From contig JANYDL010000036.1 in assembly GCA_025363635.1 (NCBI GenBank), positions 1-41,068 of the forward strand: a stretch of 41,068 bases of DNA, read 5' to 3'. The position numbers and the translations under genes are program-made. The stretch comes from Actinomycetes bacterium. Lineage in GTDB: Bacteria; Actinomycetota; Actinomycetes; Nanopelagicales; Nanopelagicaceae. Each line of letters starts with the position of its first letter. Within the stretch, counting starts at the first letter, position 1. Below, piece by piece: positions 1 through 41,068 of this stretch. The notes beneath the pieces are model-generated. The model was not told where the DNA came from. It made no database searches and saw nothing but the letters and a program-made list of their open reading frames with translations.

Positions 1-284
1 CCCTCGGCGGCAGTCACCACTGTGGAAATATCAGGAGCCGAAAGTGGCAGAGTTCCTGTTGTGGTCTGCTTGGAAATGACCGCGGTCTTTGCGTTTGTGA
101 GGTCTGACTGGACCGCGCTGTCTTTTGCATTGTTTTGGACGTTGAGATAGACCGGAATTGCGATAGCGGCAAGAATGCCGATAATCACGATAACCACAAG
201 AAGCTCGATTAGGGTGAAGCCCTTTTCTTTCTCTTGCAGGGAAGAACGGCGACTAGCTAGCGCGCCGGCGATGAGAGAAGACAT
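1..284 (-). CDS. pilA: Type IV prepilin (PilA-like), 3' part beyond window edge
   Basis: Major or minor type IV pilin precursor, inserted in the membrane and polymerised into the pilus after leader cleavage by a prepilin peptidase. The translated N-terminus has a 22-residue basic leader ending in Lys-Gly, then FTLIELLVVIVIIGILAAIA, the classical class III signal: Gly at -1, Phe at +1, Glu at +5, and a hydrophobic helix that is both membrane anchor and pilus core. The next residues (IPVYLNVQNNAKDSAVQSD) match the usual pilin helix. About 94 residues are visible and the C-terminal globular domain lies off the left edge. I chose the ATG at 284 because AAAGGA lies 8 nt upstream; an in-frame ATG at 293 abuts that motif and is less likely. 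It lies downstream of pilB-pilT-pilC on the same strand, separated by a 215-bp leader region, so it may have its own transcript. Confidence 0.88.
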   Translation of the reverse strand, partial: MSSLIAGALASRRSSLQEKEKGFTLIELLVVIVIIGILAAIAIPVYLNVQNNAKDSAVQSDLTNAKTAVISKQTTTGTLPLSAPDISTVVTAAE

Positions 285-293
285 GTTTTCCAT

Positions 294-508
294 CCTTTGC
301 GATCGAGCGTCTTTAGGGGATATTGCCCCGCCCACCCAAAGGCGCCTTGCCTTAGGGAAGTACCCAGTGGATATGAAGATTTCCCTCATATCCACCGAGT
401 GCTTGAACCTTACAAGGGTGTTTTACGACTTGTAAAGTCTTTTTGTAAAGATAATCGACGACACGCCGCGTTAAATGTCGGATCAGGTGCTAGCCCTAGT
501 GCAGGGAG
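294..508 (-). promoter_or_regulatory. Pilin 5' region with several hairpins
   Basis: Non-coding interval between the pilC stop and the prepilin start. Three self-complementary elements are visible. A perfect 10-bp stem with 9-nt loop lies at 367-376/386-395 (arms GTGGATATGA and TCATATCCAC). A perfect 10-bp palindrome AAGGCGCCTT lies at 339-348. GGGG/CCCC arms with a 6-nt loop lie at 316-319/326-329. None is followed by a T-run on the minus strand, so these do not look like simple terminators. They would lie in the 5' untranslated region of the pilin mRNA if transcription starts within the A/T-rich stretch near 420-460. I looked for a c-di-GMP riboswitch core and did not recognise one. Role unknown; a stability or regulatory leader is the inference. 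Confidence 0.35.
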
Positions 509-1657
509 TTATTTAATGAGTTTTGTGATGTTGAAAATCGGTAGGTATAGAGCAACTACCATGCTTCCGATCACGACTCCGAGGAAAGCGACCATGAGGG
601 GTTCGATCATGGCGGTCAATTGCTCCGTGGCTGCTTCTACTTCTTGATCATAAAAATCGGCGATCTTGTCGAGCATCACCTCAAGGGAGCCGGCATCCTC
701 ACCCACAGCAATCATCTGGGTGACCATGGGAGGAAAAACAGGTTGATCAAGTAGGGGGGCGGAGAGTGAATTGCCTTGTCGCACGGATTCGGCAACCTTT
801 CCGAGAGCGCGCTCAATCACCCAATTTCCGGATGTCTCCCCCACGATGTGAAGGGCTCTCAAAATCGGTACCCCGGATCCAATCATGTCCGAGAAGTTGC
901 GGCTAAAGCGCGCTACAGCAATCTTCCTCAGAAGAAGTCCAAAGACAGGAAGCTTCAATTTCAAGGGGTCTAAAAACTTTCGAACCTTCTCGGTGTTTTT
1001 ATTGCGGGGCCACCAAATAGCAAAGGCAATTCCGATCACAAGTAGAACGGGGCCAACCCAGACCATCGCCCTGGAGGCGTACACAAGAATCATCGTTGGC
1101 AGCGGCAATTTTCCACCAAGGCTGGAAAACATCTTTTGAAAAACCGGGACGATAAAGACCAGCATGGAGATAACAGAAATGATCGACATAATGAAAACGA
1201 TGACCGGATATGTGAGCGCGGATTTAATTTTTCCTCGCAGTTTTACTTCCTTCTCAAAATTGATCGCAATCGAATCTAATGCACCTTCGAGAAAACCACC
1301 TGCTTCACCCGCACGAATCATGCTGATCATCAACGGCGGAAAGACTTCAGGATATTTCGCAAATGCATCGGAGGTGGATACTCCAGTTTCAACCTCATCA
1401 CGGATACCCGCTAACACCTTCGCTAGAGGTTTGCTCTCGGTCTGTTCGGAAAGAATGTTGAGTGTTCGTAACAGGGAGAGCCCAGCTCCAATCATAGTTG
1501 CCATCTGACGACTCATAACGGCCAACTCTTTAAGGCTTACCCGTTTCTGAAATCCAGGAATTGATATCTCTCGTTTTAGTCCCTGCGATTGTGAACCTTT
1601 AACTTTCTTTCCAGATCCATTTCTGCCCGTGTAAAGAAAAGTGTTAGCGGAAGTCAT
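509..1657 (-). CDS. pilC: Type IV pilus inner-membrane platform protein PilC
   Basis: Polytopic platform protein of type IV pilus / type II secretion systems (GspF family), which couples the PilB and PilT ATPases to pilin insertion and removal. The 382-residue length fits the family. Two repeated T2SSF domains are visible. The first (about residues 40-165) contains the FPPLMISMIRAGEAGG signature. The second (about 245-365) contains FPPMVTQMIAVGEDAGSLE. Hydrophobic helices follow each repeat (about 140-175 and 345-375), with another near 190-215. The ATG overlaps the pilT stop by 4 bp (ATGA), so translation is probably coupled to pilT. The first ~35 residues are basic and hydrophilic, as expected for the cytoplasmic N-terminus. 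Confidence 0.95.
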   Translation of the reverse strand: MTSANTFLYTGRNGSGKKVKGSQSQGLKREISIPGFQKRVSLKELAVMSRQMATMIGAGLSLLRTLNILSEQTESKPLAKVLAGIRDEVETGVSTSDAFAKYPEVFPPLMISMIRAGEAGGFLEGALDSIAINFEKEVKLRGKIKSALTYPVIVFIMSIISVISMLVFIVPVFQKMFSSLGGKLPLPTMILVYASRAMVWVGPVLLVIGIAFAIWWPRNKNTEKVRKFLDPLKLKLPVFGLLLRKIAVARFSRNFSDMIGSGVPILRALHIVGETSGNWVIERALGKVAESVRQGNSLSAPLLDQPVFPPMVTQMIAVGEDAGSLEVMLDKIADFYDQEVEAATEQLTAMIEPLMVAFLGVVIGSMVVALYLPIFNITKLIK

Positions 1658-2817
1658 AATCGGGAACCGGTAGAGAAGGCGTCACCAAAATCTATAGCGC
1701 CGAGTGCGTTACGACCTGAACCGCTTATCATTTGCCCTCCTTGAGAAAGGCGATTAAAACTATCTACGTCATGAGCTTTATCTCGTGCAGTCTCGACCGA
1801 AATCACCCCGCTATTTGCGAGATCAGCCAAATGCTGATCCATCGTGTGCATTCCTAGGTTTCGACCGGCTTGCATCATCGAAACGATTTGATATGTCTTG
1901 CCCTCGCGAATGAGATTAGCAATCGCTGGCGTGGCTACGAGTACTTCGGTTGCAACAGCACGACCATTGCCGTCAGCGCGCTTTACCAAAGTCTGTGAGA
2001 TGACTCCTTGAAGAGTTGACGCCAATTGCGCGCGGACTTGTGCTTGTTGATGGGAGGGAAATACATCGACGATGCGGTCAATTGTCTGGGGGGCGTCTAG
2101 GGTGTGGAGAGTTGCAAAGACGAGGTGACCTGTCTCTGCCGCAGTGAGAGCCACAGAAATAGTTTCTAGATCTCTCATTTCACCAATGAGAATGACATCC
2201 GGGTCCTGTCGTAAGACGTGTTTGAGAGCAGCGGAAAAACTATGTGAGTCCGAGCCAACCTCACGTTGATTGACTATCGATTTCTTATTTCCATGTAGAA
2301 ATTCAATAGGGTCCTCAATTGTAACAATATGATCTGCCCGCGACTGATTTACAAGATCAATGAGAGCTGCCAAGGTGGTGGATTTGCCCGACCCAGTGGG
2401 CCCCGTAACAAGCACTAATCCACGAGCGAGTTGCGAAAACTTTCCAACCACATCGGGAATGCCAAGATCTTTTAGGTTTTTTATTTCAGACGGGATTAGT
2501 CGAAACGCACCGCCCATAGACCCCCGTTGACGATAATAGTTAACGCGAAACCTGCCCCCTTCTTCAGAGGTATACGCAAAATCCAATTCTAGATTCTTTT
2601 CAAAAGTCTCTGCCTGTTGCGTCGTCAAGAGAGATAACAATGCGCTCGCTATCTTTTCACTACTCCACACGGCGCTGTGTCCCACTGGTTGAAGTGCGCC
2701 ATTAATTCGCAACATCGGCGCAGAACCGGAAGTGAGATGTAAATCAGAAGCACCCTGGGTAAAGACTTGGGCTAGTACCCACAGCAAGTCTTCGTCTGGC
2801 GTGGGTAGGGAGTTCAT
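1654..2817 (-). CDS. pilT: Pilus retraction ATPase PilT
   Basis: Hexameric ATPase that powers pilus depolymerisation and twitching. 387 residues from the chosen start. The Walker A motif GPTGSGKST lies near residues 139-147, the Asp-box region is around IVTIEDPIEF, and the Walker B region is DPDVILIGEMRD. The His-box motif GHLVFATLHT and a PilT-type C-terminus (REGKTYQIVSMMQAGRNLGM) support PilT rather than PilB. The frame stays open 60 nt further upstream, but I place the start at the ATG whose A is shared with the pilB stop (TAATG). That gives the normal PilT N-terminus and a coupled junction. Middle gene of the operon, overlapping pilC by 4 bp. Confidence 0.94.
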   Translation of the reverse strand: MNSLPTPDEDLLWVLAQVFTQGASDLHLTSGSAPMLRINGALQPVGHSAVWSSEKIASALLSLLTTQQAETFEKNLELDFAYTSEEGGRFRVNYYRQRGSMGGAFRLIPSEIKNLKDLGIPDVVGKFSQLARGLVLVTGPTGSGKSTTLAALIDLVNQSRADHIVTIEDPIEFLHGNKKSIVNQREVGSDSHSFSAALKHVLRQDPDVILIGEMRDLETISVALTAAETGHLVFATLHTLDAPQTIDRIVDVFPSHQQAQVRAQLASTLQGVISQTLVKRADGNGRAVATEVLVATPAIANLIREGKTYQIVSMMQAGRNLGMHTMDQHLADLANSGVISVETARDKAHDVDSFNRLSQGGQMISGSGRNALGAIDFGDAFSTGSRL

Positions 2818-4373
2818 TACGCCACCACCCGAAGGATTTCTTCTACGGAAGTTAAACCCATCTTTACTTTTTCCCAACCATCTTCGCGGAGAGTAATCAT
2901 TCCTTGCTGTCGAGCCATTCTCCCGATCTCTGCACTAGACGAGCGCGCGACAGTAAGTCTTTCAATCTCCTCGGTCACCATCATGACTTCATGAATTGCA
3001 ATTCGACCGCGGTATCCAGTATTGGAGCAATTGGCGCAACCTGCAGGTTGGTAAATGATCGAAAGTCTTTGGTCTGCATCAAAACTAAAGCGAAGATTCT
3101 CAAAATATTCAGCATCATGTTCGACAGCTTTTTTGCAATGATTACACAGTCGACGCGCTAATCGTTGTGCGACTACGCAGTCCAACGCCGACCCAACAAG
3201 AAAGGGCTCAATATCCATTTCAGTCAAACGAGTAATTGCACTTGGCGCATCGTTCGTATGCAAAGTTGAAAGGACCAAGTGACCAGTAAGAGACGCTTCA
3301 ACTGCAATCTGTGCAGTTTCGTGATCCCGAATTTCTCCGATTAACACAACATCCGGATCGCTTCGCAAAATGGACCTCAAAGCGCTGGCAAAAGTAAGTC
3401 CCGCTTTTGGATTGACCTGAACTTGATTGATACCTTTCATGCGATATTCCACAGGATCTTCAACCGTGATTACATTAATTTCGGGACGAGCAACCGCACC
3501 CAAAGTCGTATACAGGGTGGTTGATTTTCCAGATCCAGTGGGACCGGTAATCAAAATCATTCCGTATGGTTTTGAATAGGAGGATTTGTACGCCTCGAAA
3601 TTTCTGTCGAGAAGTGCAAGATCGCGAATATCCAAATTCGAACTTGGGTTATCCAGAATTCGCATTACGATTTTTTCGCCCCAGACGGTGGGAAGTGTCG
3701 CTACGCGAAGATCGATTTTGCGACCGCCATAATTAACCGACATGCGGCCGTCCTGCGGTTTCCGGCGTTCAGCTATGTCAATATCACTCATAATCTTGAG
3801 TCGAGAGATGACTCCACTTTGGATGCTCTTTGGAGCGCTTTGCATTTCATGGAGAACGCCATCAATCCGGTATCGAACTCGAACTGCGTCCTCGGCTGGC
3901 TCGATATGAATATCAGAGGCGTGATCCTGAATCGCCTGACTTACTAAAAGGTTGACAAAACGGACAATTGGGGCATCATCTTCAAGCCCCTCAGTGAAGG
4001 TGAAATCTTGCACCTCAACTGGAGCGCTTTTTTCTAAGAGCTCGGAGGTTAGATCACTTAATTCATCATCTGCTCGAAGAAAACGATCTATCGCTGCCAA
4101 CAAATCTGCTCTTTCCACCCCCACGGCTTCGATTGACATTCTGGCGGCGCTTCGTACATCATCAATCGCGACAACATTGGCTGGATCAGCCATTGCCACG
4201 ATGAGTCGTCCATTATGCAAGCCAATTGGTAGTAATTCATGGCGGCGACAAATGGCCGGTGAAACTAAAGAAACCGCGCCTCGATCAATTGGGTAATCGA
4301 CAAGTTCAACGAAGGGTAGGCCTACACCTTCGGCGAGCGCTCGCGCCGCGAGAACCCTTGAGTTAGCAACCAC
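2817..4373 (-). CDS. pilB: Pilus extension ATPase PilB (short N-terminus)
   Basis: Hexameric ATPase driving pilus assembly (GspE/PilB family). From the chosen GTG the protein has 518 residues: the C-terminal half of an MshEN/T2SSE_N domain (about 1-100), an N2 domain (about 135-245), Walker A GPTGSGKST at 276-284, an Asp box (VEDPVEYR), Walker B DPDVVLIGEIRD, His box GHLVLSTLHT, and a CxxC...CxxC zinc element near residues 410-455 typical of PilB/GspE. The GTG is supported by a perfect AGGAGG 6 nt upstream; a TTG six codons earlier would sit across that motif. Family members usually carry about 30-40 more residues before the GLPFVEL motif, so the N-terminal domain looks truncated (see findings). 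First gene of the pilB-pilT-pilC operon. Confidence 0.92.
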   Translation of the reverse strand: MVANSRVLAARALAEGVGLPFVELVDYPIDRGAVSLVSPAICRRHELLPIGLHNGRLIVAMADPANVVAIDDVRSAARMSIEAVGVERADLLAAIDRFLRADDELSDLTSELLEKSAPVEVQDFTFTEGLEDDAPIVRFVNLLVSQAIQDHASDIHIEPAEDAVRVRYRIDGVLHEMQSAPKSIQSGVISRLKIMSDIDIAERRKPQDGRMSVNYGGRKIDLRVATLPTVWGEKIVMRILDNPSSNLDIRDLALLDRNFEAYKSSYSKPYGMILITGPTGSGKSTTLYTTLGAVARPEINVITVEDPVEYRMKGINQVQVNPKAGLTFASALRSILRSDPDVVLIGEIRDHETAQIAVEASLTGHLVLSTLHTNDAPSAITRLTEMDIEPFLVGSALDCVVAQRLARRLCNHCKKAVEHDAEYFENLRFSFDADQRLSIIYQPAGCANCSNTGYRGRIAIHEVMMVTEEIERLTVARSSSAEIGRMARQQGMITLREDGWEKVKMGLTSVEEILRVVA

Positions 4374-4526
4374 GTTGCGCCTCCTAGACAATTACCAGTT
4401 GTACTGGAGTTGGCCAACGAAACTGCGATCGCTGGCGAACTTGGGGAAGTTCTTGTCAACGGCGAGAGCATAGACCAGCCCCGCATCGTGGCGGAAGAGG
4501 TTGCATAAGTTACCGACGAGTAGCAT
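4362..4526. other. Ambiguous coding-like segment upstream of pilB
   Basis: Between pilB and the divergent acyl-CoA dehydrogenase. On the minus strand an ATG at 4526 with GAGGG upstream opens a 44-codon frame ending TAA at 4392, 18 nt before the pilB GTG; its codons are strongly C-ending. On the plus strand the codon-aligned opposite frame (4362-4508, no plausible ATG) has a strong G-first codon pattern and reads GELGEVLVNGESIDQPRIVA, resembling the LGE-x-LV part of an MshEN domain. Because the two frames are codon-aligned antisense, the C-ending bias of one may simply mirror the G-first bias of the other. I cannot decide whether this is a small real gene, an inverted piece of a pilB 5' end, or chance. 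Confidence 0.3.
4380..4385 (-). promoter_or_regulatory. Shine-Dalgarno of pilB
   Basis: Perfect AGGAGG on the minus strand with a 6-nt spacer to GTG at 4373. It is one of the strongest ribosome-binding sites in the window and decides the pilB start in favour of a short N-terminus. Confidence 0.7.
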
Positions 4527-4574
4527 CCTTACCCTCTAGTCGCTTTACTTATGTGATCAGGAGAAAAGACGTTC

Positions 4575-6401
4575 ATGGGCCATTACATTGCCAATCTGCG
4601 AGATATTGAATTTTGCCTCTTTGACCTCCTTGAGAGGCAATCGGTGTTGGGAACATCTATTTACAAAGATCTCGACCGCGAGACTGTTATGGGAATGTTG
4701 GAAGAAGTAAAACGACTCTCTGAAAATGATCTGGCTGCCTCCTTTGTTGAAGGTGATCGACTTGGCGTCGATTTCAATCCGGCGACCGGCGATGTGAAGC
4801 TTCCTCCGTCATTCATTAAGTCATATCGCGCTTACATGGATGGAGAGTGGTGGCGCATTGATGCCCCGACGGAGTTGGGCGGAACTCTCATTCCGGCTTC
4901 AGTTCGATGGGCAATAGCGGAAATGATCCTTGGTTCTAATCCAGCTGTACACATTTACGCATCCGGAACATCTTTTGCTCAAGTCGCCTTTTATCTTGGA
5001 ACAGAAGAACAAAAGAAGATCGCAAAATTGATGGTGGATCGCGACTGGGGAGCTTCGATGATGCTCACAGAACCTGAAGCTGGCAGCGACGTCGGTGCTG
5101 GAAGAACGAAAGCTATTCAACAACCGGATGGCACATGGCATATCACTGGAACAAAAAGATTTATCACCTCCGGAGATAGTGACCTCAATGAAAACATTAT
5201 TCACTATGTTCTAGCACGACGTGAAGGCGGTGGACCTGGAACAAAGGGGCTAAGCCTTTTCCTTATTCCGAAATTTATGTTTGATTTTGAAACCGGAGCG
5301 CTCGGAAAGCGCAATGGCGTCTACGCGACAAAAGTTGAGCAGAAGATGGGGCTAAATGTTTCATCGACGTGCGAGATGAATCTAGGAGAGAAAGAGCCGG
5401 CTGTTGGATATTTACTCGGTGATGTACATGAAGGAATTGCACAAATGTTCAAGGTTATCGAGTTCGCACGAATGATGGTTGGCACGAAAGCGATAGCCAC
5501 TCTCTCAACGGGATATCAGCAAGCCCTTGCGTATGCAAAAACTCGCGTGCAGGGCGGAGATATGAAAGCGATGAATGACAAGGCAAGTCCTCGCGTAACA
5601 ATCATTCATCATCCCGATGTACGACGTTCCCTCATGGTGCAAAAGTCATATTCTGAAGGTTTGCGAGCGCTGGTTCTTTATACAGCGTCCATCCAAGATG
5701 CAATTGCGATGGCTAAGGCCGAAGTTGGAGATAAGGCGAAACTTGATGATCTCGAAGCCCTCAACGATTTACTCCTCCCCGTTGTGAAAGGTTTTGGCAG
5801 CGAAAAGTCATGGACATTATTGGGCACTGAGTCTTTACAAATATTTGGAGGCTCTGGTTTTACCCAAGATTGGCCACTTGAGCAATACGTCAGAGATGCG
5901 AAAATTGATACTTTGTATGAGGGAACTACCGCCATTCAAGGTCTGGACTTCTTTTTTCGCAAAATCGTAAAAGATGGTGGCCGGGCTATCGGTCTTCTCG
6001 CTAAGGAGATGGGTGCATACACACAGTCAGGTGGCCCATTGATTGAAGAAAAGGTTGCCCTCAAAAAAGCGCTTGATGATCTCAATGCAATCATTGGAGT
6101 CCTCGTCGGACATGCAATGAATTCCCAAAGTGACGCGGAAGAAATTTACAAAGTAGGCTTGAATACCTCACGTTGCCTGATGGCCGTTGGTGACATTATA
6201 ACTGCATGGCTTTTACTTCGTCAGGCCGAGATTGCTCTTTCTAAATCATCCTCCGCCGGAAAGGATGCTGATTTTTATGCGGGCAAAGTAGCATCGGCCC
6301 AATTTTTTGTGAAGAATTATTTGCCACATATTGCTACAGACAGAGAAATTGTTGAAACGACCGATAATTCGATTATGGAGATTTCAGAGGACGCCTTTTA
6401 A
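4575..6401 (+). CDS. Acyl-CoA dehydrogenase, long DmdC-like subfamily
   Basis: FAD-dependent acyl-CoA dehydrogenase catalysing alpha,beta-desaturation of an acyl-CoA, with electrons passed to ETF. At 608 residues it is longer than the ~380-residue short/medium-chain enzymes. It has an N-terminal helical domain with the LRDIEFCLFDLLE start seen in the DmdC-like group, a flavin-binding middle domain (MLTEPEAGSDVG, WHITGTKRFITSGD), a C-terminal helical domain with the catalytic-Glu motif YEGTTAIQG, and an extra ~120-residue C-terminal extension. DmdC itself oxidises methylmercaptopropionyl-CoA; the family also contains enzymes of unknown substrate, so the specific reaction is not assigned. The start has AGGAG 11 nt upstream. 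EamA transporter follows after 14 bp. No beta-oxidation partner genes are adjacent. Confidence 0.85.
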   Translation: MGHYIANLRDIEFCLFDLLERQSVLGTSIYKDLDRETVMGMLEEVKRLSENDLAASFVEGDRLGVDFNPATGDVKLPPSFIKSYRAYMDGEWWRIDAPTELGGTLIPASVRWAIAEMILGSNPAVHIYASGTSFAQVAFYLGTEEQKKIAKLMVDRDWGASMMLTEPEAGSDVGAGRTKAIQQPDGTWHITGTKRFITSGDSDLNENIIHYVLARREGGGPGTKGLSLFLIPKFMFDFETGALGKRNGVYATKVEQKMGLNVSSTCEMNLGEKEPAVGYLLGDVHEGIAQMFKVIEFARMMVGTKAIATLSTGYQQALAYAKTRVQGGDMKAMNDKASPRVTIIHHPDVRRSLMVQKSYSEGLRALVLYTASIQDAIAMAKAEVGDKAKLDDLEALNDLLLPVVKGFGSEKSWTLLGTESLQIFGGSGFTQDWPLEQYVRDAKIDTLYEGTTAIQGLDFFFRKIVKDGGRAIGLLAKEMGAYTQSGGPLIEEKVALKKALDDLNAIIGVLVGHAMNSQSDAEEIYKVGLNTSRCLMAVGDIITAWLLLRQAEIALSKSSSAGKDADFYAGKVASAQFFVKNYLPHIATDREIVETTDNSIMEISEDAF

Positions 6402-6403
6402 AG

Positions 6404-6409
6404 TACGCT
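6404..6409 (+). promoter_or_regulatory. -10 element (TACGCT) for leaderless EamA gene
   Basis: TACGCT ends exactly 6 nt before the GTG of the transporter gene, placing the predicted transcription start at the G of GTG. There is no Shine-Dalgarno. It lies just after the stop codon of the acyl-CoA dehydrogenase gene, so the transporter may have its own promoter. No convincing -35. Confidence 0.4.
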
Positions 6410-6415
6410 TCGCCT

Positions 6416-7336
6416 GTGTTGAAATCATTGCGCGCAGAGATTTATTTAGTTTGCGGAGCAATCTTTTTTGCATTTAACGGAATTGTTTCGAAGATAATTC
6501 TCGCAAATAATCTTTCTGCAATGCGTCTCACTCAGATACGTTGCACGGGAGCATTTCTACTTCTCATGATTTATGTTCTCGCACGAAACAGTCGTGCCTT
6601 GCGGACTAACAAGATCGAACTTCCATGGCTTATCGCATATGGAGTTATTGGTTTCGCAGCAGTCCAAACAGGCTATTTCATCGCTATTGCTCGCATGCAT
6701 GTCAGTGTTGCCCTGATTATTGAGTTCACGGCACCAATTTGGATAGTGCTCTATATCCGATTTGTAAGGAAGAAAGTGGTGCCAGCCTTGATGTGGATCT
6801 CCTTGCTCTTGGCATTTTCTGGTCTTCTTTTATTGGCCCAAGTGTGGAAAGGAATGACACTTGATGGAATTGGACTTCTAGCGGCATTTCTCGATGCTTT
6901 CGCACTCGCGGCCTATTTCCTTCTGGGAGAGAAACTGGTAACTCATCGTTCAACCGATACTTTAACCGTTTGGGGTTTGGGAATCGCTAGTCTCTGGTGG
7001 GCAGTTGTTACCCCTGTGTGGAGTTTCCCTTTTCATATCTTCACCCAGCAGATAAGTCTCCTCGGGCGATTTAGTTCGATTCACTTGCCGGGTTGGGTGA
7101 TTATTCTTTGGATCGTCGTGGTGGGAACAATCGTGCCCTACATGTTTGTCCTTTCAGGGCTAAAGTCACTCTCGGCTTCAACTAGTAGCACAATTGGAAT
7201 GCTTGAACCCGTGATCGCTGGGGGGTTTGCGTGGTGGTGGCTCGGCGAAACTTTTTCGTTTGTGCAATTACTGGGTGCGGTCGTGGTAATCGTGGGGATT
7301 ATTCTCGCTGACCGCGCTAGGCGAATGAGCCACTAA
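6416..7336 (+). CDS. EamA/RhaT-family transporter (DMT superfamily)
   Basis: Inner-membrane permease of the drug/metabolite transporter superfamily with two EamA repeats. 306 residues, almost entirely hydrophobic, with about ten predicted membrane segments. The first repeat starts AEIYLVCGAIFFAFNGIVSK and the second begins around residue 150. Signature features include a conserved Glu in helix 4 (LIIEFTAPIW) and the matching GMLEPVIAGGFAWWWLGE near the C-terminus, with the usual ILADRARR cytoplasmic end. Substrates in this family range from amino acids to purines and cannot be read from sequence. The GTG start is taken from the -10 element placed 6 nt upstream; a TTG one codon later is possible. 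It converges on dnaB with 31 bp between stops. Confidence 0.82.
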   Translation: MLKSLRAEIYLVCGAIFFAFNGIVSKIILANNLSAMRLTQIRCTGAFLLLMIYVLARNSRALRTNKIELPWLIAYGVIGFAAVQTGYFIAIARMHVSVALIIEFTAPIWIVLYIRFVRKKVVPALMWISLLLAFSGLLLLAQVWKGMTLDGIGLLAAFLDAFALAAYFLLGEKLVTHRSTDTLTVWGLGIASLWWAVVTPVWSFPFHIFTQQISLLGRFSSIHLPGWVIILWIVVVGTIVPYMFVLSGLKSLSASTSSTIGMLEPVIAGGFAWWWLGETFSFVQLLGAVVVIVGIILADRARRMSH

Positions 7337-7367
7337 TCAAAATCTGGACAACTAGGTAAGCTTGGTT

Positions 7368-8762
7368 CTAATTCTCTCCACGTTGTTGAGTCCAGTCCAC
7401 CGCTCCTGGGCTTTGAACCATATCCACAAAACGCGCAAAGTGAAGTTGGGCCGCAACGGTTATTGTCTTAGTAGGTCCATTTCGGTGTTTGGCAATGATT
7501 AAATCTGCTTCTCCAGATCGGTTCTGGCTGTCGTAAAGATCATCCCTGTGAAGCAAAATAACTACGTCAGCATCTTGTTCGATAGAACCAGATTCACGAA
7601 GATCGGAAAGCATCGGCTTCTTGTCCGAACGTTGTTCAGGAGATCTATTAAGTTGGGAAATTGCAACGACCGGAACATTGAGTTCTTTCGCCAAAAGTTT
7701 TAATTGACGAGAGAATTCAGATACCTCTTGTTGACGATTTTCAACTTTCTTTCCACTCGTCATCAATTGTAAATAATCAATAATTATTAACTTTAAGTCG
7801 TGACGTTGTTTAAGTCGGCGCGCTTTCGCCCTAATCTCCATGAGCGAAAGATTGGGTGAATCATCAATGAAGAGTGGCGCAGCTGAGATCTCCCCCATGC
7901 GACGAGCCATCCGAGCCCATTCATCGTCACTGAGCTGACCCGTACGAATATTGTGAAGCCCAACTCGCGATTCAGCAGAGAGCATGCGCATCGTTATTTC
8001 AGAGCGACTCATTTCAAGAGAAAAAATCACAGATGTGTGGCCATCAGCAATAGAAGCGCTGCGAGCAATATCTAAACCGAGAGTTGATTTACCAACCGCA
8101 GGGCGAGCAGCCAAAATAATCATATTTCCGGGGTGAAGACCATTGGTAAGCTTGTCTAACTCCGTGAAACCAGTCTTAACTCCTTCAGCGCCAACACCTT
8201 TTGAAATCGCTTCAATTTCATCAAGAGCCTCTGGCAACAAAGTGCTGAGTTGAACATAATCTTCATTAGAGCGGCGTTCGGTGACAGCATAAACTTCTGC
8301 CTGCGCTTGATCTACCGATTCATCTACATCACCTTCACCGCTATATCCCAATTGAACAATCTTGGTTCCAGCTTCAATGAGGCGACGCATGATTGAGCGC
8401 TCTCGGACAATCTTGGCGTAGTAACCCGCATTTGCGGCGGTTGGGACAGAAGAAATCAAAGTATGTAAATAAGGTGCGCCGCCCGCTCTCGCGATCTCAC
8501 CTCTCCTTGTGAGTTCTGCAGAAACTGTCACGGCGTCAGCCGGCTCTCCGCGCGAATACAAATCAAGAATTGCATCATAAATAACTTCATGCGCAGGGCG
8601 ATAGAAATCTCGCTCTCGAAGAATTTCCACAACATCAGCGATTGCATCCTTACTTAAAAGCATGCCACCGAGAACGCTTTGCTCAGCAATCAAATCCTGT
8701 GGGGGGGTGCGTTCAAATTCCGCTTCAGGCCCTCTTGCTCGGGGAAGTTCTGCGATGCTCAC
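7368..8762 (-). CDS. dnaB: Replicative DNA helicase DnaB
   Basis: Hexameric 5'-3' helicase that unwinds the fork and recruits primase. 464 residues from the chosen GTG, the usual length. The N-terminal DnaB domain (about 20-120) starts PPQDLIAEQSVLGGMLLSKD. The RecA-type C-terminal domain has Walker A (AARPAVGKST), Walker B (LIIIDYLQLM), and motifs KELNVPVVAISQLNR and RESGSIEQDADVV. No intein interrupts the ATPase domain. The frame is open for 67 more codons upstream, but those are low-complexity and unlike DnaB. GGGAGG lies 9 nt before the GTG at 8762, which I prefer to the GTG two codons earlier. In many Actinobacteria dnaB follows rplI directly; here two metabolic genes intervene. Confidence 0.95.
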   Translation of the reverse strand: MSIAELPRARGPEAEFERTPPQDLIAEQSVLGGMLLSKDAIADVVEILRERDFYRPAHEVIYDAILDLYSRGEPADAVTVSAELTRRGEIARAGGAPYLHTLISSVPTAANAGYYAKIVRERSIMRRLIEAGTKIVQLGYSGEGDVDESVDQAQAEVYAVTERRSNEDYVQLSTLLPEALDEIEAISKGVGAEGVKTGFTELDKLTNGLHPGNMIILAARPAVGKSTLGLDIARSASIADGHTSVIFSLEMSRSEITMRMLSAESRVGLHNIRTGQLSDDEWARMARRMGEISAAPLFIDDSPNLSLMEIRAKARRLKQRHDLKLIIIDYLQLMTSGKKVENRQQEVSEFSRQLKLLAKELNVPVVAISQLNRSPEQRSDKKPMLSDLRESGSIEQDADVVILLHRDDLYDSQNRSGEADLIIAKHRNGPTKTITVAAQLHFARFVDMVQSPGAVDWTQQRGEN

Positions 8763-9054
8763 GCTCACCAGCCTCCCAAGAAGCACTGACAAGTGGAGTC
8801 TGTGCGTGGCGCAACGGTATGGGTTGAGGTGAGCGAAGGGAAAAGTTCGATATTTCCCCTGTGGGTATAGTTGGGGATAACGGGGGTATAGAGGCCATTT
8901 CTCTGTGTAAATACTGTTTATGAGGTGTGGGTAACTTCCTCCAACTTTCCTCTGTGGCGACAAGAGGGCAGGTCATCACGGGGTTATAACTAGCGATAGA
9001 TGTGGAGGAAGTTTTTTTCTTTCATCTCACATACTGGTCATCCAGAAAATAAAG
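8763..9054 (-). promoter_or_regulatory. dnaB upstream region with DnaA-box-like sites
   Basis: 292 bp with no credible gene. Three sequences close to the DnaA box TTATCCACA occur within 75 bp: TGTGGGTAA at 8926-8934 (one mismatch on the complement), TGGGGATAA at 8872-8880 (one mismatch), and TGTGGGTAT at 8860-8868 (two mismatches). All are in the same orientation and upstream of dnaB. A short CTGG/CCAG hairpin near 9034-9045 lies just past the flavoenzyme stop but has no T-run. The dnaB promoter should lie here; I could not fix its -10. Confidence 0.4.
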
Positions 9055-11502
9055 TTAAGCCTTTATTCGCGCATTCGTCGGATCGAAAATTGGTTCGCTG
9101 GAAACTACACCTGTGATCCACTGACCGAAAAATTCCACGTCAACTTCCGTACCAACCTGCGCATCTTCTACGGGTATAAATGCGTACGCAATTGCTTTAT
9201 TGATTGAGAAGCCCTGCCCTCCACTCTTTACACGGCCGATGATCTTTCCATCTCGCGATATTGGTTCGTTACCTAGCGGGACCCATCGAATGTCATCGAA
9301 AAGAATGGGTACAAGTGATCGACTATGTTTCGTTTTAGCAATGAGATATGCGTCGCGGCCAAAAAAGGATTCCTTCTTCATCGAGACAGCAAAATCTAGC
9401 CCTGCTTCGTATGGATTTGTTTCGGTAGAGATCTCAACTCCCCATGCTCTGTACCCTTTCTCAAGGCGAAGTGATTCAATGGCTCGATACCCACATACCT
9501 CCAATCCAAATTCTTTTCCTGCTTGAATAATCTCCAACCACAACTCCTCGCCACTTTCTACCGGAACATAGAGTTCCCATCCAAGTTCTCCAACATACGT
9601 GATTCGAGTGGCGCGAATTGGAACTCCGCTCAAGACAATTTCACGAGAATGCATAAACGGAAAGGATTTTTGACTCATGTCGTATTGAGTCAATTGTTGC
9701 AAAATTTCACGGGAGCGCGGTCCCCAAATGCCAAAACACGCAAGTGAGGAAGAGATGTCCACGATTGTCACCTCAAATTCCTTTTCACGAGCTATCTTTT
9801 CTAGCCAATTCATATCATGCACGGCAAATGCAGTGCCCGTAACAATCAAGAATTCCGATTCTCCGATTTGTGTAACTGTGTAATCTGATTCAATTCCCGC
9901 ACGAGAATTTAAGGCTTGTGTATATACAGTACGACCGACTCCACGAACCACATCGTTAGCACATACATAATTGAGGAATTCAGCGCTCTCTCTCCCACGA
10001 ATCTGAATCTTAGAAAAGCTAGATTCATCGAAAAGTCCCGCGCGCTCCCTCGTTGCTAGATGCTCGGCTCTCACCGCACTTGACCAATGTTTTGCTGCCC
10101 AACCATGGGGAGGCAGAATTGAACCATCTTCATGTGACTTGTAGTAATTGACCCGCTCCCAGCTAGCCTTCTCACCAAAAATCGCTCCCGCGCTCTCGTG
10201 CCAGTCGAAGATAGGTGATTTTCTACGTGGGCGTGCACTTTGGCGCTCTTCACCTGGATAGTGAATGTCGTAATACGCCTCATAATTCTCGGTAACTCTT
10301 TCTAAAGTGAAACGTGGAGACTCATATGAATTTCCGAACCGTCGGATATCCATGTGCCATAAATCCATAGTTGGTTCACCTGCTACAACCCATTCAGCAA
10401 CTACCTTGCCGATTCCTCCCGCACCCGCTATTCCATGTGCACAGAATCCTGCAGCAACATAAAAACCTCCTACAGAAGTTTCTCCTAAACAGAACTCGTT
10501 GTCCGGCGTAAATCCTTCTGGGCCATTTATGAAATTTTTAATTCCAACCTCGCCCATCTTCGGTACCCTCTTCTGTGAATTTACAGCTATTTCTTCGAAA
10601 CGATCCCACTCTTCCGGAAGTAACTTTCCGTTGAAATCGGATGGAATTGAATCTACATGGTCGTAATCTGCGGTCCAGGCTCGCGATTGACGCTCATATC
10701 CACCCATGAGTAACCCGCCAACCTCTTGGCGGAAGTAGATTAGGAGATCAGGGTCGCGCAGTGAGGGAAGTAAATTCTCTCCCACAGACAAAAAGTTCTC
10801 GGTGATGAGGTATTGGTGGCTCATAGGAATAATCGGAATTCTCACATCGACGAGGCGACCAATCTCTGGAGCAAACATGCCACCGCAGTTGATGACAACC
10901 TCGCACTCAATTAAGCCCTTGTCGGTCTGCACATGGGTAACACGTCCTTTAGCAGTAGTGATACCAAGCACACGTGTGTGAGTAAAAATATCTACTCCGC
11001 CACGTCGCGCGCCCGCCGCCAGCGCTTGCGCCAATTGCGAAGGATCGACCTGTCCATCAGATGCCATATAGCAAGCACCAACCACACCGTCCAAATCCAT
11101 GAGTGGAAACAACTCTTGAGCTTGTCGCGGTGAAATTTCCTGGAGGTCCAGGCCAAAAGTTTTTGCCCAACCAATCTGTCGGCGTATCTCTTCCATGCGT
11201 TCTGGCGTGGAAGCCAACTTGATGCTCCCACATTCCTTCCAACTTGGAGGAGTATCACTTTTCTCAAGTTTTCGATACAGATCAACCGAGTGCATGTTCA
11301 TTTTGGTGAGCGTTGGATCTGCACGGAGTTGACCAACTAAACCGGCAGAGTGAAATGTCGAACCGCTCGTTAAATCGCTTCGGTCGAGCAAAATCACATC
11401 TTTTTCGCCTAATTCAGCGAGGTGGTATGCAACCGAAGTTCCTCCGACTCCGCCACCAATCACGATGATTTTTGCGCGCTCTGGAAGTGATGACGTAGAC
11501 AT
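9055..11502 (-). CDS. Dimethylglycine/sarcosine dehydrogenase-like flavoprotein with GcvT domain
   Basis: Two-module enzyme expected to oxidatively demethylate an N-methylated amine (dimethylglycine, sarcosine or similar) and transfer the methyl carbon to tetrahydrofolate. 815 residues, normal for the DMGDH/SARDH family. The N-terminal DAO/FAD domain (about 10-375) starts with the dinucleotide fold IIVIGGGVGGTSVAYHL. GSTFHSAG contains His51, the position that carries covalent FAD in this family. FAO_M linker follows (about 375-430), then GcvT aminomethyltransferase (about 435-720, with SLRLEKGYRAWGVEIS) and GcvT C-terminal (about 725-810). Exact substrate is not determinable from sequence. 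The start has no Shine-Dalgarno; TACATT ends 6 nt upstream, consistent with a leaderless mRNA. It is divergent from a choline-kinase-like gene, which suggests choline/betaine-derived methylamine use. Confidence 0.85.
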   Translation of the reverse strand: MSTSSLPERAKIIVIGGGVGGTSVAYHLAELGEKDVILLDRSDLTSGSTFHSAGLVGQLRADPTLTKMNMHSVDLYRKLEKSDTPPSWKECGSIKLASTPERMEEIRRQIGWAKTFGLDLQEISPRQAQELFPLMDLDGVVGACYMASDGQVDPSQLAQALAAGARRGGVDIFTHTRVLGITTAKGRVTHVQTDKGLIECEVVINCGGMFAPEIGRLVDVRIPIIPMSHQYLITENFLSVGENLLPSLRDPDLLIYFRQEVGGLLMGGYERQSRAWTADYDHVDSIPSDFNGKLLPEEWDRFEEIAVNSQKRVPKMGEVGIKNFINGPEGFTPDNEFCLGETSVGGFYVAAGFCAHGIAGAGGIGKVVAEWVVAGEPTMDLWHMDIRRFGNSYESPRFTLERVTENYEAYYDIHYPGEERQSARPRRKSPIFDWHESAGAIFGEKASWERVNYYKSHEDGSILPPHGWAAKHWSSAVRAEHLATRERAGLFDESSFSKIQIRGRESAEFLNYVCANDVVRGVGRTVYTQALNSRAGIESDYTVTQIGESEFLIVTGTAFAVHDMNWLEKIAREKEFEVTIVDISSSLACFGIWGPRSREILQQLTQYDMSQKSFPFMHSREIVLSGVPIRATRITYVGELGWELYVPVESGEELWLEIIQAGKEFGLEVCGYRAIESLRLEKGYRAWGVEISTETNPYEAGLDFAVSMKKESFFGRDAYLIAKTKHSRSLVPILFDDIRWVPLGNEPISRDGKIIGRVKSGGQGFSINKAIAYAFIPVEDAQVGTEVDVEFFGQWITGVVSSEPIFDPTNARIKA

Positions 11503-11508
11503 AGAGGA

Positions 11509-11514
11509 AATGTA
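11509..11514 (-). promoter_or_regulatory. -10 element (TACATT) for leaderless flavoprotein gene
   Basis: On the minus strand TACATT is followed by 6 nt and then the ATG at 11502. It overlaps by 2 bp the plus-strand -10 of the divergent kinase gene, so the two promoters probably cannot be open at the same time. Confidence 0.45.
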
Positions 11515-11518
11515 TCCT
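11513..11518 (+). promoter_or_regulatory. -10 element (TATCCT) for leaderless choline-kinase-like gene
   Basis: TATCCT is followed by 6 nt and then an in-frame GTG at 11525. A weak -35 (ATGACG, 4 of 6 to TTGACA) lies 17 nt upstream. This placement decides the kinase start at 11525, downstream of in-frame ATGs at 11465 and 11510. Confidence 0.45.
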
Positions 11519-11524
11519 GAACTG

Positions 11525-12433
11525 GTGGAAGAATCTCTAGAGACAATGTATGGATTTCTTCTTGATCAAGTAGAGGTACTGCGAGATCGCACTATTCTTC
11601 GTGAACTCTCAGGTGGGCTAACCAATCGCAATCTGCTTATAGAAAATGACCGCGGAAAGTTCGTAGCCCGGATCTCTAGCAACAGTTCATCCCTCCTAAT
11701 GATCGATCGTGAGGCTGAATATCAAAATTCGCTTTTGGCGGCTAAGGCGGGCATCGCTGCACCTGTTATCGATTATCTTCCTGGAAAAGGGCTGCTTGCG
11801 ATTGGCTACCTTGAGGGCCGAACTTTCTCAGCCTCCGACGTGGAAAGTAACCTCTCGCGGATTGCGATGAGTTGTCGGCAACTTCATGGAGCGGACACGT
11901 TCGTTCGGGATTTCAACATGTTCGATATTCAAAAGAATTACTTGACGATAGTTGAAGATCGTGGCTTTCGATTACCAAGTAATTACTATGATTTCGCCGA
12001 CGCACTTACTCTCACTAGAAAAGCGTTAGCGGTCCTGGATGAAGGCACGGTACCTTGCAATAATGACTTACTTCCTGGCAATTTTATAGATAATGGTTCT
12101 ACCATTTACATTATTGATTATGAGTATTCAGGAAATAACGATCCGTGCTTTGAGCTCGGCAATATCTGGGCTGAATCCTTTTTAGATCTTGATTGCCTTG
12201 AGGAATTGGTCACTGCCTACTATGGGGCCTATCGCCCCGAAAAAATAGCGCGTGCATGGTTGTTGGCACTCGTTGGCAAATATGGTTGGACTCTCTGGGC
12301 CTCCATCCAAGACTCAGTTTCACATTTGGATTTTGATTTTTGGTCATGGGGAATGGCTAAATACGATCTAGCGCAATCAGAATTCACCAGCTCTTACTTT
12401 ACGAAGGCTTTGCAAATAGCAACAGAAAAATAA
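11525..12433 (+). CDS. Choline/ethanolamine kinase-like phosphotransferase
   Basis: Aminoglycoside-phosphotransferase-fold kinase of the choline/ethanolamine kinase (LicA-like) group, which would transfer the gamma-phosphate of ATP to choline or another small alcohol. 302 residues from the GTG. The N-lobe has the LSGGLTNRNLL nucleotide-binding loop. A Brenner-type catalytic loop reads CNNDLLPGNFI (Asp as base, Asn for metal). The metal-binding Asp lies in IIDYEYSGNNDPCFELGN, a close match to the choline-kinase motif. The usual His of the catalytic loop is Cys-Asn here. It is divergent from the dimethylglycine dehydrogenase-like gene with 22 bp between predicted transcription starts. It ends against the rplI operon terminator. 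Alternative starts are ATG at 11510 and 11546. Confidence 0.78.
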   Translation: MEESLETMYGFLLDQVEVLRDRTILRELSGGLTNRNLLIENDRGKFVARISSNSSSLLMIDREAEYQNSLLAAKAGIAAPVIDYLPGKGLLAIGYLEGRTFSASDVESNLSRIAMSCRQLHGADTFVRDFNMFDIQKNYLTIVEDRGFRLPSNYYDFADALTLTRKALAVLDEGTVPCNNDLLPGNFIDNGSTIYIIDYEYSGNNDPCFELGNIWAESFLDLDCLEELVTAYYGAYRPEKIARAWLLALVGKYGWTLWASIQDSVSHLDFDFWSWGMAKYDLAQSEFTSSYFTKALQIATEK

Positions 12434-12462
12434 AACGGGCCCGCTGTAATCAGCGAACCCGT
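12422..12462 (-). terminator. Intrinsic terminator of the rpsF-ssb-rpsR-rplI operon
   Basis: Hairpin 12435-12462 with outer arms ACGGG/CCCGT, a 2-nt internal loop, inner arms CGCT/AGCG and a 6-nt loop. On the minus strand it is followed by TTTTATTTTT. It lies 18 nt past the rplI stop. It overlaps the end of the convergent kinase gene; on the plus strand there is no good T-run, so it acts mainly on the ribosomal operon. Confidence 0.8.
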
Positions 12463-12480
12463 CCTAAAGTGTTTATGAGA

Positions 12481-12927
12481 TTAAGCAGCGACGACCGTGA
12501 CTGTTGCATTGGCGACAACTTGGTGTGCTAGGGAAATCTTCACTGAATGAGTTCCGGTCTTCTTAATGTGGCCCGCAAGTTTGAGATTGTGACGGTCAAT
12601 ATCTAGGCCAGTGGCAGCCTTAATCGCTGCTGCTACATCTTTCTCCGTTACTGATCCAAAGAGGCGTCCAGAAGAACCAACTTTCACAGTAACGGTAATT
12701 GTTGCAGCTTCTAGGCTGTCTTTAATCTCTTTAGCGTGATCAATATCCCGAACTTCACGCGAGGCTCGAGCTCGACGAATTCCCTCGATCTGCTTTTCTC
12801 CTCCGAGTGACCATGCGATTGCATTTCCACGAGGCAGAAGGAAGTTACGAGCGAATCCATCTTTTACACTGACCACGTCACCTGCACGGCCCAGGCCGCT
12901 GACTTCACGAGTAAGGATTAGTTTCAT
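12481..12927 (-). CDS. rplI: 50S ribosomal protein L9
   Basis: Large-subunit protein binding 23S rRNA near the L1 stalk. 148 residues, standard length. The N-terminal domain MKLILTREVSGLGRAGDVVSVKDGFARNFLLPRG contains the L9 signature. A long connecting helix (about 40-75) follows, then the C-terminal domain with GSSGRLFGSVTEKDVAAAI. GGGAG precedes the ATG by about 8 nt. Last gene of the rpsF-ssb-rpsR-rplI operon, with a clear intrinsic terminator just after it. Confidence 0.97.
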   Translation of the reverse strand: MKLILTREVSGLGRAGDVVSVKDGFARNFLLPRGNAIAWSLGGEKQIEGIRRARASREVRDIDHAKEIKDSLEAATITVTVKVGSSGRLFGSVTEKDVAAAIKAATGLDIDRHNLKLAGHIKKTGTHSVKISLAHQVVANATVTVVAA

Positions 12928-12939
12928 GTGAGCCGCTCC

Positions 12940-13227
12940 CTATCGTGCAGTTGATGTGTAGGGCAGGAGTGCGACTTCACGGCTGTTCTTGACCGCTGTT
13001 GCAATCGAGCGTTGATGTTGTGTGCAGGCGCCAGTAACACGACGTGCGCGGATCTTGCCGCGGTCAGAGATGTACTTACGCAGTGTTGCTATATCTTTGT
13101 AATCGATATAACTCACTTTGTCGCGGCAGAAGCTGCATGGCTTTTTCTTAAACTTCTTGTTAAGCGCAGCAGCTTTTGCTGACTTATTCTTTGGCTCTTT
13201 GAGCGCTCTGTTATTACGTGCTCCCAT
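12940..13227 (-). CDS. rpsR: 30S ribosomal protein S18
   Basis: Small-subunit protein that pairs with S6 on the 16S rRNA platform. 95 residues, with the core [27 protein letters not shown] split across the S18 signature and the ending [20 protein letters not shown]. The CSFC pair and the later Cys in GACTQ look like the zinc-binding (C+) form common in Actinobacteria. AAAGGAG precedes the ATG by about 8 nt. It sits 12 bp before rplI and 66 bp after ssb. Confidence 0.97.
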
Positions 13228-13293
13228 TGTGGTGCTCCTTTACGGGTGCCCTGCGCCTCGAAATAAATTGCAGGAATGGATTGGTTGGTGGAT

Positions 13294-13812
13294 TTAAAAG
13301 GGTGGCTCGTCATTGGTGGTGGTTGCCCATCCACCTCCGGTGGAACTGCCAGATGCAGAAGTGGATGCCGCCCATGGATCATCGCTGAAGTTATCGGTTG
13401 GGGCTGAAAATCCGCCACTTCCACCACTATTTCCGCCAGCTTGACGAGTGGTCCGTGTGACCTTCGCGGTTGCATATCGCAGTGATGGACCAACTTCATC
13501 AACTTCAACTTCAAATACAGTGCGCTTTTCGCCTTCTTTAGTTTCATAGGAGCGTTGCTTCAAACGACCCGAAAGTATAACTCTCGTTCCTTTCGAAAGC
13601 GTTTCAGCCACATTCTCCGCAGCTTCGCGCCAGAGTGAACAACGTAAGAAAAGAGTGTCTCCGTCTTTCCATTCATTCGTCTTCTTATCGAAGTTTCGAG
13701 GAGTGGAAGCAACTGTGAAATTTGCAACGGCGTAGCCAGATGGTGTGAAACGAAGCTCTGGATCATCGACAAGATTGCCGATCATCGTGATATTTGTATC
13801 TCCTGCTGCCAT
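13294..13812 (-). CDS. ssb: Single-stranded DNA-binding protein
   Basis: Homotetrameric OB-fold protein protecting ssDNA and recruiting replication and repair proteins. 172 residues. The OB domain (about 1-115) starts [23 protein letters not shown] and includes [22 protein letters not shown] flexible Gly/Ser-rich linker (about 120-165) follows, and then a short acidic-hydrophobic tail NDEPPF that stands in for the usual DDDIPF partner-binding tip. Placement between rpsF and rpsR is the common bacterial arrangement. A purine-rich AGAAGAG serves as weak Shine-Dalgarno. Confidence 0.96.
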
Positions 13813-13883
13813 TTATTTTCTCTTCTCTAGTTTTCCGTGATGTCTGCCTCTGATGCGCAAATTATTAACCGAATATGGAAAGA

Positions 13884-14168
13884 CTATTCTGGTCGTATAA
13901 GTTTTGTGCGTAACACTGCTTCGTTCAAATTGAGTTGGCGGTCCAACTCTTTGATCGCTGCAGGTTCACAGTGCATATCGACAACGGCGTAGATGCCTTC
14001 TGATTTCTTTTGGATTTCGAAAGACATGCGACGCTTGCCCCACACATCAAGTTTGTCGACTCGACCGCCGCTATCTTTGATGATCTTGAGATAAGTCTCA
14101 AGGCTTGGAGTGACTGTGCGTTCTTCTAGTTCTGGATCAAGAATGACCATTAATTCATAGTGACGCAT
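13884..14168 (-). CDS. rpsF: 30S ribosomal protein S6
   Basis: Small-subunit protein that heterodimerises with S18. 94 residues, starting [19 protein letters not shown], with GRRxF-like core [23 protein letters not shown] and the ending [15 protein letters not shown]. First gene of the rpsF-ssb-rpsR-rplI operon. Its strong Shine-Dalgarno (AGGAGG, 12 nt upstream) is complementary to an upstream CCTCCT, suggesting translational control by the leader described separately. Confidence 0.97.
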
Positions 14169-14173
14169 GCGTT

Positions 14174-14227
14174 AACCCGACCTCCTCTGGACTAAAGCGG
14201 CCACGGTATTTCCGTGACAGGAGGGTT
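14174..14227 (-). promoter_or_regulatory. Candidate S6:S18 autoregulatory leader
   Basis: Structured 5' untranslated region directly before rpsF. A central 7-bp hairpin (14200-14206/14212-14218, arms on the minus strand GTCACGG and CCGTGGC, with one G-T pair) is flanked by outer arms: TAACCC near 14225-14229 with GGGTTA near 14173-14178, and CCTCCT (14219-14224) with the Shine-Dalgarno AGGAGG (14181-14186). Closing the outer helix would hide the ribosome-binding site. An S6:S18-binding leader in front of rpsF is known in many bacteria; whether the exact protein-binding CCG bulge is present here was not established. Confidence 0.45.
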
Positions 14228-14333
14228 AGTGCTCCCCGCGGCGTGGCTATCTGAGATCAGAGAGCCGTGTCGATGGGGGCTTAAGGGTAACGGGTAGAGG
14301 TGCATAAGCGAAAATCTGACCTGGAGAGCTGTT

Positions 14334-16412
14334 TTAATGGCTATTTGTTGAAACGGAACCACTGCCACCGGTTGATAATGCGGGCTCATCGACTGTGGGG
14401 ATGGGAGCCCGCAGTGGTGTCGCCCCAGTTGAACCTGTGACGCCCAGTGTTCCAGTCGCACCCGATGTTCCAGTCGCACCCGATGCGCCGGAAGTTCCCG
14501 AGGGATCTACCGTTGGCATGGGGGCTGGGGTGGGCCCCGTCATGATGGTTGCAACAGTTCCACCAATATGTGCAGGTTTTGGAAAGCCCAATTTTGGTTG
14601 TCCAGCCAGGGCTACTTTCATAAACGCTGTCCAGACTTTGGCTGGGAAAGTTCCGCCTGTTACGGAGTTAAGTCCACCGATTCCATTCAGAGTTTGGGAC
14701 GCGTTATCACGGAAGAAAGCGACCGATGCTGCCAATTGCGGCGTATAACCACTAAACCACGCCGATGCATTCTGCTCACTCGTACCAGTCTTGCCGGCAG
14801 CAACTCTTCCCAACCCAGCCGTTCCGTAAGTAGCAGTTCCACTGCGAACTACTTCCCTCAACGCATACGTGAGATCTGCCATCACATCTTTTGAAAAAAC
14901 TTCCTGGCCTTGTGGATTAGCTTGATAGAGCACGCCTTTATTGGGACCCTGAACTCTTCCGATGAGATATGGCTTCGCGTAAACGCCTTGCGCAGCAAAA
15001 GTTGCGTAGGCAGCTGCAACATCTACAACGTGCGGACTTGCAGCACCTAAAACGACTGATGGTGTTGGCATCATGGCAACAGCCTGAGGAATCCCCGCAC
15101 GGCGCGCAACATCTACAACTTGATTCGGTCCTACTTTTATCCCTAGAGGGACAAATATTGTATTAATGGAATGAGCTGTCGCCTTCAATAAATTGACTTC
15201 ACCCCATTGCTCATTTCCGTAATTCGAAACGACATATGGCTTTACGAAATCCTCAAAAGTTTGTGGCGAGTTTCCATCCCACATTGATGTCAATGGTATT
15301 CCCGCTTCAAGCGCTGCGACAAGTGCGAAGGGTTTGAATGTGGAACCGGCAAGTGCAATCGACTGGGTTGCATCGCTCAATTGGCGAACTAAATAATCCT
15401 TTCCACCATATAAGGCAATGATTTCTCCAGTGCCTGGCTTAACCGCGACTAATCCCACATGTAAATTCTTAGGAGCATTCTTTGGAGTTTGCTTTGCCAC
15501 TGCGTCGACAGCGCCTTGTTGTGCGTTCTGTTCGAGTGTAGTTTTGATAATCAATCCACCAACAAGCAATTGTTCATCGCTGAATCCAAGTTTGTTCAGT
15601 TCTAGCTGAGCTGCCGCAATCACATAACCTTTTGGACCAGATAGAGATCCCGAGGTTACTCTTGCGCGCACTGTAGGGAATTTGGCTTTATCGGCCTGCT
15701 CTTGAGTGATCCAGCCCCCTTGGACCATTCCTTTTATTACGTACGAGAATCGCGCTTGTAGTCGATTCGCATTGGCAACAGAATATGAAGGGTCGTAATA
15801 TCCGGGTGAATTCATAATGCTTGCCAATACTGCTGATTGAGCAATCGATAACTGACTTACGCTGCGATTAAAATACTGTTGCGATGCAGTTTCCACGCCA
15901 TATGAGCCACGCCCAAAATAAATTGTGTTGAGATAGTTTTCAAAAATCTGATCTTTTGAAAGCTGCATCTCCAGTTTTATCGCGATGACAAGTTCTTTAA
16001 TTTTCCTCTGCACATTTCGTTCTGGCGTAAGGAAAGCCGTCTTCGCATACTGCTGAGTGATTGTGGACCCGCCTTGTAATGCACCTCCGCGCAAATTATT
16101 GAGAACAGCGCGCATAATTCCTGAAACGCTAAATGCCCGCTCTGAATAAAAATTCCTGTCCTCGGCAGCCAACACTGCTCGACGTAGATTAATTGGAATT
16201 TTCGCGAGTGGAACGATTGTTCTATTTTGTGCACCAAGTCTCCCGATTTCAACTCCATTTGAGTATTGAAAAACTGTCGCTTGACTGTTTACGAAAGAAT
16301 TGGGATTGGGAATACTGACGGTGAAATAAGCGAACGCAAAAAGCCCGACCCCAGCAATAAAGCCAAAGCCGAAGAGAAAGACAAAGATGCGAAAGATTAT
16401 CTTGCGGGCCAC
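14334..16412 (-). CDS. ponA: Bifunctional class A penicillin-binding protein
   Basis: Membrane-anchored peptidoglycan synthase with glycosyltransferase and transpeptidase activities. 692 residues: short cytoplasmic start, one membrane helix (about 5-32), a GT51 domain (about 60-235) with the catalytic AAEDRNFY and GGSTITQQ motifs, a transpeptidase domain (about 320-610) with SxxK as GSTFKPF, SxN as HSINT, and KTGTS, and then a ~75-residue Pro then Gly/Ser/Thr/Ala-rich tail. The GTG start lacks a Shine-Dalgarno but has TAGCCT ending 6 nt upstream, so it is probably leaderless. DUF5318 lies 9 bp upstream, an arrangement also known in Mycobacterium (ponA1 with Rv0049). Confidence 0.94.
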   Translation of the reverse strand: MARKIIFRIFVFLFGFGFIAGVGLFAFAYFTVSIPNPNSFVNSQATVFQYSNGVEIGRLGAQNRTIVPLAKIPINLRRAVLAAEDRNFYSERAFSVSGIMRAVLNNLRGGALQGGSTITQQYAKTAFLTPERNVQRKIKELVIAIKLEMQLSKDQIFENYLNTIYFGRGSYGVETASQQYFNRSVSQLSIAQSAVLASIMNSPGYYDPSYSVANANRLQARFSYVIKGMVQGGWITQEQADKAKFPTVRARVTSGSLSGPKGYVIAAAQLELNKLGFSDEQLLVGGLIIKTTLEQNAQQGAVDAVAKQTPKNAPKNLHVGLVAVKPGTGEIIALYGGKDYLVRQLSDATQSIALAGSTFKPFALVAALEAGIPLTSMWDGNSPQTFEDFVKPYVVSNYGNEQWGEVNLLKATAHSINTIFVPLGIKVGPNQVVDVARRAGIPQAVAMMPTPSVVLGAASPHVVDVAAAYATFAAQGVYAKPYLIGRVQGPNKGVLYQANPQGQEVFSKDVMADLTYALREVVRSGTATYGTAGLGRVAAGKTGTSEQNASAWFSGYTPQLAASVAFFRDNASQTLNGIGGLNSVTGGTFPAKVWTAFMKVALAGQPKLGFPKPAHIGGTVATIMTGPTPAPMPTVDPSGTSGASGATGTSGATGTLGVTGSTGATPLRAPIPTVDEPALSTGGSGSVSTNSH
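14449..14484. repeat. Two tandem 18-bp repeats in the PBP tail
   Basis: Perfect direct duplication of an 18-bp unit (GTTCCAGTCGCACCCGAT on the plus strand) at 14449-14466 and 14467-14484, encoding the alternating Ser/Ala/Thr-Gly-Ala-Thr-Gly tail on the minus strand. Flanking sequence is a degenerate continuation. It is likely prone to slippage and length variation by 6 residues. Confidence 0.75.
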
Positions 16413-16418
16413 AGTGAA

Positions 16419-16424
16419 AGGCTA
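16419..16424 (-). promoter_or_regulatory. -10 element (TAGCCT) for leaderless PBP gene
   Basis: Minus-strand TAGCCT followed by 6 nt and GTG at 16412. It overlaps the stop codon of DUF5318, giving the PBP gene an internal promoter in addition to any readthrough from DUF5318. Confidence 0.4.
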
Positions 16425-16835
16425 CCGTTTAACCCAATCATCATCTTCTAGGGTTCTTTGTCGTCTTGGCCGCTTTCGCTCCTTTCCGTCTCCCAACAAA
16501 AAAGAGGCGCAAAGGTGATTCCATGAGCACTCACGACAAACCTCGACTACGTAGACTCGAAATTCGCCAAATTTGGTCTCCATCTCAGCCAACTCCACGT
16601 GCGACTTAATCCGTCCTGAGAATTGTCCGAGTTGATCGCCGAAGGTGTACTTGAGTTCAACGAGAGATTTCTTTTTACAGACCGGACATGGTCGTTGAAC
16701 CTTTACGCCATGAAATTTAGCAGCCAGAAGCAAATATGGATCTGCATCACAGGCATCGACTTTCCCTTGAAAGAGAGCGACTAAAGTGGCGCGTTTATCG
16801 AGGGTGTAATCGACATACGCTCGCTCAGATTTCAC
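16422..16835 (-). CDS. DUF5318 family protein
   Basis: Small actinobacterial protein of unknown function, 137 residues from the chosen GTG. The body has YVDYTLDKRATL, CDADPYLLLAAKFHG, RPCPVCKKKSL and a second Cys pair EVCRECSWNHL, so a CxxC...CxxC zinc ribbon is likely. It belongs with the actinobacterial DUF5318 family found beside class A PBP genes. The frame continues 64 codons further upstream, but that part is antisense to the MFS gene and unlike the family. The GTG is preceded by TATCCT at 7 nt, a leaderless signature. Its conserved linkage to the PBP suggests an envelope role, but no function is known to me. Confidence 0.8.
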   Translation of the reverse strand: MKSERAYVDYTLDKRATLVALFQGKVDACDADPYLLLAAKFHGVKVQRPCPVCKKKSLVELKYTFGDQLGQFSGRIKSHVELAEMETKFGEFRVYVVEVCRECSWNHLCASFLLGDGKERKRPRRQRTLEDDDWVKR

Positions 16836-16842
16836 GTGGGAA

Positions 16843-16848
16843 AGGATA
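16843..16848 (-). promoter_or_regulatory. -10 element (TATCCT) for leaderless DUF5318 gene
   Basis: Minus-strand TATCCT, 7 nt, then GTG at 16835. No Shine-Dalgarno is present, and the element decides the start. Confidence 0.45.
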
Positions 16849-16873
16849 ACGAGACTAAAGAAGGTAAAGAAAC

Positions 16874-16879
16874 TACTCT
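16874..16879 (+). promoter_or_regulatory. -10 element (TACTCT) for leaderless MFS gene
   Basis: TACTCT, 7 nt, then ATG at 16887. It favours this ATG over the in-frame GTG at 16836, which would add 17 hydrophilic residues and share the CACGTG palindrome with the divergent gene. Confidence 0.45.
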
Positions 16880-16886
16880 TGCCCAC

Positions 16887-18167
16887 ATGCAGAGTCTGAG
16901 TTTTCTGGAACTGCTGAGATCGCCGAGAATTTCTCGAGTTTTTGGACTTCGTTGGACAGGACAAGCTGTAGATGGAATTTTCCAGACAGCACTTGCTTCC
17001 TTCGTTCTTTTCTCTCCAGAAAGGCAAGCCAACGCCATGAGCGCCGCTTTGGCTTTTGCAGTTGTGCTACTTCCTTATTCAGTAATTGGACCATTCGTCG
17101 GAACAATTCTCGACCGCATCTCGCGTCAACGAGCGCTTTTGTTCGCCAATGTAGTGAGAGCGATCGACCTATTGGCGATTGCGTTTCTCATTTCACAAGG
17201 TCGAACAGGACTGGAACTCACTGTTCTTGTGCTTTGCGCATTTGGTATCAATCGACTTATCTTGGCAGGGTTGTCAGCAGGACTTCCACTCGTAGTCGAA
17301 CAACACTCTCTAATAAAGGCCAACGCAATGGCGGTAACTGGGGGATCAGTTCTCGTTGTGCTCGGTGGAGGTATTGGCTTGGGCCTTCGAAAAGTCCTAG
17401 AGCCGCTCCACAATGCTAATCACTCAGATGCTGCAGTCGTTCTCATAGGTTCACTTGGATATCTCCTCGCCGCGATATTGAGTAGCCGCTTGGGAAAGAA
17501 TGAAATCGGTCCTCTTGAACATCAGCGCGCAGAAGCCAGTATTGGCCAGGGGTTCAACGAGATGAAAGCAGGCTTCGTGTTTCTCTCGCAACACAAAGAT
17601 GCACTTCGTGGCATTCTCTCCACCGCTATTCAACGTGGCGGTTTAACTTCATTGGTCCTTATTGCTCTACTCCTCGAAAGAAATACATTCCATTCACCCT
17701 CACAACCCGAAGCCGGTTTGGCTGGCGTTGCATTGGCGCTTTCGATTGCGGGAGTTGGTATTACTTGTGGGGCCATCCTGGCCCCCGTGGGTGTCGAAAA
17801 GTTTGGAAGACATAAGTGGATTCGCCTTTCGCTCATAGGTAGCGCCATCGCACCCCTAGCTCTGGCGGTGTCGGCGCATGCCTTCTCCTTATATATTGCA
17901 GCATTTTTTACGAGCCTCTTTGGCCAAAGTATGAAAGTCACCAATGATGCTTTGGTTCAATCCAAGATTGATGACTACTTCAGAGGTCGAGTTTTTGCTG
18001 TCTATGACGTCATTGTCAACGGAGCTATTGTCACAGGAGCCCTATTAGCCGCGCTCCTACTTCCCACTTCTGGCAAAAGTGCTTTATTACCAATACTTAT
18101 TTCATCAATCTATCTCGCTGCGGCTGGATTACTTCTCTCACGGTCGCACTTCACTTCTTCCCTCTAG
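16887..18167 (+). CDS. Major facilitator superfamily transporter
   Basis: Inner-membrane secondary transporter, 426 residues from the chosen ATG, with about 12 hydrophobic segments in two halves of six separated by a cytoplasmic loop near residues 205-240. The helix 2-3 loop GTILDRISRQRALLFANVVRA is an MFS motif A variant, and a related motif VEKFGRHKWIRLSLIG occurs in the second half. The N-terminus (LELLRSPRISRVFGLRWTGQAVDGIF) is like MFS proteins next to the CCA-adding enzyme in other Actinobacteria. Substrate unknown. Its last 17 bp overlap the end of the convergent cca gene. Confidence 0.82.
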   Translation: MQSLSFLELLRSPRISRVFGLRWTGQAVDGIFQTALASFVLFSPERQANAMSAALAFAVVLLPYSVIGPFVGTILDRISRQRALLFANVVRAIDLLAIAFLISQGRTGLELTVLVLCAFGINRLILAGLSAGLPLVVEQHSLIKANAMAVTGGSVLVVLGGGIGLGLRKVLEPLHNANHSDAAVVLIGSLGYLLAAILSSRLGKNEIGPLEHQRAEASIGQGFNEMKAGFVFLSQHKDALRGILSTAIQRGGLTSLVLIALLLERNTFHSPSQPEAGLAGVALALSIAGVGITCGAILAPVGVEKFGRHKWIRLSLIGSAIAPLALAVSAHAFSLYIAAFFTSLFGQSMKVTNDALVQSKIDDYFRGRVFAVYDVIVNGAIVTGALLAALLLPTSGKSALLPILISSIYLAAAGLLLSRSHFTSSL

Positions 18168-19590
18168 CCTCCCACCATTTCATCAATTCTTCTTCGGCAG
18201 GTTGTGGCCCGAGGGGACCTCGATCGATTCGCAATTCAAGGAGAAAATCTAGCGCTTCTCCAACTAAGCGTGAAGGTTTCACATTTAGAATCCGCATAAC
18301 TTCAGCACCATCTAAATCAGGTCGCAATTTTGATAACTCTTCTTCTTCCATTAGTACAGATATCCGCTCTTCCAAATCTTGGTAGGTAGCAGATAGAGCT
18401 GCAGCTTTTTTCTTATTTCGGGTTGTGCAATCCGCGCGAGTCAAAACGTGGAGATGATCCAGAAAATCACCTGCATCACGTACGTAGCGACGGACCGCCG
18501 AATCTGTCCATTCGCCATCTTTGTAACCATGAAATCTCAAATGTAAGGAAATTAACGAAGTAACAGCCTCAATTGTATTTCCGTCAAATCGCAGAGCTTT
18601 CAATCTCTCTTTTGCCAACCGGGCTCCAACAACTTCATGGTGGTGAAATGAAACACCACCACCTGCGAGTAAATTCCGTGTTTTTGGTTTGCCTATGTCA
18701 TGAAGTAAAGCAGCAAGTCGAATAACTAAGTTCGGTCCACCAAGTCGATCTTCTAATTCGATGGCTTGGTCCAAGACAGTTAATGAATGTTCATAGACAT
18801 CCTTATGATGATGATGCTCATCAATTTCCAATTTCAACTTTGGGACTTCCGGCAAAATCATATCTGCAATACCTGTATCAACTAGAAGTGAAATTCCAAA
18901 ACGGGGATTCTTCGACATCAAAAGTTTTGTGAGCTCTTCCCTCACCCGTTCGGCTGAAATAATCGATATCCGAGGGGCCATTTCTTTCATGGCGATAAGC
19001 ACCTCATGTGAAACATTAAAATCTAATTGACTTGCAAATCGAGCTGCCCTCATGATGCGAAGAGGGTCGTCAGAAAATGATTCTTCGGGAGTTCCTGGGG
19101 TTCGCAAGAGACGAAGAGCTAAATCTCCTAAACCGTCGTATGGATCTATAAATTTTGGTAAGCCTTGCGTTAGTTCAAGAGCCATCGCATTTATTGTGAA
19201 GTCTCTACGCAATAAATCTTCCTCTATAGATTTTCCATACTTTACTTCTGGCTTACGACTTTCCGCTTCGTAACTTTCACTTCTATAGGTCGTCACTTCA
19301 ACTGACGTGTTTCCGCGACTAGCTGCCACAGTTCCAAATGCGATTCCAATATCCCAAACATTTTCAGCCCATGTCGAAAGAATGGTTCTGGAAATGTTCG
19401 GGGGAGCGTTCGTTGTGAAATCAAGATCGTTGCTTAGGCGACCTAAAATCGCGTCTCTCACGGATCCACCCACGAGGGCCAATGTGAATCCCTGCTTACG
19501 AAACGAGTCGGCGAGAGAACTTGCCATGGGGGCTCTCTCGATGAGGGAAGCGATCGCAAGTTCCCCTGCCGCCCCAAGCGCTGTCGTCAC
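18151..19590 (-). CDS. cca: CCA-adding enzyme / tRNA nucleotidyltransferase with HD domain
   Basis: Class II nucleotidyltransferase adding or repairing the 3'-CCA of tRNA. 479 residues. The head domain (about 20-150) has LVGGSVRDAILG and the metal-binding NDLDFTT, then RRDFTINAMA. The neck/body domain (about 170-240) has DDPLRIMRAARFASQL. A C-terminal HD domain (about 255-390) has LAALLHDIGKP and a run of four His in DEHHHHKDVYEHS. The window needs this enzyme because neither visible tRNA gene ends in CCA. The GTG start is 21 residues before an alternative ATG (MASSLADSF); no Shine-Dalgarno is seen at the GTG. A TAACCT lies 8 nt upstream, slightly longer than the other leaderless cases. Confidence 0.93.
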   Translation of the reverse strand: MTTALGAAGELAIASLIERAPMASSLADSFRKQGFTLALVGGSVRDAILGRLSNDLDFTTNAPPNISRTILSTWAENVWDIGIAFGTVAASRGNTSVEVTTYRSESYEAESRKPEVKYGKSIEEDLLRRDFTINAMALELTQGLPKFIDPYDGLGDLALRLLRTPGTPEESFSDDPLRIMRAARFASQLDFNVSHEVLIAMKEMAPRISIISAERVREELTKLLMSKNPRFGISLLVDTGIADMILPEVPKLKLEIDEHHHHKDVYEHSLTVLDQAIELEDRLGGPNLVIRLAALLHDIGKPKTRNLLAGGGVSFHHHEVVGARLAKERLKALRFDGNTIEAVTSLISLHLRFHGYKDGEWTDSAVRRYVRDAGDFLDHLHVLTRADCTTRNKKKAAALSATYQDLEERISVLMEEEELSKLRPDLDGAEVMRILNVKPSRLVGEALDFLLELRIDRGPLGPQPAEEELMKWWEARGKK

Positions 19591-19610
19591 AATAGGTAAG
19601 GTTAGGGCAG

Positions 19611-19616
19611 TACCCT
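19611..19616 (+). promoter_or_regulatory. -10 element (TACCCT) for leaderless NUDIX gene
   Basis: TACCCT, 6 nt, then ATG at 19623. Only 32 bp separate this ATG from the divergent cca GTG, so both promoters are packed into the gap and any -35 would lie in cca coding sequence. Confidence 0.45.
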
Positions 19617-19622
19617 TACTTT

Positions 19623-20222
19623 ATGATCCCTGCACAAAGTGCGGGCAGCGAAAGTACGAAAAAGAAGAGGCGACGCAAACGGCCCGCCTATCGCGCCCCA
19701 CAGACCCAAGATTTCTCAACTCCCCCCCAAGCCTCTTCTGAACCTGCCAATAAGCCAACCCGTAAAAATGAACGAGGGGCGACTCATTACACAAAACGCG
19801 TGGACGAGATCAGCGCCGGCGGTTTAGTTATAAATTTTTCTGGAAATTCTGGTCTATTAATTGGAAGAGTTGATCTTAAGGATGCCTCACGGGAAAAACT
19901 CCTCTGGTCACTTCCGAAGGGCCACATTGAATCCGGTGAATCGCCCGAGGAAGCCGCACTGCGGGAAGTAATGGAAGAAACCGGAATTCAAAGCCGAATT
20001 GCACACTCTTTGGGGGTAATAGATTTTTGGTTTATGGCAGGTGGAAAACGCATTCATAAGACGGTTCATCATTATCTCTTTCACGAAGTCGGTGGCACTT
20101 TAGCCCCACAAGTGACAGAAGTTGATGAAGTGGGTTGGTTTCCACTTCACGAGATAGTTGAACGTCTGGCATATCCTGACGAAAAGAAACTTATTGCTCG
20201 CAATGGAAATCTATTCCTGTGA
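19623..20222 (+). CDS. NUDIX hydrolase with basic N-terminal tail
   Basis: Pyrophosphohydrolase of the NUDIX superfamily. 199 residues. The catalytic NUDIX box is complete (GHIESGESPEEAALREVMEE followed by TGI, about residues 100-122), and EVGWFPLHEIVERLAYPDEK is typical of the MutT4-like group beside murJ in Actinobacteria. The first ~60 residues are Lys/Arg/Pro-rich (STKKKRRRKRPAYRAPQ) and probably disordered. The substrate (oxidised nucleotides, dinucleoside polyphosphates or others) is not determinable. The stop overlaps the next start by 4 bp (GTGA), so it is co-translated with DUF6049 and murJ. Confidence 0.88.
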   Translation: MIPAQSAGSESTKKKRRRKRPAYRAPQTQDFSTPPQASSEPANKPTRKNERGATHYTKRVDEISAGGLVINFSGNSGLLIGRVDLKDASREKLLWSLPKGHIESGESPEEAALREVMEETGIQSRIAHSLGVIDFWFMAGGKRIHKTVHHYLFHEVGGTLAPQVTEVDEVGWFPLHEIVERLAYPDEKKLIARNGNLFL

Positions 20223-21307
20223 AGAAATTCCCATCTTCGTTAGTTGTTTTACTTCTCACGATCTTTTCAATGGGATTAGGAATGGTGACTTCATCCGCTT
20301 CCTCAATCTCTACTGTAATTCTTTACAGCGCACCACATCAAGATCTCATGGGGAAATCACTTGACTCAGGTCTTTCCCAATCACTTTCACCTGAAGGACG
20401 CATTGGCCGTCCAGTCTTTTCTCCTCCACCTGAACCTCGACGCTGGTTTATCGATGCCGCCCTTATCGAAGACATCATGGCGTTGACACCTACAAGCACA
20501 GTGGCACAAGAATGGATTGCCAGATTGAAAATCATTAGTGCTGGAGACGAATATTTTGCTATCCCGTTTGGTCACCCTGATCTTTCAACAGCAAGAAAAT
20601 TATCTCCAAGTGAACTCAATTATTATTATGAGGTAAGCAAATCTAAACTTGCATTGGCTCTTAGCAGGGACGTGTCGATAGATCGGAATCTTCGCTGGTC
20701 ATCAAAACAGGCACTAATCCCCCAAGAGGTCAAAGATTCTTATCTGCAAAATCTGCAAAATCTGACATTACTCGCAACTGTCATCTCGCCGACTGAAATC
20801 GATCCATTGCGTGCAAAACTTGCTTTTCTCTTGGCCACTGACACAACAGCAAATCGACGCTCACTTCTGCGAATTAGTGCAGATGATGCTGTGGCGGTCC
20901 AAAATCATAAATTGCGGATTGTCGCGGGGAAATTCCGCCTCACCTCCGAACATGAAAAAGTTCCCATCACATTAGTAAATGATTTTGACGGCGAAGCAAC
21001 TCTGCAATTGCAATTAACGCCGCTCAATTCCAGAATCCACGTGAATAGTATTGAGAATATAAAACTTCTCCCGCGTTCGAAAATTCAGTTGTCGGTTCCT
21101 TTTACAGTCATCGCCTCTGGATCCACGGCTGTCCTGGCTCAATTCGCTAATGCGAAAGGGGTGCCTATCTCCGATTCAGTGCTACTTGCCTTAAGTTTGT
21201 CAGTGATTAGCCCGGCCGTGGCTTGGTTCACTACTGGAGCGGCAATTCTTCTATTTTTGGCTGCTCTCACCCAGAGCGTGAGAAGAGTACGGAGGTCTCG
21301 TAAGTGA
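20219..21307 (+). CDS. DUF6049-like exported membrane protein
   Basis: Protein of unknown function encoded between the NUDIX hydrolase and murJ, the position of the actinobacterial DUF6049 family. 362 residues. An N-terminal signal/anchor (about 5-28, LVVLLLTIFSMGLGM) and a C-terminal membrane helix (about 330-352) with a basic tail flank an extracytoplasmic region. It has a beta-rich stretch near residues 245-320 (ITLVNDFDGEATLQLQLTPL) that resembles the C-terminal part of the family. Members I know are about 650-800 residues, so this one is much shorter. It overlaps both neighbours by 4 bp (GTGA junctions), implying tight co-expression with murJ and a probable cell-wall role (inference). 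Confidence 0.7.
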   Translation: MKKFPSSLVVLLLTIFSMGLGMVTSSASSISTVILYSAPHQDLMGKSLDSGLSQSLSPEGRIGRPVFSPPPEPRRWFIDAALIEDIMALTPTSTVAQEWIARLKIISAGDEYFAIPFGHPDLSTARKLSPSELNYYYEVSKSKLALALSRDVSIDRNLRWSSKQALIPQEVKDSYLQNLQNLTLLATVISPTEIDPLRAKLAFLLATDTTANRRSLLRISADDAVAVQNHKLRIVAGKFRLTSEHEKVPITLVNDFDGEATLQLQLTPLNSRIHVNSIENIKLLPRSKIQLSVPFTVIASGSTAVLAQFANAKGVPISDSVLLALSLSVISPAVAWFTTGAAILLFLAALTQSVRRVRRSRK

Positions 21308-22956
21308 AACCTGCAGAACTCTATAAAGCTTCAAGCGTGATGGCGATTGGCACCATCGTTTCTCGTGCCACAGGTTTTATACGGAATATTCTCGCGGTCG
21401 CCGTTTTAGGTACAGCGCTTCTGGCAGATACCTACAACGTGGCGAATACGATGCCGAATATTTTGTACAACTTACTGGTTGGTGGCGCTCTGACAGCAAT
21501 TTTTGTTCCACAATTGATTCGTTCATTTCAAGATGAGGACGGAGGCGCTGGTTTCGCCTCGCGGTTAATCACCGTTATTAGTGGAATCCTTCTTGCACTT
21601 GTACTTATTGGTGTGTTACTTGCTCCAACTTTGGTCAGAATTTATGCACCAGAATTCGCGTCAGCCGGATTTGAAAATGAATACCGTTTGGCTATCGCTT
21701 TCACAAGGTACTGCTTGCCGCAAATTTTCTTTATGGGGCTCTTCACTATGTTGGGACAAGTGGCCAATGCGAGAGGGTCTTTCGCTCCACTCATGTGGGC
21801 GCCAATTCTCAACAACTTGATTGTTATCGGAGTCTTTCTTGGAGTTCTTATTGAAACAGATAATCTTTCAAGCGGGACTATCACTAGTAGCCAGACACAA
21901 ATTCTTGGGTGGGGTACAACTTTAGGAATTGTCATTCAAGCACTCGTGCTCATACCTGTTGTATCTAGAACAGGAATTAGACTTCGACCTCGATTTGGAG
22001 TGAAAGGGCTGGGGAAGTCATTTTCATTGGCAGGCTGGACTTTGGTTTATGTGCTCATTTCTCAACTGGGTTATTTGGTAACTGTAAATGTTGCGACCAG
22101 CGCAGCGGTAAGAAGTGCTAAGGAAGGAATCAAAACAGGGGTCGGTTTCACACCATTCGGAAATGCTTATTTGATAATGATGCTGCCGTATTCGATCGTA
22201 ACTATTTCTCTTATTACAGCTCTTCTGCCGCAGCTTTCCAAATTAGCGATCGAAAAGAAGCGCGAAGAAGTTCGTGATCAATTACTCCGCGCTATAAAGA
22301 TGGTTGGTGTAGTCACGGTTCCAGCCGGCGTGGCTTTCTTGCTTTTCGGTCCGGTTATTACCCGAGTGCTTTTTTTCGGAATTCGAAAAGCAGACTCTGT
22401 CTATATTGGCTATGTACTCTCTGCCCTCGGTATTGGGTTGGTTGCATTTAGCATCAATATTATTCTGGTGCGAGGTTTTAACGCTTTTGAAGACACTAAA
22501 ACGCAGGTGATCTCGATCCTAATCATAAATATCATTTCGGTTCTATTATCTTATTTCTCTCTAGCCGCATTAAAGAATGAGTGGGTGACCGTCGGACTGG
22601 GTGTGGCATTTTCAATCAGTTATATCGTTGGGCTCTTCATCACCCTAGCGCTCCTTTCACGCCACACAGGTCGAATCAGTTATAGCGATTTCTCATCCCA
22701 ACATATGCGTTTACTTATTGCCTCACTCATGTCCATGTTGCCCTTGTTTGCCATTTCCCAATACTTCACATGGGTTAGCAATGAATCGACAGCGATCGTC
22801 AGAACAGGAGAATTACTCTTAGTCTTACTTATCAGCCCTCTTGGGTATTACTTCTCTGCCAAAGCTTTAGGAGTAGAGGAAATTTCTACCATGGCCACGA
22901 TGGTTAGGGCGCAATTAAAGAGGTCTAAATCAGAGGAAGGGAATAAAGACGCCTGA
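21304..22956 (+). CDS. murJ: Lipid II flippase MurJ
   Basis: MOP-superfamily transporter moving lipid II across the inner membrane. 550 residues with about 14 hydrophobic segments. The N-terminus (KASSVMAIGTIVSRATGFIR) and the motif VANTMPNILYNLLVGGALTAIFVPQL split across TM1-2 are typical of MurJ/MviN, as is LPYSIVTISLITALLPQLS. Translation is coupled to the preceding gene through a GTGA overlap. The sigM/anti-sigma pair that follows murJ in Mycobacterium is absent here; trxB follows after 20 bp. Confidence 0.93.
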   Translation: MKPAELYKASSVMAIGTIVSRATGFIRNILAVAVLGTALLADTYNVANTMPNILYNLLVGGALTAIFVPQLIRSFQDEDGGAGFASRLITVISGILLALVLIGVLLAPTLVRIYAPEFASAGFENEYRLAIAFTRYCLPQIFFMGLFTMLGQVANARGSFAPLMWAPILNNLIVIGVFLGVLIETDNLSSGTITSSQTQILGWGTTLGIVIQALVLIPVVSRTGIRLRPRFGVKGLGKSFSLAGWTLVYVLISQLGYLVTVNVATSAAVRSAKEGIKTGVGFTPFGNAYLIMMLPYSIVTISLITALLPQLSKLAIEKKREEVRDQLLRAIKMVGVVTVPAGVAFLLFGPVITRVLFFGIRKADSVYIGYVLSALGIGLVAFSINIILVRGFNAFEDTKTQVISILIINIISVLLSYFSLAALKNEWVTVGLGVAFSISYIVGLFITLALLSRHTGRISYSDFSSQHMRLLIASLMSMLPLFAISQYFTWVSNESTAIVRTGELLLVLLISPLGYYFSAKALGVEEISTMATMVRAQLKRSKSEEGNKDA

Positions 22957-22964
22957 ATTGGCGT

Positions 22965-22970
22965 TATGGT
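22965..22970 (+). promoter_or_regulatory. -10 element (TATGGT) for leaderless trxB
   Basis: TATGGT, 6 nt, then ATG at 22977, with no Shine-Dalgarno. It lies in the 20-bp gap after murJ and gives trxB an independent start. Confidence 0.45.
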
Positions 22971-22976
22971 CACGTT

Positions 22977-23927
22977 ATGACAACCGAAAATGTTCCGAAA
23001 GATACTGTTCACCAAGTCGTCATAGTTGGTTCTGGTCCAGCAGGTTATACCGCCGCCATCTACGCCGCCCGTGCACAACTTTCACCGATACTCTATGAAG
23101 GCTCAGTGACTGCTGGCGGAGCATTGATGAACACGACTGAAGTTGAAAATTTCCCTGGTTTTACCGACGGCGTGATGGGTCCAGATCTTATGGACTCCAT
23201 GCGTCAACAGTCAGCCCGTTTTGGAACAACATTGGTGACTGACGATATTGTCCAAATGGATCTCTCAGGCACAATAAAAACTCTTAAAGATGGAGCTGGA
23301 AACACATTACGTGCCAAGTCTGTAGTCCTTGCAATGGGTTCCGCGTATCGCGAGATTGGTTTAGAAAATGAGAAACGGCTTTCTGGACGCGGTGTTTCAT
23401 GGTGTGCCACGTGCGATGGCTTCTTCTTTCGAGATCAAGTGATAGCTGTTGTCGGTGGCGGAGATTCTGCTGTCGAAGAAGCAACTTTTCTTACTCGTTT
23501 TGCCACCAAAGTTGTCATGATTCACCGTCGAGATACTTTACGCGCCTCTAAAATTATGGTTGATCGCGCCCTCTCCAATCCCAAAATTGAAATTTTGTGG
23601 AACCACGAAGTTGTTGATGTTCTAGGAGCGGAGAAAATGGAGGCACTAAGTCTTCGCAACACTTTGAACGGAGAAATTAAACGCCATCAATTCACAGGAC
23701 TTTTTGTTGCGATAGGTCATTCTCCACGAAGTGAATTGGTTGTAGGTCAGGTGGATCTAGATAGCGAAGGTTACGTACTCGTAAATGACCGGACGACCCA
23801 AACAAATATTGATGGCGTCTTTGCGTGCGGAGATCTCGTTGATCATCGATATCGACAGGCGATAACGGCTGCAGGATCAGGCTGTCAAGCCGCTTTGGAC
23901 GCAGAGAAATTCTTGGTGGGGCACTGA
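22977..23927 (+). CDS. trxB: Thioredoxin reductase
   Basis: NADPH-dependent flavoenzyme reducing thioredoxin. 316 residues. The N-terminal FAD fold is VVIVGSGPAGYTAAIYAARA; the redox-active CATC is at Cys143/Cys146; the NADPH fold is VIAVVGGGDSAVEEATFLTR; the closing FAD motif is IDGVFACGDLVDHRYRQAI. trxA follows 66 bp downstream, the usual actinobacterial pair. Confidence 0.96.
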   Translation: MTTENVPKDTVHQVVIVGSGPAGYTAAIYAARAQLSPILYEGSVTAGGALMNTTEVENFPGFTDGVMGPDLMDSMRQQSARFGTTLVTDDIVQMDLSGTIKTLKDGAGNTLRAKSVVLAMGSAYREIGLENEKRLSGRGVSWCATCDGFFFRDQVIAVVGGGDSAVEEATFLTRFATKVVMIHRRDTLRASKIMVDRALSNPKIEILWNHEVVDVLGAEKMEALSLRNTLNGEIKRHQFTGLFVAIGHSPRSELVVGQVDLDSEGYVLVNDRTTQTNIDGVFACGDLVDHRYRQAITAAGSGCQAALDAEKFLVGH

Positions 23928-23993
23928 ATCAGGTAAAAAGACTTATCGAGCTGTAAAGTAGGCAACTGAATCAAAAATGAAATGGAGTAAGAA

Positions 23994-24317
23994 ATGGGTG
24001 CATCACAAGCGGTCACAACCTCAACTTTTGATGAGGTTGTACTAAAGAGCAGCACTCCCGTGCTGGTGGATTTTTGGGCTGAATGGTGCGGACCTTGTCG
24101 CGCAGTTGCTCCGATTCTTGAAGAAATAGCGAATGAATATGGCGATAAAATAAAGATTGTAAAGTTGAATACTGATGAAGAGTCAGCAATTGCAATCAAG
24201 TATGGAATCAGCTCTATCCCAACTCTCAATGTTTTTGTTAACGGTCAAGTCGTCAAAACAATCGTTGGAGCAAAACCAAAACCTGCTCTCCTTAAGGACC
24301 TTGAGGCTTTTATTTAA
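23994..24317 (+). CDS. trxA: Thioredoxin
   Basis: Cytoplasmic disulfide reductase and partner of TrxB. 107 residues, standard fold length. The active site is FWAEWCGPC with Cys32 and Cys35; the cis-Pro loop is GISSIPTLNVFVNG. A GGAG lies 7 nt before the ATG, so unlike trxB it is Shine-Dalgarno led. cwlM starts 46 bp downstream. Confidence 0.96.
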   Translation: MGASQAVTTSTFDEVVLKSSTPVLVDFWAEWCGPCRAVAPILEEIANEYGDKIKIVKLNTDEESAIAIKYGISSIPTLNVFVNGQVVKTIVGAKPKPALLKDLEAFI

Positions 24318-24363
24318 GCCTTCTGCCCGTTGTCGTCGCGTTCCATAGCTTGGGGAAAAGAGA

Positions 24364-25509
24364 ATGGAAGAGGTCGAACTGACTCTTGGTGCGAGTGGTG
24401 ATCTGCCCGCCCATGTCATAAACATCTTGAGTCGTTTGTGTCTGCTTACTCGTCCTTCCGACATCAACCCAACAATCATTGACGAAGAAGTTGTGCTAGC
24501 AATTAGGGATTTCCAACAATCTCGCGGACTCTCTGTAAACGGAATTGTTAACTCGGTGACTTTACGTGCTCTTGAGGAGGCTCGTTGGAAATTAGGTGAT
24601 CGTTCTCTTTTCTTGCAAGTCTCTCCGCTTATGAGAGGCGACGATGTTGCAACCTTACAAGGCAGACTCACTGAGATGGGTTTTGATTGTGGACGCGTTG
24701 ACGGAGTTTATGGATTACGCACTGAGAACGCTGTTAGAGAATTTCAAAAATCTGTTGGTGTTTCAGTTGATGGAAGATGCGGTGCTGCAACTATCACAGC
24801 ACTCATGCGTCTCACTCGTACGGTTTCGGGAGGAGCCCCTGTTATTTTGCGAGAGAGCGCAGTACAAAAGAATCGCGGCCCCTCCTTGGCTAACAAGATA
24901 ATCGTTCTCGATCCCAGTTGCGGGGGTTCTGATCTTGGAATTACTGGGCGTGGCTGCACGGAATCGGAAATTGTTTACGATATCGCACAACGTCTAGAAG
25001 GAAGACTTTTGGCTTTAGGGGTAAGCGTGTTTCTTACACGTGGTTTGACTAATGCGCCTAGTGAAATGGAAAGAATTTCCTTTGCAAATGAAACAAAAGC
25101 AGATCTCATTCTCTCTTTTCACGCTGATACATACAGCAATGAGAAGGCACACGGTATTTCGACTTATTACTACGGCAGCGGCGCCCACGGCATACATTCG
25201 GTCGTAGGTGAAAGATTCGCCTCCTTAGTGCAAAGAGAGATTTGTGCTAGGACTGACCTACAGAATTGTCGGACTCACGCTAAGACATGGGATTTATTGC
25301 GGCTTACAAAATCTCCTACAGTTCGAATTGATGTTGGTTATTTGAGTAACCCGGGAGATGCCAGCAGGCTCACGAGGCCAGATTTTCGGGATGTTATTGC
25401 CGAAGCAGTCGTTATTGCGATCCAGCGCCTCTATTTATCGTCGCAGGATGATGCTAAAACAGGGACCTTAAAAATCGCTGACCTGCGCAAGGCTGGTCTT
25501 CGGGGGTAG
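24364..25509 (+). CDS. cwlM: CwlM-like cytoplasmic amidase homologue (probable pseudoenzyme)
   Basis: Peptidoglycan amidase_3 homologue, best identified as CwlM, which in mycobacteria is a cytoplasmic activator of MurA rather than a hydrolase. 381 residues with no signal peptide. Two peptidoglycan-binding_1-like repeats (about 5-75 and 85-150) precede the amidase_3 domain (about 178-365). The first zinc ligand motif, normally GHGG, is SCGG (Cys186 for His). Glu200 and His253 are kept, and the catalytic Glu before VGY is Asp323. The THAKTWDLLRLTKSPTV segment and the position after trxA and before parB match CwlM as I recall it. Loss of two active-site residues supports a regulatory role. Start is ATG with GGGGA about 8 nt upstream. 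Confidence 0.82.
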   Translation: MEEVELTLGASGDLPAHVINILSRLCLLTRPSDINPTIIDEEVVLAIRDFQQSRGLSVNGIVNSVTLRALEEARWKLGDRSLFLQVSPLMRGDDVATLQGRLTEMGFDCGRVDGVYGLRTENAVREFQKSVGVSVDGRCGAATITALMRLTRTVSGGAPVILRESAVQKNRGPSLANKIIVLDPSCGGSDLGITGRGCTESEIVYDIAQRLEGRLLALGVSVFLTRGLTNAPSEMERISFANETKADLILSFHADTYSNEKAHGISTYYYGSGAHGIHSVVGERFASLVQREICARTDLQNCRTHAKTWDLLRLTKSPTVRIDVGYLSNPGDASRLTRPDFRDVIAEAVVIAIQRLYLSSQDDAKTGTLKIADLRKAGLRG

Positions 25510-25553
25510 TAACTCGAATTCGGCACCGCGCATTGATGTGAAAGACTGCTCCA

Positions 25554-26822
25554 ATGCCATCAAATCTGACCCGCCACCAAACTGGAGATCCTCAATTTCT
25601 CGAGGAGCGGTTTGCTGCTCGGGCAGCTGGAATGCAACCTAGTGAAATTAGATCGCTCTTTGCCGTTGCCTCACGACCAGAGATTGTTTCCTTGGCTGGA
25701 GGAATGCCCAATTTATCTGCCTTACCGATGGAAATGATGGCAAGCGTTGTTCATAATCTCATCGTGACAAATGGCGCTGAAGCTCTGCAGTATGGGAGTG
25801 GACAAGGGCACCCAAAACTCCGAGAGCAAATTTGTGATGTGATGGCGCTAGAAGGCATACGTGCAAATCCAGATGACATTATTGTGACAACCGGATCTCA
25901 GCAAGCTTTAGATCTTATTTCTCGAATTTTTATCGACCCGGGTGATGTAGTCCTCGTAGAAGCCCCTTCATATGTGGGAGCGCTTGGAACCTTCCACCAA
26001 TATGAAGCACAGGTCGTACACGTCAGCATGGATCCCCAGGGGATTGTCCCCGAAGCGCTTCGACAAGCAATTCTTTCAGTGCGTGCGACTGGTAGAAAAA
26101 TAAAATTTCTCTACATTATTCCTAATTATCAGAACCCGACAGGTGTATTACTGCCGGCTGATCGAAGAACGGAAATTTTGGAAATTTGTCGCGATGAACA
26201 AATTTTTGTGGTTGAAGATAATCCATATGGACTGTTGGGTTTTGACAAACCTTCTCCTAATGCCATGCGTGCTGAAGATAGCGAAAATGTTATTTATCTT
26301 GGGTCTTTCTCGAAAACAATTGCATCTGGATTGCGTGTTGGTTGGGCTTTAGTTCCACCCTCACTTAAAGAAAAATTAGTGATTGCAAGCGAATCTTCAA
26401 TACTTTGTCCATCTAATTTTACACAATTAACAATCTCCAATTATTTAGCTGATCAACCCTGGCGTGATCAAATCTCTTCTTTTTGCGAGTTGTACAAGGT
26501 AAGGCGTGACGCAATGTTGGAATCGTTGGAACAATATTTTCCTGCCTCTGCAACCTGGACTAAACCAGGGGGAGGATTTTATGTTTGGGTAAATTTGCCT
26601 CCAGAAATTGATACAAAACTCATGATGCCAAAGGCTATTGTTGCAAAGGTGGCCTACGTGCCAGGAACGGCTTTTTATGCAGACGGATTTGGTACATGGG
26701 CAATGCGTTTGTCATACTGCCATCCAACCCCTGAAAGAATTCGTGATGGAGTGAAGGCTCTAGGGCAGGTCGTCAAACAAGAAATAGAACGGCGCAGTAG
26801 CGGTTTCCAACTGCAAGGCTAA
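25554..26822 (+). CDS. PLP-dependent aminotransferase (class I/II)
   Basis: Fold-type I aminotransferase of the group containing 2-aminoadipate aminotransferase (LysN-like) and MocR C-terminal domains. 422 residues. The active-site Lys is in LGSFSKTIASGLRVGW. Other family motifs are VTTGSQQALDLISR, PNYQNPTGVLL, EDNPYGLLGF and the C-terminal MRLSYCHPTPERI. There is no N-terminal GntR DNA-binding domain, so it is an enzyme and not a MocR regulator. Substrate is unassigned. An in-frame TGA just upstream restricts the start to this ATG; no clear Shine-Dalgarno. It converges on parB, with two bases between the stop codons and no terminator in between. Confidence 0.88.
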   Translation: MPSNLTRHQTGDPQFLEERFAARAAGMQPSEIRSLFAVASRPEIVSLAGGMPNLSALPMEMMASVVHNLIVTNGAEALQYGSGQGHPKLREQICDVMALEGIRANPDDIIVTTGSQQALDLISRIFIDPGDVVLVEAPSYVGALGTFHQYEAQVVHVSMDPQGIVPEALRQAILSVRATGRKIKFLYIIPNYQNPTGVLLPADRRTEILEICRDEQIFVVEDNPYGLLGFDKPSPNAMRAEDSENVIYLGSFSKTIASGLRVGWALVPPSLKEKLVIASESSILCPSNFTQLTISNYLADQPWRDQISSFCELYKVRRDAMLESLEQYFPASATWTKPGGGFYVWVNLPPEIDTKLMMPKAIVAKVAYVPGTAFYADGFGTWAMRLSYCHPTPERIRDGVKALGQVVKQEIERRSSGFQLQG

Positions 26823-26824
26823 AA

Positions 26825-27682
26825 CTATTTCTCAAGAATTTTCACAATTCTTTGAAGATCCTCCACACCAGAAAATTCAATCACGATTCTTCCTATGCTC
26901 TTTCCATTATGAACGCTAACTCGAGTGTCAAAAAATTCTGACAAATGTTCTGACATTTCCAAGAATTTGCTAGCTGGGCTTTCGTTTTTTCGCTTCCTTG
27001 GCTTGCTGAAAGTCCCGATCGAAACAATCTCCTCAACAGAGCGAACACTTAAGCCCTCAGAGGCTATCCTGTTTGCAATTTTTTCAATCTCTGCATCATT
27101 AGGTAACCCTAAAAGTGCTCGTGCATGACCAGCCGAAATTACTCCGGAAGCAACTTTACGTTGAACGCTCGTGGGCAGTTGTAAGAGTCTGATGGTGTTT
27201 GTTAGATGCGAACGGGATTTACCAATCTTGGTTGCCAACACTTCGTGCGTGCAATGGAAATCATTAAGAAGTTGTGAGTAAGCGGCTCCTTCTTCTAGAG
27301 GATTCAATTGGCTACGGTGTATATTTTCTATCAGTGCTTCTCGGAGTAATTCATCATTAGATGTTTGCCTAATTATCACTGGAATTTTCAATAGACCAGC
27401 CGCTTTAGCCGCTCGGTAACGTCGCTCTCCCATTATTAATTCGTATCGTCCCAAAGAAATCTCCCTGACAACAGGAGGTTGTAAGAGCCCGACTTCCTTG
27501 ATGGACTCAGTTAATTCTTTCAGCGCTTCTTCGTCAAAAAATGTTCGTGGTTGTCTTGGGTTGGGAGAAATTGAGTCGATTGAAATTTCATTTTGTTGAG
27601 CGACTTCAACGCCTTGGATAGAAAGCGAAGTTGGAATAAGTGCATCCAAATTTGTTCCAAGACCGCCACGTTTTACGCTCAC
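26825..27682 (-). CDS. parB: Chromosome partitioning protein ParB
   Basis: CTP-dependent DNA clamp that loads at parS and organises origin segregation. 285 residues. The N-terminal CTPase domain has NPRQPRTFFDEE, ELIMGERRYRAAK and ENIHRSQLNPLEE. A helix-turn-helix region follows (THEVLATKIGKSRSHLTNTIRLLQLP), then the GHARALLGL motif and a C-terminal dimerisation domain. The GTG overlaps the parA stop by 4 bp. Two parS-like sites lie upstream in parA and rsmG. Confidence 0.95.
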   Translation of the reverse strand: MSVKRGGLGTNLDALIPTSLSIQGVEVAQQNEISIDSISPNPRQPRTFFDEEALKELTESIKEVGLLQPPVVREISLGRYELIMGERRYRAAKAAGLLKIPVIIRQTSNDELLREALIENIHRSQLNPLEEGAAYSQLLNDFHCTHEVLATKIGKSRSHLTNTIRLLQLPTSVQRKVASGVISAGHARALLGLPNDAEIEKIANRIASEGLSVRSVEEIVSIGTFSKPRKRKNESPASKFLEMSEHLSEFFDTRVSVHNGKSIGRIVIEFSGVEDLQRIVKILEK

Positions 27683-28614
27683 GCGGTTTCTCCCTTCTTG
27701 TAATTAATACTTACTACATTTGAATCAAAAGCTTTCCCTCGCTCTGAAATTTCCCGAGCAATTTGCATATATGCCACAGCTCCAGGAGAAACAGGGTCAT
27801 AGGTCATCACTGTTTGTCCGTAAGAAGGAGCTTCGGAAATTCGTACAGCTCTTGGGATTGGAATATCAATTAACTCAGAAGGAAAATGTGAACGAACGCT
27901 AGCTGCGACATCATTTGCTAAACGAGTTCTTCCATCAAACATCGTTAGGACAATCGTTGTGAGTTTAAGATCTGCATTGAGGCGTTTTTTAACAATTGAA
28001 TACGTTTCTAATAACTGAGTGAGCCCTTCGAGTGCGTAGTACTCACATTGAATTGGAATTAATAATTCTTGAGCAGCCGCAAGAGCGTTGACTGTTAGTA
28101 AGCCAAGACTCGGTGGGCAATCGATGAGAATATAATCAAAACCCTCACCTTGACTCTCTCGAATTTCCACCAACTCATTGATTGCTTCTTTGAGTCGTAG
28201 TTCTCTTGCGACCATCCCAACCAAATTAATTTCTGCTTGTGCTAGAGCGGTATTCGAAGAGATGCATTCAAGGTGGGGAAATCCCGTAACTTTTTGTACG
28301 ACAGAGGCTACTGAGGCGGTTCCCATCAACACTTCATAAATCCCGCTATTGCTCTGATGTTCAACTCCTAGCGCGGTACTCGCATTGCCTTGGGGGTCCA
28401 GGTCTATGACGAGAGTTCTCAAGCCCCCCATAGCAAGGGCGGCGGCAATATTAACTGTCGTCGTGGTCTTCCCGACTCCACCCTTTTGATTTGATACTGA
28501 AAAAATACGTAGGGAACGGGGTTTCGCCATCGCCTCTTTTAGGCGCCTTACACCAATTACTTGACGACCCACGATCGGGGGTGTTTCACGTGAATCGTCC
28601 ATGGAGTTATTCAA
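27679..28614 (-). CDS. parA: Chromosome partitioning ATPase ParA
   Basis: Deviant Walker-type ATPase that moves ParB-parS complexes. 311 residues from TTG. The deviant Walker A is SNQKGGVGKTTTTVN (about residues 42-56), Walker A' is LVIDLDPQGNAST, and Walker B is DYILIDCPPSLGLLT. The TTG at 28614 overlaps the rsmG stop (TTGA) and has AAAGG 4 nt before it; ATG at 28602 (MDDSRE) is the alternative start. A near-consensus parS site is embedded in the first codons. Confidence 0.95.
   Translation of the reverse strand: MNNSMDDSRETPPIVGRQVIGVRRLKEAMAKPRSLRIFSVSNQKGGVGKTTTTVNIAAALAMGGLRTLVIDLDPQGNASTALGVEHQSNSGIYEVLMGTASVASVVQKVTGFPHLECISSNTALAQAEINLVGMVARELRLKEAINELVEIRESQGEGFDYILIDCPPSLGLLTVNALAAAQELLIPIQCEYYALEGLTQLLETYSIVKKRLNADLKLTTIVLTMFDGRTRLANDVAASVRSHFPSELIDIPIPRAVRISEAPSYGQTVMTYDPVSPGAVAYMQIAREISERGKAFDSNVVSINYKKGETA
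28582..28597. other. parS-like site (in parA 5' end)
   Basis: TGTTTCACGTGAATCG, matching the consensus TGTTTCACGTGAAACA at 13 of 16 positions; one half-site is perfect. It lies within the parA N-terminal coding region. ParB would bind and spread from here. Confidence 0.65.
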
Positions 28615-29198
28615 GCACCCTTTTGAAGCGAGATGACGCGACCTAACTCGAGCCCATCGAGTTCAATTTCATGGAAGTGCGCCCCAGGGAAGGTGGATGC
28701 CTCTTCTAGCGCCGATTGACCTTTGATCGCTAGTAGAAAGCCGCCTTTATCGAGAAGATGCCAACTCATTTTTTGTAACTTCTCGAGTGGAGCGACGGCT
28801 CGCGCAGTCACCACCTGTGCTCGAATTTTAAAATCTTGCGCCCGTCCGCGGAGAATTGTGATGGGAAGTCCTTGGCAGGCTTCAAGAAGGAAATCGACTC
28901 TCCTTTGCAGGGGCTCGATGAGAGTGACTGAAATATCTGGACGAGCCAGCGCTAAGGGTATGCCTGGAAGACCTGCCCCGGAGCCGATATCAATCACACC
29001 TGCACTCGGAGGGATCAAGGTTGATACCGGAAGGGAGTTAAAGATGTGCCTCTCCCAAATGCGCTCACCCTCACGTGGACCAATTAAACCCCGAAGCACT
29101 CCTTGGTCAACAAGAAAGTCAGCATAAGTGCGAATTTCATGCTCGCGTTCAGGAAAATAGCGGGAAATTAAGGTTTCACGTGAAACCAGCCCCTCCAT
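28611..29198 (-). CDS. rsmG: 16S rRNA (guanine-N7) methyltransferase RsmG
   Basis: SAM-dependent methyltransferase (GidB) modifying G527 of 16S rRNA. 195 residues. The SAM fold is VIDIGSGAGLPGIPLALARP, followed by VTLIEPLQRRVDFL and the late motif VVTARAVAPLEKL. The start ATG follows directly on the jag stop (TAAATG). Residues 5-9 (VSRET) are the in-frame translation of the embedded parS palindrome. Overlaps parA by 4 bp. Confidence 0.95.
   Translation of the reverse strand: MEGLVSRETLISRYFPEREHEIRTYADFLVDQGVLRGLIGPREGERIWERHIFNSLPVSTLIPPSAGVIDIGSGAGLPGIPLALARPDISVTLIEPLQRRVDFLLEACQGLPITILRGRAQDFKIRAQVVTARAVAPLEKLQKMSWHLLDKGGFLLAIKGQSALEEASTFPGAHFHEIELDGLELGRVISLQKGA
29172..29187. other. parS site (in rsmG 5' end)
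   Basis: Perfect 16-bp palindrome GGTTTCACGTGAAACC containing the invariant GTTTCACGTGAAAC core of bacterial parS. It lies about 2.5 kb from dnaA, in the range expected for origin-proximal parS. It is read as VSRET in RsmG, so the site and protein co-constrain each other. Confidence 0.88.
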
Positions 29199-29720
29199 TT
29201 AGGCAGGAAAAATAATGACGCAGCGGTCTGGGTCTTCACCCTCAGATTCACTCGTTAAACCTAGCTCTTGAATGGTGTCGTGAATGATCTTTCGTTCAAA
29301 GGCATTCATAGGCGCAAGTTTGATGGAGCTCTTGCTCTCTTTTGCTTCCTCTGCGCTGCTTTGAGCCAATTTCCGCAACTCCGCTTTACGGCCGGCGCGG
29401 TACCCATCAATATCGAGCATTAATCTGCTCCGGTCACCTGTTGAGGTTTGAACAGCAAGACGGGTTAACTCTTGTATGGCCTCCAAGACCTCACCGTCGT
29501 TGCCTACCAAGTGTTGTAACTTTCCACCGACGATTGCAAGTGAGGCCCGGTCATTTTCAACATCTATATCGATATCGCCATCGAGATCGGTGATATCGAG
29601 AAGGCCTTCGAGGTAATCTGCGGCAATATCGCCCTCTTCCTCCAATTTTGCTATGAGGGAGGTCTCTTTCTCTGATTTTTCAGGCTTGATCGCCTCGTCC
29701 ATCGTGTCGCTCTTACTCAT
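29199..29720 (-). CDS. jag: Jag/KhpB-type RNA-binding protein (KH + R3H)
   Basis: RNA-binding protein encoded after yidC in most Actinobacteria and Firmicutes. 173 residues: an acidic N-terminus (about 1-45), a KH domain (about 50-120, with GKLQHLVGNDGEVLEAIQEL containing the GxxG-like loop as GNDG) and a C-terminal R3H domain (about 125-170) with APMNAFERKIIHDTIQEL. GGAG lies 8 nt before the ATG. The final codons abut rsmG. Confidence 0.92.
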   Translation of the reverse strand: MSKSDTMDEAIKPEKSEKETSLIAKLEEEGDIAADYLEGLLDITDLDGDIDIDVENDRASLAIVGGKLQHLVGNDGEVLEAIQELTRLAVQTSTGDRSRLMLDIDGYRAGRKAELRKLAQSSAEEAKESKSSIKLAPMNAFERKIIHDTIQELGLTSESEGEDPDRCVIIFPA

Positions 29721-29785
29721 AATCCGCTCCTTGTACCCATTTGTCGGGTTTAGTATAAATAATCCTTTTTAGGCTATTTAGAAAG

Positions 29786-30700
29786 CTACTTCTTTTTTGG
29801 TTTCTTCTTCTTTGTGGGTTGTTGACGTTGACCTTTAATTTCGGTTTCAGCCGGCGTTTCAATCACAGTGGTTTCTTCAGATAAGGAGGTCCCGTTCTTT
29901 TTCGCTCGTTTTTCCTGAAGCTCTAGATAGGCGGGAGAGCCCGGGGTCGGGTTTCGTTTGATGACATAGAACTGCTGTCCCCACGTCCAGAGGTTCGTCG
30001 TCGACCAGTAGATCAAAACACCAATAGGGAAGTTCACTCCAGAGACTGCAAAAATTAATGGGAATGCATACAACATAATCTTCTGTTGTTGCAACATCAT
30101 ATTGTTGCTTGAATCCATTTTCGGCATACCTTTAACCATCAACTGACGTTGAGTTGTAAATGTAGTAATGGACATAAACGCAATTAACAAAATTGTGACA
30201 AGTTTAACCGAGCCATCGGGTGATCCGAGAAAAGTTGCTGAAATTCTTGCCCCGAAAATCGTTGCGTGAGCAGCATTATTTACATCCGCTTGTGTAAGAA
30301 CTCCGTGTGCAACAGGGGGGTTCTTTCCAATTCCATTGAGTACAGTGAAGAGTGCGAAGAAAATAGGCGCTTGCGCAAGTATAGGAAAACAGGAAGCAAG
30401 AGGATTTGTTTTGTGCTCTTTATAAAGCTTCATCATCTCTTCTGATTGCTTTTGTCGATCGTCTTTATGTTTAGTTTGAATGGCTTTGAGATGAGGTTGA
30501 AGGGCCGTGAGGGCTCTTTGACTCTTAATTTGTTTCACGAACAGTGGGATGAGGAGAATTCGAATAAGGATTACTAAACCGATGATAGAGAGCGCCCAAG
30601 AAATTCCGCTATCCGCTGAAAAAATGGGTGATACTGCTTTGTGTATAGTGATAATCACCCAAGAAACAGCGATATATAAGGGTTTTAGAATAGTGCTCAT
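29786..30700 (-). CDS. yidC: Membrane protein insertase YidC
   Basis: Oxa1-family insertase that places proteins in the membrane with or without SecYEG. 304 residues, the short Gram-positive type without the large periplasmic domain. Five membrane segments are visible (about 5-25, 35-55, 105-125, 165-185, 215-235). The conserved groove Arg lies in IRILLIPLFVKQIKSQRA, and the C-terminal tail is Lys-rich (QPTKKKKPKKK), as in ribosome-docking YidC forms. The ATG overlaps the yidD stop (ATGA). jag starts 65 bp downstream. Confidence 0.95.
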   Translation of the reverse strand: MSTILKPLYIAVSWVIITIHKAVSPIFSADSGISWALSIIGLVILIRILLIPLFVKQIKSQRALTALQPHLKAIQTKHKDDRQKQSEEMMKLYKEHKTNPLASCFPILAQAPIFFALFTVLNGIGKNPPVAHGVLTQADVNNAAHATIFGARISATFLGSPDGSVKLVTILLIAFMSITTFTTQRQLMVKGMPKMDSSNNMMLQQQKIMLYAFPLIFAVSGVNFPIGVLIYWSTTNLWTWGQQFYVIKRNPTPGSPAYLELQEKRAKKNGTSLSEETTVIETPAETEIKGQRQQPTKKKKPKKK

Positions 30701-30942
30701 TGAATTACGCCCTCACTAACTAGTGAACTGTCTTTTGGCTTTACATAGTCAACCCCACCGTATGACCAAGGGTTACAGCGAAGTAAACGCCATCCTGCCA
30801 TCGCTACACCTTTCAAGCCATACGTTGTGATCGCTAAAAGTGCATATGACGAGCAAGATGGGTAATACTTACAACGAGCAGGGAACATCGGAGAAATCCA
30901 TTTTTGGTACACCTTTATCGGCGCAGTGATCAGCGCTTTCAC
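30697..30942 (-). CDS. yidD: Membrane protein insertion efficiency factor YidD
   Basis: Small membrane-associated protein assisting YidC. 81 residues with the family core YQKWISPMFPARCKYYPSCSSYA, whose Cys residues are conserved, followed by GWRLLRCNPWSYGGVDYV. The GTG overlaps the rnpA stop by 4 bp and the end overlaps yidC by 4 bp, so rnpA-yidD-yidC form a tightly coupled set. Confidence 0.94.
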   Translation of the reverse strand: MKALITAPIKVYQKWISPMFPARCKYYPSCSSYALLAITTYGLKGVAMAGWRLLRCNPWSYGGVDYVKPKDSSLVSEGVIQ

Positions 30943-31283
30943 TTAGCGGCCTTGGATTTACTTATAAGGATCGGAATTATCTCTGATAGTTCTGCTTGGA
31001 GGTCATTTCTCTGTTTCAAAGAGAGTGCTCGAACGACCAATAATGCACCATCAGGTAGATCCGCGAGGTGTTCGCGTAGACCGGCTCGCAACCTGCGCGC
31101 GATTGAATGCCGGACCACTGACCCTCCAACATTTTTGCTAATAATTAATCCAGTACGTGCAGGGGAATCTTCTCCCGTGAGATACAAATAAGTCACCAAA
31201 GATGATGATGTAAACCTAAAACCGCTTTTAGTTGTACGAGCAAAATCATTAGGCGAGGTTAGGCGTGCGCTTCGTGGTAGCAC
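30939..31283 (-). CDS. rnpA: Ribonuclease P protein component
   Basis: Protein subunit of RNase P, which matures tRNA 5' ends. 114 residues starting LPRSARLTSPNDFARTTKSG, with the Arg-rich signature NVGGSVVRHSIARRLRAGLRE near residues 50-70 matching the RNR motif region. The GTG has no Shine-Dalgarno; TAGCCT ends 6 nt upstream and includes the rpmH stop codon, a leaderless signature. Confidence 0.94.
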   Translation of the reverse strand: MLPRSARLTSPNDFARTTKSGFRFTSSSLVTYLYLTGEDSPARTGLIISKNVGGSVVRHSIARRLRAGLREHLADLPDGALLVVRALSLKQRNDLQAELSEIIPILISKSKAAK

Positions 31284-31289
31284 GAGAGG

Positions 31290-31295
31290 AGGCTA
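31290..31295 (-). promoter_or_regulatory. -10 element (TAGCCT) for leaderless rnpA
   Basis: Minus-strand TAGCCT, 6 nt, then GTG at 31283. Its TAG is the rpmH stop codon. The same hexamer and spacing occur before the PBP gene. Confidence 0.4.
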
Positions 31296-31430
31296 CGCTG
31301 AGATTCGAACGCGACCCTTAGCACGACGGGCAGAAAGAACGGCTCGGCCGGCGCGTGTCGCCATGCGGGCGCGGAAGCCATGCTTCTTCGCTCGCCGACG
31401 TACATTCGGCTGGAAGGTGCGTTTGGTCAT
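31293..31430 (-). CDS. rpmH: 50S ribosomal protein L34
   Basis: Small basic large-subunit protein, 45 residues: [20 protein letters not shown] then [19 protein letters not shown], the full family signature. The frame is open 22 codons further upstream, but AAGGAG about 7 nt before the ATG at 31430 fixes the start. It heads the rpmH-rnpA-yidD-yidC-jag block, divergent from dnaA across 294 bp. Confidence 0.97.
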
Positions 31431-31563
31431 GAGGGACTCCTTGAAAATTCTTAAAATTCGATTAAATGAGAGTGAAGAGGTAACGGTAGAGGTCAAGGGT
31501 GAAGGGGGTCAAACTGAACCATTCATCTGGAGAGTTTTGGTCTTTCTCTATGAGGTGTGATCT

Positions 31564-31572
31564 TGTGGATAA
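31564..31572 (-). other. DnaA box
   Basis: Perfect TTATCCACA on the minus strand (TGTGGATAA on the plus strand). Confidence 0.8.
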
Positions 31573-31687
31573 CTACTTGCTTTTCTTGGGAAAGACCTCT
31601 ACTTTTCCAACATCATCCACAAGTTGAGTTGTTTTTAAGCCAGTTCTGGTTGGCTAAGACGCTCAACCTCAGGTTTAGACCACAGCC

Positions 31688-31696
31688 TGTGGATAA
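31688..31696 (-). other. DnaA box upstream of dnaA
   Basis: Perfect TTATCCACA on the minus strand, 28 nt before the dnaA start codon. Confidence 0.8.
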
Positions 31697-31724
31697 CGCT
31701 GTGTATATCTTTTGAGGGGTTGTA

Positions 31725-33131
31725 ATGACATTAACGCAGGTTGAACTTTCAGATCTTTGGCTTCGAGTGATCTCAGATGTTGAGATCGATACCCCGGCAC
31801 ATCGTGCATTCCTCTCTCTCACCAAACCTTTGGGCCTTCTACAAGGAAATGGCGCTACCAACTTGTTGGTGGCTGCGCCAAATGCTTTCGCTAAAGATGT
31901 CCTCGAAACCCGGCTACGAAATATTGTCAGCGAAGTTCTTTCCCGCGAACTTGGCGAGCGAACAAATATCGCGGTCACGGTTGATGAGACTTTAGAGGAG
32001 GAGGAGACTCCAACCCAGGATGTAGTCATCGAGTTTGTCGCTCCGAAATCCGGCACTGGTAGAGCTGATCTTTCAAGTTCAAAAAATATGGAAATTTCAC
32101 AATTAAATCCTCGATACATCTTTGAAACTTTTGTTATCGGCGCCTCGAATCGTTTTGCGCATGCAGCTGCTGTGGCTGTAGCTGAAGCACCTGCGAAAGC
32201 GTATAACCCACTTTTTATTTACGGTGAGTCTGGGTTGGGTAAAACACACTTACTTCACGCAATTGGGGCTTATGCAAAAGAGTTATACGGCGGGGTTCGT
32301 GTGCGTTATGTTTCAAGTGAAGAGTTTACAAATGATTTTATTAACTCTATCCGCGATGATAAAGCATCGGTTTTTCAGCGTAGATATCGAGATTTAGATA
32401 TTTTACTAGTTGATGATATTCAATTTTTAGAAAATAAAGAGAGAACACAAGAAGAGTTTTTTCATACATTTAACACTCTATATAACGCTAACAAACAGAT
32501 TGTGATTTCAAGTGACCGTCCTCCGAAACAACTCACTACTTTGGAGGATCGTTTACGAAGTAGGTTTGAGTGGGGTTTAATTACAGATATTCAGCCCCCT
32601 GAATTAGAGACTCGAATTGCCATTCTGCGTAAGAAGGCGGCGCAAGATAAGTTAAATGCTCCGGACGATGTTCTGGAATACATCGCTAGTAAAATTTCAA
32701 CAAACATCCGTGAATTAGAAGGGGCGTTAATCCGCGTCACAGCTTTCGCGAGCCTCAACCGTCAAGGCGTGGATCTTTCGCTGGCTGAAATTGTTCTTAA
32801 AGACCTCATTCCAACAGAGACGGCTTTGGAAATAACAAGCGCAACAATCATGGCTCAAACCGCTGCTTACTTCAGCCTCACTTTGGATGATTTATGCGGC
32901 ACTTCACGATCCCGAGTGTTGGTAAACGCCCGCCAAATTGCTATGTATCTCTGTCGAGAACTCACGGAACTCTCACTGCCAAAAATAGGACAACTTTTTG
33001 GAGGAAGGGATCACACAACGGTTATGCATGCAGATCGAAAAATCCGTCATTTAATGGCTGAGCGCCGCTCGATTTACAACCAAGTAACCGAATTAACCAA
33101 CCGGATACGACAACAAGCGAAAAACGGGTAA
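31725..33131 (+). CDS. dnaA: Chromosomal replication initiator DnaA
   Basis: AAA+ ATPase that binds DnaA boxes and melts oriC. 468 residues. Domain I is about residues 1-85. A short domain II linker follows, then domain III with [20 protein letters not shown], Walker [17 protein letters not shown] and Walker [21 protein letters not shown]. Domain IV has the DNA-binding signature [23 protein letters not shown] lies 5 nt before the ATG. Domain II is much shorter than in Streptomyces, in keeping with a compact genome. Confidence 0.97.
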
Positions 33132-33480
33132 AATGTCCGAATTAGGTCTATTTACCCCCAGGCTGTGTAAAAGTTGTGGATAAGTTTCTATTTTTCTCCG
33201 TTTTTTGTGGAAATCTGTTGAAAGGCTACTAGGAAAGGTTGGGGGGTTTTAATTGTGATCTTTTTTAGAACAGGTTGTCCAGAGAAGGAAGTGAGTTATT
33301 AACAGGGTTAAAAAAGAAAATCTCCGTTGTGAACAGGAATTTTGATATTTACCCACAAAAAAGGTCTTAGTTACTACGACTATCTATATCTATTAAAAGG
33401 TTGAGGGTGGAGAACAATATGGAAGACTTGAAAATAGGCTCCCTTCACAATGAAGGCGACAATCTAATGAGAGGTGCGGC
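33132..33480. other. Replication origin oriC (dnaA-dnaN intergenic)
   Basis: 349 bp without a gene. One perfect DnaA box lies at 33175-33183 (TGTGGATAA) and a one-mismatch box TTACCCACA at 33349-33357. Weaker two-mismatch candidates are at 33206-33214 and 33296-33304. The interval 33285-33400 is A/T-rich with several A-runs and could be the unwinding element. Location between dnaA and dnaN is the usual actinobacterial oriC. Few perfect boxes are present compared with high-GC relatives. The dnaN promoter should lie near its 3' end; GAGAGG 6 nt before the dnaN GTG is its Shine-Dalgarno. Confidence 0.75.
33175..33183 (-). other. DnaA box in oriC
   Basis: Perfect TTATCCACA on the minus strand (TGTGGATAA on the plus strand), about 45 bp after the dnaA stop. 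Confidence 0.8.
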
Positions 33481-34611
33481 GTGAAATTTACCGTCGAACA
33501 ACATGTTTTATCTGATGCAGTCAGCTGGGTTTCAAGGAGTCTATCGACTCGACCAATCATGACTGCTCTGTTAGGAATTGTTATTAATGTAGAAAACAAT
33601 GAAGTTTTTCTTTCAGGCTCTGATTTGGAAACCTCTAGCAAAGTGCATTTTTCTGCAGAGGTATCAGAAACAGGCCAAGTTTTAGTCCCGGGAAGACTCC
33701 TAGCTGAAATTTCAAAAGCACTACCAAATAAAAGTGTCACGGTTCAACTAGATGGATCACGAGTCCTGGTTACATCAGGAACAGCGAAATTCACCCTTCC
33801 AACACTTTCTCTTAACGATTATCCCAACTTACCAGAATTACCTGAAACCACAGGAATAATTGCGAGCGATCTTTTTGCTACAGCGGTGGCGCAAGTTGCT
33901 ATAGCAGCAGGAAGAGACGATTCGCTTCCAACTCTCACAGGGATCCACGTCGATATAAATCAAGACGTAATTACTTTAGCGGCAACCGACCGATATCGTT
34001 TAGCAGTTAGAGAATTGCAATGGCAAGCCACACAACCAAATTTGGAAACAACAGCTTTATTGAGAGCCCGAACGTTAGCAGATGCCACAAAATCTCTTAT
34101 AGGAACTAAAAGTGTTTCTCTTTCACTAACACCGTCAACTTCTAATGATCGATTAGCAGGATTTATCAGCGACGGAAAATCAATGACCTCTAGAATGTTA
34201 GACGGAACTTTCCCCCCGTATCGCCATCTGCTCCCGCAAACAATTACGACAACAGCAGTTATAGAAGTAGCACCTTTCTTAGATTCAGTACGTCGAGTCG
34301 CCCTAGTTACAGATAAAACAGTTCCATTACGACTTTCCTTTTCAAACACAACACTAGAACTAGAGGCGGGTGCCGGTGAAGAGGCGCAAGCAACAGAGGC
34401 GCTAGAGATATCTTTAACTGGTGAAGCAATCACAATCGCATTTAACCCAGTCTTCTTAGCTGATGGTTTACAGGCTGTTGGCACCCCATTTGTGCAAATA
34501 TCTTTCACAGGATCAAATAAACCGGCGATCCTCACAGGAAAGAACGAACGCGACAGTGATCCGATTGAAAACTATCGTTACCTACTGATGCCGATGCGCT
34601 ACGCCTCATAA
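33481..34611 (+). CDS. dnaN: DNA polymerase III beta clamp DnaN
   Basis: Ring-shaped sliding clamp giving processivity to Pol III. 376 residues, three-fold clamp repeat: domain 1 from MKFTVEQHVLSDAVSWVSRSL, domain 2 near residue 125 (LPELPETTGIIASDLFATAV), domain 3 near 250. The C-terminus ENYRYLLMPMRYA matches the family LMPMR ending. GTG start with GAGAGG 6 nt upstream. recF starts 4 bp downstream. Confidence 0.97.
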   Translation: MKFTVEQHVLSDAVSWVSRSLSTRPIMTALLGIVINVENNEVFLSGSDLETSSKVHFSAEVSETGQVLVPGRLLAEISKALPNKSVTVQLDGSRVLVTSGTAKFTLPTLSLNDYPNLPELPETTGIIASDLFATAVAQVAIAAGRDDSLPTLTGIHVDINQDVITLAATDRYRLAVRELQWQATQPNLETTALLRARTLADATKSLIGTKSVSLSLTPSTSNDRLAGFISDGKSMTSRMLDGTFPPYRHLLPQTITTTAVIEVAPFLDSVRRVALVTDKTVPLRLSFSNTTLELEAGAGEEAQATEALEISLTGEAITIAFNPVFLADGLQAVGTPFVQISFTGSNKPAILTGKNERDSDPIENYRYLLMPMRYAS

Positions 34612-34615
34612 ATGA

Positions 34616-35710
34616 ATGCGAATAAATCACCTATCGCTTACCAATTTTAGGTCATATCCAGAGCTGGATCTAAAACTCAATGGAGGTACTACTACTTTCA
34701 TCGGAGATAATGGCTCTGGAAAGACCAATATTGTTGAGGCAATTATCTATTTATCCTTCTTAAGTTCTCACCGAACTTCCCAAAATCAGCCTTTAGTGAT
34801 GTTGGGTAGCAATCAAGCGATAATAAGAGCAGAGATTGCAAAAGATGATAGAACGCTGCAAGTCGATTTAGAAATCAATATTTCGAAAGCCAATCGCGCG
34901 CGTTTGAATCAAAACGCGGTACGAAGCCAAAAAGAAATTCTAGGCGCATGTCAAACAGTGTATTTCTCCCCCGAAGATCTTGACCTGGTTCGAGGTGACC
35001 CAACCCAACGTCGTGATTTTCTCGATCGTTTACTTATTACCCGCTCACCTCGTATGGCTGGAGTTATTACTGACTACGAAAGAGTCGTAAAACAACGTAA
35101 TATTTTACTGAAGACCAGGGCACCTCAAAGTGCTCTTACACCGTGGAACGAACAGTTTTTAGTATTAGCAGCAAATCTAACTACTCAAAGAATAAAGCTC
35201 TGTGAAGTGCTCAACCCGTGGGTAGAATTAAGTTACAAAAATCTCAATGAAACTAAACAAGCGACCATATTCTATAAATCCTCCACTTTAAGTTTAACTA
35301 ATGAAGTAAGTGCAAACTTAGATCTACTCTCCCAAAAATTGATCGAGGTCCAATATCAAGAAATTGAGCGGGGTGTGACTTTGCTAGGACCGCATCGAGA
35401 TGACCTTCATCTCCAACTCGGTGATTTTCCCGCGAAAGGATATGCGAGCCACGGTGAGTCTTGGTCATTCGCAATTTCCTTAAGGTTGGGGGCTTTTAAA
35501 CTTTTAAAAAGTGAAGGATCTGAACCGATACTTATTCTTGACGATGTTTTTGCCGAACTCGATACCTCACGCCGTCAACAATTGGTGGAAGCCACCCAGG
35601 CTGCCGAGCAAACAATAATTACGGCGGCGGTTGAAAGTGATTTACCACTGGGCTTAGATTCCGATCGGCGTTACGTATTTCCTGGAAAAGTTGTAGGAAG
35701 GAAAAGTTGA
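34616..35710 (+). CDS. recF: DNA replication/repair protein RecF
   Basis: SMC-like ATPase of the RecFOR gap-repair pathway. 364 residues. It starts MRINHLSLTNFRSYPELDL with Walker A FIGDNGSGKTNIVEAI. The ABC signature region is KGYASHGESWSFAISLRLGA, and Walker B/D-loop is PILILDDVFAELDTSRR. No Shine-Dalgarno is obvious; it starts 4 bp after the dnaN stop, so reinitiation is likely. An ATG at 34612 is out of frame. Ends overlapping the DUF721 start by 1 bp. Confidence 0.95.
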   Translation: MRINHLSLTNFRSYPELDLKLNGGTTTFIGDNGSGKTNIVEAIIYLSFLSSHRTSQNQPLVMLGSNQAIIRAEIAKDDRTLQVDLEINISKANRARLNQNAVRSQKEILGACQTVYFSPEDLDLVRGDPTQRRDFLDRLLITRSPRMAGVITDYERVVKQRNILLKTRAPQSALTPWNEQFLVLAANLTTQRIKLCEVLNPWVELSYKNLNETKQATIFYKSSTLSLTNEVSANLDLLSQKLIEVQYQEIERGVTLLGPHRDDLHLQLGDFPAKGYASHGESWSFAISLRLGAFKLLKSEGSEPILILDDVFAELDTSRRQQLVEATQAAEQTIITAAVESDLPLGLDSDRRYVFPGKVVGRKS

Positions 35711-36171
35711 TGGCAAAAAAAGATTTAGCACTGGAACTTTTTCGCTCATTCCAATCAGGGAGAAAAATAAACAAAAAAAATGTAAAAAATCTTGAAGTGA
35801 GTAGAGGCTCTACCAACGACCCTCAACTTTTAGGAAATATTCTTTCCGAGATTGTTGCGGAAAGGGATTGGGAAGCAGGCTTAGCGGAGGGCAACCTTTT
35901 CTCTCTGTGGCCCTCGGTGGTTGGAGATGAGATTGCCGAACACACCTCTCCAATCTCACTCCTCGATGGGGTGTTGACCATTCAAACCTCATCGACGGCG
36001 TGGGCGGTCCAGTTGAAGATTGTCTCCCCCGATCTCCTAAGCAATATTCAGCGCAGCGCCCCTGGAGTTTTGGTCGACGCCCTTCACATCATTGGTCCCC
36101 AAGGGCCGACCTGGAAGAAGGGGCTTCGAACTATTCGAGGGGCTAAAGGACCAAGAGATACATACGGCTAA
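35710..36171 (+). CDS. DUF721 (DciA-like) protein
   Basis: DUF721-family protein encoded between recF and gyrB in Actinobacteria. 153 residues. The N-terminus is basic and Asn/Lys-rich; the DUF721 core (about 45-145) includes WPSVVGDEIAEHTSPISLLDGVLTIQTSSTAWAVQL split over the KH-like fold, then ending GPTWKKGLRTIRG. The DUF721 core is shared with DciA, a helicase operator in bacteria without DnaC; a helicase-loading role here is an inference from that homology and the origin-proximal position. The ATG shares one base with the recF stop (TGATG) and has AAGGA 7 nt upstream; TTG one codon earlier is possible. Confidence 0.85.
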   Translation: MAKKDLALELFRSFQSGRKINKKNVKNLEVSRGSTNDPQLLGNILSEIVAERDWEAGLAEGNLFSLWPSVVGDEIAEHTSPISLLDGVLTIQTSSTAWAVQLKIVSPDLLSNIQRSAPGVLVDALHIIGPQGPTWKKGLRTIRGAKGPRDTYG

Positions 36172-38381
<2,210 letters not shown>

Positions 38382-38400
38382 TCCAAAGAAAAGGTAGGCA

Positions 38401-40890
38401 ATGGACGAGCTCAAGAAAGACTTTGATCGGGTTGAAGTTGTAGATCTCCAAGTGGAGATGGCGCGCTCATATCTCGATTATGCAATGAGCGTCATTGTTG
38501 GCCGTGCACTTCCGGATATTCGAGATGGGCTTAAACCGGTCCATCGCCGTGTTTTGTATGCAATGTTCGATGGTGGGTATAGACCAGATAAGGGTTATTA
38601 CAAATCATCCCGAATTGTGGGCGATGTCATGGGAAAATATCACCCTCATGGCGATACCGCGATTTATGACACGGTTGTTCGTTTAGCTCAAACGTGGTCG
38701 TTGCGCTACCCACTCGTTGATGGAAACGGCAATTTTGGTTCACCCGGTAACGACCCTGCTGCGGCTATGCGTTACACAGAGGCACGACTTTCTCCTATGG
38801 CAATGGAGATGATGCGTGATATCGACGAGGACACTGTTAATTTCTCACCTAATTACGATGGTCGCTCCTCAGAGCCAGATGTATTACCTAGTCGATTCCC
38901 AAATTTACTTGTCAATGGAAGTGCAGGAATTGCTGTTGGCATGGCAACGAATATTCCTCCTCATAACCTTCGCGAAATTGCTCAAGGAGTCACTTGGGCC
39001 TTAGAACACCCAGAAACCAAACCTGAAGAACTACTTAATCAACTGTTGAAAATCGTGAAAGGACCAGATTTTCCCACTCGCGGGCTCATTGTCGGACGCA
39101 CTGGAATAGAAAGCGCATACCGTACAGGGCGAGGCTCAATCACGATGCGTGCAGTCGTTCTCATTGAAGAGATTAATAAACGTACGTGCTTGGTTATTAC
39201 AGAACTTCCCTATCAAGTTAATCCTGACAATTTAGCGCTAAAAATCGCAGAATTAGTAAAAGATGGAAAAATCAAAGGAATCTCAGATGTACGAGATGAG
39301 GGTAATGAACGTCTTGGACAACGACTTGTCATTGTTCTTCGAAACGACGCCATTCCAAAAGTCGTATTAAATAATCTTTATAAGCAAACGCAACTCCAAG
39401 ACACTTTTGGGGCGAACATGCTTGCATTGGTTGATGGTGTTCCTCGAACCCTGCGACTTGATGAGTTTGTTCGATTTTACATAGACCACCAAGTGGAAGT
39501 CATTGTTAGGCGGACGAAATATCGTTTGACGGAAAAAGAACGCCGCGCTCACATACTTCGTGGATATCTCAAAGCGTTAGATGCACTTGATGCGGTTATC
39601 GCGTTGATTCGCGCAAGTTCTACTCCAGAAGAAGCACGCACTGGGTTGATGAAATTGCTCGATGTGGATGAGATCCAAGCAAATGCAATTTTAGATATGC
39701 AATTACGAAGAATTGCTGCCCTCGAACGACAAAAAATCAATGATGAGTATGACGGCCTTATGGCTGACATTGTTGAACTCACTGCCATCCTCGGAAGTGA
39801 AGTAAAGCAGCGTGAGATAATAAAAACTGAGTTAGCGGAATTAGTAATCAAATATGGAGATGATCGTCGGACTCAAATAGTTGCGAGCGAGGGTGATTTT
39901 TCAGCCGAGGACCTTATTCCAGATCAAGACGCCGTGGTGACAATTACTCATACCGGCTATGCAAAGAGAACTCGTGCTGATCTTTACAGATCCCAAAAAC
40001 GAGGTGGCAAAGGAGTTCGCGGTGCAGCGTTAAAGCAAGATGATGTTGTTGATCACTTCTTTGTTGCTTCCACGCACGACTGGCTTCTTTTCTTCACAAA
40101 TCAAGGGCGCGTGTATCGCAGTAAAGTTCACGAACTTCCAGATTCAGGTAGGGATGCTCGAGGACAACATGTTGCTAACCTCATGGCCTTCAAACCCGAA
40201 GAGACCATCGCGCAAGTTCTCTCAGTGAAGAATTATGAGGTCGAACCTTATTTAGTGTTAGCGACAAAAAAAGGATTAGTGAAGAAGACGCCTCTGAGCG
40301 AGTATGACTCTCCTCGGGCCGGTGGACTCATTGCAATTACACTGCGAGAAGGCGACGAGGTTGTCAGTGCAACGCTCGTGCATGAAAATGATGAACTTCT
40401 TTTAGTTTCTAAAAAAGGAATGTCATCTCGCTTTGCCTCTGATGACGCAACTCTTCGACCCATGGGTAGATCAACAAGTGGCGTAATTGGCATGAAATTT
40501 CGAGCGGGAGATGAACTTCTCACCATGGCTCGAATTAATGCACAAAATTCACAACTCTTTGTCTTCACCGCCACAGATGGGGGATACGGCAAAAAAACCC
40601 CACTTGAGGAATATCGTTTACAAGGACGAGGTGGAATTGGCATCAAGGCAGCCAAAATTGATGAAGGCTCCCGAGGTTCCTTAGTTAGCGCCCTGGTTAT
40701 CAAGGATGAAGATGAGGTTATGGCAATTACCTCGGCGGGTACGGTTATGCGCACCCCTGCCGGTGAAGTCCGCCAGACTGGACGAGATTCCATGGGAGTC
40801 AAACTGGTCAATTTAGCGGAGGGAGTTCAGGTACTCTCTGTCACGAAGAACGCCGAAGCTGAGCAGATCACGGATCCTAAAAAGGTTTAG
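38401..40890 (+). CDS. gyrA: DNA gyrase subunit A
   Basis: DNA-cleaving subunit of gyrase. 829 residues. The N-terminal region [20 protein letters not shown] and the quinolone-region sequence [20 protein letters not shown] are intact. The catalytic Tyr lies in [11 protein letters not shown]. Six C-terminal beta-pinwheel blades run from about residue 500, with the gyrase-specific GyrA-box [10 protein letters not shown] that allows supercoiling. The quinolone-contact positions are Thr (Ser83 equivalent) and Asp (Asp87 equivalent). Weak Shine-Dalgarno AAGG. Two tRNA genes follow. Confidence 0.97.
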
Positions 40891-40954
40891 AGATGTTAAT
40901 TTTTGGCTCGTTTTGGGTCTTACTCTAATTACCTGTAGCCTTACGCAGGTTTTC

Positions 40955-41029
40955 GGGCCTTTAGCTCAGCCTGGTTAGAGCGCTTCCCTGATAAGGAAGA
41001 GGTCGGAGGTTCAAGTCCTCCAAGGCCCA
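40955..41029 (+). tRNA. tRNA-Ile (GAT)
   Basis: 75 nt forming a complete cloverleaf: acceptor arms GGGCCTT/AAGGCCC, D stem GCTC/GAGC, anticodon stem CTTCC/GGAAG with loop CTGATAA (anticodon GAT), T stem GGAGG/CCTCC with loop TTCAAGT, and discriminator A. No encoded CCA. It lies 64 bp after gyrA, the usual actinobacterial position. Confidence 0.97.
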
Positions 41030-41043
41030 CTCCCGTTAACCAC

Positions 41044-41068
41044 GGGGACTTAGCTCAATTGGTAGAGC
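41044..41068 (+). tRNA. tRNA-Ala, 5' part (cut by window end)
   Basis: GGGGACT acceptor strand, TA, D stem GCTC/GAGC and D loop AATTGGTA are present up to the last base. The anticodon is off the edge; Ala is inferred from the 5' sequence and from the conserved tRNA-Ile/tRNA-Ala pair. Confidence 0.8.

Follow-up and report, generated by a model that had tools for sequence, protein, structure and literature searches.

The kinase and flavoprotein genes

The window, the whole stretch of 41,068 nucleotides that was analysed, comes from a genome of 1.85 Mb in 104 contigs. The close named relatives of this genome are records assembled from metagenomes, which carry the labels Actinobacteria/Actinomycetes, Candidatus Planktophila, and Nanopelagicaceae. 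Within the window, two divergently oriented genes lie back to back with a very short region between their start codons (Table 1). The minus strand gene encodes a flavoprotein of the dimethylglycine dehydrogenase/oxidase type, with the Pfam domains DAO, FAO_M, GCV_T, and GCV_T_C, which make up an FAD oxidoreductase and folate-binding parts; among solved structures, it is most closely matched by dimethylglycine dehydrogenase (4pab) and dimethylglycine oxidase (1pj5). The plus strand gene encodes a kinase of the choline/ethanolamine kinase-APH superfamily, with matches to the Pfam families Choline_kinase and APH and a top NCBIfam match, GntI, that is under its cut-off.

The kinase and the orthologous flavoprotein are both found in the same 15 of 21 genomes of the genus, which bears out the suggestion of an earlier sequence-only reading that the two genes are linked. 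One record carrying the actinobacterial pair (L027, RFXN01000001.1) is titled Candidatus Fonsibacter lacus, an alphaproteobacterial name, and is probably a misassigned bin.

Table 1. Positions of the genes and candidate promoter elements in the window.
Feature	Position	Strand	Details
Flavoprotein, dimethylglycine dehydrogenase/oxidase type	9055..11502	-	815 aa; ATG start at 11502
Candidate weak -35 hexamer ATGACG	11490..11495	+	Spacer 17; within the flavoprotein coding region
Conserved core AAATGTATCCT, putatively bidirectional	11508..11518		11 bp; exact in 68/82 family loci
Putative -10 element TACATT of the flavoprotein gene	11509..11514	-	6 bases from ATG
Putative -10 element TATCCT of the kinase gene	11513..11518	+	6 bases from GTG
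Kinase, choline/ethanolamine kinase-APH superfamily	11525..12433	+	GTG at 11525; 302 codons then stop

The 22 bp between the genes

The sequence from 11500 to 11527 is CAT AGAGGA AATGTATCCT GAACTG GTG, in which 22 bp separate the ATG of the flavoprotein (11502, minus strand) from the GTG of the kinase (11525, plus strand). Both of the hexamers listed in Table 1 are of the form TANNNT and they overlap reciprocally on opposite strands as ANNNTANNNT at 11509-11518, with the TA at 11513-11514 in common. The first T of each is exactly 12 bp upstream of its start codon. The coordinates, start codons, 22 bp gap, hexamers, and 2 bp overlap given in the sequence-only reading are all correct to the base.

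It has been reported that over 20% of the genes of Actinobacteria are leaderless and that TANNNT is found about 12 bp upstream of such genes (PMC3160421). Here the same signal at the same distance is present at both genes; in the available text of that source leaderless genes are described singly, whereas in the window each strand carries one such signal and the two overlap. A 960 kb sample of a congener (G013), in which 841 genes were roughly called, has TANNNT ahead of an in-frame ATG or GTG near gene starts 117 times at 6 bases and 50 times at 7, against 10-26 times at each of the other distances tested, which indicates that leaderless starts are normal in the genus. Leaderless-like starts on both sides are present in 12 of 119 adjacent divergent pairs from this sample, one of which has starts 24 bp apart and a common TA. 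The proposal that both of the coding genes of the pair are leaderless is one that the sequence supports.

TANNNT is a poor motif, and the chance of finding ANNNTANNNT at that place in a random 22 bp spacer is about 1 in 256. The 28 bp pattern is not enriched in the genome from which the window comes, with 3 places against 1 for a reversed control, nor across the 21 genus genomes, with 53 against 64 for the reversed control, which has AT for TA and is an imperfect match. The observation in a single genome is therefore weak alone, and the case rests on the relatives. Conservation among these relatives makes it strong.

Conservation in the family

The kinase is present in 83 of the 296 genomes of the family, from 11 of its 17 genera; a search at the level of the order covered the same 296 genomes. 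The spacer is readable in 82 of the 83. The exception, G214, was left out because its kinase is a mere fragment at the end of a contig, and L015, an additional fragmentary kinase from G017 lacking the gene start, was dropped. In all 82 readable loci the arrangement CAY-N6/7-ANNNTANNNT-N6-RTG is kept, including the reciprocal overlap, with a start-to-start distance of 23 in 73 loci and 24 in 9. This geometry persists although the identity of the kinase to that of the window drops to 43%. The back-to-back, overlapping -10 elements proposed from the window are thus borne out by the sequences of its relatives.

The core is AAATGTATCCT in 68 loci, AACTGTATCCT in 11, TAATGTATCCT in 2, and AAAGGTACCAT in 1. 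The minus hexamer is TACATT in 70, TACAGT in 11, and TACCTT in 1, and the plus hexamer is TATCCT in 81 and TACCAT in 1. In the locus with the most diverged core, L160, both hexamers are altered (TACCTT and TACCAT), with the two TANNNT sequences, the common TA, and the 6-base distances all retained. It is improbable that a single direction acts as promoter, with the other TANNNT a by-product of symmetry and its gene expressed otherwise. The plus hexamer is the stiffer of the two, and near-symmetry is described as intrinsic to -10 elements (PMC10268837), but every one of the minus variants keeps TANNNT with 6-7 bases between it and the CAY start (82/82), and the only other upstream room for a promoter is inside the neighbouring gene.

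Across the 79 distinct sequences, the 11 columns of the core carry 1.45-2.00 bits each and the other 11 columns of the spacer 0.02-0.89 bits. The 11 most conserved of the 22 columns are exactly the contiguous core, for which the chance is 12 in 705,432 if columns are exchangeable. Since neither coding sequence covers the spacer, with starts at CAY and RTG, this conservation reflects selection on the DNA itself.

Two single-direction leaderless promoters from the window were traced through the genus as controls. Ahead of a trxB-like gene, TATGGT is present in 15 of 20, another TANNNT in 2, and none at the tested distance in 3, while ahead of a penicillin-binding protein gene there is TAACCT in 17/21 and TAGCCT in 3/21 (the 21 include one partial record). 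These controls are also well conserved, so that conservation of orthologous -10 hexamers is normal in the genus; the site between the kinase and the flavoprotein, which shows no variation among its 15 genus loci, is somewhat stiffer than either.

The start codon of the kinase

The codon at 11525 is GTG in 57 of the family loci and ATG in 25, with the TG invariant in all 82. There is also an in-frame ATG at 11510, inside the core, with AGAGG 2 bases ahead of it in the window, and the equivalent codon is ATG in 70/82 loci. If the kinase started there, using AGAGG as a Shine-Dalgarno sequence, the core would be kept for encoding Met-Tyr-Pro, yet this is the least credible of the explanations weighed here. 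The equivalent codon is CTG or AGG in 12 loci and is followed in 6 others by an in-frame stop before the RTG, the bases ahead of the core lack the conservation expected of a Shine-Dalgarno sequence (0.07-0.35 bits), and the competing RTG has its invariant TG. A start at 11510 was rejected as unusable in 18/82 loci; the GTG at 11525, chosen as the start from the window alone, holds for the same reason.

Search for further promoter elements and regulatory sites

Matches of at least 4/6 to TTGACA at the spacing of the candidate -35 hexamer (17 bp) are found in 44 of the 79 distinct relatives, compared with 37 at a spacing of 11 and 29 at a spacing of 26. This is weak and only suggestive of a -35 element. 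A scan of 11300-11700 for the σ70 consensus found no promoter, and no regulator site was seen at the gene pair.

The uniformity of the core goes beyond what TANNNT demands, which would fit an operator for an unknown regulator in place of a -10 pair. This is very improbable, given that the position of the core is fixed relative to both start codons and that L160 alters its letters yet keeps the -10 positions. In addition, the exact 11-mer occurs just 20 times in the 21 genus genomes, with 15 of these at this one pair, and there is thus no sign of a regulon. An operator was rejected on the grounds that the 11-mer is not reused across the 21 genomes.

Other gene pairs with the same design

All 40 of the other places in the genus with the pattern (53 minus the 13 at the kinase/flavoprotein pair) were examined, and both frames are open for at least 70 codons at 10 of these. 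One of these pairs consists of a metZ-like gene and a gene for an ABC ATPase, names which were read from the translations, and was traced to 22 loci from the 21 genomes (L345-L364, with two fragments without a gene start excluded). All 20 readable loci have CAY-N6/7-ANNNTANNNT-N6-ATG, with a core that is mostly ACCTTACACT, and the hexamer on the metZ side is TACACT without exception. The geometry is the same as that of the kinase/flavoprotein pair, but the core is another and the start on the N6 side is ATG. The metZ-like and ABC ATPase genes have no evident common pathway. Two conserved pairs with unrelated products therefore have the same architecture.

In the genome of the window itself, the same 22 bp design also separates a gene resembling a cation/H+ antiporter from one for an ABC ATPase (L173:1501-1528, which is G000:C9:31758-31785). 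This antiporter is found in just 1 of the 21 genus genomes.

Eight genomes of the genus (loci L305, L313, L320, L322, L327, L333, L335, L341) have a near-palindromic core of the AAGGTAACCTT type ahead of a proC-like gene. The proC-like gene and the unknown gene facing it were not counted as a double-leaderless pair, as the frame of the unknown gene shuts after 6 codons in 5/8 and is open in 3/8.

The gene pair outside the family

The sequence-only reading looked to relatives with the same gene pair for any unrelated spacer. There is none within the family, where all 82 loci keep the site. In 36 divergent loci outside the family, mostly from Nonomuraea, the spacer is both different and longer, and the claim therefore holds only for this family; within what was searched, the compact shared -10 is family-specific. 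In a loose motif test, leaderless-like signals are present on the kinase side of 29 and the flavoprotein side of 34 of these 36 loci. The longer spacer has the palindrome GGTCTAGACC in 31/36, for example in Nonomuraea L038, L044, and L054, where it is upstream of about position 3001. This palindrome resembles a GntR/DasR-type operator, which suggests that expression in those loci is regulated.

Comparison with known promoters

Bidirectional promoters in which a pseudo-symmetrical -10 region serves both strands are known, are most often tied to mRNA synthesis, and commonly have transcription starts 18, 10, or 23 bp apart (Warman et al. 2026, PMC12825309). The site described here is alike in having a -10 that could serve both strands, in the distance of 23 bp, and in that mRNA could be made both ways. 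The distances in this class are 7-25 bp, with the 23 bp here being predicted from the start codons. It would differ in that each putative transcription start falls on a start codon, which would make the entire intergenic region promoter.

Closely juxtaposed divergent promoters have been termed a common feature in Mycobacterium tuberculosis, where Rv1129c/Rv1130 is a divergent leaderless pair (Cortes et al. 2013, PMC3898074). These are likewise two divergent coding genes for which both mRNAs are leaderless, although there the starts were mapped experimentally and here they are predicted. The sequence-only reading had singled out the coding and leaderless nature of both products as what distinguishes this site, but this is not a clear distinction, with mRNA usual at bidirectional promoters (PMC12825309) and the mycobacterial pair already described (PMC3898074). 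In the literature covered, no account was found of a promoter with a shared -10 from which leaderless mRNAs are made in both directions. Overlapping divergent promoters with leaderless transcripts are known from Streptomyces (ermE, aph). The 22 bp site, with its putative shared -10 and predicted double leaderless starts kept family-wide, is a clean case of a promoter type that is already known.

Joint expression or a switch

The spacer is probably a bidirectional promoter for the housekeeping sigma factor, which would give rise to two leaderless mRNAs and to steady joint expression. With one TANNNT per strand overlapping at a common TA, RNA polymerase would be able to bind this one site facing either way. 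The RNA would start at the first base of whichever start codon is downstream, the two being 23 bp apart. Both directions would be transcribed in the cell using the housekeeping sigma factor, and the two enzymes of one pathway would be steadily expressed together, with the balance between the directions set by the sequence. Against this stand the lack of enrichment over the reversed control, the empty σ70 scan, the weak -35, and the good conservation of the two single-direction controls.

It had been proposed from the window that the site is a mutually exclusive switch, in which polymerase in one direction silences the other and either the flavoprotein or the kinase is expressed. The hexamers do overlap, and in PMC12825309 steric constraints are said to bar simultaneous opposing binding at bidirectional promoters, with strong activation of one direction being able to repress the other in E. 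coli. In the same paper, however, basal activity at all five of the bidirectional promoters tested in E. coli was too low for polymerase competition. Neither a strong -35, a consensus promoter, nor a regulator site was seen at this pair, and the kinase and the flavoprotein are retained together in the same genomes (15/21), as would befit genes used jointly. The design also recurs between the metZ-like and ABC ATPase genes, which share no evident pathway. A switch is thus unlikely. Joint expression appears to be favoured by the linked enzymes, the lack of a regulator site in view, and the published weakness of bidirectional promoters at the basal level, while polymerase competition could set a ratio if the promoter were strong or activated.

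Significance

It may be, although this is speculative, that in some divergent pairs of this family the whole intergenic region has shrunk to a single -10 with the transcription starts at the start codons, fixing the ratio of expression of two genes without a regulator, and that such a site would be under double purifying selection for this reason. Each hexamer would then provide upstream contacts to the opposite promoter, for instance through a G at -14, which is a guess. A G at this position fits both L160 promoters as well as the minus promoter between the kinase and the flavoprotein, whereas the metZ-like pair does not fit.

The 79 distinct sequences around one shared -10 are a natural experiment on the evolution of bidirectional promoters, in which the variants tolerated by selection are visible and for which a second pair of like design is available for comparison. 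For a lineage that has received little study, two transcription starts are predicted with single-base precision, and the site allows testing of whether the ratio at which two linked enzymes are expressed is locked by a shared -10. Should both directions be active, this would be near the smallest possible promoter region for two genes, which would fit genomes of 1-2 Mb.
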